NCBI GenBank assembly: GCA_009379825.1
Contig: WHTA01000039.1
Coordinates: 1 to 49,054, forward strand
Source: Streptosporangiales bacterium
Lineage (GTDB): Bacteria > Actinomycetota > Actinomycetes > Streptosporangiales > WHST01
Reading direction: 5' to 3'
Length of the DNA: 49,054 bases
A program made the translations under genes and the position numbers. The notes beneath the pieces are model-generated. The model ran no database searches. It was not told where the DNA came from and worked only from the letters and a program-made list of their open reading frames with translations. Shown piece after piece: positions 1 to 49,054 of this stretch. Position 1 is the first letter of the stretch. Each line of letters starts with the position of its first letter.

Positions 1-2
1 AC

Positions 3-104
3 GAAGACTCATACCTACCCACCGGCTCCATGGGCGGTACCGCCGAGGAGGCCCTCGACACAGCCTGCGGTCTCTACCTCGCCGACCCGACCGCCTGGAC
101 CTGA
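3..104 (+). CDS. C-terminal fragment of an unknown protein
   Basis: An open frame enters from the left edge and stops at TGA 102-104, giving about 33 residues that end ...CGLYLADPTAWT. It is the only plus-strand frame here that ends cleanly just before the convergent minus-strand gene whose stop is at 133, and its codons have GC-rich third positions. The family is not recognised and too little is present to assign a function. Confidence 0.4.
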   Translation, partial: EDSYLPTGSMGGTAEEALDTACGLYLADPTAWT

Positions 105-132
105 GCCCCCGACGAACTTCCGGAGATGCCCA

Positions 133-405
133 CTAGCCGGCGTCGTCGTCGCGTAGGGCGCGCTTCTGCCTGGACCGCCGGACGGCGATCAGCATGGCGG
201 ACACGAACGCGCCGAGGAACCCCACCACGACCGTCCCGATGAACACGACGAACGCGTTCAGGATCCGCATCGGCGAGCCGGCGCCCTCGACGACCAGCGG
301 CCGCACGGCGAACCAGAACAGCAGGCAGCCGAGGCCGAGGCCGCCGAGCAACAGGCCGCCGGGCAGCGCGTACCACCACCGGCTGGGCCGGACAGGCGGG
401 GTCAC
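133..405 (-). CDS. Small two-helix membrane protein (90 aa)
   Basis: Starts at GTG 405-403, which overlaps the TGA of the upstream gene in a GTGA arrangement, so the two are probably translationally coupled. The product begins [12 protein letters not shown]. It has a hydrophobic segment at about residues 12-35 (ending LLFWFAVRP) and a second at about 50-75 (NAFVVFIGTVVVGFLGAF), then a basic and acidic tail (RRSRQKRALRDDDAG). Both termini are probably cytoplasmic. No family is recognised. The coupling suggests that it works with the larger proline-rich membrane protein encoded just before it. A longer frame extends upstream through the neighbouring gene but reads as low-complexity shadow. Confidence 0.7.
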   Translation of the reverse strand: MTPPVRPSRWWYALPGGLLLGGLGLGCLLFWFAVRPLVVEGAGSPMRILNAFVVFIGTVVVGFLGAFVSAMLIAVRRSRQKRALRDDDAG

Positions 406-1358
406 GGCGAGCGCGGCGGCTCGCCCCCGCCGGGCGGCGGACCCGGCTGCTGCTGCGCCGGTGGCTGGGGTGCCGGCGGCTGACCCGGCTGCTGTGGCTG
501 CGCCGACGGCGGCGGCATCCCACCTGGTGGTGGTGGCGTCCCGCCACTGGGTGGCATCCCGGCAGGGGGCATCCCGCCCGGTGGTGGTGGCATCCCGGCA
601 GCGGGCATCCCGGCAGCGGGCATCCCGGCAGCGGGCATCCCGCCCGGTGGTGGTGGCATCCCGCCCGGTGGGGGCATCCCGCCAGGGGGCGCACCGCCCG
701 GTGGTGGCATCCAACCGCCGGGTGGTGGCATGCCGGCGCCGGGTGGCATACCGGCCGGGGCGAAGCCGGCCGGGGTGGGTTGGAGGCGCTTCTTGTGCCC
801 GATGCGGCGGGCCAGCACGACGATCGCCATGGTGCCTGCGATCAGGGCGCCGAGGAGGACCAGGCCGAACAGCATCCCCACGGCGCCGAGGCCGCCGAGG
901 AACACGCCACCGAGGCGGTTGCCGACGGCGAACCTGGTCGCGCCCGTGGACGCGCAGGTGACCGTGTACGTGCCGGACTTCGTCACCGTCACCTTGGCGA
1001 CCAGGTACCAGGTGGTGCCGTCGGTGGTGAACGTCTCCGTCGTCGTAACCGGGCCGACGTTCCACTTGCCCGGGCCGGACGGCAGACAGCGCGGCAGGCT
1101 GCTGCGGTCCACCCTGCCGGTCGCGTAGATGCCCTTCTCCTTGCCTGCGGTCATCTTCACCCGGTTCGACCCGGCGCTCAGCTCCTGCAGGTTCACGCCG
1201 TCGGCGACCTTGCCGATCTGCCAGACGAACAACCCGACCCCGATCGCGGTGCAGACCAGGAACACGCCCAACGCGACGAAGTACCACCGCCGCCGCGGCC
1301 GCAGGTCGGCCGGCGAGATCGTGGTCCTGCCCGGCGACGCCGCCGACTGCTGGCTCAT
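402..1358 (-). CDS. Membrane protein with extracytoplasmic domain and Pro/Gly/Met-rich tail
   Basis: The ATG at 1358 was chosen because a good ribosome site (GGAGG) lies 9 bases upstream; the 318-residue product starts [14 protein letters not shown] first membrane helix lies at about residues 22-46 ([16 protein letters not shown]). It is followed by a polar domain of about 110 residues with alternating Thr/Val strands ([19 protein letters not shown]), then a second long hydrophobic segment ([20 protein letters not shown]). The last third is low complexity, built from GMPPPGG and GMPAA units, probably cytoplasmic. The layout is a common actinobacterial 'hypothetical' type. It is divergent from nuoD2 and coupled to the small membrane protein downstream. 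Function unknown; the proline tail could bind partners. Confidence 0.75.
591..635. repeat. Three perfect tandem copies of a 15-bp unit
   Basis: The unit catcccggcagcggg occurs three times in direct succession. It encodes GMPAA on the minus strand, within a wider region of degenerate GMPPPGG-type repeats at about 535-750. Copy number is likely to vary between strains. Confidence 0.85.
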
Positions 1359-1444
1359 CCCCGTTGCCTCCGTTCGCTCCAGCACCATCATGGAGTACCG
1401 CCGACGGTGCGTGGTGGCGCCCAATGGTGGCACCATGGGCCACG

Positions 1445-2638
1445 ATGAACTCCCCTACCCCGTCGAACCCAGCCACTCCCGCCACCCGCGTCGTCGGTGT
1501 CGGGGCGGGCGCCGATGGCCTGAGCACCACCGAGATGACGCTCAACATCGGTCCGCAGCATCCGTCCACGCACGGTGTGTTGCGGCTGATCATCACGCTC
1601 GATGGGGAGCGCATCGTGCGCGCCGAGCCGGTGATCGGGTACATGCACCGCGGCGCGGAGAAGCTGTTCGAGGTCCGCGACTACCGGCAGATCCTGGTGC
1701 TCGCCAACCGGCACGACTGGCTGTCCGCGTTCTCCAGCGAGCTCGGCGTGGTGCTCGCGGTCGAGCGGATGCTCGGCATGGAGGTGCCGGTACGTGCCAC
1801 CTGGCTGCGGACGCTGCTCGCCGAGCTGAACCGGGTGCTCAACCACCTGATGTTCCTCGGTGCGTACCCGCTGGAGATGGGCGCCATCACGCCGATGTTC
1901 TACGCGTTCAGGGAGCGCGAGGCGATCCAGAAGGTGATGGAGGAGATCTCCGGCGGCCGCATGCACTACATGTTCAACCGGGTCGGCGGGTTGAAGGAGG
2001 ACATGCCGGCCGGCTGGCTCGACCGCGTGGGCACCGCGGTGCAGGCGGTACGCAAGCGGCTGCCCGACCTGGAGCGCATGGTCACCGGCAACGAGATCTT
2101 CGTCGCACGCACGAAGGGCGTCGGGGTGCTGTCACAGCACCTGGTGCACCAGTACGGCGTCAGCGGGCCGGTGGCGCGCGCGTCCGGGGTGGACTTCGAC
2201 CTGCGCCGCGACGAGCCGTACCTGGCGTACGACGAGCTGTTCGCGCCCGGCGGCCCCGGCCGCGTCGTGCTGCGCGACGCCGGCGACGCGCAGGCCAGGT
2301 TCCAGTGCCTGCTCGAGCAGGCGCACGTCTCGCTCGACCTGGTGGACGCCTGTGCCGAACGGCTGCGCGGCATGCCACGCGGCCCGATCAACCAGCGGCT
2401 GCCGAAGGTGCTGAAGGTCCCCGAGGGCGAGACCTACGCGTGGACGGAGAACCCGCTCGGCATCAACGGCTACTACCTGGTCTCGCGCGGCGAGAAGACG
2501 CCGTACCGGCTGAAGCTGCGCTCGGCGTCGTTCAACAACGTCCAGGTGCTCTCCGAGGTGCTGCCCGGCTGCCTGGTCGCCGACATGATCGCCGTGCTCG
2601 GCTCGCTGTTCTTCGTCGTCGGCGACATCGACCGCTAG
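1445..2638 (+). CDS. nuoD2: NuoD2, orphan 49-kDa-type NADH dehydrogenase subunit paralogue
   Basis: Homologue of the NuoD/Nqo4 49-kDa subunit of complex I (397 aa). Signatures include [16 protein letters not shown] near the N-terminus, IGYMHRG, and [13 protein letters not shown], over the whole family length. The His of the HPSTHG loop, a quinone ligand in complex I, is kept. The Tyr in the family motif R-(L/M)-D-Y, which contacts the quinone headgroup, is Trp here (W92 in NRHDWLSAF). The usual acidic residue in the C-terminal GS-x-D-x-V segment is Phe ([12 protein letters not shown]). No other nuo genes are nearby, as known for nuoD2 of streptomycetes. The ATG at 1445 is preferred; an in-frame ATG at 1424 is possible, and neither has a strong ribosome site. 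The role is uncertain and may not be in canonical complex I. Confidence 0.88.
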
Positions 2639-2646
2639 CTAGCGGT
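2631..2646. repeat. 16-bp palindrome spanning two convergent stop codons
   Basis: ACCGCTAG/CTAGCGGT is a perfect palindrome. It holds the TAG of nuoD2 (2636-2638) and, on the other strand, the TAG of the next gene (2639-2641), so the two genes abut with no spacer. It has no T-tract, so terminator function is uncertain. Confidence 0.7.
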
Positions 2647-3340
2647 TCTGCCCCTGGTTGAACTCGACGGTGCTCGGCTGGCTGAACTGCGCCGTCGCCG
2701 GCTCCTCGTGGCCCTGCGGCGGGTTGTAGCCGAGCGCCTGCTGGTCGTACGTACCCGCCTCGCCCACCGGCGGCTGGTCGTACTGCCCCGGCCGGGTAAC
2801 CGGCATCTGCCGGGTCGACGGCTCGTACGGAGCCTCCGGCTCCTCGGCGTAGTCGTTCCTGCCAGAGCCCCAGGAGGCGTCGTACGGGCCGCCACGGCCG
2901 TGCACGGGTTCCAGCTCGTCGCGCCCGAAGTCCTCGAACTCGTCGTCCTTGGGCTTCGGCCGGCGCCAGCGCGACGGCGTGAACACCGCGAAGAGCAGGG
3001 CCGCACCCACGGCGACGAGCAGGTACCCGTCGGTGACCTGCGGGTAGTCGTAGATCCGCGGCACGTTGAGCTCGACCCCGGCCAGCCTCGGCATCAGCAG
3101 GATGACCTGGGCGGCCGCGATGCCGAGACCGCACAGCAGCAACGCCATCGGCGAGATCGAGCGCGCGCCGAGCAGGAAGCCCGTGACCACGCCCACCGCG
3201 ACGTATGCGGCGAGCAGCCACACGAACGGCCAGCCGCCGGAGCTACCCGCGGCGTCGGCCGTGTAGTTCACCGACCAGTTGAGCGCGAAGAAGACCGGGA
3301 TGAAGATGATGCCAAGCAGAATGCCTGCGAAGTGCCTCAT
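2639..3340 (-). CDS. Four-helix membrane protein with disordered Gln/Pro tail
   Basis: A 233-residue protein starting MRHFAGILLGIIFIPVFF. Hydrophobic segments lie at about residues 3-22, 36-58, 65-85 and 105-120. A charged cytoplasmic-type tail follows (FTPSRWRRPKPKDDEFEDFG) and then about 90 residues rich in Tyr, Gln, Pro and Glu (ending STVEFNQGQNR). The arrangement, four helices plus a disordered tail, recalls actinobacterial envelope or growth-associated membrane proteins, but no family is recognised. An AGGT sequence lies just upstream of the ATG. It converges on nuoD2 with abutting stop codons. Confidence 0.75.
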   Translation of the reverse strand: MRHFAGILLGIIFIPVFFALNWSVNYTADAAGSSGGWPFVWLLAAYVAVGVVTGFLLGARSISPMALLLCGLGIAAAQVILLMPRLAGVELNVPRIYDYPQVTDGYLLVAVGAALLFAVFTPSRWRRPKPKDDEFEDFGRDELEPVHGRGGPYDASWGSGRNDYAEEPEAPYEPSTRQMPVTRPGQYDQPPVGEAGTYDQQALGYNPPQGHEEPATAQFSQPSTVEFNQGQNR

Positions 3341-3516
3341 CGGCGTACCTCCGGGGCAGGGGACGGGCAGGATACCAAGACCTGCGACACGGAGCCGGCA
3401 CGACCGCGAGCCACTACCTCAGGAACCGCGGCAGCTCCCGTGCCCGCACCAGCGACGGTGGGAAGCAACGTTGCACCTCTTTGGTCCGGTTCGCGGTTAT
3501 CGCCGACGCAGGCACG

Positions 3517-4194
3517 CTACGCCGGGCGCCGGGAGTCGAGCGCCGGCTTGTCGGTCATCCGACGCACCTGATCCCAACGGAGCAGGTCGACCACTGTGGG
3601 AGCGTCGTCGACGCTCGGCCATACCTGCACCACCGTACTGCTCGCGGAGTCGGTGACGGAATCCTCGGTCGGCTCATCGGCAGCTTCCGCCGGGCTCTCG
3701 CCCTCATCTGCTACCGACTGCTCATCAGCTGTCCCGCTCAGTAGCGGGTTGTTACGGAACAGCTCGGCGAGGACCGCGGCGGCGTACAGGCTCGCGCCGG
3801 TCACCTCGCGTAGCCGTGCCGTAGACGTACCGAGCTCGCCGTTCAGCCTGGCGATCTCGAGGTCGCGGCGGAGCAGCTCCTGGCCGGCACGGCTCTCCGC
3901 CCGGGCCAACGCGACGCTGCCGCCGGCCGCCTCGACCTGGGCGGCACGCAGCATCCGGCGCACCCGGCGCAGCAGCAGGCCGCCGAGCACCACGACGCCG
4001 GCGAGCGCCGCGACGGCGCCACGCAACACCCAGTGGTCCTGGAACACGGCAGCCGTCCCGACCGCGGCCGCAGCCACGACGACAAGCACGGCCGCCGCCG
4101 AGGTAGGCACGGGCGGACGTCGTCGATGTGAGCGCCGCAGCATGGCAGGAAGGCTAGGCAGAATGGCCAGAGATTCGGTGGCGCCACGCCGCAC
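3517..4194 (-). CDS. Membrane-anchored coiled-coil protein
   Basis: A 225-residue product if the GTG at 4194 is used; the ATG at 4143 (208 aa, MLRRSHRRRPPVP) is an alternative, and neither has a clear ribosome site. A basic N-terminus precedes two hydrophobic segments separated by FQDHWVLRG (about residues 34-53 and 58-76). Then comes a heptad-like helical stretch of about 70 residues (ARAESRAGQELLRRDLEIAR) and an acidic tail ending in a short ordered-looking motif (VDLLRWDQVRRM). It lies downstream of the folate genes on the same strand. It may correspond to an uncharacterised actinobacterial DUF found next to folK (DUF6779, from memory, unverified). Function unknown. Confidence 0.65.
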   Translation of the reverse strand: MRRGATESLAILPSLPAMLRRSHRRRPPVPTSAAAVLVVVAAAAVGTAAVFQDHWVLRGAVAALAGVVVLGGLLLRRVRRMLRAAQVEAAGGSVALARAESRAGQELLRRDLEIARLNGELGTSTARLREVTGASLYAAAVLAELFRNNPLLSGTADEQSVADEGESPAEAADEPTEDSVTDSASSTVVQVWPSVDDAPTVVDLLRWDQVRRMTDKPALDSRRPA

Positions 4195-4352
4195 TCATCA
4201 CAAGAATCACTCCAGTAACTCCTGTTCGGCGATGCAGCGACCTTTCTGACGTTCAAGCCCGGCATCGGAGATCGTACGGGCGGTAACCACCACATACACG
4301 CTCCGACACGCCGGGCGTGGCTCGAAGCCTGCCGATCCGGTGCAGCGGCCGG

Positions 4353-4832
4353 TCACTGCCGCTCCGCGGTCGGCTGCTCCTCCTCGTCGTCACCGTCCCC
4401 GCCGCCCGGCACCCGGCAGGCGTACTCGAGCAGCATCGCCGCCACCCCGAGCGCGACGGACGCGAGCGTGCACGACCCGGCCACCCAGGCGTCGGCGCGC
4501 TGCGTCGGGCTGGCCAGGTCGCCGAGCAGGTACGCCAACAGCCCGCCGAACGTCCCCGCCGCGGCCGCGGCGGCGTAGGCGCTGGCCTTGGCCAGCACGA
4601 GGTACCTGGCGATCACCAGCGGCTCGAGCATGGGGGCGCCTTCTCGCCGGTTGATCCTGGCGTGCGCGCCCCTGGCGAGGATCAGCTCGACCACGGTCGC
4701 CAGGCCGAGCGTCGCGACCGCGGTCCACGGCAGCGGTGGCAGCACGTTGTACGCGAATCTGACCACCACCCAGGTGACCAGGCCCACCGCGATCGCCACC
4801 GCGACCAGGGTCGCGATGCGGGTCGGTTTCAC
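4353..4832 (-). CDS. DUF3180 family membrane protein
   Basis: Starts at GTG 4832, overlapping the TGA of folK (GTGA), and encodes 159 residues beginning VKPTRIATLVAVAIAVG. Four hydrophobic segments are visible at about residues 5-25, 33-53, 77-100 and 112-132. An acidic tail (GGGDGDDEEEQ) follows. Position directly after folK, size and topology match the DUF3180 family that caps actinobacterial folate operons. The biochemical role is unknown; the overlap with folK implies co-expression. Confidence 0.85.
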   Translation of the reverse strand: MKPTRIATLVAVAIAVGLVTWVVVRFAYNVLPPLPWTAVATLGLATVVELILARGAHARINRREGAPMLEPLVIARYLVLAKASAYAAAAAAGTFGGLLAYLLGDLASPTQRADAWVAGSCTLASVALGVAAMLLEYACRVPGGGDGDDEEEQPTAERQ

Positions 4833-5332
4833 CCAGCTTCCCTCAACACGTCCTCGGTGGCCCGCACGCCGCTGCGGTCCACCCCGGTGACCAGGTCGGC
4901 CACCTTGCCGTGCCCGACCAGGTACGCGTCCGGGTCGGCGTCCAGCCAGGGCACGAGCACGAACGCCCGGTCGTGCGCGGCCTTGTGCGGGATGGTCAGG
5001 TCGCCGGTGTCCACCACATCGTCGCCGACCGCGACGATGTCCACGTCGAGCGTGCGCGGCCCCCAGTGCTCGACGCGCGCCCGCTCGAACGCCTCCTCGA
5101 TCGCGTGCGCGCGGTCGAGCAACGCGACCGGCGGCAGCGGGGTGTCGACGATCACCACGGCGTTCAGGAACGCCGGCTGCTCCGGGCCGCCCACCGGGTC
5201 GGTCTCGTACACCGCCGACTGTGCGACACAGCTGGTACCGGGCGTGTCCAGCAGGGCGTCCACCCCGCCCTGCAGGTAGGCGAACCGGTCGCCGAGGTTG
5301 CTCCCGAACGCGATCACCGCACGGTACGTCAT
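4829..5332 (-). CDS. folK: 2-amino-4-hydroxy-6-hydroxymethyldihydropteridine pyrophosphokinase
   Basis: HPPK (167 aa) transfers pyrophosphate from ATP to 6-hydroxymethyl-dihydropterin, giving the substrate of dihydropteroate synthase. Visible signatures: IAFGSNLGDR at the N-terminus, an SAVYETDPVGGPEQPAFLNA region (the family pattern YET-x-P-x-G-x2-Q-x2-FLN), and the magnesium-binding motif WGPRTLDVDI. The ATG at 5332 has AAGGTGG 7 bases upstream. It follows folP-folB by 94 bases and overlaps the DUF3180 gene, so it belongs to the folate operon. Confidence 0.95.
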   Translation of the reverse strand: MTYRAVIAFGSNLGDRFAYLQGGVDALLDTPGTSCVAQSAVYETDPVGGPEQPAFLNAVVIVDTPLPPVALLDRAHAIEEAFERARVEHWGPRTLDVDIVAVGDDVVDTGDLTIPHKAAHDRAFVLVPWLDADPDAYLVGHGKVADLVTGVDRSGVRATEDVLREAG

Positions 5333-5426
5333 GCACGCCCACCTTTTCGCTCACGAATCTGCGTAGCCACGTCTGCGGGGTCGCCGCTGACCCCGGGACG
5401 GGCCATGCCATGCCGTCGACCCAGTG

Positions 5427-6680
5427 TCAGCCGGCGCAAGACGACCCCCTCTCTCGCACGATCGAAACCGCCACGTCCTCGAACGGGTGCCCCACGGGCG
5501 CCTGCGGCTTGTGCAGCGTCACCTCCGCCGCCAGCACGCCGTCCGTGGCCAGACACACGTCCGCCAACCGCCCGGCGACGGTCTCGATCAGGTCGGCCGG
5601 CTCGCCGGCCACCACCTCGACCAACCGGTCGGCAAGATCCGCGTAATCGACGGTAAGGGCCAACGCATCCGCCGCCGCAGCCGGCCCCGTGTCGACGGTC
5701 AGGGCGACGTCCACGACGAACTCCTGGCCGGTCTCGCGCTCGCTGGCGAGCACCCCGTGGTAGCCGTGTGCGCGCAGACCGCGGAGCACGATCCGGTCCG
5801 TCCCTGCGCCGGCCGCGCCGGCTCTGCTGTCGGCCAGCGCCGCGGCCACCCGCACCGCGTCGGCGTTCGCCGCGACGTCGTGCACCCGCACCGCCCAGGC
5901 GCCGGCCAGCGCGGCCTGGGTGGTGATCGCGACGGTGGCGTCGGCACGTGCTTCGGCCGCACGCGGGGTGCCGTCGGCGGCGGCGAGCAACCGGCCGAGG
6001 AACCGCTTCCTGGACGCGCCGACGAGCAGCGGGCGGCCGAGCGCCTGCAGCGCGTCCAGCCGGCTCAGCAGCGCCCAGTCGTGCTCCGCGACCTTGGCGA
6101 AGCCGATGCCCGGGTCCAGGATTACCTGCTCCGGCCGCACGCCGGCCGCAAGCACCCGGTCGAGCTGGCCGCGCAGCTCGTCGCGCACCTCCGTGACGAC
6201 GTCGCGGTAGCTGGCCTTGGCGGTCATGTCCACGCTGTGCCCGCGCCAGTGCATGAGGACGTACGGCACACCGGCCTCGGCGACGAACGGCGCCATCGCC
6301 GGGTCCGCCAGGCCGCCGCTGACGTCGTTGACCAGCCCGGCCCCGGCGGCGACCGCAGCCGCCGCCACGGAGGCCCGCATGGTGTCGACGCTCACCAGCA
6401 GCCCGTCGGCCGCCAGCGCCTCGACCACGGGGACGGTCCGGCGCAGCTCCTCCGCGTCGTCCACCCGCTCCGCACCCGGGCGGGTGGACTCGCCGCCGAT
6501 GTCCACGATGTCCGCGCCCGCCTGGGCGAGCGCCTGCCCGTGCGCGATCGCCTTCTCGGTGTCGAAGAACTGCCCACCGTCGGAGAACGAGTCAGGCGTG
6601 ACGTTGATGATGCCCATCACCAGGCACCTGCCGGTCGGCGGAATTCCGCGCACCGGCGGCGGCGCTGACTTCGGGGGCAT
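5427..6680 (-). CDS. folP-folB: Fused dihydropteroate synthase / dihydroneopterin aldolase (FolP-FolB)
   Basis: A single 417-residue frame carries both enzymes. Residues about 1-285 are DHPS: CLVMGIINVTPDSFSDGG, DIGGESTRPGAE, a VNDVSGG strand, ILDPGIGFAK and LLVGASRKRFLG. DHPS joins p-aminobenzoate to the activated pterin. Residues about 297-417 are FolB: DRIVLRGLRAHGYHGVL..E, with the glutamate after the loop, and KPQAPVGHPFEDVAVSI at the end. The join (ADSRAGAAGAGTDR) has no Met or Val codon at the usual FolB start, so a separate FolB would need a GTG inside the DHPS tail. The ATG at 6680 was chosen for AAGGTGG 5 bases upstream; a GTG at 6689 is possible. Most actinobacteria encode the two separately. 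Confidence 0.93.
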   Translation of the reverse strand: MPPKSAPPPVRGIPPTGRCLVMGIINVTPDSFSDGGQFFDTEKAIAHGQALAQAGADIVDIGGESTRPGAERVDDAEELRRTVPVVEALAADGLLVSVDTMRASVAAAAVAAGAGLVNDVSGGLADPAMAPFVAEAGVPYVLMHWRGHSVDMTAKASYRDVVTEVRDELRGQLDRVLAAGVRPEQVILDPGIGFAKVAEHDWALLSRLDALQALGRPLLVGASRKRFLGRLLAAADGTPRAAEARADATVAITTQAALAGAWAVRVHDVAANADAVRVAAALADSRAGAAGAGTDRIVLRGLRAHGYHGVLASERETGQEFVVDVALTVDTGPAAAADALALTVDYADLADRLVEVVAGEPADLIETVAGRLADVCLATDGVLAAEVTLHKPQAPVGHPFEDVAVSIVRERGSSCAG

Positions 6681-6748
6681 GCCAACCACCTTACGCAGCC
6701 GAACAAGCGGACTGCACCGGGTGACCGGGCCCGGCTACGGCAGCGCCC

Positions 6749-7342
6749 TCAGCGGTGGCCGTAGATGAACGCGAGCGCCTCACTCCTGGTCTTCTCCGAC
6801 CTGCGGAACTGCCCTCGTACGGCGGACGTGACGGTCTTGGCGCCCGGCTTGCGGACGCCGCGCAGCGACATGCACAGGTGCTCGCACTCGACGACCACGA
6901 TCACGCCGCGCGGCTGCAGCACGTGCATCAACGCGTCCGCGACCTGGCTGGTCATCCGCTCCTGCACCTGCGGCCGGCGGGCGTAGACGTCGACCAGTCT
7001 GGCCAGCTTGGACAGGCCGGTCACCCGGCCGGAGTCGTCCGGGATGTACCCGATGTGGGCGACGCCGTGGAACGGCACCAGGTGGTGCTCGCACATGCTC
7101 GCCACCTCGATGTCCCTGACGAGCACCATCTCGTCGTGCTCGGCCTCGAAGACGACGGTGAGCACGTCCTCGGGACGCTGGGACAGCCCGGAGAACGCCT
7201 CCGCGTACCACTTCGCCACCCGCTCCGGGGTGGCCTGCAGCCCGTCGCGGTCGGGGTCCTCGCCGACGGCGAGCAGGATCTCGCGCACCGCACGCTTGAT
7301 CCTGGGCAGGTCGAGCACGGGTGCGGTGTCGTCACCACCCAT
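6749..7342 (-). CDS. folE: GTP cyclohydrolase I
   Basis: Converts GTP to dihydroneopterin triphosphate, the first step of pterin and folate synthesis; a cytosolic homodecamer in known members. The 197-residue protein carries the zinc site [14 protein letters not shown] and a second cysteine in [11 protein letters not shown]. It also has the conserved stretch [20 protein letters not shown] and the GQF-like core near the C-terminus. It lies 11 bases after ftsH and 68 bases before folP-folB, the standard actinobacterial order. Confidence 0.97.
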
Positions 7343-7353
7343 GCCGCAGCCCG

Positions 7354-9426
7354 TCAGCTCTCCCGGTCACCAGGGTGCTCGGTGGCGGACTGGTCGGTCG
7401 CGGACTCTGCCGCACCTGCCGCCCCCGGCGTGCCGGTGGCGGCGGGTGGCGCGGCCTGCGGCTCGTCGTGGCCGCTCGACCCGTTGGTGCTCGGCTCCTG
7501 GCCGGCGTACGTGGCGGCGCGCTCGCGCGCGGTGACGATCGGCGGGCGATCGTCCGGCAGCCGCTTGCCGTAGCCGGAGTAGGACGGCCTCGCCGGGCGC
7601 TTCTGTACCGGCGAGAAGACCTCCAGCACCTCGTTGCGCTGCAGCGTCTCCTTGTCCATCAGCTCGAGCACCAGGTTGTCGAGCACCTCGCGGTACTCCA
7701 CGAGGACCTCCCACGCGACGTCGTGCGCGTGCTCGATGATCCTGCGGACCTCTTCGTCGATGGTGGAGGCGATCTCCTCGGAGTAGTCGCGCTCGTGGCT
7801 CATCTCCCGGCCGAGGAACACGTTCTCCTCGCCGGAGCCGAACTTGCGCGCACCCAGCCGCTCGCTCATGCCGTACTGGGTGACCATGCCCCTGGCGATG
7901 CTCGTCGCCTTCTCGATGTCGTTGGACGCACCGGTGGTGGGCTCGTGGAACACCAGCTCCTCGGCCGCCCGGCCACCGAGCAGCCCGGCCAGCCGGTCGA
8001 GCATCTCGCTGCGGGTGGTGAGGAACTTGTCCTCGGTCGGCAGCGACATGGTGTAGCCGAGTGCACGGCCACGGGACAGGATGGTGATCTTGTGCACCGG
8101 GTCGGCGAACGGGAGCGCGTGGCCGACGAGCGCGTGACCGCCTTCGTGGTAGGCGATCATCTTCTTCTCCTGATCGCTCATCACCCGGCTCTTGCGCTCC
8201 GGGCCGGCCATCACCCGGTCGACCGCCTCTTCGAGCGTATCCGCAGTGATCAGCTTCTGGTCGGTGCGCGCCGTCAGCAGCGCCGCCTCGTTGATGGCGT
8301 TCTGCAGGTCCGCGCCGGTGAAGCCGGGCGTACGCCGCGCGAGCACGTCGAGGTCGGCGTCCTCCGCGAGCGGCTTGCCCCGCGCGTGCACCCGGAGGAT
8401 GGCCTTGCGGCCCTCCAGGTCGGGCCGGTCGACGACGATCTGCCGGTCGAACCGCCCGGGACGCAGCAGCGCCGGGTCGAGGATGTCCGGCCGGTTCGTC
8501 GCGGCGATGAGGATCACGCCGCCGCGCACGTCGAAGCCGTCCATCTCGACGAGGAGCTGGTTCAGCGTCTGCTCGCGCTCGTCGTGGCCGCCGCCGAGGC
8601 CGGCGCCGCGCTGGCGGCCGACCGCGTCGATCTCGTCCACGAACACGATCGCGGGGGCGTTCGCCTTCGCCTGCTCGAACAGGTCACGGACACGGGAGGC
8701 ACCGACACCGACGAACATCTCCACGAAGTCGGAGCCGGAGATGGAGTAGAACGGCACACCGGCCTCGCCCGCGACGGCGCGCGCCAGCAGCGTCTTACCT
8801 GTTCCAGGCGGCCCGTAGAGCAGCACGCCCTTCGGGATCTTCGCGCCCATCTGCTGGAACTTGGCCGGGTTCTCCAGGAAGTCCTTGATCTCCGCCAGCT
8901 CGTCGATGGTCTCGTCGACACCCGCGACGTCGGCGAAGGTGGTCTTCGGCATGTCCTTGGTGATCATCTTCGCCTTGGACTTGCCGAAGTTCATGACCCG
9001 GTTACCGCCGCCCTGCATCTGGTTCATGATGAACAGGAAGATCAACACCAGCAGGACGATGGGCGCGAGGCTGATGAGCAGGCTGGTCAGGATGCTCTGC
9101 TTCGGTACGTCGACGTTCCAGCCCTTGGGCGGCTCGTTCTTCTCCAGCGCGTCGACGATGTCGCGCTGCTGACCGTACACCCAGGAGGCCTCGAGCTTCT
9201 TGCCGTCCAGGTCGCCGCCGTTCTTCAGCGTGACCTGGATGGTCTGGTCCTTGTCGGTGAGCAGCGCCGACTTGACCTCGCCCCGCTCGATGTGCCGGAC
9301 GATCGTCGAGGTGTCCGTCTCCTCGTAGCCGCTGCCGTCGTTGAACAACTGCATCAGCACGATCAAGAGCACGCCGATGAGGAGGACCCAGAGCAGCGGT
9401 CCGCGGAGATAACGCTTGATGTCCAT
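7354..9426 (-). CDS. ftsH: ATP-dependent zinc metalloprotease FtsH
   Basis: Membrane-bound AAA+ protease (690 aa) that extracts and degrades membrane and misfolded proteins. Order of parts: N-terminal helix at about 9-27 ([20 protein letters not shown]), a periplasmic-type domain, a second helix at about 117-138, then the AAA module with Walker A GPPGTGKT, Walker B IVFVDEID and SRH region [19 protein letters not shown]. The zinc site [12 protein letters not shown] follows, then the protease helix domain. The last 90 or so residues are a low-complexity Pro/Ala/Ser tail (ending [10 protein letters not shown]), longer than in E. coli FtsH and typical of actinobacteria. About 200 bases without a gene precede it and probably hold its own promoter; none is obvious. 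Confidence 0.98.
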
Positions 9427-9625
9427 CCGAGTGAGCGCCGCCGCGCTCTCCCTCCTGCCTGCTGAATGCCCCCGAGGGGCAGTCGGTCGCTGGTGAGCTT
9501 GGAGCCCGCGCGGCGGCCGTGGACGACCGGCAGCGCGTTTTTCTTGCCCGTTACTTCAACTCATCATCGCACCTTCGGTGTTCCCGAGGGTATTCCCCCT
9601 GATGAGTCGCCCGGTCGGGCGGCCC

Positions 9626-10183
9626 TCAGCCGCCCCCGTACACATGGGGCGCCAGGGTAGCGACAAAGGGCAGATTTCGGTACTTCTCCGCGTAGTCGAG
9701 CCCATACCCGACGACGAACTCGCTGGGGATGTCGAACCCGACGTACCTGACCGGGATGTCCACCTCGACCGCCTCCGGCTTGCGCATCAGCGCCACCACC
9801 TCGACCGACGCCGGGCCGCGGGAGCGCAGGTTGCGCAGCAGCCACGACAGGGTCAGCCCGGAGTCGATGATGTCCTCCACGACCAGCACGTGCCTGCCGG
9901 TGATGTCGCGGTCCAGGTCCTTGAGGATGCGGACCACGCCGGACGACTTGGTGCCAGAGCCGTACGACGACACCGCCATCCAGTCCATGTCGACCGCCGA
10001 GTGCATGGCGCGCGCGAGGTCGGCCATCACCATCACGGCCCCCTTCAGCACCCCGACGAGCAGCACCTCTCGGCCCGCGTAGTCCTCGTCCAGGGTCTTC
10101 GCCAGCTCGCGCAGCCGCTGCTGGATCTGCTCCTCGGTGAGGAGCACTGCCGCCAGGTCGCCACCGACGTCCGTCGTGTCCAT
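9626..10183 (-). CDS. hpt: Hypoxanthine phosphoribosyltransferase
   Basis: Purine salvage enzyme that makes IMP or GMP from hypoxanthine or guanine and PRPP. The 185-residue protein shows the PRPP-binding motif [18 protein letters not shown], a flexible-loop region with [11 protein letters not shown], and the base-contacting region near [18 protein letters not shown]. The start at ATG 10183 gives MDTTDVGG. It sits between tilS (42 bases upstream) and ftsH, the usual order in Gram-positive genomes, where the tilS-hpt pair is commonly co-transcribed. Confidence 0.96.
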
Positions 10184-10225
10184 CCGCCTACTTTCCCTCG
10201 CCCACCACGACCACCGTGCCCGGCA

Positions 10226-11221
10226 TCAATCTTTCACATCCGGCCCCGTGCCTGCCGTCGGGAACAGCAGCCGGCCGGCGCGGCGGACGGCCCGCACGCC
10301 GCCTGGCAGGTCGACGCCCGCCTGGCCGTGCCAGCCGACGACGAGCGCGTCGACCGCCGTGACGTGCTTCGCGCCGAGGGCGCCTGCCGGTGCGCCGGCG
10401 GCCAGGGCGGCACGGTGCAGCACCCGGGTGCGGACGGCGGCCGGCAACTCGGTCAGCGCCGCGATGTCCAGGCCGGTCGCCGGGTCGCCGCAGTCGGCCA
10501 GGGCCCGGTCGGCCCACGCGTCCAGCGCGTCCGCGTCCGACCGCAGCAGCCGCGCCGTACGCGCCAGCGCCTCGGCGACGCCCGGCCCGAGCGCGGTCTC
10601 CAGGGCCGGCAGCAGGTCGCCGCGCACCCGCGACCTGGTGTAGGCGGGGTCGGCGTTGTGCGGGTCGTGCCAGGGCTGCAGGCGGGCGGCGGCGCACGCC
10701 TTGTGCACCCGCTCGCGTGGCAGCTCGAGCAGCGGCCGCAGGTAACGGCCGGCGACCGGCGCCATCCCGGCCAGCGACCTGGCGCCCGAGCCGCGCGCGA
10801 GCCGCAGCAGCACCGTCTCCGCCTGGTCGTCCCTGGTGTGCCCGAGCAGCACGGCCGCGGCGCCCAGCTCGTCCCGCGCGTCGTCGAGCGCGCGGTACCG
10901 CGCGTCGCGGGCGGCCGCCTCCGGGCCGCCGGATCCGGCCACCCGCGCGGTGGCCACCCGCACCGGGTCGAGGTCGAGCCCGCGCAGCACCTCAGCCACC
11001 TGCTCGGCACGCGCCGCCGAGCCGTCCTGCAGGCCGTGGTCCACGGTGACGGCACCGGCACGCAGCCCGAGCCGGGGAGCGACATGCGCGGTCGCGGCCG
11101 CCAGGGCGAGCGAGTCGGCACCGCCGCTGCACGCGACGAGCACCAGCGCGGCCTCCGGCAGGTCGGCGAGCGCGGCCCTTACGGCGTGCCGCACCTCCGC
11201 GACCACCGCCGGCGGCCCCAT
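10226..11221 (-). CDS. tilS: tRNA(Ile)-lysidine synthase
   Basis: Modifies C34 of the minor tRNA-Ile (CAU) to lysidine using ATP and lysine so that it decodes AUA. The 331-residue protein has the N-type ATP pyrophosphatase P-loop [14 protein letters not shown] at about residues 28-41. Further motifs are [36 protein letters not shown] and RPLL. It is shorter than E. coli TilS because the C-terminal domain is reduced, as in other actinobacteria. It follows the metallopeptidase gene by 14 bases, so the run from 12381 down to 9626 could be one transcript. Confidence 0.96.
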
Positions 11222-11235
11222 GCGTCCCCCTCCGG

Positions 11236-12381
11236 TCAGGACTCCGGCAGCGCCGGGCGGGCCACCCGGTCGATCCAGCGCTGCGGGTCGGCGATCTCCT
11301 CGCGGGTCGGGAGGGTGTTCGGCGACGTCCAGACCCGGTTGAAGCCGGACATGCCCACCTCGTCGACCACCGTACGAACGAACGCCGCACCCTGCTGGTA
11401 CTGCTTCATCTTCAGGTCGATGCCGATCAGCTTCCTGAACGCCAGCTCGAACGCGTTGCCGCTGGCCCGGCGGCGCTGGAACTTCTCCCTGATCTCCGCC
11501 ACGCTCGGCACCACGCTCGGCCCGACGCCGTCCATCACGAAGTCGCCGTGCCCCTCGACCAGGGTCATCACCGCGGTCAGCCGGTCGAGCACCTCCCGCT
11601 GCTGCTCGTTCTGCACGGCCTCGAGCAGGCTGGCGTCACCGCCGCGCACCACGTCCACGACCGCGTTCGCGGCGGCGCCGAGCCGCTCCAGCATCTCGCT
11701 CGGCCCCACCTCGGACGCGAGCAGGAACGAGGTGATCTCCGCGTGCACGTGGTTACGCAGCCACGGCACCGCGGTGAACTGGGTGCGGTGGGTGACCTCG
11801 TGCAGGCAGACCCACAGCCGGAAGTCGTGCGGGTCGACGTCGAGCTCGCGTTCCACCTGGACGATGTTCGGCGCGACCAGGGTGAGCCGGCCCACCGGCT
11901 GGCCGCCGTCCGGGTCCGGCGGCAGGAACAGCTCGTACTGGCCGAGCACCCGGCTGGCCAGGTACGCGAGGATGGAGCCGATCTGCACACCGGTCACCCG
12001 CGAACCCACCGCGGCCACCAGCGTGTTCCCGAACGATGCGCTCTGCCGCCGCGCCATCTGCTCGACGACCGGTTCGAGCACCACCCGGAAGCCGTCCACG
12101 TTCGACCTGATCCACCCGGGTCGGTCGACGACGGCGGCGGGGCCGTGCTCGGCAGGTTCACCCAGCCCGGTGAACTCCTTGACATGGTGCTCGGCGTCGC
12201 CGGACAGGACGCGCAGCTCCTGCACCGCCTGTCGAGCCTGGTCACGGGTGACTTGCGGGCCGGGCCGCACCAGCCGCGTGCCGGTGGAGACCGCGAGCCC
12301 CCAGTCGATCATCTCGTCGCTCACCTGCACCAACCTACTTGTCCGCGGACCCGAACTGACGTGCTCGCCACCCTGGCTCAT
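11236..12381 (-). CDS. Zinc-dependent metallopeptidase-like protein (DUF2342 / F420-associated family)
   Basis: A 381-residue product from ATG 12381 ([11 protein letters not shown]). The frame can be extended to a TTG at 12477, but that extension reads as non-conserved. The zincin motif HEVTHRTQF lies in the middle (context [21 protein letters not shown]). An acidic ligand may come from the downstream helix ([13 protein letters not shown]). The family is the actinobacterial 'zinc-dependent metalloprotease' group, named for co-occurrence with coenzyme F420 genes and usually found beside tilS-hpt, as here. The substrate is unknown. It is divergent from the membrane-protein gene starting at 12497. 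Confidence 0.88.
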
Positions 12382-12496
12382 CCCTGACTTCGCGCTCCCC
12401 TCGCCGCGGACAACGTCAGGCGGGCCGGAGAAGTGCCCGGCGCCGGCGGGCCTGAGCACCCCATCCCGGAAGCGCAAGTCCCTACACTCACCGGCT

Positions 12497-13496
12497 ATGC
12501 AGCGGCACCTCGGCCAGGCGATCGGCGACTCCCCCCCAGCTGGGGCGCACGGACGAGCCCGCGGGGCTGGAGCGACGCGGCAGCCAGCTCACGGTGACGT
12601 TCGCGGACGGCCAGGAGCTCGCCGCCGAGATCGGCTCCCTGCACGCGACGGTCGGCACCGGGACGGTCACCGTGACGACACCCGCCGGGGTCCTCGCGCT
12701 GCGCTTCACCGACCGCTCGTTCGCCATCGGTGACGGCTGGAACCGGCTGTACCAGGGCGCCAACGACCTCGGTTTCGGCGACGTCGTCCGCGCACTCGAG
12801 CAGGGCGGCGCGCGCGTGCAGCAGGCGGCCGTGCCCAGGGCCCAGTCCGCCGTCCGGCGGTGGACGGTGATCCTGCTCGTAGGGCTCTGTTTCTGGGGCA
12901 TCGAGGCGACGATCTACGCGATGGTGCCGACCATCCTCGGCGACGTGCTGGCCGGCGCGACCCGGGTGCCGTACCCGTACGCGGTGCTGACCGCGGTGTG
13001 CGTGCTCGGCTTCGGCGTGGCCGCCCTGCTCAGCCTGCCCACCACGGCGATGATCCGGGCGGTCATCCGGCAGCCGAAGACCGCCTCGGAGTTCATCGAC
13101 GACGCGATCTACCGGATGACCGGACCGCGTGGCGCCTACATGAGCGCGTTCCTGCCGCTGGGACTGCCCGAGCCGGGGCCGTGCGGCACCGTGTACTCGG
13201 TGCTCCTCGGCCGGCCGTGGTGGCGGACGGCCGCGCTCACCGTCGCGATGCTTGCGGTCTTCGCCGCGACCGCGTGGTCGCACCTGTCCGCCGACCCGCT
13301 CGCGGAGCAGGCGGCGGTGGTCGGACGGGGCGCCATCATGGTCGTCGTCCTCGCGGGGTACGTGCTGCCGGGCGCAGAACCGGTGGCGGTCCCCATGGCG
13401 CGGGCGCAGCGTCAGCTGGTGTGGCGGCGCTGGTGTCTGCTCGCGCTGGCCGTCGGCTTCGCCGGTGGGCTCGCCACCGTGGCGCCGTTCAGCTGA
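12497..13496 (+). CDS. Multi-helix membrane protein, frame broken near its start
   Basis: The main open frame runs to TGA 13494-13496. In this frame coding-like sequence (LGRTDEPAGLERRGSQLTVTF) continues upstream of the first usable start, GTG 12594, which has no ribosome site. It joins an ATG at 12497 (MQRHLGQAIGDSP) only if the run of seven C at 12531-12537 had six. That would give about 332 residues; the GTG start gives 300. The N-terminal part is a soluble beta-rich domain. Four or so helices follow (WTVILLVGLCFWGIEATIYA, YAVLTAVCVLGFGVAALL, TAALTVAMLAVFAATAW and a C-terminal one). Between helices there is a short loop with GPRGAYMSAFLPLG. Function unknown. Confidence 0.7.
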
Positions 13497-13537
13497 GGTT
13501 GCCCCCACGGGCGTGCCCGGTGGTCTACGGTGAGTCG

Positions 13538-13972
13538 GTGCGATTCGTCTACCTCATCCCGTCCATCCTCCTGCTGCTCGGCTACATCACCGCAGCGATC
13601 GTCGCGCTGACCGCGCGCAACCGGTACCCGCGCAGCGCGACGCTCGGGATGGCCGGCTTCGCACTCATGGCGCTGGGCTCGTTGATCTCGCTCATCATGT
13701 CGCTGACCTCGTCGGCGTTCATCAGCGGCGGTAACTACCAGCTGTACAGCACCATCAGCCTGGTGACGTCGATCCTCACCGTCCTGCTGCAGCTCTGCGG
13801 CGTCGGCCTGCTGCTGATGGCGCTGTTGAAGAAGGAGAGCCCCGACCAGGGTGCCCCGCCTGCCGGCCTCTACGGCGGGCAGCAGTACCCCGCGCAGTAC
13901 CCCGGCCAGCAACCGCAGCAGTGGCAGCAGTACCCGCCGCAGTACCCGGGACAGCAGTACCGGGGCTACTGA
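13538..13972 (+). CDS. Small membrane protein with Tyr/Gln/Pro-rich tail
   Basis: Starts at GTG 13538 with GGTGAG a few bases upstream; 144 residues beginning VRFVYLIPSILLLLGY. Three hydrophobic segments (about 3-25, 37-58, 70-96) span the membrane. The last 40 residues are low complexity with repeats of QQYPAQYPGQQ type. Proteins of this shape, a short polytopic core and a QYP-rich tail, are common in actinobacteria and are often annotated only as hypothetical. It is 42 bases after the preceding membrane-protein gene and could be co-transcribed with it. Confidence 0.75.
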   Translation: MRFVYLIPSILLLLGYITAAIVALTARNRYPRSATLGMAGFALMALGSLISLIMSLTSSAFISGGNYQLYSTISLVTSILTVLLQLCGVGLLLMALLKKESPDQGAPPAGLYGGQQYPAQYPGQQPQQWQQYPPQYPGQQYRGY

Positions 13973-14087
13973 CAGCGGCGGACGGCCCACCGCCCGCCTC
14001 GCCGAACCGGGACGTATCAGCACAGAACGGTTTGGCCGTTGTGGCGAACGACGGCGGCGGCCGCGCGTTTTCGCTACGGTTTGTCGC

Positions 14088-14894
14088 GTGCGAGTTCTCA
14101 GTGTGCTCAGTCTCAAGGGTGGAACTGGCAAGACGACGACCGTCCTCGGGTTGGCCGGCGCCGCCCTCGAACGCGGCCTGAACACCCTGGTCGTCGACCT
14201 CGACCCGCAGGCGAACGCGACCCTCGGCCTCGACGTCACGCCGGGCGCCGAGACCGTCGCCGACCTGCTCGACGAGTCGCGCAAGCTGCCGTCGCGGGTG
14301 ATCCGGCCGAGCGGCTGGCTGGCGAACGCCGAGCCGGATGCACCCAGCGGCATCCTGGACGCCCTCCCGGGCGGCGACGCGACGGCACGTCACGACAACC
14401 CCACCCCGACGGCCGCCCGGCTGCGCCGGCTCGGCGCCGTACTCGACCGGGTGGAGCAGCCGTACGACGTGGTGCTCATCGACTGCCCGCCGTCGCTCGG
14501 CCAGCTGACCAGGAGCGCGTTGGTGGCGAGCCAGCGCGGGCTGGTGATCACCGAACCGAACCTGTTCACCGTGCATGCGGCCGAACGCACGCTGAACGCC
14601 ATCCACGACGAGCGGACGCACCACAACGCCGACCTGCAGCCACTCGGCGTGGTGGTGAACCGGTACCGCGAGCGGTCACCCGAGCACCGGTTCCGCCTCG
14701 GCGAACTGCAGGAGCTGTTCGGCCCGCTGGTGCTCGCACCGCCGATCCCCGAGCGCTCCGTGCTGCAGCACGCGCAGGGCATGGCCAGACCCGTCCAGCT
14801 CTGGCACACCCCAGCCGGCCGCGACGTAGCCGGCCCCTTCGACCGCTACCTCACCCGCCTGCTCCGCTCGGTCCGCGACGGCAAGGCCAGCTAG
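14088..14894 (+). CDS. ParA/MinD-type ATPase, orphan
   Basis: A 268-residue P-loop ATPase from GTG 14088 (VRVLSVLSLKGGTGKTTT). The deviant Walker A KGGTGKTT starts at about residue 10. Walker A-prime follows as LVVDLDPQANATLGLD, and Walker B is VVLIDCPPSLGQLT. The C-terminal region (PPIPERSVLQHAQGMARPV) matches ParA-family plasmid and chromosome partition ATPases. No parB-like gene is adjacent, so it may position another cargo or act as an orphan ParA. A TACGGT hexamer at 14075-14080 ends 7 bases before the GTG, which would fit a leaderless transcript. It ends against dacB in a convergent pair. Confidence 0.9.
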   Translation: MRVLSVLSLKGGTGKTTTVLGLAGAALERGLNTLVVDLDPQANATLGLDVTPGAETVADLLDESRKLPSRVIRPSGWLANAEPDAPSGILDALPGGDATARHDNPTPTAARLRRLGAVLDRVEQPYDVVLIDCPPSLGQLTRSALVASQRGLVITEPNLFTVHAAERTLNAIHDERTHHNADLQPLGVVVNRYRERSPEHRFRLGELQELFGPLVLAPPIPERSVLQHAQGMARPVQLWHTPAGRDVAGPFDRYLTRLLRSVRDGKAS

Positions 14895-14904
14895 CTAGCT
14901 AGCT
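14889..14904. repeat. AGCT/CTAG palindrome between convergent stops
   Basis: A 16-bp perfect palindrome of tandem AGCT units (four copies) spans the TAG of the ParA gene (14892-14894) and the TAG of dacB (14899-14901, minus strand). A similar CTAGCTAG core sits between nuoD2 and its convergent neighbour. Confidence 0.75.
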
Positions 14905-16602
14905 ACAGGTACAGGCGGCCAGGGCCGCGGAAAGGCGGTCCAGGGCGGCGGGAGTCTGCCAGGCGAGCCGTTGCGGGATGCCGTTGGCGACGAACGCGAA
15001 CACCAGGGTCCGGCCGTTCTGGTCCTGTACGGTGCCGGCCAGGCTGCTCACGTCGCTGAGGGTGCCGGTCTTCGCGCGCACCACGCCGACGCCCGGTTCC
15101 GCCTGCTCGGCGCCGAACCGGTCGTGCAGCGTGCCGGAGAAACCGCCGACGGGCAGCCCGCTCAGCACCGGGCTCAGCTCCGGGCGCTTCCCAGAAGCCA
15201 CCAGGGTCAGCACCTCGGTGAGCGCCCGCGGCGTCACCGCATCCCTGGTCGACAGCCCGCTGCCGTCGTAGAGGTCGATGCCCTTCGCCACGCCGAGCCC
15301 CCGCAGCGCCCGGTGCACCCCGGTGCGCGCCCCGGCGAACGACGCCGGCTCGTCGTACTCAAGCGCGACGTGTCTCGCGAGCGCCTCGGCCAGGTCGTTG
15401 TCGCTGTAGACGAGGGCGTCCTCGACCAGCTCGGCCACCGGGGGCGACTCGACCTCGGCCAACTCGGTGGCGTCGGCACCCACGGTCGTCCTGTCGACCT
15501 CGCCGCGCACCGACACGCCCCGCTTCTCCAGCATTTCGACGAAAGCCGCACCGGCCGACATCGCGGGATCCGGCGCCCGGGAGATGTTGCGGCGCGGGTC
15601 GGTCATGCCATGGTCGACCGCCAACGCGCTCACCGGCGCGACGGTGCCCTCGGGCACGTAGTTGGGCTTCCAGCCCGGCGCGGTACGCGGTCCGGTGAAC
15701 AGACTGTCGTCGATCTGGACGGTCACCTTGCCGCGCGAGTCACCCAACGCCGCCGCGGTCTCGACGGCGAGGTCCTGCAGCCTGGCGTACTTCGGGTAGG
15801 CGGCCTTCGACTGCTTCTTCGACCGCGCGACCAACGTCGGGTCGCCACCGCCGACGAGCACCACTGCGTCGTCCGTACGGACGACCTTCGTCTCCAGCCG
15901 TTCGGTCGGCCCGAGCTTGTGCAGCGCGGCGACCGAGGTGGCCAGCTTCGCCGTGGATGCCGGGGTGGCGGCCGTGGCCCCACCGCGGTTGAACAGGGTC
16001 TCCCCGGACGACGGGTCCACCACGTACGCACCGAACTGGTCGCCGAGCGCCTTCGCGCCCATCGGCCCGGCGAGCGCGCGCCGTACGGCCGCCGCATCGG
16101 GTGCCGCGGACGCCTCCGGTTTGCCGAGCGCGGCCGGCTGGGTCGTCGGGGTCGGACGCGGCACGGTCGGCGTCGGCGACGCCGGCTCGATCAGCAGCCC
16201 CTTCACCCGGTCCGGGCCTGCCACCACCGTCGTCGCACCGAGCACCGCGACGACGAGCAGCACCGCGAGCACCACCCACAGCGCCTTCCCCCGCTGACGA
16301 CCCTCGGGACGTGGCGGGACGGCCGGCGGCGGCTGCACCTGCCCGCGCGCGGACGGCGCCGCCGCTCCGCCCGGCGCCGCCACTGCAGGGTCCGCCGCTG
16401 GCGGCTCCTGCCGGGTACCGCCGCCCACCCAGCCGACGGCCGCGGGCCGCCCGTGCGCGGGCGACCACCCGCCCGACGCACCGGACGGCCAACCGACCCC
16501 GGTGGCCCCGCCGCTGCCCGGCCAGCGCTTCGCACCGGCATCAACAGCTGCTTCCTCGCCCAACGCTTCTCGTCCCGTCCCGTCCGCCGGCGTCGAACCC
16601 AT
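14899..16602 (-). CDS. dacB: D-alanyl-D-alanine carboxypeptidase/endopeptidase (PBP4, peptidase S13)
   Basis: Trims or cleaves peptidoglycan peptide cross-links outside the membrane. From ATG 16602 ([10 protein letters not shown]) the product has 567 residues. An unusually long Pro/Ala/Gly-rich cytoplasmic leader of about 110 residues comes first. One membrane anchor follows ([25 protein letters not shown]), then a Pro/Thr linker and the S13 catalytic domain. The penicillin-binding motifs are in order: SxxK in [11 protein letters not shown], SxN in [11 protein letters not shown], and KTG in [16 protein letters not shown]. The anchor and linker indicate a membrane-tethered enzyme. The start is not backed by a strong ribosome site. 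It is divergent from ppa, 64 bases away. Confidence 0.93.
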
Positions 16603-16666
16603 CGGGCACCGCGGTGCACCGCCAGGAGAGACTAGCCTCCGACGATCGAGCGGGAGGAGGCGCCGC

Positions 16667-17146
16667 GTGGACTTCGACGTACTCGTGGAGATACCGAAGG
16701 GGCAGCGGAACAAGTACGAGGTCGATCACGAGTCCGGGCGGATCCGTCTCGACCGGACGCTGTTCACCGCCACCCAGTACCCGGCCGACTACGGCTACAT
16801 CGAGCACACCCTCGGCCAGGACGGCGACCCGCTCGACGCCCTCGTCCTGCTCCCCGAACCCACCTTCCCCGGCTGCCTGATCAAGTGCCGGGCGATCGGG
16901 ATGTTCCGGATGCGCGACGAGAAGGGCCGCGACGACAAGGTGCTCTGCGTGCCCGCGGACGACCCGCGGCACGACGCGCTGCGCGACATCGAGGACGTGC
17001 CCGAGTACCACCGGCTGGAGATCCAGCACTTCTTCGAGGTGTACAAGGACCTGGAGCCGGCGAAGTCGGTCGAAGGCGCCACCTGGGTCGACCGAGCCGC
17101 CGCCGAGGCCGAGATCGAGGCGTCGGTCGCCCGCGCCAAGAACTGA
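16667..17146 (+). CDS. ppa: Inorganic pyrophosphatase
   Basis: Cytosolic Mg-dependent family I pyrophosphatase that hydrolyses PPi released by biosynthesis. The GTG at 16667 is fixed by GGGAGGAGG 6 bases upstream, giving 159 residues beginning [18 protein letters not shown]. Signatures: the EIPKGxxNKYE substrate motif, [13 protein letters not shown] and the metal-binding [11 protein letters not shown] pairing with dacB, divergent and 64 bases apart, is common in actinobacteria. It ends two bases before the convergent NlpC/P60 gene. Confidence 0.97.
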
Positions 17147-17148
17147 CG

Positions 17149-18435
17149 CTACGGCCGGCCGGCCCCGATGAGGTCGCTGCGGTAGATGCTGGAGATCCGT
17201 ACGTACGCACCGGTGTACGGCGCCTCGACCATCTTCCCGTTGCCGATGTACATGCCGACGTGGTGGATGGTGGACGGGTCGTTCGTGTTGTCCGCGTAGA
17301 ACACCAGGTCGCCCAACCGTAGGTTCGACAGCGAGACGCGGCTGGTCTGGTCCCACTGCGCGACGCTGTAGTGCGGCAGGCTCACGCCCCCGCGCTGCCA
17401 CGCACGCATGGTCAGGCCGGAGCAGTCGAACGTGTCCGGGCCGTCGGCGGCCCACTCGTACGGCTTGCCGATCTGCGCCTTCGCGTACTGCACGGCGGCT
17501 ACTCCACCGGTGGCGTTGCCGACGGACTGTGCGCCGACGTTGCTACCGCCGTTGTCGCGCGGCTTGCTCGGCTTCTCCTGCTGCGCAGCCTGCGCCGCCT
17601 GGGCTCGCTCCCTGGCCTCCCGCGCGCGCTTGCGTGCCTCCGCGGCTGCCTTGGCCGCCGCGATCCGGCGGGCCTCGGCGATGCCGTCGCGGCGCTCCGC
17701 GGCAAGGTTGCGCGCGTCCTGTGCGTCCTCGTCGGCGCGCTCGGCGAGCTTGCTCTGCAGTGACGCCACCCGGTCGAGCACGGACTGCTGTGTGGCCAGC
17801 TTGGCCTGCGCCGCGCGCTTGGTCGCGGCGACCCGCTTGGTCTCCGCGCGCTGCTTGGCGAGCGCGTGCTTGGTCTGCTTGCGGACGATATTCTGCACGA
17901 CCTTCGCCGCCGCCAGCCGGTCGTAGGCACCGCCGCGCTGCTCACTGAGCACGCTCAGCATGCTGGCGCCGTCGGCGACGCCGGCCGGGTCCTCCGAGCC
18001 GAACAGCGACACGTACTCGGCCGTGCCACTGCCGGCGTACGCCCTGCTGGCCACCGACGCCACGTCGCCGCGGGCCTTCTCCACTGCGGTCGCCGTCTGC
18101 TTCGAGCGCGCCTTCGCCTTCGTGTAGGTCTTCTTCGCCTTGCTGAGCTTGTAGACGGCGCCGTTGTACGCCTCCACGGCGATGGCGACCTCGGTGTCGA
18201 GGCGGTCGAGGGTGGCCTGCGCAGCAGCGAGCTTCTTCCGCATGTTCGCGGCGGCCGCGGCGCTGTCGTCCGCGTCGTCGCGCGCTTTGGACACGTCGTC
18301 CTTGCCCGGATACTTCGGCGCCGCGGTAGCCGGGAGGGCGAGCGACACCAGCAATGCAGTGGAAACCCCGAGAGCGGTCAACAGCCGCGCGATGTGGGTA
18401 CGCCCCCGTCCTCGCACCGGCGATTTCCCAGCCAC
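17149..18435 (-). CDS. Secreted NlpC/P60 peptidoglycan endopeptidase (RipA-like)
   Basis: A 428-residue cell-wall hydrolase that would cut within peptidoglycan stem peptides. The GTG at 18435 is preceded by GAGGGGG. A signal peptide covers about residues 1-39 (LLTALGVSTALLVSLALPATAA). Next comes a long Ala/Lys/Arg-rich coiled coil of about 250 residues, of the kind that autoinhibits RipA-type enzymes. The NlpC/P60 domain occupies about the last 115 residues: catalytic Cys in DTFDCSGLTMRAW, His in IHHVGMYIG, then the EAPYTGAYVRI strand. A promoter-like pair lies upstream at 18502-18530 (minus strand). It converges on ppa with no room for a terminator. Confidence 0.92.
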   Translation of the reverse strand: MAGKSPVRGRGRTHIARLLTALGVSTALLVSLALPATAAPKYPGKDDVSKARDDADDSAAAAANMRKKLAAAQATLDRLDTEVAIAVEAYNGAVYKLSKAKKTYTKAKARSKQTATAVEKARGDVASVASRAYAGSGTAEYVSLFGSEDPAGVADGASMLSVLSEQRGGAYDRLAAAKVVQNIVRKQTKHALAKQRAETKRVAATKRAAQAKLATQQSVLDRVASLQSKLAERADEDAQDARNLAAERRDGIAEARRIAAAKAAAEARKRAREARERAQAAQAAQQEKPSKPRDNGGSNVGAQSVGNATGGVAAVQYAKAQIGKPYEWAADGPDTFDCSGLTMRAWQRGGVSLPHYSVAQWDQTSRVSLSNLRLGDLVFYADNTNDPSTIHHVGMYIGNGKMVEAPYTGAYVRISSIYRSDLIGAGRP

Positions 18436-18501
18436 GACAACCCCCTCGAGCCAGCTGACACGTCAGATCGAACAGCTACGCCGGTCGGCGCCGCGAAAAG
18501 G

Positions 18502-18530
18502 AGATTAGCAATATTGTGTACCAATGAAAA
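18502..18530 (-). promoter_or_regulatory. Predicted promoter of the NlpC/P60 gene
   Basis: Read on the minus strand: TTTTCA (18530-18525), 17-base spacer, TAATCT (18507-18502). The expected transcript would start near 18495 and have a leader of about 60 bases before the GTG at 18435. It is a match by eye to the housekeeping sigma pattern and stands out against the GC-rich background. Confidence 0.45.
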
Positions 18531-18553
18531 CACTAGCCACATCAACAACATGA

Positions 18554-18576
18554 ATTACAACTGTGTCTTTTGTAAT
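18554..18576. promoter_or_regulatory. Inverted repeat in an AT-rich divergent control region
   Basis: ATTACAA, 9 bases, TTGTAAT, with perfect 7-bp arms. It sits about 108 bases before the hen1 start and 119 bases before the NlpC/P60 start. A further half-site-like ATTACA occurs at 18599. The 120 bases from 18501 contain 47 G or C (39%), far below the flanks. It could be an operator for either divergent unit. Confidence 0.4.
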
Positions 18577-18683
18577 CACCAACACCAGCGGCCACAAATT
18601 ACACAGCTGAAACTCCTGAAAATCACACGCGTGAAATTCCCCCCGACAGCCATCGGCGCCCGCCGATCGGAAAGAATCGCCGG

Positions 18684-20105
18684 GTGCTGCTCACCATCAC
18701 CTCGACCGCACCGCCGGCCACTGACCTGGGCTATCTGCTGCACAAGCACCCGGATCGCAGCCAGACGGCGCAGGTGTCCGCGGGTGCGGCGCACGTGTTC
18801 TACCCGCAGGCGGACGAGCACCGCTGCACCGCCGCGCTGCTCCTCGAGGTCGACCCGGTGCGGCTGGTGCGCTCGCGCGCGAAGACCGTGCGCGGCAGCT
18901 TCAGCCTCGGGCACTACGTGAACGACCGGCCGTACGCCGCGTCGTCGCTGCTCGCCGTGGCCATGAGCACGGTGTTCCGCACGGCCATGCGCGGCCGCTG
19001 CGACGCGCGGCCGGAGCTCGCGCAGTCGCCGCTGCCGCTCGAGGTGACCATCCCCGTCCTGCCCTGCCGCGGCGGCGCGGCGCTCGCGGTCGACCTGTTC
19101 GGCCCGCTCCGCTGGCAGGTGGACGCCACCGCGATCCCGCTCGACGAGACGGTGCCCGACTGGGGCGACTCGCCGTACGTGCACCTGACCTTGCGGGGCA
19201 CCGTGCGGCTCGCGGACGCGCTGAACCAGCTGTACGTCCTGCTGCCCGTACTCGACGACGCGAAGCACTACTGGGTGACCACCGACGAGGTGGACAAGCT
19301 GATCCGCGCGGGCACCGGCTGGTTGGGCAGCCATCCCAAGCACGAGCTCATCGCGCACCGCTACCTCGCGCACCAGCGCCATCTCACGCACGACGCCGTC
19401 GCCCGGCTCACGGAGATCGACGACGCGGCCGCGCCGGTGGCCGAGGAGACCGCGACCGTCACCGAGACGACCGCCGGTCGGGCGCTCGCGCAGCAGCGCG
19501 TCGACGCCGTGCTCGGCGCGCTGGCCGAGGAGGGCGGCGCGAGCGTCGTCGACCTCGGTTGCGGCGAGGGCCGGCTGCTCGGTCCGCTGCTCGCCGACAC
19601 CTCCTTCACGGAGGTCGCCGGCGCTGATGTCTCCGCCCGCGCGCTGGCCCAGGCGGAGAAGCGGTTGCACGTCGACCGGATGAGCGACCACAAGCGAGAG
19701 CGGCTGAAGCTGCTACGGACCGCGCTCACGTACCACGACGCCCGGTTGCGTGGCTACGACGCCGCCGTGCTGATGGAGGTGATCGAGCACGTCGACCCGG
19801 CGCGGCTGCCCGCGCTCGCGGACAACGTGTTCGGCGACGCACGGCCGACGTCGGTCGTGGTCACCACGCCGAACGCCGAGCACAACGTGCGGTTCCCCGA
19901 CCTGCCGGCCGGCGCGATGCGGCATCCGGACCACAGGTTCGAGTGGACCCGCGAGGCGTTCGGCCAGTGGGCGAAGGACGTCGCGGAGACCTACGGCTAC
20001 CGGGTGCGGTTCCTGCCGGTGGGCGAGGACGACCCCGAGGTCGGCCCGCCGACGCAGCTCGCAGCGTTCCGACGTAACGACTCCCCGGTGAGGGGTGACG
20101 CCTGA
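18684..20105 (+). CDS. hen1: Hen1, RNA 3'-terminal 2'-O-methyltransferase of the RNA-repair system
   Basis: Methylates the 2'-OH at the 3' end of broken RNA before Pnkp seals it, so that the repaired RNA resists re-cleavage. The 473-residue protein starts at GTG 18684 behind GGAAAGAA. The N-terminal half (about 1-230) is the bacterial Hen1 ligase-activating domain. The C-terminal half is the methyltransferase: SAM motif VDLGCGEGRLLGPLL at about 288-302, and metal ligands E365, E368 and H369 in MEVIEHVDP plus H417 in RHPDHRFEWTREAFG. These positions agree within one residue with the ligands known from Clostridium thermocellum Hen1 (E366, E369, H370, H418). The stop overlaps the pnkp start by one base (TGATG), so the two subunits are coupled. 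Confidence 0.97.
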   Translation: MLLTITSTAPPATDLGYLLHKHPDRSQTAQVSAGAAHVFYPQADEHRCTAALLLEVDPVRLVRSRAKTVRGSFSLGHYVNDRPYAASSLLAVAMSTVFRTAMRGRCDARPELAQSPLPLEVTIPVLPCRGGAALAVDLFGPLRWQVDATAIPLDETVPDWGDSPYVHLTLRGTVRLADALNQLYVLLPVLDDAKHYWVTTDEVDKLIRAGTGWLGSHPKHELIAHRYLAHQRHLTHDAVARLTEIDDAAAPVAEETATVTETTAGRALAQQRVDAVLGALAEEGGASVVDLGCGEGRLLGPLLADTSFTEVAGADVSARALAQAEKRLHVDRMSDHKRERLKLLRTALTYHDARLRGYDAAVLMEVIEHVDPARLPALADNVFGDARPTSVVVTTPNAEHNVRFPDLPAGAMRHPDHRFEWTREAFGQWAKDVAETYGYRVRFLPVGEDDPEVGPPTQLAAFRRNDSPVRGDA

Positions 20106-22693
20106 TGACCGGCACGCCCAGGGAGCTCCCCGTCCCTGCCACCTGCCTGATCGTGCTCGTCGGCATCTCCGGCTCGGGCAAGTCGACGTTCGCGCAGCGC
20201 AACTTCCTGCCGACCCAGGTGGTGTCGAGCGACTTCTGCCGCGGCCTGGTCAGCGACGACGAGAACGACCAGTCGGCGAGCGCGGACGCGTTCGACGTCA
20301 TGCACTACATCGTCGGCAAGCGGCTGGCGGCGTTCCGCACCACGGTCGTGGACGCCACGAACGTGCAGCCGTTCGCCCGCAAGCAACTGGTGGAGCTGGC
20401 CAGGGAGCACGACGTGCTGCCGGTGGCGATCGTGCTGAACCCGCCGGTGCAGGTGTGCCTGGAACGCAACGCAGGCCGCAGCGACAGGAACTTCGGGCAG
20501 CGGGTGCTGCACCGGCAGCACTCCGACCTGCGCGGCTCGCTGCGCAAGCTGGAGCGCGAAGGTTTCAGGCACGTCCACGTGCTCGACTCGGTCGACGACG
20601 TCGACTCGGCCACCGTCACGTACACGCGACTGCGCAGCGACCTGACACACCTGCACGGGCCGTTCGACGTCATCGGCGACGTGCACGGCTGCCTGGGCGA
20701 GCTGCGCACCCTGCTGACTGAGCTCGGCTACCAGCTGCGGCACGACGACGAGGACCGGCTCGTCGGTGCGCACCACCCGGACGGCCGCACGGCGGCGTTC
20801 GTCGGCGACCTGGTCGACCGCGGCCCGGACAGCCCCGGCGTGCTGCGGTTGGTGATGGGGATGGTCGCCGACGGCGACGCGCTCTGCGTACCCGGCAACC
20901 ACGAGCAGAAGCTCGTGCGCAAGCTCGCCGGCCGCAAGGTGACGGTGGGGCACGGCCTCGCCGAGACACTGGAGCAGCTGGACCGTGAGCCGCCGGAGTT
21001 CCGCGAACAGGTCAGGCAGTTCTGCGACGGGCTGGTCGCACACCTGGTGCTCGACGACGGCAACCTGGTGGTGGCACACGCCGGGCTGAAGGAGAAGTAC
21101 CACAACCGTACGTCCGGCCGGGTGCGCTCGTTCGCGCTCTACGGCGACACCACGGGCGAGACCGACGAGTACGGCCTGCCGGTGCGGCTGCCGTGGGCGA
21201 AGGAGTACCGCGGCAAGGCGATGGTGCTCTACGGGCACACGCCGATGCCCGAACCCGAGTGGGTCAACAACACCATGTGCCTGGACACCGGTTGCGCGTT
21301 CGGCGGCCGCCTCACGGCCATGCGCTACCCGGAGAAGCAGCTGGTGTCGGTACCGGCGGAGCGGGTCTGGTACGAGCCGGCGAAGCCGTTCCCGCCGAAC
21401 GACTCGCTCACGCCCGCGGACGGCGGCGCGCGTATCGAGTCGCCGGTGCTCGACCTGAACGACGTCACCACCGGCGGGGTGCAGACCGCGTACCAGGGCC
21501 ACATCGCTGTACGCGAGGGCAACGCGGCGGCGGCGCTCGAGCTGATGAGCAGGTTCGCCATCGACCCGCGGCTGCTGCTCTACCTGCCGCCGACGATGGC
21601 ACCGTGCGCCACGTCCCGCGCGGAGGGGTTGCTCGAACACCCGGAGGAGGCGTTCACGGCGTACCGCGTGGACGGGCTGGCGACGGTGGTGTGCGAGGAG
21701 AAGCACATGGGCTCCCGCGCGGTGGCGTTGCTCTGCCGCGACGAGGCGACCGCAAGACACCGCTTCGGCGTGGACGGCGTCAACGGCGCGGTCTACACCC
21801 GCACCGGCCGCTCGTTCTTCGACCAGCACACCACCGCCGAGCTGGTGGACCGGCTGCGTGCCGCGGCGGACGACGCCGGGCTGTGGCGCGACCTGGACGC
21901 CGACTGGGTGCTGCTCGACGCCGAGCTGCTGCCGTGGTCGGCCAAGGCCGAGGGGCTGATCAAGGAGCGGTACGCACCCGTCGGCGCGGCCGCGCGGGTG
22001 GGCCTCGACGCCGCCGTCGCATCGCTGCGTGCGACGTCGGAGCGCGATGTCGAGGTCGGCGACCTGCTCGAGCGCACGGTCGCGCGGGTCGACGACACCG
22101 AGCGGTTCACCGCCGCGTACCGCAGGTACTGCTGGCCGACCGACGGGTTGTCCGGGGTGCGGTTTGCGCCGTTCCAGCTGCTCGCCGCCGGCAAGGGCCA
22201 GCAGGGCCTGACGTACCACAAGCACGCGCACCGCTGGCATCTCGCGCTGGCCGACCGGCTGGCCGAGTCCGCACCCGACCTGCTGCAGCCGACCAACCGG
22301 CTGCTCGTCGACCTGGCCGACGACGACTCGGTGGCTGCCGGCGCGGCCTGGTGGGAGGAGCTCACCGCGGCCGGCGGTGAGGGCATGGTCGTCAAGCCGG
22401 CGGACGGCTCGGTCGTCCGGTCGTCGACCGGGCGATTGGTGCAGCCGGGCGTGAAGTGCCGCGGCAGTGAGTACCTGCGCATGATCTACGGCCCGGAGTA
22501 CACCGAGCCGGCCAACCTGGAGCGGCTGCGCAACCGCAACCTGGGACGCAAGCTGTCACTGGCGTTGCGCGAGCACGCACTCGGCCTCGAGGCACTCGAC
22601 CGGGTAGCCCGCGGCGAACCGCTGTGGCGCGTACACGAGTGCGTCTTCGCCGTACTCGCGCTGGAGGCCGAACCGGTCGACCCGCGGCTGTAA
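20105..22693 (+). CDS. pnkp: Pnkp, polynucleotide kinase-phosphatase-ligase for RNA repair
   Basis: Trifunctional end-healing and sealing enzyme (862 aa), the partner of Hen1 in a heterotetramer in characterised systems. Kinase module, about 1-175: P-loop GISGSGKST with K26. Metallophosphatase module, about 180-450: FDVIGDVHGCLGEL, FVGDLVDRGPDSPG, CVPGNHEQK, VVAHAGLK and VLYGHTP. Ligase/adenylyltransferase module, about 475-862: CEEKHMGSRAVAL with the nucleotidyl lysine K533, then LDAELLPWS and EGMVVKP near the end. All three sets of active-site motifs look intact, and the length matches characterised members (about 870 aa). It converges on the haem-oxygenase-like gene 13 bases away. RNA damage by ribotoxins is the presumed trigger. 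Confidence 0.97.
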   Translation: MTGTPRELPVPATCLIVLVGISGSGKSTFAQRNFLPTQVVSSDFCRGLVSDDENDQSASADAFDVMHYIVGKRLAAFRTTVVDATNVQPFARKQLVELAREHDVLPVAIVLNPPVQVCLERNAGRSDRNFGQRVLHRQHSDLRGSLRKLEREGFRHVHVLDSVDDVDSATVTYTRLRSDLTHLHGPFDVIGDVHGCLGELRTLLTELGYQLRHDDEDRLVGAHHPDGRTAAFVGDLVDRGPDSPGVLRLVMGMVADGDALCVPGNHEQKLVRKLAGRKVTVGHGLAETLEQLDREPPEFREQVRQFCDGLVAHLVLDDGNLVVAHAGLKEKYHNRTSGRVRSFALYGDTTGETDEYGLPVRLPWAKEYRGKAMVLYGHTPMPEPEWVNNTMCLDTGCAFGGRLTAMRYPEKQLVSVPAERVWYEPAKPFPPNDSLTPADGGARIESPVLDLNDVTTGGVQTAYQGHIAVREGNAAAALELMSRFAIDPRLLLYLPPTMAPCATSRAEGLLEHPEEAFTAYRVDGLATVVCEEKHMGSRAVALLCRDEATARHRFGVDGVNGAVYTRTGRSFFDQHTTAELVDRLRAAADDAGLWRDLDADWVLLDAELLPWSAKAEGLIKERYAPVGAAARVGLDAAVASLRATSERDVEVGDLLERTVARVDDTERFTAAYRRYCWPTDGLSGVRFAPFQLLAAGKGQQGLTYHKHAHRWHLALADRLAESAPDLLQPTNRLLVDLADDDSVAAGAAWWEELTAAGGEGMVVKPADGSVVRSSTGRLVQPGVKCRGSEYLRMIYGPEYTEPANLERLRNRNLGRKLSLALREHALGLEALDRVARGEPLWRVHECVFAVLALEAEPVDPRL

Positions 22694-22706
22694 CACGTGC
22701 GGCGGG

Positions 22707-23033
22707 TCAGGACACCGTTCGCGGCGTGGCTTCGAGTACCACCTCGAACGCCAGCAGCGACGAGCCGTGGGCGACGGTGCCGCTGCCCTCGCGCGCCGAC
22801 TTCGCGTGCCCGCGCTTGAACTCCTCGCTGTTCACCCAGGCCTGGAACGCCTCGTCGCTCTCCCAGCGGGTGCAGACGAAGTAGCGCGTCTCGCCTTCGA
22901 CCGGCCGGAGCAGCTCGAACCCGAGGAACCCAGGCGCCGTCTCGATCTCACCCGCTCGCTCGGCGAACCGCCGCTCCAGCTCCTCGCCCTGGCCTTCCGC
23001 CACCTCGAGCGCGTTGATCTTCACGACCGCCAT
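22707..23033 (-). CDS. MhuD/IsdG-type haem-degrading monooxygenase
   Basis: A 108-residue dimeric ferredoxin-like (ABM) fold protein, very close by eye to mycobacterial MhuD: MAVVKINALEVAEGQGEEL at the N-terminus, then PGFLGFELLRPV, YFVCTRWESDEAFQAW and SSLLAFEVVL at the end. The residues expected to bind haem and act in catalysis are present: Asn7 in KINALEV, Trp in AFQAW (about 66), and a His at about 76 in KRGHAKS. It would open haem to release iron. The gene stands alone, with no haem-uptake genes in the window. The start at ATG 23033 is clear. Confidence 0.87.
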   Translation of the reverse strand: MAVVKINALEVAEGQGEELERRFAERAGEIETAPGFLGFELLRPVEGETRYFVCTRWESDEAFQAWVNSEEFKRGHAKSAREGSGTVAHGSSLLAFEVVLEATPRTVS

Positions 23034-23065
23034 GCGTGCCCTCCCGTCGTCGGCTGGCCTTCAGC

Positions 23066-25606
23066 CTAACGAGCGGACAGGATCTCGACGGTGCCGCGTT
23101 CGCCGTCGACGCGGATCCGGTCGCCGTCGTCGACGCGCGCGGTGGCGTTGCCGCAGCCGACGACGGCGGGGATGCCGAGCTCGCGCGCGACGATGGCCGC
23201 GTGCGACAACGGCGCGCCGACGTCGGTGACCACGGCGGCCGCACGCGGGAACAGTGGCGTCCAGCCGATGTTCGTCACCGCCGTCACGAGGATCTCGCCG
23301 GCACCGAGTCGGTCGCCCTCGGCGACGTCCTTGATGAGCCTGGCCGTGCCCTCGACGACGCCGGCCGCGCCGGCGAACCCGGTGAGCGTATCGTCGGCGG
23401 GCGCCCCTGCCCCGTGCTCCTCGTAGCGGTCGACCCGCCGGTTCGGGTCGGCCGCCCAGCGCACCGGGTCGAAGCGGCCCCGGATCAGCGTCGGGTAGGG
23501 CGGCAGCAACCGGTACCTCTCGTACGTGGCACGCCGCCGCGGCACCGCAGCGAGCGCCGACTCGTCGCCGTCCAGCACGGCGAGGATCTCCTCCAGCGTC
23601 AGGAAGAACAGGTCGTCGCCGTGGCCGGTGAGCTCGCCGGCGCGCAGCACCCACGCGCGCAGCACCCAGAACGACCTGATCACCTCGGACCTGGTGTGCT
23701 CCCTGGACTGCGCGGCGTGCGCCCACCGCGCCACCTGCCTGCGCACCTTCGCGACCTTGCCCGGGTACAGCTGCTCGAGCCTGCGCCACGCTTCCTGTCT
23801 GGCGGCCTCCTGGTTGGCGAGCAGCTCCTCCGCGCCCACCGCGGCCTGCTCGAGCCCGGCGAGCTGTCCTGCCGGGTCCTCACCTGGACGCGGCTGCGAA
23901 ACCTCGAACTCGTGCGCGCCGCGGTGCCCGTACCTGCGGACGAAGGTCTGCTCGTCGATCTCGCCGCGCGCGAGCCTGGCCAGGCCCAGCATCGGCCCCA
24001 GGCTGGCCAGGTCGCCTTCGCCCTGCCCGGAGAGGATGGCGGTCGCGTCCTTCTCCCCCACCAGCTTGCGTAGCGTCCGCGGCGCGGTGATCAGCGCCGT
24101 GACGCCCTGCCGTGCGCCGGCGGCCAGCATCGACGACGACTCGACGAGGTACAGCCCGACCTGCTCGTGCCAGAGCCGCACCAGCTCCGCCTGCTGGTCG
24201 GTCGCCGCGATCGCGGCCCGCAGGTCCTCCGCGCGGGCGGCGGCGGTCGCCATGTACTCGGGCATCCTGGCCTTGAACCCACGGATCTCGCGCAGCGTCC
24301 GCACGATGACAGGCAACAGCATCGCGAGGATGCGCAGCCGCGGCAGCGGGATCAGCGGGATGGCCAGGTCGGGCGGCAGCTTGCCGTAGACGGGCTCGGT
24401 CATCGCCCGGAACCGCTTCCTGGAGACCCCGACGACGCGCGACAGCGACGCGGCCATGCTCAGGTTCAGGTAGAACCTGCCGCCGATCCGGCCGTAGCCG
24501 CGATAGCCGGGCAGCGAGGTGGACGCCATCGCCTCGCTCATGAAGATCTGCACGAACGACCAGGTGGCCGGGGTCATCACGTCCGGGATCGCCTCGCCGA
24601 GGTTCCCGTTGCTCCACAGGTAGTCGCCGGCCAGGCTGTCGTTCCACTCGCCGGCGGCGACGTTGGTGATCGGCCGCGCCTGCACGACGTACAGCTGGTC
24701 GCCGGCAAGCGCCCACTCCACGTCCATCGGCTGCCCGTACAGCTGCTCGATCCGTATGCCGAGGCGGGCGAGCTGTGCGACCTGCTCCTCGGCGAGCACG
24801 GCCCGGTCGCGGAGCTCGGCCGGCACCGCCTCCTCCGCCGTGCCGGCCGCGGTGCGTACGGTACGCACGGTCTTCGCGCCGACCTGGTAGTCGAGTACGG
24901 CACCGGTGTCCTTGGCGACGGTGACCGTGTCAGGCGCCACCTGGCCGCCGACCACTGCCTCGCCGAGCCCCCAGCCCGCGTTGACCACCATCCGGTCGTC
25001 GGCGCCGGTGACCGGGTCGACGGTGAACAGGATGCCGGCGGCGTCGGCCGGCACCAGCTGCTGCACCACGACGGCGAGGCTCACCTCGTGCGCCGCGATG
25101 CCGTTGCGTGCGCGGTAACCGATCGCCCGCGCCGTCCACAGCGACGCCCAGCAGCGCCTGACGGCGTCGAGCACCGCGGCCTCGCCGCGGATGCTGAGGT
25201 AGCTGTCCTGCTGCCCGGCGAACGACATGTCGGGCAGGTCCTCCGCGGTGGCCGACGACCGCACCGCGACCACAACCTCCGGGCCGAGCTCCGCGTACGC
25301 CTTGCCGACGGCCCGCTCCACGGCCGCGGGCATGCCCGGCCCGTCGAACAGTGCGGCGATCCGTGCCGCCGCCGCCTCGAACGTGGCCGGGTCCGCGGTG
25401 TCGACCGCGGACGCGGCGTCGAGGATGCGGTCGCGCAACCCGCCGCCGGTGACGAACTCGTCGTACGCCGCCGTCATCACGTGGAACCCCACGGGCACCG
25501 GCAGGCCAGCGGCGGCCAGCCGCGACAGCGACGCGCCCTTACCGCCGACCACGGCCAGCTCGGCGGTGGGGTCGTCCAGCGGCAGGACGTAGCCGACCTC
25601 GGTCAT
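23066..25606 (-). CDS. Rifampin-phosphotransferase-like enzyme (ATP-grasp / Rif / His domains)
   Basis: An 846-residue protein from ATG 25606, with GAGGAGG 5 bases upstream. The N-terminal ATP-grasp domain has VGGKGASLSRLAAAGLPVP, AVRSSATAEDLPDMSFAGQQ and GILFTVDPVTG. The central helical part is less conserved. The swivelling His domain ends the protein with GAPLSHAAIVARELGIPAVVG, catalytic H802. The His lies 44 residues from the C-terminus and no pyruvate-binding barrel follows. This is the layout of rifampin phosphotransferase rather than PEP synthase. Characterised relatives inactivate rifamycins with ATP; related family members act on other substrates. It overlaps the TetR gene by 4 bases (ATGA), so the regulator probably controls it. 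No rifamycin-associated element palindrome was seen upstream. Confidence 0.82.
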   Translation of the reverse strand: MTEVGYVLPLDDPTAELAVVGGKGASLSRLAAAGLPVPVGFHVMTAAYDEFVTGGGLRDRILDAASAVDTADPATFEAAAARIAALFDGPGMPAAVERAVGKAYAELGPEVVVAVRSSATAEDLPDMSFAGQQDSYLSIRGEAAVLDAVRRCWASLWTARAIGYRARNGIAAHEVSLAVVVQQLVPADAAGILFTVDPVTGADDRMVVNAGWGLGEAVVGGQVAPDTVTVAKDTGAVLDYQVGAKTVRTVRTAAGTAEEAVPAELRDRAVLAEEQVAQLARLGIRIEQLYGQPMDVEWALAGDQLYVVQARPITNVAAGEWNDSLAGDYLWSNGNLGEAIPDVMTPATWSFVQIFMSEAMASTSLPGYRGYGRIGGRFYLNLSMAASLSRVVGVSRKRFRAMTEPVYGKLPPDLAIPLIPLPRLRILAMLLPVIVRTLREIRGFKARMPEYMATAAARAEDLRAAIAATDQQAELVRLWHEQVGLYLVESSSMLAAGARQGVTALITAPRTLRKLVGEKDATAILSGQGEGDLASLGPMLGLARLARGEIDEQTFVRRYGHRGAHEFEVSQPRPGEDPAGQLAGLEQAAVGAEELLANQEAARQEAWRRLEQLYPGKVAKVRRQVARWAHAAQSREHTRSEVIRSFWVLRAWVLRAGELTGHGDDLFFLTLEEILAVLDGDESALAAVPRRRATYERYRLLPPYPTLIRGRFDPVRWAADPNRRVDRYEEHGAGAPADDTLTGFAGAAGVVEGTARLIKDVAEGDRLGAGEILVTAVTNIGWTPLFPRAAAVVTDVGAPLSHAAIVARELGIPAVVGCGNATARVDDGDRIRVDGERGTVEILSAR

Positions 25607-26333
25607 CGACGCCTCCTCGCCGGTGTGCACACGGCGAGCGAGGACTGGTACTTCGCGTCGGACAGTGCGACCACCTGTTCCACGTACTCGCGGGTCGCCT
25701 GTTCGACCACCCGCTGCTCGGCCGCGGTCAGCCGGCGGCCGGGGTCGAGCGCGCGGCCGATCACGTCGGCGACCACGTCCGCAGGGTCCTCGACCATCCC
25801 CTGCCGGTCGTCCAGCAGGACCGGCTCGGCGAGCAGGAACCCGGTGATCGTCGCCATGATCAGGTTGACCTGCGCGCTGACGCTGAGGTCCGTACGTACC
25901 AGGCCGCGCGCGTGCAGCACCTCGAGGTACGTCACCAGCGTCGCCCGCGAAAGCACCTTGCTCTCGCTGACGCCTGCCTGGCGGAGCAGCTTGCCGATGA
26001 CCTCGCGGTCGCGCAGCATGAACGCCTTCACCAGTGGCCGCTGCTCCAGCGCGACGAACAGCTGCCGGATCACGCCGGCGAGCGTGACGCCGTACGGGTC
26101 GCCGTCGACGCCGCGCTGCACTGCGGCCACCATGCTCACCCGCTCGTGCCTGAGCACTGCCGTGAACAGGTCCTCGCGCGTCTTCCAGTGCAGGTAGATG
26201 GTGCCCTTGGCGACACCGGCCGCGCGCGCGACGTCGTCGATCGTGGTCTTGTCGTAGCCCCAGCGCAGGATCAGCTCACCGGCTGCCGCCAGGATGCGCA
26301 GGGCGCGCTGGCCGGGTCCTCCCGCGGCGCCAT
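25603..26333 (-). CDS. TetR-family regulator, frame broken near its start
   Basis: The helix-turn-helix is clear: RALRILAAAGELILRWGYDK, then TTIDDVARAAGVAKGTIYLH and WKTREDLFTAVLRHERV. A ligand-binding C-terminal domain follows, ending CTPARRRR. In the given sequence this frame has no start codon upstream of the HTH. An ATG at 26333 with a strong GGAAGGA ribosome site lies one frame off. Adding one G to the GGG run at about 26318-26320 would give MAPRGGPGQRALRIL. As written, only an internal GTG at 26157 would work, and that loses the HTH. Either the sequence has a one-base error or the regulator is inactivated. It overlaps the rifampin-phosphotransferase-like gene and has a palindromic operator upstream. 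Confidence 0.85.
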
Positions 26334-26356
26334 AGTCCCGTCCTTCCGTTCGGCCG

Positions 26357-26392
26357 ACGAATTGACCAAAAATGCTTATCTGGTCAATTCGT
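26357..26392. promoter_or_regulatory. Palindromic operator upstream of the TetR gene
   Basis: ACGAATTGACCA and TGGTCAATTCGT form perfect 12-bp arms with a 12-bp AT-rich spacer. It lies 24 bases upstream of the TetR ATG at 26333, the usual place for an autoregulatory TetR site. Each arm holds a TTGACC that could serve as a -35 element. Confidence 0.8.
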
Positions 26393-26436
26393 TCTATATG
26401 AACGTCGCCGAACGACAGTGCCGGTCAAGGTGTGGA

Positions 26437-27384
26437 TCAGCTCAGCAGTCGCAACGGGGAGCCGTCGAGGAACGCGACGATGTCCTCCACCGCGTCGCCG
26501 TAGAAGATGCGGTACCCGGTGTCGGTGACGTACCCCAGGTGCGGCGAGAGCACCGTACGCGGCGTGGACCGCAGCGGGTGGTCGGCAGGCAGCGGCTCGA
26601 CGTCGTACACGTCGACCGCGGCGCCGGCGATGCGCTCCTCGCGCAGCGCGGCGACGAGCGCGTCGGTGTCGACGATCGGCCCCCTGGACGTGTTCACCAG
26701 GTACGCCGTCGGCTTCATCCAGCCGAGCTCGGTGGCACCGACCAGGCCGGTGCTGCGCTCGCTCAGCTTGTAGTGCACGGTCACGACGTCCGCCTGCCGG
26801 AACAGCTCCTCCTTGCCGACCGGCGTCACGCCGGCGGCCGTGGCCTGCCCGGCGTCCAGATGCTGGCTCCACGCGATGACGTCCATCCCGAACGCCGCGC
26901 CGATCGCCGCGACCTGGCTACCGAGACGGCCGAGACCGACGACGCCCAGGCACCGGCCGTACAGGCCGAACCCCACGGTGGTCTGCCAGCCGCCGGCACG
27001 CATCCCGGCGTCCTCGGCCGGCACGGCACGCACGAGCGCGAGCACCAGGGCCCAGGTGTGCTCCACGGTGGCCGGCGCCGAGCCGCCGGTGCCGCAGACC
27101 GTCACGCCTTGCGCGGTGGCCGCTGCCACGTCGATCGACGCGTTCGCCATCCCCGTGGTCACCAGCAACCGCAACGCGGGCAGCCGTTGCAGCCGCTCCG
27201 CGGTGACCGGTGTGCGTTCGCGCATGGCGACGACGACGTCGAACGGCGCGAGCGCCTGGACCAGCTCGTCGGTGTCGGCCATGTGCTCGGCGAACACCGT
27301 CACCTCGGCGCGACCGTCGAGCACCGACCAGTCCGCCATGGTCAGCGCCACGTCCTGGTAGTCGTCGAGTACCGCGATCCGCAT
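26437..27384 (-). CDS. D-2-hydroxyacid dehydrogenase family protein
   Basis: NAD(P)-dependent oxidoreductase (315 aa) of the D-isomer-specific hydroxyacid dehydrogenase family, which reduces 2-keto acids or oxidises D-2-hydroxyacids. The cofactor motif LGVVGLGRLGSQVA lies at about residues 146-159. The catalytic triad is visible as Arg in LVNTSRGPIVD, Glu in VDVYDVEPLP and His in VLSPHLGYV. Length and domain order are complete. The start at ATG 27384 gives MRIAVLDDYQDVAL. The stop lies 44 bases from the edge of the TetR operator, so the gene is not obviously part of that unit. The natural substrate is not evident. Confidence 0.9.
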   Translation of the reverse strand: MRIAVLDDYQDVALTMADWSVLDGRAEVTVFAEHMADTDELVQALAPFDVVVAMRERTPVTAERLQRLPALRLLVTTGMANASIDVAAATAQGVTVCGTGGSAPATVEHTWALVLALVRAVPAEDAGMRAGGWQTTVGFGLYGRCLGVVGLGRLGSQVAAIGAAFGMDVIAWSQHLDAGQATAAGVTPVGKEELFRQADVVTVHYKLSERSTGLVGATELGWMKPTAYLVNTSRGPIVDTDALVAALREERIAGAAVDVYDVEPLPADHPLRSTPRTVLSPHLGYVTDTGYRIFYGDAVEDIVAFLDGSPLRLLS

Positions 27385-27420
27385 CTACATCGCCCGCTTC
27401 CCGCCTCGCCACCGGCGAGC

Positions 27421-28269
27421 CTACCGCTGCAGCGCGGGCCGCAGCAGGCACAGGTGCGGCCCGCTGACCGGGTCGTGCCACACCTCGCCGACGCCTTCGA
27501 AACCGAACCTCCGGTAGAAGCCGAGCACGCCCGTCCTGGCGTTGCACCACACCCTGGCGCCCACCCGGTCGACGTGGCCGAGTGCCGCGTCCACGACGGC
27601 CCGCGCGTGGCCGTTGCCGCGCGCGTCGGCCGCGGGCGCCATGCCGCGCAGCTGCCAGTAACCGTCCGCCTCGGCATCCCACGGCGGCGCAGCCGGCCGG
27701 ACGTTCACCGTCGCAATCGGCCGCCCGCCCGGCTCGACCGCGGCGAAGAACCAGGTGTGCGGGTCGTCGTCGCCAGGCTTCACGACCGCCTCGGGCGGCA
27801 GGCCGGGACGCAGCACCTCGGAGCGCAGCGCGACGGTGTCGGCTGCAGGCACCCGGCGCACGACCGGGTGCGGCGCCGGCCGCAGCCGGCCCAGCCGCTC
27901 CAGCTCGGGGATCACGACGTCGCGGATCGCCGGTGCCAGCGTGCTGTCGGTGCGTTCCGGCCACCAGGACAGCTGCGCGATCTCCGCCGCCGCACGGGGG
28001 ACGCCGGTGACGGTGGCGGCGAAGACGTGCATCTCGAGCTCCGCGTCCTCCAACGCCGCCGGCGCGTTCACCCGCAGCAGCGGCGTCGCCGTCGCGACGT
28101 GCACGCCGAGCTCCTCGTGCAGCTCGCGGGCCAGGGCCTGGCGATGGCTCTCGCCAGGCTCCGGCTTGCCGCCTGGCAGGTAGAACGTGGTGGGCGCGGC
28201 CTGCTTGCTCACCAGCAGCAGTCCCCGCCCGGTCAGGACCGCAGCCCCGACCACGAGCAACGGGCTCAC
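27421..28269 (-). CDS. Nudix hydrolase fused to a GNAT acetyltransferase
   Basis: A 282-residue two-domain protein. Residues about 1-130 form a Nudix domain: FYLPGGKPEPGES, then the REx2EE helix ARELHEELGV. It would hydrolyse a nucleoside-diphosphate-linked or similar compound. Residues about 140-282 resemble a GNAT domain. This part has GGRPIATVNVRP, a GMAPAADARGNGHARAVVDA segment matching the acetyl-CoA loop, and the NARTGVLGFYRRFGFEGVGE motif. No stop or start separates the two. It lies 6 bases after the VOC gene on the same strand, so the two may share a transcript. The substrate is unknown. Confidence 0.85.
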   Translation of the reverse strand: MSPLLVVGAAVLTGRGLLLVSKQAAPTTFYLPGGKPEPGESHRQALARELHEELGVHVATATPLLRVNAPAALEDAELEMHVFAATVTGVPRAAAEIAQLSWWPERTDSTLAPAIRDVVIPELERLGRLRPAPHPVVRRVPAADTVALRSEVLRPGLPPEAVVKPGDDDPHTWFFAAVEPGGRPIATVNVRPAAPPWDAEADGYWQLRGMAPAADARGNGHARAVVDAALGHVDRVGARVWCNARTGVLGFYRRFGFEGVGEVWHDPVSGPHLCLLRPALQR

Positions 28270-28275
28270 CGTGGG

Positions 28276-28713
28276 CTACGCCGCGTCGCCGTCGAAGTCG
28301 GGCAGTACCAGTGCACCGTCGGCGGTGAGGGTGAAGCCCGGGTTGTACGCGACCTCCCAGGGATGCCCGTCCGGATCGGTGAACACCCCGGCGTAGCCGC
28401 CGTAGAACGTGATCGCGGCCGGCTTCGTGATCCGGCCGCCGGCGCGTTCTGCGGCGGTCAGCACCTGGTCGACCTCGTGCTGCGAGCGCACGTTGTGCGC
28501 CAGCGCGATGCCACCGAACCCGCCGCCCCTGGCCGGCAGACCGCAGTCTGCGGCGAGCTTGTCGGCGCCCCACAGCACGACCGCGCTGCCACCGGCCTGG
28601 AAGAAGACCGTCTCGTCGACCTGCTGACCGTCCCAGCCGAGCTGCTCGTAGAACTCGCGGGCACGCGGCAGATCCGCGACCCCGAGGGTGATCAGGCTGA
28701 CCCGTTGCTCCAT
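28276..28713 (-). CDS. VOC (glyoxalase/bleomycin-resistance fold) protein
   Basis: A 145-residue vicinal-oxygen-chelate protein from ATG 28713 (MEQRVSLITLGVADLPRARE). The first motif is VADLPRAREFYEQLGW and the second half ends with VFTDPDGHPWEVAYNPGF, where the Glu is a usual metal ligand. A tail of about 18 residues (TADGALVLPDFDGDAA) is beyond the core. Such proteins act as lyases, dioxygenases or drug-binding proteins, and the sequence alone does not decide. A longer frame to 28875 overlaps the next gene and is not supported. Confidence 0.88.
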   Translation of the reverse strand: MEQRVSLITLGVADLPRAREFYEQLGWDGQQVDETVFFQAGGSAVVLWGADKLAADCGLPARGGGFGGIALAHNVRSQHEVDQVLTAAERAGGRITKPAAITFYGGYAGVFTDPDGHPWEVAYNPGFTLTADGALVLPDFDGDAA

Positions 28714-28738
28714 CGGTGCAACGTAACACCGAGGAACG

Positions 28739-29209
28739 TCAGAGGGCGGCCTTCGCGCACCACGCGCGGACGCCGCCGGTGTGCAGCAGCAAGCCGCCGC
28801 TGATCTGGAGCACCCCGGAAATGAGGTTGAGCACCGCCAACCACAGCACGACCGACGAGGTGTCGCTATCCGCAAACCACAGCGCCACGCCGATCACACC
28901 GCCGAGCAGGACCGCCAGACCGATGCCCAACCCGATCCGGCTGAGCGCCCAGCGCGGCACCTCTCGACCGACCCAGACGCCGAAGACCAGGGCGACGAAC
29001 ACAAGGGCCACCAACGCCGCGACGAGCACCGGTGGCCATGGCGTGGCATGCGTCGCCGACATGTGGAGGACGAAGGAAGCCGTCAGCACGACGGCGTTGG
29101 CCACGTAGAGGACCAGCGCGACGACGACCACGGTCGGGCGCTGCGCCGGTGCCTCGAGCGGGTCGGCCTCGGCCGGACGCACCCAGCCTTCCAGCCCGTC
29201 CCAGGCCAT
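28739..29209 (-). CDS. Four-helix integral membrane protein
   Basis: A 156-residue protein starting MAWDGLEGWVRPAEADPLEA. Four hydrophobic segments lie at about residues 26-50, 60-82, 92-112 and 120-142. A short C-terminal tail contains one Cys (RAWCAKAAL). The stop codon of the preceding acyl-CoA ligase lies 10 bases upstream of this ATG, so it may be the last gene of the molybdenum-hydroxylase operon. No family is recognised. Confidence 0.7.
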   Translation of the reverse strand: MAWDGLEGWVRPAEADPLEAPAQRPTVVVVALVLYVANAVVLTASFVLHMSATHATPWPPVLVAALVALVFVALVFGVWVGREVPRWALSRIGLGIGLAVLLGGVIGVALWFADSDTSSVVLWLAVLNLISGVLQISGGLLLHTGGVRAWCAKAAL

Positions 29210-29219
29210 CGGCCTCCCT

Positions 29220-30734
29220 TCAGCCGTCGGTGAGCTTGCGGCGCAGGATCTTACCTACCGGGTTCTTCGGCACCTCGTCGATGGCGACGATCCGCTTCGG
29301 GCGCTTGTAGTCGGAGATACCGGAGTCGTTACGCAGCCACTGCTCGAGCCGCCCGATCGCGGCGTCGTCGTCGGAGCGGTCGCGGAAGACCACGAACGCG
29401 GTGACGGCCTGGCCCCACTTCTCGTCCGGCAGCCCGACGACCGCGCACTCGGCCACGTCCGCGGACCGGGTCAGCACGTCCTCGACCTCCACCGGATGCA
29501 CGTTCTCGCCACCGGTGACGATCATGTCGTCGACCCGGCCGACGACCCACAGGTCGCCTTCCTCGTCGATGACACCGAGATCGCCGGTGTGGTACCAGCC
29601 GCCCCGCAACGACTTCTCGTCCGCATCCGGGCGGTGCCAGTACCCGGCGAACGCCTCGTCGGACGCCAGCGACGCGAGGATCTCCCCTGTGAGGCCAGGC
29701 GCGACGGACGACTCACCGTCGTCGACCGACGCCAGCCGCAGCCGGGAGAACATCCCCGGGCGTCCCGCGCTGCCCGGCTTCTCGCCTGCACGCTCCTCGA
29801 TGGAGAACGTGTACACCTCGCTAGACCCGTAGTGGTTGACGAACACCTCGGGCCGCACGGTCTCGTTCAGCCGGGTCGCGAGCGTGGACGTCATCGCCGC
29901 GCCCGCGTACGCGAGCCGGCTCACCTTGCTCCCTGCCGTCGCCAGCTCGCCGGTGTCGTCGAGCGACCAGAACGCGGTGGGCACCAGGTAGAGGCTGGTG
30001 ACCTGTTCCTGCGCGATCAGCTCGATACCGCGCGCGGGCGTGAACCGCGGTATCTCCACGAACGTGCCGCCGACCACGACGGTCGACAGCAGCGAGCGCA
30101 GCCCCATGGTGTGGTACATGGGCATCGCGCCGAGTGTCACCTCGGCGGACCTGGTGCCGGTCTGCATCACGTGTGCGACGGACGCGGAGAACTCGTTGCG
30201 CTGGGTGCGCGGCACGCCCTTCGGCCGGCCCGTGGTGCCGGACGTGTAGAGCATCACGCTGGCGTCCTCGTCGCCCACCGCGAGGTCGAGCGCACCGTCG
30301 GGCTGCTGCGCCACCACCGGCTCGTACCCGAGCGCACCCGCGGGCGCGTCGTCGCCTGCATGCCAGACGACGGCGCCTTCCGCGGCCGGCAGGATCTCAC
30401 CCGCCAACGCAGCGGTGCTGTCGTCGGTGACCACGACGGTCGGCGTCGAGTCGCCGAGGCAGTACGACAGCTCGTTCGCCGCCAGCCGGATGTTCAACGG
30501 CGTCGACGTCGCGCCGAGCTTCTGGCACGCCAGGTGCGTCGACGCGAGCACCTCGGAGTTCGACAGCAGCAACGCCACCCGGCTGCCGCGGCGCACGCCG
30601 GCGTCCAGCAGCGCACGCGCGATCTGGTTGGTACGCGCGTCCCACTGCCGGTACGTCAGCCGCTGCGTGCCCGCGATGCCTACCCGCTCGGGGAACCGTT
30701 CCGCGGTCCAGCTCAACGCCCGGCCGATGTCCAT
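29220..30734 (-). CDS. Acyl/aryl-CoA synthetase (AMP-binding ligase)
   Basis: Activates a carboxylic acid to its CoA thioester via an acyl-AMP (504 aa). Motifs: P-loop-like LYTSGTTGRPKGVPRT, the YGSSEVYTF A5 region, GWYHTGDLGVIDEEGDLWVVG, then the hinge VDDMIVTGGENVHPVEVE. The catalytic lysine is in VGKILRRKL near the end. The sequence resembles 4-chlorobenzoate and medium-chain or aryl-acid ligases, so an aromatic or modified acid is plausible. It is the last or second-last gene of a unit with an enoyl-CoA hydratase and a three-part molybdenum hydroxylase. This suggests that the substrate is first activated to a CoA ester or that the oxidised product is. Confidence 0.92.
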   Translation of the reverse strand: MDIGRALSWTAERFPERVGIAGTQRLTYRQWDARTNQIARALLDAGVRRGSRVALLLSNSEVLASTHLACQKLGATSTPLNIRLAANELSYCLGDSTPTVVVTDDSTAALAGEILPAAEGAVVWHAGDDAPAGALGYEPVVAQQPDGALDLAVGDEDASVMLYTSGTTGRPKGVPRTQRNEFSASVAHVMQTGTRSAEVTLGAMPMYHTMGLRSLLSTVVVGGTFVEIPRFTPARGIELIAQEQVTSLYLVPTAFWSLDDTGELATAGSKVSRLAYAGAAMTSTLATRLNETVRPEVFVNHYGSSEVYTFSIEERAGEKPGSAGRPGMFSRLRLASVDDGESSVAPGLTGEILASLASDEAFAGYWHRPDADEKSLRGGWYHTGDLGVIDEEGDLWVVGRVDDMIVTGGENVHPVEVEDVLTRSADVAECAVVGLPDEKWGQAVTAFVVFRDRSDDDAAIGRLEQWLRNDSGISDYKRPKRIVAIDEVPKNPVGKILRRKLTDG

Positions 30735-30767
30735 CGCATCTCCTTCGACTGCATCTGTTCCTGCCGG

Positions 30768-31967
30768 TCACCGCCGCCGGCGGCGCCTACCGAACAGCGC
30801 GCGGATCCGCGCGCTCAAACTACGGCCGAGCAGCCGCAGCGCGCCAGGGGGCTTGACCGTGGCGACCTCGCCCCCGGTCGCCGCCGTCGCGACCGACGCG
30901 GCGAACTGCTCGAACAGCTGGCGGCTCACGTCGTCGGCCAGCGACCGCCCGAACTGCGCGATCCGGCCGGCCAGGTAGACGTTCGCGTGCGCGGTGAGCT
31001 CGGCGCCCCCGTCGTGGTCCGCCGCGGTGAGCCTGATGTCGGCCTGCACCCGGCCGCCGCCGGCGTCCTCGCCCTGGCCGAGCACACGCAGCTGCCTGGC
31101 CGCGGCATCGCGCTCGACGACCTGCGCGACGCCGTTGAACGCCAGCCGCACCGGGCCTAGCGCCACCTTCGCCCGACCGCGGTACCAGCCGTCGCCGAGA
31201 TCCTCGGTCAGCTCGGCGCCCGGCAGGCAGCGGGCGAGCAGTGCCGTGTCGTCGAGCACCGGCCACAACCGCTGCGGCGCCACCGCAACGACGCTCGACA
31301 CGGTCGAGACGACCGTGGGTTCGCTGTCCGGCAACGTGATCCGGTCCGGCCGGCCGACGGCCGGCGGCGGCTCGCCGCCACCCGACTCCGCCGGCGTGCT
31401 CACCGCGAGCGCCTGCCGGCCGGCGAGCGCAGTCGGCCGGCAGTTGCGGGGCGCCGGCACGCCGTCGCGGTGTGCGGACGCGACGTCGTCCACCGCGTCC
31501 ACGATGTTGCGGTAACCCGTGCACCGGCACAGCACGCCGGACAGCTCGGTCGGCAGCTGCTCGCGCGTCACCTCTGGGTCGTGGTCGAGCAGGTCGTACG
31601 CGCTCATCAGGAAGCCAGGTGTGCAGAAGCCGCACTGCAGCGCGTGGTGCTTGCTGAACGACTCCTGCAGCGGGTGCATGTCATCCGGTCGGCCGAGGCC
31701 CTCCACGGTCACCAGCTCGCTGCCGTCGAGCTGGCAGGCGAACAGCAGGCACGACCTGGCCGCCTCCCCGTCGACGAGCACCGTGCACATCCCGCAGACA
31801 CCGTGCTCGCAGCCGAGGTGCGTGCCGGTCAAGCCCAACCGGTCGCGGAGCACGTCGGCGAGCGTCAGCCGCGCCGGCACCTCGGTGGCGACCTCGGTGC
31901 CGTTCACCGTGAAGCGCACCGGCACCAGCTCGTCCGCCGCCGCCCGTACGGTACGCATCTCGCTCAT
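30768..31967 (-). CDS. CoxS-CoxG fusion: 2Fe-2S subunit joined to an SRPBCC domain
   Basis: A 399-residue protein. Residues about 15-175 are the small iron-sulfur subunit of a xanthine-oxidase-family enzyme. The plant-type cluster has the pattern C-x4-C-x2-C-x11-C (CEHGVCGMC then SC), and the second cluster appears as QCGFCTPGF and LCRCTGYRN. Residues about 220-365 are a CoxG-like SRPBCC domain (AVAPQRLWPVLDDTALLARC, LPGAELTEDLGDGWYRG), a family linked to membrane recruitment of CO dehydrogenase. The protein ends in a basic tail (LFGRRRRRR) that could contact the membrane. CoxS and CoxG are usually separate genes. It overlaps coxM by 4 bases (ATGA) and passes electrons from the Mo subunit to the FAD subunit. 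Confidence 0.93.
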   Translation of the reverse strand: MSEMRTVRAAADELVPVRFTVNGTEVATEVPARLTLADVLRDRLGLTGTHLGCEHGVCGMCTVLVDGEAARSCLLFACQLDGSELVTVEGLGRPDDMHPLQESFSKHHALQCGFCTPGFLMSAYDLLDHDPEVTREQLPTELSGVLCRCTGYRNIVDAVDDVASAHRDGVPAPRNCRPTALAGRQALAVSTPAESGGGEPPPAVGRPDRITLPDSEPTVVSTVSSVVAVAPQRLWPVLDDTALLARCLPGAELTEDLGDGWYRGRAKVALGPVRLAFNGVAQVVERDAAARQLRVLGQGEDAGGGRVQADIRLTAADHDGGAELTAHANVYLAGRIAQFGRSLADDVSRQLFEQFAASVATAATGGEVATVKPPGALRLLGRSLSARIRALFGRRRRRR

Positions 31968-32848
31968 CGCGCCCCCTCTACAGCATCGTGGTACGCGGCG
32001 ACCAGCCCGCGCGCGACGAGCGTTCGTACCAGCCGCTTGCGGTAGTCGGCGCCGGCGTGGGCGTCGCCCGCCGTGGTGACCATCTCGTCGGCGAGCGGCG
32101 CGGCGCGCTCGGTGAGCAGGTTGGTGAGCTCCGCGCGCGACGCGCTGTGCAACAGCTCGACCAGCTCGTCGTCGACGGAGCGGACGACTGGCCGGTCCGC
32201 GACGCCGAACCCGGCGACGATGGCCGTGACCTTCCCGTCCGCCACGTGCACCTTGGTGGCGAGACCGGCGAGCGCGAAGTCGCCGTGCCGGCGCGCGATC
32301 TCGCCGAACGCGAACCCCTCGCCCGCTGCGGCCACCGGGAAGCGCACGCCCACGAGCACCTCGTCGCGCTGCAGCGCCGTGGTCATGGCGCCGACGAAGA
32401 AGTCCCGCGCGGCGACCGTCCTACGGCCAGCGCTGCCGGCGATCTCCACCTGCGCGTCCAGGCAGCACGCGACGGCCGGCAGCTCGGCGGCCGGGTCGGC
32501 GTGCGCGAGGCTGCCGCAGACGGTGCCGCGACTGCGCAGCTCGCGGTGCCCGACCCACGGCAACGCCTTGTGCAGCAACGGCACCCGCCTGGTCTCGGCG
32601 GCGCGTTCGAGCGTGCGCTGCCGCACCGTAGCGCCGACGGACAACCAGGCACCGTCGAGCCGCAGCTCGTCGAGCCCGGCCACCGCGTTGATGTCGACCA
32701 GCGTCGACGGTCGCGCCAACCGCATCGCGAGCACGGGCACCAGTGACTGCCCGCCGGACAGCACCTTGCTGTCCTCGTCCGCCGCGAGCTCGGCACACGC
32801 CTCGTCGACGGTGCCTGGACGGACGTACGCGAACGGAGCGCTCTTCAT
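31964..32848 (-). CDS. CoxM-type FAD-binding subunit of a molybdenum hydroxylase
   Basis: The medium subunit (294 aa) carries FAD and passes electrons on to an acceptor. FAD motifs: KVLSGGQSLVPVLAMRL at about 28-44 and RSRGTVCGSLAHADPAAELP at about 104-123, matching the two family signatures GGQS and TxGGxxxxADP (here the latter is TVCGSLAHADP). The CO-dehydrogenase C-terminal FAD domain covers about 175-280. Its ATGA overlap with the CoxS-CoxG gene and position after the hydratase gene indicate one operon. Confidence 0.94.
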   Translation of the reverse strand: MKSAPFAYVRPGTVDEACAELAADEDSKVLSGGQSLVPVLAMRLARPSTLVDINAVAGLDELRLDGAWLSVGATVRQRTLERAAETRRVPLLHKALPWVGHRELRSRGTVCGSLAHADPAAELPAVACCLDAQVEIAGSAGRRTVAARDFFVGAMTTALQRDEVLVGVRFPVAAAGEGFAFGEIARRHGDFALAGLATKVHVADGKVTAIVAGFGVADRPVVRSVDDELVELLHSASRAELTNLLTERAAPLADEMVTTAGDAHAGADYRKRLVRTLVARGLVAAYHDAVEGAR

Positions 32849-32857
32849 CGCCCGCGC

Positions 32858-33637
32858 CTACCTGCCGGTGAACTTCGGGGCGCGCTTCTCCCCGAACGCA
32901 GCGACACCCTCGGCGAAGTCGTGGCTGGACCTGAGCATGGCGTAGCCCTTGCGCTCCAGCTCGATGCCCGTGTACAGCGGGCCGTCCACGCCCTTGTCGA
33001 GCACCTCCTTGGCGGTGCCGAGCGCGAGCGGCGAGAACCCGAGCAGCGTCTGCACGACCTTCTCCGTCGCCTCGTCGAGAGCGGCGCGGTCGGTGGCCAG
33101 CTGCGCGACCAGGCCCCAGTCGAGCGCCTGCTGCGCCTTGATCCGCTCCGCGGTGAGCACGTGGTACTTCGCCCGCGACAGTCCGATCAGCCTGGCCAGC
33201 CGCTGCGTGCCACCACTGCCCGGCATCATGCCGAGCCGCATCTCGGGCAGCGCGAACTCGCTGCGCTCGGTCGCCAGCCGGATGTCCGCCGACAGCGCCA
33301 GCTCGAAGCCGACACCGAAGCAGTACCCGTCGACCGCGGCGATCACCGGCTTGCGGCTGCGCGCGGGCGCGGTGACGTTGTGGCCGAGGTCGGTGAAGTC
33401 GATCGGGTCGACCTCCATGAAGCCCTGGATGTCGCCGCCGGACGAGAAGTGCTCACCGTCGCCGCGGATCACCACGACCTGCACGGTGTCATCCCGGTCG
33501 ATCTCCGCGAAGTGGTCCGCCATCACCTGCCGCGTCTCCCAGGTGATGATGTTGTACTTCCCGTTGTCGATCGTGAGCTCGACGACGCGACCGTCGTGCG
33601 TGCGTTCGAGCCTGATCTCGCCACCGGTGAGCGCCAT
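32858..33637 (-). CDS. Enoyl-CoA hydratase/isomerase (crotonase family)
   Basis: A 259-residue crotonase-fold protein that would act on a CoA thioester. The first oxyanion-hole strand is in VIRGDGEHFSSGGDIQGF and the second in AAVDGYCFGVGFELALSADI. The later active-site region is FALPEMRLGMMPGSGGTQRL, in which the Glu after LP aligns with a catalytic glutamate of hydratases. The gene lies between coxL (7 bases upstream) and coxM (10 bases downstream). That placement inside a molybdenum hydroxylase operon means that the pathway joins hydroxylation with CoA-ester chemistry. The exact reaction (hydration, isomerisation or hydrolysis) cannot be told. Confidence 0.92.
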   Translation of the reverse strand: MALTGGEIRLERTHDGRVVELTIDNGKYNIITWETRQVMADHFAEIDRDDTVQVVVIRGDGEHFSSGGDIQGFMEVDPIDFTDLGHNVTAPARSRKPVIAAVDGYCFGVGFELALSADIRLATERSEFALPEMRLGMMPGSGGTQRLARLIGLSRAKYHVLTAERIKAQQALDWGLVAQLATDRAALDEATEKVVQTLLGFSPLALGTAKEVLDKGVDGPLYTGIELERKGYAMLRSSHDFAEGVAAFGEKRAPKFTGR

Positions 33638-33643
33638 GGTTGG

Positions 33644-36079
33644 TCAGGGTCCTTCCTGGTCGGGGTCTTCGAGAAGACTGTGCAACACCTCGCCGTGCAA
33701 CGGCAGGCTGGTGACGTCGACGCCGCGCGGCCGCAGCGCGTCGGCGACGGCGTTCGCGACGGCGACCGGCAGGCTCATGCTGCTGCCCTCGCCGCAACCC
33801 TTGGCGCCGAGCTTGGTGACCGGCGACGGGGTCTCGAGGTGGTCGCTGTCGAGCTCGTACGACGCCTCCGCCGACGTCGGGCAGAGGTAGTCCATGAACG
33901 TGGACGCCATCGGCTGACCTGAGTCCGCGTACCTGAACTCCTCGTACAACGCGCCACCGAGCCCGTGCGCGAGCGCGCCGTGCACCTGGCCCTCGAGCAG
34001 CGCCGGGTGCAGCACGGTGCCCGCGTCGTGCACGGTACTGACCTTCTCCAGCGTGATCTCCAGCGTCGCAGGGTCGATCCGGCAGGCCACCAGCTCGGCG
34101 ACGAAGCCGTAGCAGAGGCTGGAGTTGATCTGGTCGTCGCGGCTGGCGGCCTTCGCCTGCGGCGGCGTGAACGCGGCCTCCTCGTACAACCGGGCGGACA
34201 CCCCGTCCGGCAGCGAGCCGGGATCCCAGTGCACGAGGCCGGCGGCGTGCCGCAGCAGCACGCTCTTGTCGTGGTCGCGCGCGTGGCGCACAGCGCCCTC
34301 GGCGAGCTCCAGCTCGTCCGGCGGTACGTCGAGCAGCACGCCGGCCGCGAGCTTCAACGTGCCTGCGATCTTGTCCGCCGCGTCCACCAGCGCACTGGTG
34401 AGCAGCGGCGCGAACCTGGACGAGTACGAGCCGGAGCTGATCGTCCACGGCGTGGTGGCGGTGTCCATCGCCACCACGGGCCGCACCTGCGCGAGCGGCA
34501 ACCCGAGCCGGCTCGCAACAACCTGCCTGGCGACGGTCGCGTGCCCCTGGCCCTGCGGCACGGTGCCGAGCAGCACCGACACCACGCCCTGCGGGTCGAC
34601 GCTGATCCGTACGTGCTCGGTGGAGCCGGACTTCCCGCGGCCTGGCGGCCGTTGCTCCGCCGGCGTGGCGAGACCGACGTACCCGATGTTCGTCGCGGAC
34701 GGGTCGACCACGAGCGCCATGCCGACACCGAACAGCTCACCGTTGGCCGCGGCCGCCGCGCTGCGCGCGCGCAGCTCGTCGTAGCCGGCGTTCGCGAGCA
34801 TCAGGTCGAGGGCCTTCTGGTAGTCGCCGGAGTCGTAGACGCCCCCGGTGGGCGTCTGGTACGGGAAGGCGTCCGCGGGCACCAGGTTGCGCCTCCTGGC
34901 CTCCGCGGGGTCGAGGCCGGTCGCCTCGGCGACGTCGTCCATCAGCCGTTCCAGGCCGAAGTAGAGCTGCTGGCCACCGAAGCCGCGGTTCAGCCCGGTG
35001 GGCGTCTTGTTGGTCACCACTGCCCGCGCGCGGATCTGCACGGCGTCGATGGCGTACGGGCCGGTGATGTTGCCGAAGCACCGGTAGAGCGTGCTCGGCT
35101 CCGGCGGCCGCAGGTACGCGCCGACGTTGTCGACCAGGTCTACGCGCAGCGCGCGCACCCGGCCGTCGGTGTCCACCGCGGCGTCGAACCACATCACCCG
35201 GTCGGAGCCGGCGGAGCTGGCCAGCAGGTGCTCGATCCGGTCCTCGGTCCACCGCACCGGCCGGCCGGCGTGCTTGCTCGCGAGCGCCATCAGCACCACG
35301 TACGGGTACACCGCCGACTTGATGCCGAAGCTGCCGCCGATGTCCTTCGGCACCACCATGCGCAGCCGCGACACCGGGATATCGAGCGCGCCCGCGACGA
35401 CCGGCACCATGGAGAACGGTCCGTGGAAGTTCGCCCAGGCGTCCACACCTGGGCCGTCGGCGTCGACCTTCCAGTCGGCGATGACGCTGTAGCACTCCAT
35501 CGGCGTGGACGAGTACCGCGGGAACGAGTACCGGCCGCGCACCACGTGCGCGGCGTCGGCGAACACCCCGTCCACGTCGCCGAAGTCGAAGGTGCGGTCG
35601 CTGGCCACGTTGCCGTCCGCTTCGTCGTGCAGCCGCGGCGCGTCGGCGGCCAGCGCGGCGACGGTGTCCACGACGGCCGGCAGCGGCTCGTACTCGACGG
35701 TGGCCAGCTCGGCGGCGTCCTCGGCCAGGTAGCGGTCGCTGGCGACCACCACCGCGACCGGCTCGCCGACGAAGCGCACCTTGTCCGTGCCTGTGGGGTA
35801 GTACGGCATGGGCGTCTTCACCGACAGCGGGAACGGGCGCAGTGCCGCGCGCACCTCGTCCGGCCCGATAACTGCCGCCACGCCCGGCGCAGCGCGTGCG
35901 GCGTCGAGCTGAACGGCGACAATACGTGCATGCGGGTGCGGGCTACGGACGACGGCGGCGTGCAAGCTGCCGGGCAGCGGGTCGAGGTCGTCGAGGAACT
36001 CGCCCTGGCCGCAGACCAGCGGACCGTCCTCGATCCGCGCCCCGTCCACACCACCCGGAGGGATCAGCTGGCTCGCCAC
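33644..36079 (-). CDS. CoxL-like molybdopterin-binding large subunit, non-CO type
   Basis: Large catalytic subunit of the xanthine-oxidase family (811 aa). The GTG at 36079 is preferred because AGGGGAG lies 5 bases upstream; the ATG at 36094 has no ribosome site. Features include FVGEPVAVVVASDRYLAEDA, PKDIGGSFGIK, VPQGQGHATV and the catalytic Glu in LGAKGCGEGSSM at about residue 762. True CO dehydrogenases have an active-site loop AYxCSFR, and form II relatives AYRGAGR. The corresponding stretch here reads GLNRGFGGQQ (about 361-370), with no Cys, so CO is unlikely as substrate. It is the first gene of the operon and divergent from the PadR regulator. No Mo-cofactor maturation genes are in the window. 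Confidence 0.93.
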   Translation of the reverse strand: MASQLIPPGGVDGARIEDGPLVCGQGEFLDDLDPLPGSLHAAVVRSPHPHARIVAVQLDAARAAPGVAAVIGPDEVRAALRPFPLSVKTPMPYYPTGTDKVRFVGEPVAVVVASDRYLAEDAAELATVEYEPLPAVVDTVAALAADAPRLHDEADGNVASDRTFDFGDVDGVFADAAHVVRGRYSFPRYSSTPMECYSVIADWKVDADGPGVDAWANFHGPFSMVPVVAGALDIPVSRLRMVVPKDIGGSFGIKSAVYPYVVLMALASKHAGRPVRWTEDRIEHLLASSAGSDRVMWFDAAVDTDGRVRALRVDLVDNVGAYLRPPEPSTLYRCFGNITGPYAIDAVQIRARAVVTNKTPTGLNRGFGGQQLYFGLERLMDDVAEATGLDPAEARRRNLVPADAFPYQTPTGGVYDSGDYQKALDLMLANAGYDELRARSAAAAANGELFGVGMALVVDPSATNIGYVGLATPAEQRPPGRGKSGSTEHVRISVDPQGVVSVLLGTVPQGQGHATVARQVVASRLGLPLAQVRPVVAMDTATTPWTISSGSYSSRFAPLLTSALVDAADKIAGTLKLAAGVLLDVPPDELELAEGAVRHARDHDKSVLLRHAAGLVHWDPGSLPDGVSARLYEEAAFTPPQAKAASRDDQINSSLCYGFVAELVACRIDPATLEITLEKVSTVHDAGTVLHPALLEGQVHGALAHGLGGALYEEFRYADSGQPMASTFMDYLCPTSAEASYELDSDHLETPSPVTKLGAKGCGEGSSMSLPVAVANAVADALRPRGVDVTSLPLHGEVLHSLLEDPDQEGP

Positions 36080-36117
36080 GGCAGCTCCCCTCATCAGAAT
36101 CGCACAACACTTTATAT

Positions 36118-36142
36118 CAGATCATCTGTTTCGGATGATCTG
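36118..36142. promoter_or_regulatory. Operator in the divergent coxL-padR promoter region
   Basis: CAGATCATC and GATGATCTG form perfect 9-bp arms around TGTTTCG. The site lies 39 bases from the coxL start and 24 bases from the padR start. On the coxL side an AT-rich TATAAA follows, a possible -10. Its 17-base core ATCTGTTTCGGATGATC recurs, with two changes, before the symporter gene. Confidence 0.8.
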
Positions 36143-36165
36143 CACGTTAGGCTACGGTGCATGAC

Positions 36166-36708
36166 ATGTCAACGGTCCGACTGACCTCCACCTCCTACGT
36201 CGTCCTCGGCATGGTCGCACTGCGTGGCGCCTCCACGTCGTACGACCTGAAGCGGGCCGTGGGGCACTCGGTCGGCTACTTCTGGCCGTTCCCCCACGCC
36301 CAGCTCTACTCCGAACCGAAGCGGCTGGTCGAGGCCGGCCTGCTGGACGTGAGCACCGAGGCGGGCGGTCGCCGGCGGCAGACCTACTCGATCACCGACG
36401 AGGGGCTGCGCGAGCTGAAGGAATGGCTGGCCGAGCCGGCCACCGAGCCGATGCAGGTGCGCGACGTGGCCGAGCTGAAGCTCTTCTTCAACGAGCTGGC
36501 GGCGGACGCCGACGTACTCAGGCTCGCCGAAGACCAGGTGAAGAAGCACCACGAGCGGATCGCCGTCTACGAGGCGATGCAGGAGCGGTTCGGCGACGAC
36601 CCGAGCGTCGCCGCGCGCATGGTCACCCTGCGCCTTGGCCTGGAGCTGGAGCGCGCGGCGCTGCGCTTCTGGGAAGAACTCGTCGCCGACCGTGGTTCGG
36701 ACCAGTGA
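36166..36708 (+). CDS. PadR-family transcriptional regulator
   Basis: A 180-residue regulator from ATG 36166 (MSTVRLTSTSYVVLGMVALR); an in-frame GTG at 36157 is possible. The winged helix-turn-helix covers about residues 8-85, with the PadR-typical FWPFPHAQLYSEPKRLVEAGLL recognition-helix and wing region and YSITDEGLRELKEWL. A helical dimerisation domain follows (KLFFNELAADADVLRLAEDQ). PadR proteins usually repress genes for phenolic-acid or drug handling and respond to the substrate. The site at 36118-36142 lies between it and the divergent molybdenum-hydroxylase operon, so autoregulation and control of that operon are likely. Confidence 0.93.
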   Translation: MSTVRLTSTSYVVLGMVALRGASTSYDLKRAVGHSVGYFWPFPHAQLYSEPKRLVEAGLLDVSTEAGGRRRQTYSITDEGLRELKEWLAEPATEPMQVRDVAELKLFFNELAADADVLRLAEDQVKKHHERIAVYEAMQERFGDDPSVAARMVTLRLGLELERAALRFWEELVADRGSDQ

Positions 36709-36730
36709 GGCGTCGCCCCAGCGACGTTTG

Positions 36731-36759
36731 TTGACAGGACATCCGGCGGATCGTAGTCT
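36731..36759 (+). promoter_or_regulatory. Near-consensus promoter of the symporter gene
   Basis: TTGACA (36731-36736), a 17-base spacer, then TAGTCT (36754-36759). The expected start is near 36766, about 94 bases before the ATG at 36860. It is one of the best housekeeping-sigma matches in the window. Confidence 0.75.
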
Positions 36760-36775
36760 GCCGACCTCCGCAACG

Positions 36776-36795
36776 GATGATCCGAATCAGATCAT
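36776..36795 (-). promoter_or_regulatory. Second copy of the PadR-region operator, before the symporter
   Basis: On the minus strand positions 36792-36776 read ATCTGATTCGGATCATC. This matches 15 of 17 bases of the site between coxL and padR. Arms ATGATC and GATCAT flank a 7-base centre, the same spacing as the first site. It lies just downstream of the expected transcription start, so a bound repressor would block transcription. Confidence 0.72.
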
Positions 36796-36859
36796 TTTCG
36801 CTCGCTTCGAGCTACTGACATGACGCGCCCGCCGCGGCGGCGTGGAGAGGGTCGTAGGC

Positions 36860-38263
36860 ATGGACTCAGTCTGGGTCGTCTTCGTCATCGCCATCGGGTA
36901 CCTGGCTGCCCTGGCCGTAATCAGCTTCGTCGTACGAAGAAGCTCACGTACCTCGGCGAGCTACACCACAGGCGGCAAGGCGTTCCCCGCGGTGTTCATC
37001 GGCCTGCTGCTTGCGTCGGAGTTCATCGGCACGTCGGCCAGCATGGGCACCGCGCAGGAAGCGTTCAGCGTCGGCATCTCCGCATCCTGGAACCTGGTCT
37101 CGCTTGGCGTCGGCTTCATCCTGTTCTCGTTCCTGCTGGCGCGGAAGTTCAAGACGCTCGGTGAGAACACCATCTCGGGCGCGCTCGCCCGCGCCTACGG
37201 CGAACGGGTGCGGGTGGCGACCTCGGTGATCATGATCGCCGCGCTGCTGATCGTCACCATCGCGATCTACGCCAGCGGCGGCGCCGTGCTCGCCAGCCTG
37301 CTGGAGATCGACCCCGCAGTCGCCGTCGTGGTCACCGGCGCGCTCGCCGCGATCTACGTCGCCGTCGGCGGCATGCGGTCGGTCGTCTACACCAACCTGC
37401 TGCACGCCATCGTGATGTTCATCGGCATCGTCATCTCCGCCGTGGTGGCCACCAAGAACGTAGGTGGGTTCGGCGAGCTGCGCGCCAAGCTGCCCGCGGA
37501 GATGTTCGACTGGGACGGCGTGGGCTGGGCGCAGATCATGGCCTGGATGATCGCCGGCATCGGCGCCACGTTCGCCACCCAGTACGTCGTGCAGGCGGTC
37601 ATCTCCGTCGGCGACGAGGGCAAGGCACAGCGCGCCGGGTTCTTCTCCGCCATCATGCTCGTCCCTTACGGCGTACTGGCCGCCCTGGTCGGCATGTGCA
37701 GTGCCGTGCTCTACCCGAAGATCGAGTCGATCCAGGCGATGCCCGCGGTCGTCGTGGACATGAACGCCGTCGCCGGCGGGATCGTGATCGCCGGGCTCGC
37801 CGCCGCCATGCTGGGCTCGCTGGCCGCACTCATCCTCGGCGCGTCCACGCTTATGCTGAAGGACTTCTACCAGCGCTTCTTCAACCGCGACGGCGACGAC
37901 AAGAAGAACGTCCGCTTCATCAGGGTCGCCACCATCGTCGCCGGCATGCTGCCGATCCCGCTCGCGTTGTACGCCACCGACGTGCTGACCGTGACGTTCC
38001 TCGCGAAGTCGCTGCGGGCCGCGCTCGCGGTGCTCGTGCTGATGATGTTCTACGCGCCGCGGTTCGGCTCGCGCGGTGGCGCGTTCGCCAGCATCATCGC
38101 CTCGCTGCTCACCACGATCGCCTGGTTCCTTGCCGGCGACCCGTACGGCATCGACAACGCGTACATCGCCGTGCTGACCCCGTTGGTGATCATGACCATC
38201 AGCCACTTCGTCAGCAAGGACCGGGCGAACGACGTCCGGGCGAAGGTCGAAGAGCCCGCGTAG
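36860..38263 (+). CDS. Sodium:solute symporter family transporter
   Basis: A 467-residue SSS-family permease with about 12-13 membrane segments. The ATG at 36860 has GGAGAGG 9 bases upstream. Features include YTTGGKAFPAVFIGLLLASEFIGTSA (the early SSS signature with a broken helix), an AIYVAVGGMRSVVYTNLLHAIVMF segment, which is the classic G-G-x4-YTD-like motif with N in place of D, and FATQYVVQAV. It probably imports a small organic acid or amine with sodium or protons. The shared operator suggests that it brings in the substrate of the PadR-controlled hydroxylase operon. It ends at a strong hairpin. Confidence 0.93.
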   Translation: MDSVWVVFVIAIGYLAALAVISFVVRRSSRTSASYTTGGKAFPAVFIGLLLASEFIGTSASMGTAQEAFSVGISASWNLVSLGVGFILFSFLLARKFKTLGENTISGALARAYGERVRVATSVIMIAALLIVTIAIYASGGAVLASLLEIDPAVAVVVTGALAAIYVAVGGMRSVVYTNLLHAIVMFIGIVISAVVATKNVGGFGELRAKLPAEMFDWDGVGWAQIMAWMIAGIGATFATQYVVQAVISVGDEGKAQRAGFFSAIMLVPYGVLAALVGMCSAVLYPKIESIQAMPAVVVDMNAVAGGIVIAGLAAAMLGSLAALILGASTLMLKDFYQRFFNRDGDDKKNVRFIRVATIVAGMLPIPLALYATDVLTVTFLAKSLRAALAVLVLMMFYAPRFGSRGGAFASIIASLLTTIAWFLAGDPYGIDNAYIAVLTPLVIMTISHFVSKDRANDVRAKVEEPA

Positions 38264-38280
38264 GGCTGCCCTGACAAGCT

Positions 38281-38315
38281 GCTGGCCGGGACCTGTGCGC
38301 ACGGTCCCGGCCAGC
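38281..38315 (+). terminator. Hairpin terminator after the symporter gene
   Basis: GCTGGCCGGGACC and GGTCCCGGCCAGC form a perfect 13-bp GC-rich stem around a 9-base loop, 17 bases after the symporter stop. There is no T-run, as often in actinobacteria. It could also serve the convergent iclR gene, whose stop is 128 bases further on. Confidence 0.8.
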
Positions 38316-38442
38316 TGTCACAACTTACCCCGATACGTGTCGGCCGACCGCCCCCAGAGGTGCCCTTGCGTGTCATGCGGTCGATCCGACACCCACAGCC
38401 TGCCCGCGGAACCTGAGTCCCACCTGTGAACCACCTGAGGAT

Positions 38443-39201
38443 TCACCGCTGGAACGTGGCCGCCACCGTCGCGGCGCGGTCGCGCAGCGGCCCCACCGCG
38501 GCACGCATCGCCTTCTGCGTGAACCTGGTCGACGGGCCCTGCACGCCGAGGATCGCGACCAGCCGGTCGGCGCCGTCGAGCACCGGCACCGCGAGCCCGT
38601 TGAGGTCCGCCTCCCGCTCCCGCACCGCGTCCGCCCAGCCGCGCCGCCGCACCTTCGCCACCTCCCGCTCCAGCGCGGAACGGTCGGTGATGGTGCGTTC
38701 GGTGTACGCCACCAGCCGCCCGGCCGGCACCCGGCCACCCCAGGCGAGGAACACCTTGCCGACCGCCGTCGCATGCGCGACACTGTTCCGCCCGATCGCG
38801 GCCACACTGCGCACGGAGACGTCGCGCTGGGCGTAGTCGATGGTGAGCACGTCGTGCTCGCCAGGTAGCGAGAGCGTCGCCGTCTCACCGGTCAGCTCGG
38901 TGAGCTCGTCCAGGTGCGGACGCGCGAGCGTACGCACGTCCAGGTTCGCCCGCACGACGTCGGCGAGCTGCAGTAGCCGGGTGCCGAGCCGGTAGGCCCC
39001 GGTGCCCGGCAGCTGCTGCACCAGGCCGGCCTCGGCCAGCGTGGCGAGCAGCCGCGAGACGGTGCTGACGTTGATCCCCGTGCGCCTGCCGAGCTCGTTC
39101 GTGCCCAGCTCACCACCGGCTTCGGCGAGGGCGTCGAGCACCGCGGTCGCGCGCTGGACGGCTTCGACCCGGCGAACCGCTGGCTTCCCAGTTCTCGGCA
39201 A
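38443..39201 (-). CDS. IclR-family transcriptional regulator
   Basis: A 252-residue regulator if the TTG at 39201 is used (LPRTGKPAVRRVEAVQRA). The frame stays open to 39282, but that extension runs through the palindromic operator and into the divergent gene, so a start at or below 39201 is more credible; no ribosome site decides it. The N-terminal winged helix has GTNELGRRTGINVSTVSRLL. The effector domain contains HATAVGKVFLAW, WADAVREREADLNGLAVPV and VAILGVQGPSTRFT. IclR proteins often control neighbouring catabolic genes, here the divergent FAD oxidase. Confidence 0.9.
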   Translation of the reverse strand: MPRTGKPAVRRVEAVQRATAVLDALAEAGGELGTNELGRRTGINVSTVSRLLATLAEAGLVQQLPGTGAYRLGTRLLQLADVVRANLDVRTLARPHLDELTELTGETATLSLPGEHDVLTIDYAQRDVSVRSVAAIGRNSVAHATAVGKVFLAWGGRVPAGRLVAYTERTITDRSALEREVAKVRRRGWADAVREREADLNGLAVPVLDGADRLVAILGVQGPSTRFTQKAMRAAVGPLRDRAATVAATFQR

Positions 39202-39228
39202 CCTAGACTCGTCTCGATTGAATGGAAA

Positions 39229-39253
39229 TACTATTGCCGACACGGCAATAGTA
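39229..39253. promoter_or_regulatory. Perfect palindromic operator between iclR and the oxidase gene
   Basis: TACTATTGCCG and CGGCAATAGTA, 11-bp arms around ACA. It ends 18 bases before the oxidase ATG and overlaps where both promoters must lie. IclR proteins bind palindromes of this type and size. Confidence 0.85.
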
Positions 39254-39271
39254 GCAGGAGTTGAGGTGTCC

Positions 39272-40606
39272 ATGGCTCCCAAAGCAGCGCGTTACGTCAT
39301 CATCGGCGCCGGCATCCACGGCCTTTCGACGGCGTGGCATCTCGCCCGCCGGCTCGAGGCGACCGGCAAGGGCAACGGCAGCGACGTACTCGTCCTCGAC
39401 AAGCACGACATCGGCGCGGGGGCGTCCGGCGTCGCCTGCGGAGTGATCCGCAACAACTACTTCCAGCCGGCGATGCGCGAGCTGATGGCGCACTCCGTCG
39501 ACGTCTGGGAGTCGGACCCCGAGGCGTTCGCGTACCACCCGGTGGGTTACCTGCAGATCGCGCCCGACGCCATGCACGACGACGTCGCGCAGATCTACGC
39601 ACAGCAACGCGCGATCGGCTACACCTCCGAGCTGGTCGAGGGCGAACGCGACTGCCGAGCGTACCTCGAGGGGATGTTCGCCGACTGGCAGGCGCCCGGT
39701 ATCTCCGTGGTGCTGCACGAGAAGCGCGGCGGTTACGCGAACAACATGGCCTCGCTGCGTGGCCTGGCCGCGAAGGCGACCGCCGCCGGCGCGACCATCG
39801 CGACCGGAGTGCAGGTCACCGGTCTCACCTTCGGCGGCGAGGCGGTGTGCGGCGTCCACACCGCCGCCGGCGAGATCCGCTGCGAGCACCTCGTCGTCGC
39901 GGCCGGCCCGTGGGTGCGCGACGTCTGGTCGATGCTCGACCTGCCCGCCAGCATCCCGGTGACCATGCCGGACGGCACCATGCACGACGACGCGCCGATG
40001 TGGACGTACTGGGCACTTCAGGAGGGCACGCTCGGTGTGGACCCGAGCACGTTCACCGACAACGGCGGCAACCTGCCCCCTGTCGTGCACGTGGACTCGT
40101 CCGAACCGCTCTACGACGACGTCGACGGCACCCTGATCACCGACCAGATGTGGGGCGTCTACTACAAGCCCGACTTCTCCTTCGGCGGCGTTCAGGGCGG
40201 CGCCTCGCCGCAGCGCCTCGTGCAGCCGGCCGCGGACGTCGCCGTCGACCCGTACGGCCCGGAGAGCCCGGAGTTCGTCGTCGGCGACGACTTCGTCCGG
40301 ATGTGGACGTCCGCGCTCGCGCACTGCCACAAGCGGTTCCAGGGCATGCGCCCGGCGTACCTCGACGAGCCGTCGGGGGGCATTGGCGCATTCACCCCGG
40401 ACAGCTTCCCGGTGTTCGACACGTTCCGGCAGAACGCGTACGTGATCGCCGACTCCAACCACGGCTACAAGATGATCGGCGTGGGCGCCCTCGTCGCCGA
40501 CGAGCTGCTCGGCACTCCGCAGGCCCTGCTCGAACCGTTCCGGTTCTCCCGCTACGCGACCGGCGAGCTACACCCGACCAGCCACTCGCCGTTCCCCTGG
40601 AGCTAG
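39272..40606 (+). CDS. FAD-dependent oxidoreductase of the DAO/sarcosine-oxidase-beta family
   Basis: A 444-residue flavoprotein from ATG 39272, with GAGG 5 bases upstream. The FAD-binding dinucleotide fold is at the N-terminus: YVIIGAGIHGLSTAWHLARR, then VLVLDKHDIGAGASGVACGVIR. The DAO family's second glycine-rich region follows near LVVAAGPWVRDVW. A C-terminal SNHGYKMIGVGALVADELLG matches the nucleotide-contacting tail of sarcosine and dimethylglycine oxidases. Such enzymes oxidise secondary or tertiary amines or D-amino acids. Here there is no gamma, delta or alpha subunit gene, so it may act alone or as the beta-type chain. It is divergent from iclR. Confidence 0.9.
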   Translation: MAPKAARYVIIGAGIHGLSTAWHLARRLEATGKGNGSDVLVLDKHDIGAGASGVACGVIRNNYFQPAMRELMAHSVDVWESDPEAFAYHPVGYLQIAPDAMHDDVAQIYAQQRAIGYTSELVEGERDCRAYLEGMFADWQAPGISVVLHEKRGGYANNMASLRGLAAKATAAGATIATGVQVTGLTFGGEAVCGVHTAAGEIRCEHLVVAAGPWVRDVWSMLDLPASIPVTMPDGTMHDDAPMWTYWALQEGTLGVDPSTFTDNGGNLPPVVHVDSSEPLYDDVDGTLITDQMWGVYYKPDFSFGGVQGGASPQRLVQPAADVAVDPYGPESPEFVVGDDFVRMWTSALAHCHKRFQGMRPAYLDEPSGGIGAFTPDSFPVFDTFRQNAYVIADSNHGYKMIGVGALVADELLGTPQALLEPFRFSRYATGELHPTSHSPFPWS

Positions 40607-40705
40607 CCCGCACAGCGGACCATTGGCCGGCATCTGGACCAACGTCCCTTCTGCCCACCCGCGGGCGCGCCCAAGGTGAAGCCACCATCGACAAAGGGGT
40701 CGGTC

Positions 40706-41956
40706 ATGCGCGTTCGCGGCGTTGTCGTCGTTGCTGCCATGGCGGGCACGTTCTTCTGGCCGACGGCCGCCGACGCGGCCGTCATCACCTGTGACGGCCG
40801 GCGCGCGACGATCGTCGGCACCAGCCAGGACGAGGTCATCACCGGCACGCCACGCAGCGACGTGATCGCCGCGCGGGGCGGCAGCGACACGGTGTACGGC
40901 CGCGGCGGCAACGACCGCATCTGCGGCGGTTACGGCGCCGACCGGCTGAACGGCGGCCCCGACGACGACCGGCTGAACGGCGGGATGGATCGGATCTCCG
41001 AGACCGACGAGGAGACCAGCAGGACCGGCGACACGCTACGCGGAGGCAGCGGCTCCGACCGGCTGGTGCCAGGCCGCGACACCCGACCTGCGGACGACAT
41101 CGGCTTCGACGCCATCGTCTGGGACACCTCGCCGCGCAAGGTCCGTATCGACATGGCCGCCGGCATCGCGACCGGCAACGGGCGCGACTCGTTCGACTCG
41201 CGCGCAGCGTGGGTGATCGGCTCCCCGTTCGGCGACACCATCGAGGGCAGCAACGGCCGCGACCGGATCGACGGCGACCGGGGGTCCGACGTCATCAGCG
41301 GCCGGCGCGGCAACGACCGCATCGTCACCGACCGCGGCACCGGCGAGACCGGCGGCAGGGATGTCGTGTCGGGCGGCCGCGACGACGACCAGATCACGTC
41401 CGGCGCCGGCCGTGACTACGTGCACGGCGGTCGCGGCGACGACGTCATCGACGACTTCGGCCGCAGCTCGGACCGGCTGTACGGCGGCAAAGGACGCGAC
41501 TTCCTCATCGGCCAGCTGTGGACGGGCGAAAAACCGCAGGTGCTCTGGGGCGGCCCGGGCGTGGACCGGGTGAGCCTCTTCACCACGGCGCTCAACCCGG
41601 CGGCGTCGGCGTCGGAGGGCACCTGGAACATAGCGTCGGGCAGGCTCGTCTTCGAGCTCGACCAACCGGTCGTCGCGACCGTGGGCAGCTTCCGCGACGC
41701 CGACCTGTCGTCGTACGGCACCACGTGGGTGGTCAGGGGCACCGACCACGCCGACAACCTCAACGCGGCGGGGACCGCGGGCACCACGTTCCGTACACTC
41801 GGCGGCGACGACAGCTTCTTCGGCTCCGCCTCCGACGACGTGTTCGACGGCGGCCCCGGCACCGACCACTCCCTCGGCATGGGCGTCGGCGACGACACGT
41901 GCATCAGCGTCGAACAGGACGACCAACCCGCCGACTGCGAGACGGTGCTCCCCTGA
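40706..41956 (+). CDS. Secreted RTX-type calcium-binding repeat protein
   Basis: A 416-residue protein from ATG 40706 (AAGGGG 6 bases upstream). A Sec-type signal peptide covers about residues 1-25 (VRGVVVVAAMAGTFFWPTAADA). About a dozen degenerate RTX nonapeptides of the GGxGxDxh type follow, such as GGSDTVYGRGGNDRICGGYG, GADRLNGGPDDDRLNGG, GGRGDDVIDDFG and LGGDDSFFGSASDDVFDGG. They would fold into a calcium-filled beta-roll outside the cell. No C-terminal type I secretion signal or secretion genes are seen, so export is by the signal peptide. No catalytic domain is recognised. Confidence 0.88.
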   Translation: MRVRGVVVVAAMAGTFFWPTAADAAVITCDGRRATIVGTSQDEVITGTPRSDVIAARGGSDTVYGRGGNDRICGGYGADRLNGGPDDDRLNGGMDRISETDEETSRTGDTLRGGSGSDRLVPGRDTRPADDIGFDAIVWDTSPRKVRIDMAAGIATGNGRDSFDSRAAWVIGSPFGDTIEGSNGRDRIDGDRGSDVISGRRGNDRIVTDRGTGETGGRDVVSGGRDDDQITSGAGRDYVHGGRGDDVIDDFGRSSDRLYGGKGRDFLIGQLWTGEKPQVLWGGPGVDRVSLFTTALNPAASASEGTWNIASGRLVFELDQPVVATVGSFRDADLSSYGTTWVVRGTDHADNLNAAGTAGTTFRTLGGDDSFFGSASDDVFDGGPGTDHSLGMGVGDDTCISVEQDDQPADCETVLP

Positions 41957-41973
41957 GCGCCTAGGCTGACCGC

Positions 41974-42363
41974 ATGGCTACCTGGGACGACGTACGCGAC
42001 ATCGTGGCCAAGCTGCCGGAGACGACCGAGTCGGTCACCTACGGCGACGCGCTGTGCTGGCGGGTGCGGAAGAAGGGCTTCGTCTGGGAACGCCCGCTGC
42101 GCCGCAAGGACCTGGAGGCACTCGGCGACGCCTCACCCACTGGGCAGATCCTCGGCGCCTACGTGCCCGACCTCGGCGCGAAGGAAGCCCTCCTCGCCGA
42201 CGAACCCGGCGTCTTCACGACGCCGCACTTCGACGACTACCCGGTCATCCTCATCCGGCTGGACGAGATCGCCGTGCCAGAGCTGCAGGAGATCGTCGTC
42301 GAGGCGTGGCTCGACCAGGCCCCGAAGCGGCTCACCCAGAGCTACCTGTCGTCGCGACCGTAG
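41974..42363 (+). CDS. MmcQ/YjbR family protein
   Basis: A 129-residue protein with the family's small double-wing-like DNA-binding fold. Visible features are MATWDDVRDIVAKLPETTES at the N-terminus, YGDALCWRVRKKGFVWERPL, and the C-terminal VVEAWLDQAPKRLTQSYL, which resembles the family end 'A-W-x2-x-APKRL'. The molecular role of this family is unknown. It starts 17 bases after the RTX gene and may share its transcript. Confidence 0.88.
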   Translation: MATWDDVRDIVAKLPETTESVTYGDALCWRVRKKGFVWERPLRRKDLEALGDASPTGQILGAYVPDLGAKEALLADEPGVFTTPHFDDYPVILIRLDEIAVPELQEIVVEAWLDQAPKRLTQSYLSSRP

Positions 42364-42466
42364 AAGTATTCTTTGGCGCTAACGTCAAACCTCGCTCGTG
42401 CGTCGTCATCAATAGTCGTAGGCCATCGGCTTGACGTCTTGGCGTAGCTGCCAGAGAATGCTGCCG

Positions 42467-43084
42467 ATGGCTCGCCAAGTTCAGCGATCTGTGCGGCGTG
42501 AGCAGCTTGTCGCTGCTGCCGCGCGTGCGATCGGCAACCGTGGACTGGCCGGGCTGCGCGTCGCCGACGTGGCCGAGCAGGCCGGCGTCGTCCGCGGTTC
42601 GGTGCACTACTACTTCCCCGACCTCTCCGACCTGCTGCACGAGGTGTACCAGCAGTCAGTCGAACGGTTCTGCACCGCGAGGATGCAGCGGGCGACGGAG
42701 CTCGACGACGCCCGCGAGAAGCTCGTGACCACCGCCCGCGCCGGCATACCGTGGAGCGCCGACGACGAGCTCGTCAACGTGCTGTACGAGTTCACGACCG
42801 CGGTACGCGAGGACCCCACATACGCCGTCATCCACGAGGCGCTGTTCGACCGGCAGGTCACGATGTACGCGGCGATCCTGGAAGTGGGCAAGGCACAGGG
42901 CCACTTCCGGCCGACCGCCCCGCCGCTCGACATCGGCGCGAACCTGGTGTCGCTGGAGAACGGCTACGGCCTGCACATCCTTGGCGGCCCCAACGTGATG
43001 GCGCCGCAGCGCGCGTTCGAGCTGATCCTCTCCTACGCCCGCGATGCCACCGGCTGCTCCGACCTCACGGCCACCGCGACATGA
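42467..43084 (+). CDS. TetR-family regulator of the NSAR cluster
   Basis: A 205-residue regulator from ATG 42467 (MARQVQRSVRREQLVAAA); ATGs slightly upstream in frame are possible. The HTH spans about residues 10-55: AARAIGNRGLAGLRVADVAE, then QAGVVRGSVHYYFPDLSDLL. The rest is an all-helical ligand domain. Upstream, ACGTCAA (about 42380) and TTGACGT (42431) are inverted copies 44 bases apart and may be part of its control region. The stop overlaps the ATG of the P1 peptidase gene (ATGA), so the regulator probably controls the genes after it. Confidence 0.9.
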   Translation: MARQVQRSVRREQLVAAAARAIGNRGLAGLRVADVAEQAGVVRGSVHYYFPDLSDLLHEVYQQSVERFCTARMQRATELDDAREKLVTTARAGIPWSADDELVNVLYEFTTAVREDPTYAVIHEALFDRQVTMYAAILEVGKAQGHFRPTAPPLDIGANLVSLENGYGLHILGGPNVMAPQRAFELILSYARDATGCSDLTATAT

Positions 43085-44182
43085 GTGCGCGCGACCTCGG
43101 CGTGCCGTTCCAAGGGCGGACGGGGACCTGGAACGCGATCACCGACGTCCCCGGGGGTCCTGGTCGGCTACCGGACACTGGTCTCGGGCTCCGGCCCGCT
43201 GGTGACCGGTGAGGGCCCGGTCCGTACGGGGGTCACGGCGATCCTGCCCCGCGGCAGGGACGGCGTGGGAACCCCGTGTGCCGCCGGCTGGTACTCGCTC
43301 AACGGCAACGGGGAGATGACCGGCACGACCTGGATCGAGGAGACCGGCGCACTCACCCTCCCGGTGACGATCACCAACACGCACGCGGTCGGCCCGGTGC
43401 ACAGCGGCGTCCTGCAGTGGGTGCACCGCGAGCACCCGCAGCTCGCCAGGGAGTGGCTGCTCCCGGTCGTAGCCGAGACCTGGGACGGCTACCTGAACGA
43501 CATCAACGGCGGTCACGTACTGCCCGGTCACGCCGCGGCAGCCATCGACGCGGCCGACACCGGTCCGGTCGCGGAAGGCTCGGTCGGCGGTGGCACCGGC
43601 ATGAACTGCTACGGCTTCAAGGGCGGCAGCGGCACGTCGTCGCGGGTGGTGGCGTACGGCAGCGACACCTACACCGTCGCCGCGTTCGTCCAGGCGAACT
43701 TCGGCTCCCGCGCAGAGCTGACCGTCGCGGGTATCCCCGTCGGCCGCGAGCTGCGCGACGACGACCCGCTCGACGCGCCAGGCGCCGGCTCGGTGATCGT
43801 GGTCGTCGCGACGGACGCCCCGCTGCTACCGAACCAGTGCAAGGCGCTTGCCCGTCGGGTGCCGTTGGGAATCGCCCGCACCGGCACGTCCGGCGGGCAC
43901 TTCTCCGGCGACATCTTCCTCGCGTTCTCCACCGCCAACACCGGCGCGTTGACGAGCACGATGGCGGGCACGACGGACGACTACCAACGCCTCACCTTCG
44001 TCCCGTGGGGCAACATCGACCCGTTCTACGCCGCGACGGTGCAAGCCGTCGAGGAGGCGGTCGTCAACGCGCTGGTGGCGGCGACCGAGATGGTCGGCCG
44101 CGACCACCATCGCTCGCCCGCCCTGCCGCACGACGTTCTCGTGTCGATGCTGCGCGACCACAACCGCCTCCGCGGCGACTGA
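43081..44182 (+). CDS. P1-family (DmpA/S58) aminopeptidase, frame broken near its start
   Basis: N-terminal-nucleophile hydrolase of the DmpA family, which removes N-terminal D-, L- or beta-amino acids and self-cleaves. The signature is GSVGGGTGMNCYGFKGGSGT followed by SSR; the chain is cut before the nucleophilic Ser/Thr in the GSGTSSR stretch. ATG 43081 overlaps the TetR stop and reads MSARDLGVPFQGRTGTWNAI, ITDVPG. It then leaves the main frame at a C4G5 run (43149-43157). Removing one G gives the family-typical DVPGVLVGYRT continuing to TGA 44182. The 1,102-bp span is not a multiple of three for this reason. Either an error or a real disruption. Confidence 0.88.
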
Positions 44183-44256
44183 CGGGTTTCCCAACCGACC
44201 CACCGGCGATAGCCTGCAAGCGTCCGCGGAGGCGAGCGCAAGTGGAGTGTGTTGCC

Positions 44257-45030
44257 GTGAGTGAGCTGTCGAGCCGGGCGCCCCGGCTGAACGAGATGTC
44301 GTGGCCGAAGGTACGGGAGGCGCTCGACAACGGCGTCCGCACCGCGATCTTCGCCGTCGGTTCGACCGAACAGCACGGCCCGCACCTGCCCCTACAGACG
44401 GACGCCCTGCTCGGCGAGGCGCTCGTCGCCGAGCTCACCCCGCGCCTGCCGAACACGGTGATGGCACCGACGATCCCGCTCGGTGTATCGACGCACCACA
44501 TGGCGTTCCCCGGCACCCTCACCCTGGACACCCCGACCTTCCTGAGCGTCGTCGAGCAGTGCGTCGCGAGCCTTGCCGAGCACGGTTTCACGACGGTACT
44601 CGTGGTGCCGAGCCACGGCGGGAACTTCGCGCCACTGCGGGAGCTGTACGAACGCACCGGCGGCACGATCGGTGGCGCACGGTTCCTGCCGTACACCGAC
44701 CTGTTGGCGTTCATCCGGGCGATGGAGGCGGTCAGCGCCGAGGAGGGGATCGCGCCAGAGGTGAGCGGCGCGCATGCCGGCGAGTCGGAGACGTCGCTTG
44801 TGCTCGCGCTGCGTCCCGACCTGGTGGACATGGACGCCGCCGTCGCCGGTTTCGACAAGCAGCTCGACGACGCCACCGCGAAATACCTGTTCGAGCACGG
44901 CACCGCCGCGCTCACCGACGTCGGCGTACTCGGCGACGCCCGGGCGGCCGACGCGGAGCGTGGACACCGCTACCTGAAAGCCGTCGTCGACCTGCTCTAC
45001 GACTACTTCGAGCCCGCGCTCCGCGGCTGA
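44257..45030 (+). CDS. Creatininase-family metal-dependent amidohydrolase
   Basis: A 257-residue protein of the creatinine amidohydrolase/MftE family from GTG 44257 (GGAG 9 bases upstream). Metal-ligand motifs are in place: Glu and His in VGSTEQHGPHLPLQTD, the His in PSHGGNFAP, and Glu in SGAHAGESETSLVLAL. Known members open creatinine, cleave formamides in riboflavin/F420 pathways, or trim peptides in mycofactocin synthesis. In this cluster, with a P1 aminopeptidase and an NSAR, hydrolysis of an N-acyl or cyclic amide of an amino acid is plausible but not shown. Confidence 0.92.
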   Translation: MSELSSRAPRLNEMSWPKVREALDNGVRTAIFAVGSTEQHGPHLPLQTDALLGEALVAELTPRLPNTVMAPTIPLGVSTHHMAFPGTLTLDTPTFLSVVEQCVASLAEHGFTTVLVVPSHGGNFAPLRELYERTGGTIGGARFLPYTDLLAFIRAMEAVSAEEGIAPEVSGAHAGESETSLVLALRPDLVDMDAAVAGFDKQLDDATAKYLFEHGTAALTDVGVLGDARAADAERGHRYLKAVVDLLYDYFEPALRG

Positions 45031-45072
45031 CCCCATCGCTGCGCAACGAGCAGCCATCGATGCAGCGAACCA

Positions 45073-45083
45073 CCCCCCCCCCC
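45073..45083. repeat. Run of eleven C between creatininase and GNAT genes
   Basis: Eleven consecutive C in the 114-base gap, 61 bases before the GNAT start. It is the longest homopolymer seen in the window and a likely spot for replication slippage or base-call error. Confidence 0.9.
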
Positions 45084-45144
45084 GCGAGCCCGATCCTCCC
45101 TCCCGCTGACGTATCCGCGGTGGCGTGGCAGCGATACTGGACGA

Positions 45145-45984
45145 GTGCCTGAACCGACATCCGCGCTCGACGATGCCCGCCGTCGCGCCTCGGTGGCCGC
45201 GGCCGGCGCCGACGTGCAGGTCGAGCGGGTCGAGGAACCTGCCCGCCTCGCTGCCGCCGTCGAGCTGCTCGCCGAGATCTGGGCGACGCCGCCCGGCTGT
45301 CCACCACTTCCTGCAGACGTGCTGCGCAGCCTGGGACACGGCGGCGGCGCCGTACACGTGGCGTTCCGTGCCGGCACACCGATCGGCGCGGCCGCGGCGT
45401 TCTTCGGGCCGCCGGCGGCGCGGAGCGTCTACTCGCTGATCGCCGGTGCGCACAGCAGCGACCGCGGCATCGGCGTCGCGCTCAAACAGGCGCAACGCGT
45501 ATGGGCCCTGCAGCACGACGCCACCGTGATGCTGTGGACGTTCGACCCGCTCGTCAGCCGCAACGCGCGCTTCAACCTGGTCAAGCTGGGGGCGATGGCG
45601 CGCGAGTACTCCGTCGACTTCTACGGTCCGCTCGACGACGGCCTCAACAGCGAGGACGAGACCGACCGGCTCACCGCCGAGTGGACGCTCACCGACGTCC
45701 GGCCGCAGCAACCCACGGACACTCCCGCACCGCCCGACCCTGCCACCGCCGACGTGACCGCCACCGCACCTGACGGTGGCCCGTTGGCGATCCGGGTGCC
45801 CGACGCGCTCTGGTGCCGCGTGCCGCACGACATCGTGGCGCTGCGCCAAGACGACCCTGGCGCTGCCGCCGGCTGGCGCGCCGCCGTGCGCGACGTGTTC
45901 GTCCCCGCCTTCGCGGCCGGTTTCCGCGCGACCGGCATGACCCGCGACGGCTGGTACCACCTCACGACGGAGGAGGCCGGGTGA
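45145..45984 (+). CDS. GNAT-superfamily acyltransferase of the COG3375 type
   Basis: A 279-residue protein starting at GTG 45145. Features: RLAAAVELLAEIWATPPGCP, then VAFRAGTPIGAAAAFFG, the acyl-CoA loop-like AHSSDRGIGVALKQAQR, and LWTFDPLVSRNARFNLVKLGA, which is characteristic of the COG3375 'predicted GNAT' proteins. The C-terminal third is extra. In Geobacillus and related bacteria this family sits beside NSAR, and members were characterised as D-amino-acid N-succinyltransferases. The same pairing, with a 4-base GTGA overlap, is seen here, so an N-acyl (perhaps N-succinyl) D-amino acid is the likely product. Confidence 0.87.
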   Translation: MPEPTSALDDARRRASVAAAGADVQVERVEEPARLAAAVELLAEIWATPPGCPPLPADVLRSLGHGGGAVHVAFRAGTPIGAAAAFFGPPAARSVYSLIAGAHSSDRGIGVALKQAQRVWALQHDATVMLWTFDPLVSRNARFNLVKLGAMAREYSVDFYGPLDDGLNSEDETDRLTAEWTLTDVRPQQPTDTPAPPDPATADVTATAPDGGPLAIRVPDALWCRVPHDIVALRQDDPGAAAGWRAAVRDVFVPAFAAGFRATGMTRDGWYHLTTEEAG

Positions 45985-47087
45985 AGATCGAGCACGTCGA
46001 GCTGGTCGAGGTGAGCCTGCCGCTTGTCGGCGAGTTCCGCACCTCCAACCAGGCGGTCTCGTGGCGCGACACGTTCCTGCTGCGCGTCGACACGAACGCC
46101 GGCACCGGCTGGGCCGAGTTCGCCGGCGACCCCGACCCGTCCTACAGCGAAGAGTTCGCGGCCGGCGCCGAGATCGCCATCAGGGACCACATGCTGCCCC
46201 TGCTGACCGGCGTCGACGACCTCACCGCCGGGCGCGTGGGCACTCTGCTCCATCCGATCAAGGGCAACGTCATGGCGAAGGCCGTGGTGGAGACCGCACT
46301 GCTGGACACGGAGCTGCGGGCGCACGACATGTCGTTCGCGAACTACCTCGGCGCGGTGCGCGAGCGGGTGCCCGCAGGCGTGTCGGTGGGCATCATGGAC
46401 TCGATACCCCAGTTGCTGGACGCCGTCGCCGGCTACCTCGCCGAGGGCTACGTACGGATCAAGCTCAAGGTGCAGCCGGGCTGGGACATCGAGCCGGTGC
46501 GCGCCGTACGAACGGAGTTCGGTGCCGACCTCACGTTGCAGGTGGACGCGAACACCGCGTACGCGCTGCACGACGCCGAGCACCTGCGCCGGCTGGACGA
46601 GTTCGACCTGCTGCTGATCGAGCAACCACTCGCCGAGGACGACCTGCGCGGGCACGCCGAGCTGGCCAGGGTGCTGCGCACGCCGATCTGCCTGGACGAG
46701 GCGATCACCTCCGCCCGCGACGCCGCGACGGCGATCGCCATGCACGCGTGCCGCGTCATAAACATCAAGCCGGGGCGGGTCGGCGGCTACCTGGAGGCCA
46801 GGCGGATCCACGACGTCGCTGCGGCGAACGGCATACCCGTCTGGTGCGGCGGCATGCTCGAGTCCGGCGTCGGCCGCGCACCGAACCTCGCGCTCGCCGC
46901 GCTCCCCGGCTTCGTCCTGCCCGGCGACACGTCCGCGTCGAGCCGCTACTACGCCGAGGACCTCACCGAGCCGTTCGTACTCGACGACGGCGCGATCGAC
47001 GTGCCGCAGGGCGCCGGCACCGGCGTGACCATCCGGCCGGACGTGCTCCGCGACGTCACCGTTGCCAGGCGCGACCTCTACACGTAG
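45981..47087 (+). CDS. N-succinylamino-acid racemase / o-succinylbenzoate synthase family (enolase superfamily)
   Basis: A 368-residue enzyme from GTG 45981 (GGAGGAGG upstream). All catalytic residues of the NSAR/OSBS group are visible at their usual places: K161 and K163 (IKLKV), metal ligands D189 (LQVDANTAY), E214 (LLIEQPLA) and D239 (ICLDEAIT), and K263 (INIKPGRVGGY). These positions agree with those known for the Amycolatopsis NSAR. It racemises N-acyl amino acids. It may also make o-succinylbenzoate, but no other menaquinone genes are near, and the adjacent COG3375 acyltransferase favours amino-acid inversion. Its last 10 bases overlap the convergent transporter gene. Confidence 0.93.
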   Translation: MKIEHVELVEVSLPLVGEFRTSNQAVSWRDTFLLRVDTNAGTGWAEFAGDPDPSYSEEFAAGAEIAIRDHMLPLLTGVDDLTAGRVGTLLHPIKGNVMAKAVVETALLDTELRAHDMSFANYLGAVRERVPAGVSVGIMDSIPQLLDAVAGYLAEGYVRIKLKVQPGWDIEPVRAVRTEFGADLTLQVDANTAYALHDAEHLRRLDEFDLLLIEQPLAEDDLRGHAELARVLRTPICLDEAITSARDAATAIAMHACRVINIKPGRVGGYLEARRIHDVAAANGIPVWCGGMLESGVGRAPNLALAALPGFVLPGDTSASSRYYAEDLTEPFVLDDGAIDVPQGAGTGVTIRPDVLRDVTVARRDLYT

Positions 47088-48403
47088 CGCTTCCGCTTCC
47101 GCACGACGGAGATGCCGAGTGCGCCGGCGAGGTTGGTCGCGGCGATGAGCGCGAGCAGCAGGGCAGGCCCCCACACCTGGTTGTCGGAGAAGCCGAGGAA
47201 CACCTGCGCGATGGCGGGCACGAAGCCACCGACGATGCCCGCGATGTTGTACGACAGCGCGACCGCCGAGTACCTGACCTCACTGGGGAACAACTCGGCC
47301 AGCATCGCACCCGTCGGGGCGTACGGAATGCTCAGCGCGGCGATGCCGACGGTGACGCCGACGATCACGAGCGCCGCGCTGCTGGTGCCGATCAGCAGGA
47401 AGATCGGGAACGCCAGCACCAGCGTCACCGCAGAACCGAACGCGCTCACCTTCCACGCGCCCCACCTGTTCGCCAACCGACCGAAGTACATGATGATGGC
47501 GATCTCGGCCACCGCACCGAGCTGCGTGGCCAACAGCATCGTCGATCTGGACAGGCCGAGTGTCTCGGTGCCGTAGCTGAGGATGAAGGTCGTCAGCAGG
47601 AAGAAGCCGCCGATGCCCAGGAGCGAACCCGCCGCGCACAGCACCATCCGGCCGGGCGAGAACCGCAGTGCGGTGAACAGCGGTACCCGTTGCGCCCGCT
47701 CCTCCTCGAGCATCTGCTTGAACAGCGGCGACTCCTCGATCCGCACCCGCAGGTAGACCGCCACGCCGAGCAACACGAAAGCGAACACGAACGGCAGCCG
47801 CCAACCCCAGCTGAGCAGCGCGTCCTCGGGCAGCTGCGTGACGGCGATGAAGGCACCGCTCGACACCAGCGTGCCGAGCGGGGAACCGAGCTGTGGGATG
47901 GACGCGTAGAACGGCCGCTTGTCCGCCGGCGCGTACTCCAACGCCAGCAGCACTGCGCCGCTCCACTCGCCGCCGACCGAGAAGCCCTGGGCGAACCTGA
48001 GCAGGCTCAACGCGATCGGCGCGGCGATGCCTACGGACTCGTACACCGGGAGCAAGCCGATGAGCCCCGTGGCCAGGCCCATGACGAGCACCGTGACCAT
48101 GAGCGCCAGCCGCCGGCCATGCCGGTCCCCCAGGTGCCCGAACGCGATCGCGCCGATCGGCCGCGCCACGAAACCGACGGCGAAACTGAGGAATGCCACG
48201 AGGATGCCGACACCGGGTGCGAAACCGGGGAAGAACAGCGTCTCGAATACCAGCGCGGCAGCGGTGCCGTAGAGGAAGTAGTCGTACCACTCCAGGGCGG
48301 TGCCGATCAGCGAGGCGCCGGCGACGCGACGGACCATCTCCGGCGGTATGTCCGCCTGCCTACTGACGGTTCCGTCGTCATGCTCGCTCCCTATCGGCCG
48401 CAA
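47078..48403 (-). CDS. MFS transporter of the metabolite:H+ symporter (MHS) family
   Basis: A 12-helix secondary transporter for organic acids or amino compounds. MHS signatures: GTALEWYDYFLYGTAAALVF at the first helix, the loop motif GHLGDRHGRRLAL, and RFAQGFSVGGEWSGAVLLA (the RxxQGxxxGGEW motif). As written the frame starts at TTG 48403 (441 aa) without a good ribosome site. An ATG at 48381 with AGGGAG 6 bases upstream reads MTTEPSVG but is one frame off. One added G at about 48361-48362 would fuse it to QADIPPEMVRRVAG. So the start is uncertain or the frame is broken. It converges on NSAR and probably carries that pathway's substrate. Confidence 0.9.
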   Translation of the reverse strand: MRPIGSEHDDGTVSRQADIPPEMVRRVAGASLIGTALEWYDYFLYGTAAALVFETLFFPGFAPGVGILVAFLSFAVGFVARPIGAIAFGHLGDRHGRRLALMVTVLVMGLATGLIGLLPVYESVGIAAPIALSLLRFAQGFSVGGEWSGAVLLALEYAPADKRPFYASIPQLGSPLGTLVSSGAFIAVTQLPEDALLSWGWRLPFVFAFVLLGVAVYLRVRIEESPLFKQMLEEERAQRVPLFTALRFSPGRMVLCAAGSLLGIGGFFLLTTFILSYGTETLGLSRSTMLLATQLGAVAEIAIIMYFGRLANRWGAWKVSAFGSAVTLVLAFPIFLLIGTSSAALVIVGVTVGIAALSIPYAPTGAMLAELFPSEVRYSAVALSYNIAGIVGGFVPAIAQVFLGFSDNQVWGPALLLALIAATNLAGALGISVVRKRKRYV

Positions 48404-48475
48404 AGGTCATCACCCTAGTAGCGCGACGGCCGCGGGAGAACGGTCCGACACTGCGTGACTGCAGCGCCGTGGCCG

Positions 48476-48892
48476 TCAACCGTTCCGAGCTTTGAGAACC
48501 GCCAGGTAGTGCGGGTTGTACATGACGCCGAGCACGTTCCCGAACGGGTCGACCACCGACGCGGTCGCGAACCCGGCTTCGCGCTCGGTGAGCGGCTCGT
48601 GCACGGTCGCGCCCATCTCCTCCAGCCGCGCCAGGGCCGCGGGCAGGTCGTCGACGTGCCAGAACATCACCGCCCCGCCGGGCGCGGACATCGGCGCCCC
48701 TGGCGCGTACCTGCGGTCGATGATGCCGAGCTCGTCCTCGTCGTCCCCGACCCGGAACTCGACGTACGCCGGCTGCTGCGGCGGGTGCGGGAACGCGTAG
48801 TACGGCTCCACCCCGAGCAGCTCGGTGTACCACTGCCGGGCCGCAGCAAGGTCGTCGGCGTAGAAGCTGAGGGTGGCGAATCCGCGAAGCAT
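48476..48892 (-). CDS. VOC (glyoxalase-fold) protein
   Basis: A 138-residue protein; ATG 48892 was chosen for GGAGGAG 5 bases upstream. Motifs: FYADDLAAARQWYTELLGVEPYY is the first half-domain helix and AYVEFRVG its metal-side strand. The second half has MFWHVDDLPAALARLEEMGA and VVDPFGNVLGVMYNPHY. Members include glyoxalases, dioxygenases and antibiotic-binding proteins; the substrate is not evident. It stands alone between the transporter and the tRNA gene. Confidence 0.9.
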   Translation of the reverse strand: MLRGFATLSFYADDLAAARQWYTELLGVEPYYAFPHPPQQPAYVEFRVGDDEDELGIIDRRYAPGAPMSAPGGAVMFWHVDDLPAALARLEEMGATVHEPLTEREAGFATASVVDPFGNVLGVMYNPHYLAVLKARNG

Positions 48893-49005
48893 GACGGCTC
48901 CTCCGTACGTGGTCGTCGGGAACACCCCCAGCATGCCTCCGAGAAGTGCTCACCCTCCGACCACTTTGTCGGCCCGCTCATCACCCCCAGTACACTTGCG
49001 GGTGC

Positions 49006-49054
49006 GCCACCTTAGCTCAGTCGGCAGAGCGATTCACTCGTAATGAATAGGTCG
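49006..49054 (+). tRNA. tRNA-Thr (anticodon CGU), truncated by window end
   Basis: Acceptor GCCACCT, TA, D-stem GCTC/GAGC around AGTCGGCA, then anticodon stem ATTCA/TGAAT enclosing loop CTCGTAA with anticodon CGT at 49039-49041. The variable loop and T-arm lie outside the window. A TACACT at 48991-48996 may be its -10. Confidence 0.95.

Follow-up and report, generated by a model that had tools for sequence, protein, structure and literature searches.

A GNAT-NSAR gene pair predicted to convert D-amino acids in a Streptosporangiales bacterium belongs to a branch without an adjacent M20 peptidase

In a contig of 49,054 nucleotides from a Streptosporangiales bacterium (WHTA01000039.1; the whole stretch is called the window hereafter), two overlapping genes at 45145-47087, coding for a GNAT acyltransferase and an NSAR-type racemase, were found to form a pair that recurs across the order, in the class and at the majority of 80 named loci, a conserved unit that probably converts D- to usable L-amino acids. 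Systems of this kind are known, and the hydrolase genes next to the pair in the window are not beside it in relatives. Taken as a whole, the explanation I favour, with a probability of roughly 0.6, is that this pair is the working unit: GNAT would N-acylate D-amino acids, most likely by N-succinylation, NSAR would interconvert the D and L forms of the N-acyl amino acids, and the L-amino acid would then be freed in trans by a hydrolase whose gene lies at another place in the genome. Throughout the branch to which the window belongs, amino-acid import and PucR control would be coupled to the pair in place of an adjacent M20 peptidase, while the TetR, P1 and creatininase-family genes of the window would be a separable module, most likely for peptide degradation, from which the pair may receive amino acids.

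Six genes occupy 42467-48403, and the identity that a preliminary description had assigned to each of them was upheld by profile or fold matches. A TetR-family regulator (42467-43084, plus strand; PF00440, 39 bits; PF13977, 31 bits), with its earliest in-frame start at 42431 and ATG codons at 42458 and 42467, is followed on the same strand by a frame-broken gene for a P1/DmpA-type (peptidase S58) aminopeptidase (43081-44182; PF03576, 361 bits), a creatininase-family metal amide hydrolase (44257-45030; PF02633, 225 bits), the GNAT acyltransferase, which has a predicted GNAT fold and a C-terminal extension (45145-45984), and its partner, a racemase of the NSAR/OSBS subfamily in the enolase superfamily (45981-47087; TIGR01928, 270 bits). 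The TetR/P1 and GNAT/NSAR overlaps described earlier are both real and span 4 nt each. The sixth gene, for an MHS-type MFS transporter (47078-48403; TIGR00883, 353 bits, not reaching the cut-off of 443), lies on the minus strand with its 3' end converging on NSAR in a 10-nt overlap, and was for that reason ruled out as an operon member. All six genes described as consecutive are therefore present, but they do not form a common run: apart from the strand of the transporter gene, gaps of 74 nt between P1 and creatininase and of 114 nt between creatininase and GNAT, the latter containing an 11-C run, mean that the five plus-strand genes need not share one transcript. A consensus scan, whose evidence is weak at the high GC content of this genome, found no terminator-like sites across 42431-48403 and one sigma-70-like match just upstream of TetR at 42431-42459 (0.3 expected). 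With P1, creatininase, GNAT and NSAR contiguous on the same strand and no terminator-like site found, the layout is compatible with one transcript and one pathway.

Elsewhere in the window, and judged by eye, two adjoining ORFs at 18684-22693 resemble Hen1 and polynucleotide kinase-phosphatase, as in RNA repair, a molybdenum-hydroxylase-like gene set with large, FAD and 2Fe-2S subunits lies on the minus strand at 30768-36079, and a protein encoded at 40676-41956 carries repeated glycine/aspartate-rich, RTX-like calcium-binding motifs.

The acyltransferase had no Pfam match at E 0.001 (PF13480 matched weakly, at E 0.021), and a profile search of solved structures returned weak matches only. An AlphaFold model built from 28 relatives (mean pLDDT 92.4) matched GNAT acetyltransferases over residues ~22-187 with a best Foldseek E of 1.7e-7, and VIA-align gave Z scores of 13.5-15.8 against GNAT chains, the highest with an rmsd of 2.0 over 148 residues; an additional C-terminal part reaches residue 279. 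The GNAT fold of the window protein is in this sense confirmed by prediction.

The racemase scored well above its model cut-off (270 versus 201 bits for TIGR01928), and its nearest solved relatives are N-acylamino acid racemases of Amycolatopsis (1sja, 476 bits). The alignment with these enzymes (PDB 1sja, 4a6g, 5fjo) is gapless over residues 1-363, and the same active-site residues are present: K161, K163, D189, E214, D239, K263 and R266 are all retained in the sequence alignment, including the catalytic lysines 163 and 263 and the metal ligands D189, E214 and D239. Arg266 reportedly favours NSAR activity. Unlike the Amycolatopsis enzymes, the window racemase has a partner GNAT that falls in the M20-less branch, and its activity is a predicted one. 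PMC8142540 gives a table of kinetic values for racemases of N-succinyl and N-acetyl amino acids, among them the Amycolatopsis enzymes.

Enzymes of the NSAR/OSBS subfamily are promiscuous between the OSBS and NSAR reactions, and the NCBIfam model passed by the window protein carries the name o-succinylbenzoate synthase. A role as the o-succinylbenzoate synthase for menaquinone is nonetheless highly improbable: the genome encodes a dedicated MenC elsewhere (contig C21; 442 bits against a cut-off of 288), adjoining an AMP-ligase homologue and a MenD-like ORF, the latter judged by eye, whereas the NSAR gene of the window overlaps the GNAT gene and has no men gene nearby. The menaquinone role was rejected on the basis of the separate MenC, and racemase is the better reading of the sequence. 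The same MenC, together with the conservation of the pair, lends support to the earlier placement of GNAT-NSAR in a D-/L-amino-acid pathway.

The NSAR pathway of Geobacillus kaustophilus reportedly consists of a succinyltransferase, NSAR and an M20 desuccinylase. The adjacent, overlapping GNAT and NSAR genes and the NSAR catalytic residues are common to that pathway and the window, whereas the M20 is absent at the window locus and throughout its branch, and the neighbouring P1 and creatininase-family genes lie outside the known Geobacillus pathway. Many relatives have an M20 peptidase gene (PF01546) preceding the pair, giving the order M20-GNAT-NSAR, and the genus-mate (genome G001, locus L047) is one of them. 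In a tree of 89 GNAT sequences, sampled by their similarity to the window, the window protein fell into a clade of 60 rows, and a quick search gave an SH-aLRT support of 87 both for this clade and for its sister clade. An adjacent M20 was found at none of the 59 other loci in the clade of the window, while the sister clade had one at 19 of its 26 (Fisher p 1.5e-13, to be taken as a guide only, since the rows are related and not independent). Across the sampled loci, the lack of an M20 is thus shared by the entire branch. The preliminary description had stated that no M20 was present, which is correct for the locus but not for the genome, where an M20 homologue is encoded at C9:63485.

NSAR adjoins GNAT in 50 of the 59 branch loci, and a PucR regulator lies within three genes of GNAT in 41. 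At the same distance, family-3 amino-acid ABC transporters were seen in 18 loci, APC permeases in 15 and DapE in 12, and the transporters of the branch include a basic-amino-acid-type SBP and AA_permease_2. This M20-less, transporter-linked branch, with its duplicated DapE in Streptomyces, is the more solid new point of the analysis.

Two variants within the branch were observed alongside. A tight run of genes in an Actinophytocola MAG (L124:5489-12571) encodes a carbon-nitrogen hydrolase, an amine oxidase, an agmatinase, GNAT, NSAR and a Na+/H+ antiporter-family protein, which suggests an arginine-like substrate there. Arthrobacter and relatives (L158, L164, L166-L168, L170, L176, L181, L183) combine a GNAT of the branch and an amino-acid ABC transporter with a different enolase-superfamily enzyme, which replaces NSAR and is 27-29% identical to it.

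An M20-superfamily protein recurs as a neighbour in the Streptomyces members of the branch; the one tested is a succinyl-diaminopimelate desuccinylase (DapE) equivalog of the gram-positive type (TIGR01900, 475 bits versus a cut-off of 304), and all 11 Streptomyces genomes checked carry exactly two DapE copies above the cut-off, one beside the pair at a PucR-GNAT-NSAR locus (L123, L126, L128-L130, L132, L136, L142, L144, L147, L149) scoring 441-475 bits, and one elsewhere scoring 508-529 bits. The second, dedicated copy probably performs the last step in these genomes, and its presence at the locus suggests N-succinyl as the acyl group in that lineage; for the window GNAT, N-succinyl is likewise the most likely acyl group. 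The genome of the window encodes a single DapE above the cut-off (contig C88, 510 bits) and no paralogue of it. Its M20 homologue at C9:63485, beside a sodium symporter, is 48% identical to the M20 in the cluster of the genus-mate, but in the M20 tree it did not group with the NSAR-linked M20s and stood apart from them on a long branch, with modest support (90/75); the tree does not support it as a clear orthologue of them. Candidates for the last step are this M20, the single DapE, other M20s, or the two hydrolases encoded next to the pair.

Of these two, the P1/DmpA-type protein contains an S58 domain whose autoproteolytic Gly-Ser site aligns with that of DmpA, and scored 296 bits against the DmpA structure (PDB 1b65). 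It shares the Gly-Ser cleavage/nucleophile site and the SGDIF motif with the DmpA/BapA peptidases of its family (S58; PDB 1b65, 3n2w, 5tzb), but differs from them in an N-terminal segment that is out of frame, and the Tyr of the DmpA motif ETYDG is replaced by Trp both in the window protein and in seven of eight close relatives. An intact reading frame was not found when the gene was compared with eight relatives that are 63-70% identical over the body, all of which placed a frame break near 43151-43157, where the sequence is a run of C and G: residues ~1-23 are matched in the frame of 43087-43155, and from 43151/43154 onward the body is matched in a different frame. The longest ORF starts with a GTG at 43085, already in the body frame, and consequently has the wrong N-terminus, while the natural start is probably the ATG at 43081. 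The break may be either an assembly or sequencing error or the mark of a truly damaged gene. Close P1 relatives (up to 75%) occur in varied gene contexts and adjoin an amino-acid permease in two genomes.

The creatininase-family protein shares PF02633 and metal-site motifs with a family that includes creatininase (1j2t), MftE and other amidohydrolases, and contains the motifs STEQHG, QTDALL, PSHGGN and HAGESETS. It scores below the curated cut-offs for both creatininase (TIGR04448, 111 versus 235 bits) and MftE (TIGR03964, 137 versus 172 bits), and the Glu of creatininase HYEN aligns with a Gly in the HGGN of the window protein. Relatives at 59-68% in several genomes are grouped with an M19 dipeptidase, a class-A beta-lactamase-like protein and peptide ABC transporters, in sets that also hold an N-methyltryptophan-oxidase (MTOX)-like enzyme and an ornithine-cyclodeaminase-like protein; other relatives are grouped with AnmK, a SIS-domain MurQ-like protein and M19. 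A 78% relative in the genus-mate has no other gene of the cluster as a neighbour. In one further genome (G356, L226:6199-17138), a set of creatininase, beta-lactamase-like and M19 dipeptidase genes abuts a complete M20-GNAT-NSAR-PucR locus, with the creatininase relative two genes beyond PucR. To me this hints, independently of the window, that the subfamily has its place in the breakdown of peptides and D-amino acids, and a functional link between creatininase and NSAR would be possible given this neighbourhood; since the NSAR locus of G356 has its own M20, it argues against the creatininase relative as a desuccinylase. Given that dipeptidases and peptide transporters accompany its relatives, once right next to a classic M20-GNAT-NSAR locus, the window enzyme is more likely to take part in peptide breakdown than to act as a desuccinylase.

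Conservation of the gene order in relatives, on whose absence the preliminary description had in advance agreed to give up its cluster, was not seen. Neither P1 nor creatininase lies within six genes of GNAT at any of the 59 branch loci, and their close relatives sit elsewhere. A second case of the six-gene arrangement was absent from 150 relatives searched with NSAR, creatininase and P1, from 394 genomes of the class (creatininase, P1 and GNAT searches) and from the 80 named loci, and P1-creatininase adjacency was seen only in the window. The literature searched, which for the most part did not extend to subscription papers, yielded no NSAR locus with P1 or creatininase and no account of this GNAT family. 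As both hydrolase genes are absent from the 59 branch neighbourhoods, the proposed cluster is specific to the genome of the window, and the six-gene pathway is not established. The earlier interpretation thus keeps its NSAR pathway without an M20 and loses P1 or creatininase as the replacement, which fails the conservation test.

How the two hydrolases relate to the pair can be read in several ways. That one of them is the desuccinylase in place of M20, so that the five plus-strand genes make up one new pathway, is quite unlikely: the genes are contiguous on one strand, both products belong to amide hydrolase families, the branch has no M20 and one independent creatininase relative lies near an NSAR (L226), but that relative sits beside a locus already equipped with its own M20, none of the 59 branch loci has either gene within six genes, and the P1 frame is broken. 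Enzymes of the P1/DmpA family are aminopeptidases and work on substrates with a free N-terminus; an N-succinyl amino acid has none. A wider form of the idea, in which the M20-less branch is modular and unrelated amide hydrolases fill the deacylase slot lineage by lineage (in Streptomyces the dedicated second DapE, in the one Actinophytocola genome the carbon-nitrogen hydrolase, and in the window either P1 or the creatininase-family enzyme), would also seem unlikely.

A place for P1 and creatininase at the first step, where they would free residues from imported peptides for GNAT-NSAR to convert those in the D-form, in a truly functional neighbourhood assembled within this lineage, has a little less than an even chance. 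It would agree with the company of creatininase relatives (M19 dipeptidases, peptide ABC transporters, AnmK and the MurQ-like SIS protein), with the M19, D-aminoacylase-like and beta-lactamase-like hydrolases that also occur at classic NSAR loci, and with the permeases next to P1 relatives, but the set in the window has no peptide importer and the arrangement has no second genome. A chance neighbourhood is a tentative alternative, also somewhat short of even odds, in which two unrelated modules, TetR-P1-creatininase and GNAT-NSAR, merely abut and P1 is possibly decaying; the 114-nt junction with its 11-C run, the lack of conservation, the P1 frame break and the isolated creatininase relative of the genus-mate would fit it, while the shared strand, the related chemistry and the absence of a terminator-like site between the modules speak against it. 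Both of these readings concern the link of the hydrolases to the pair and are compatible with GNAT-NSAR as the working unit, the first-step reading overlapping with it.

Cell walls and peptides provide a large nutrient pool of D-amino acids, and their use by way of NSAR is known mainly together with an M20 desuccinylase. The M20-less actinobacterial branch raises the question of which enzyme removes the acyl group, and whether the substrate is a basic or diamino acid, for example diaminopimelate. The branch would also help to separate racemases from menaquinone enzymes in genome annotation.
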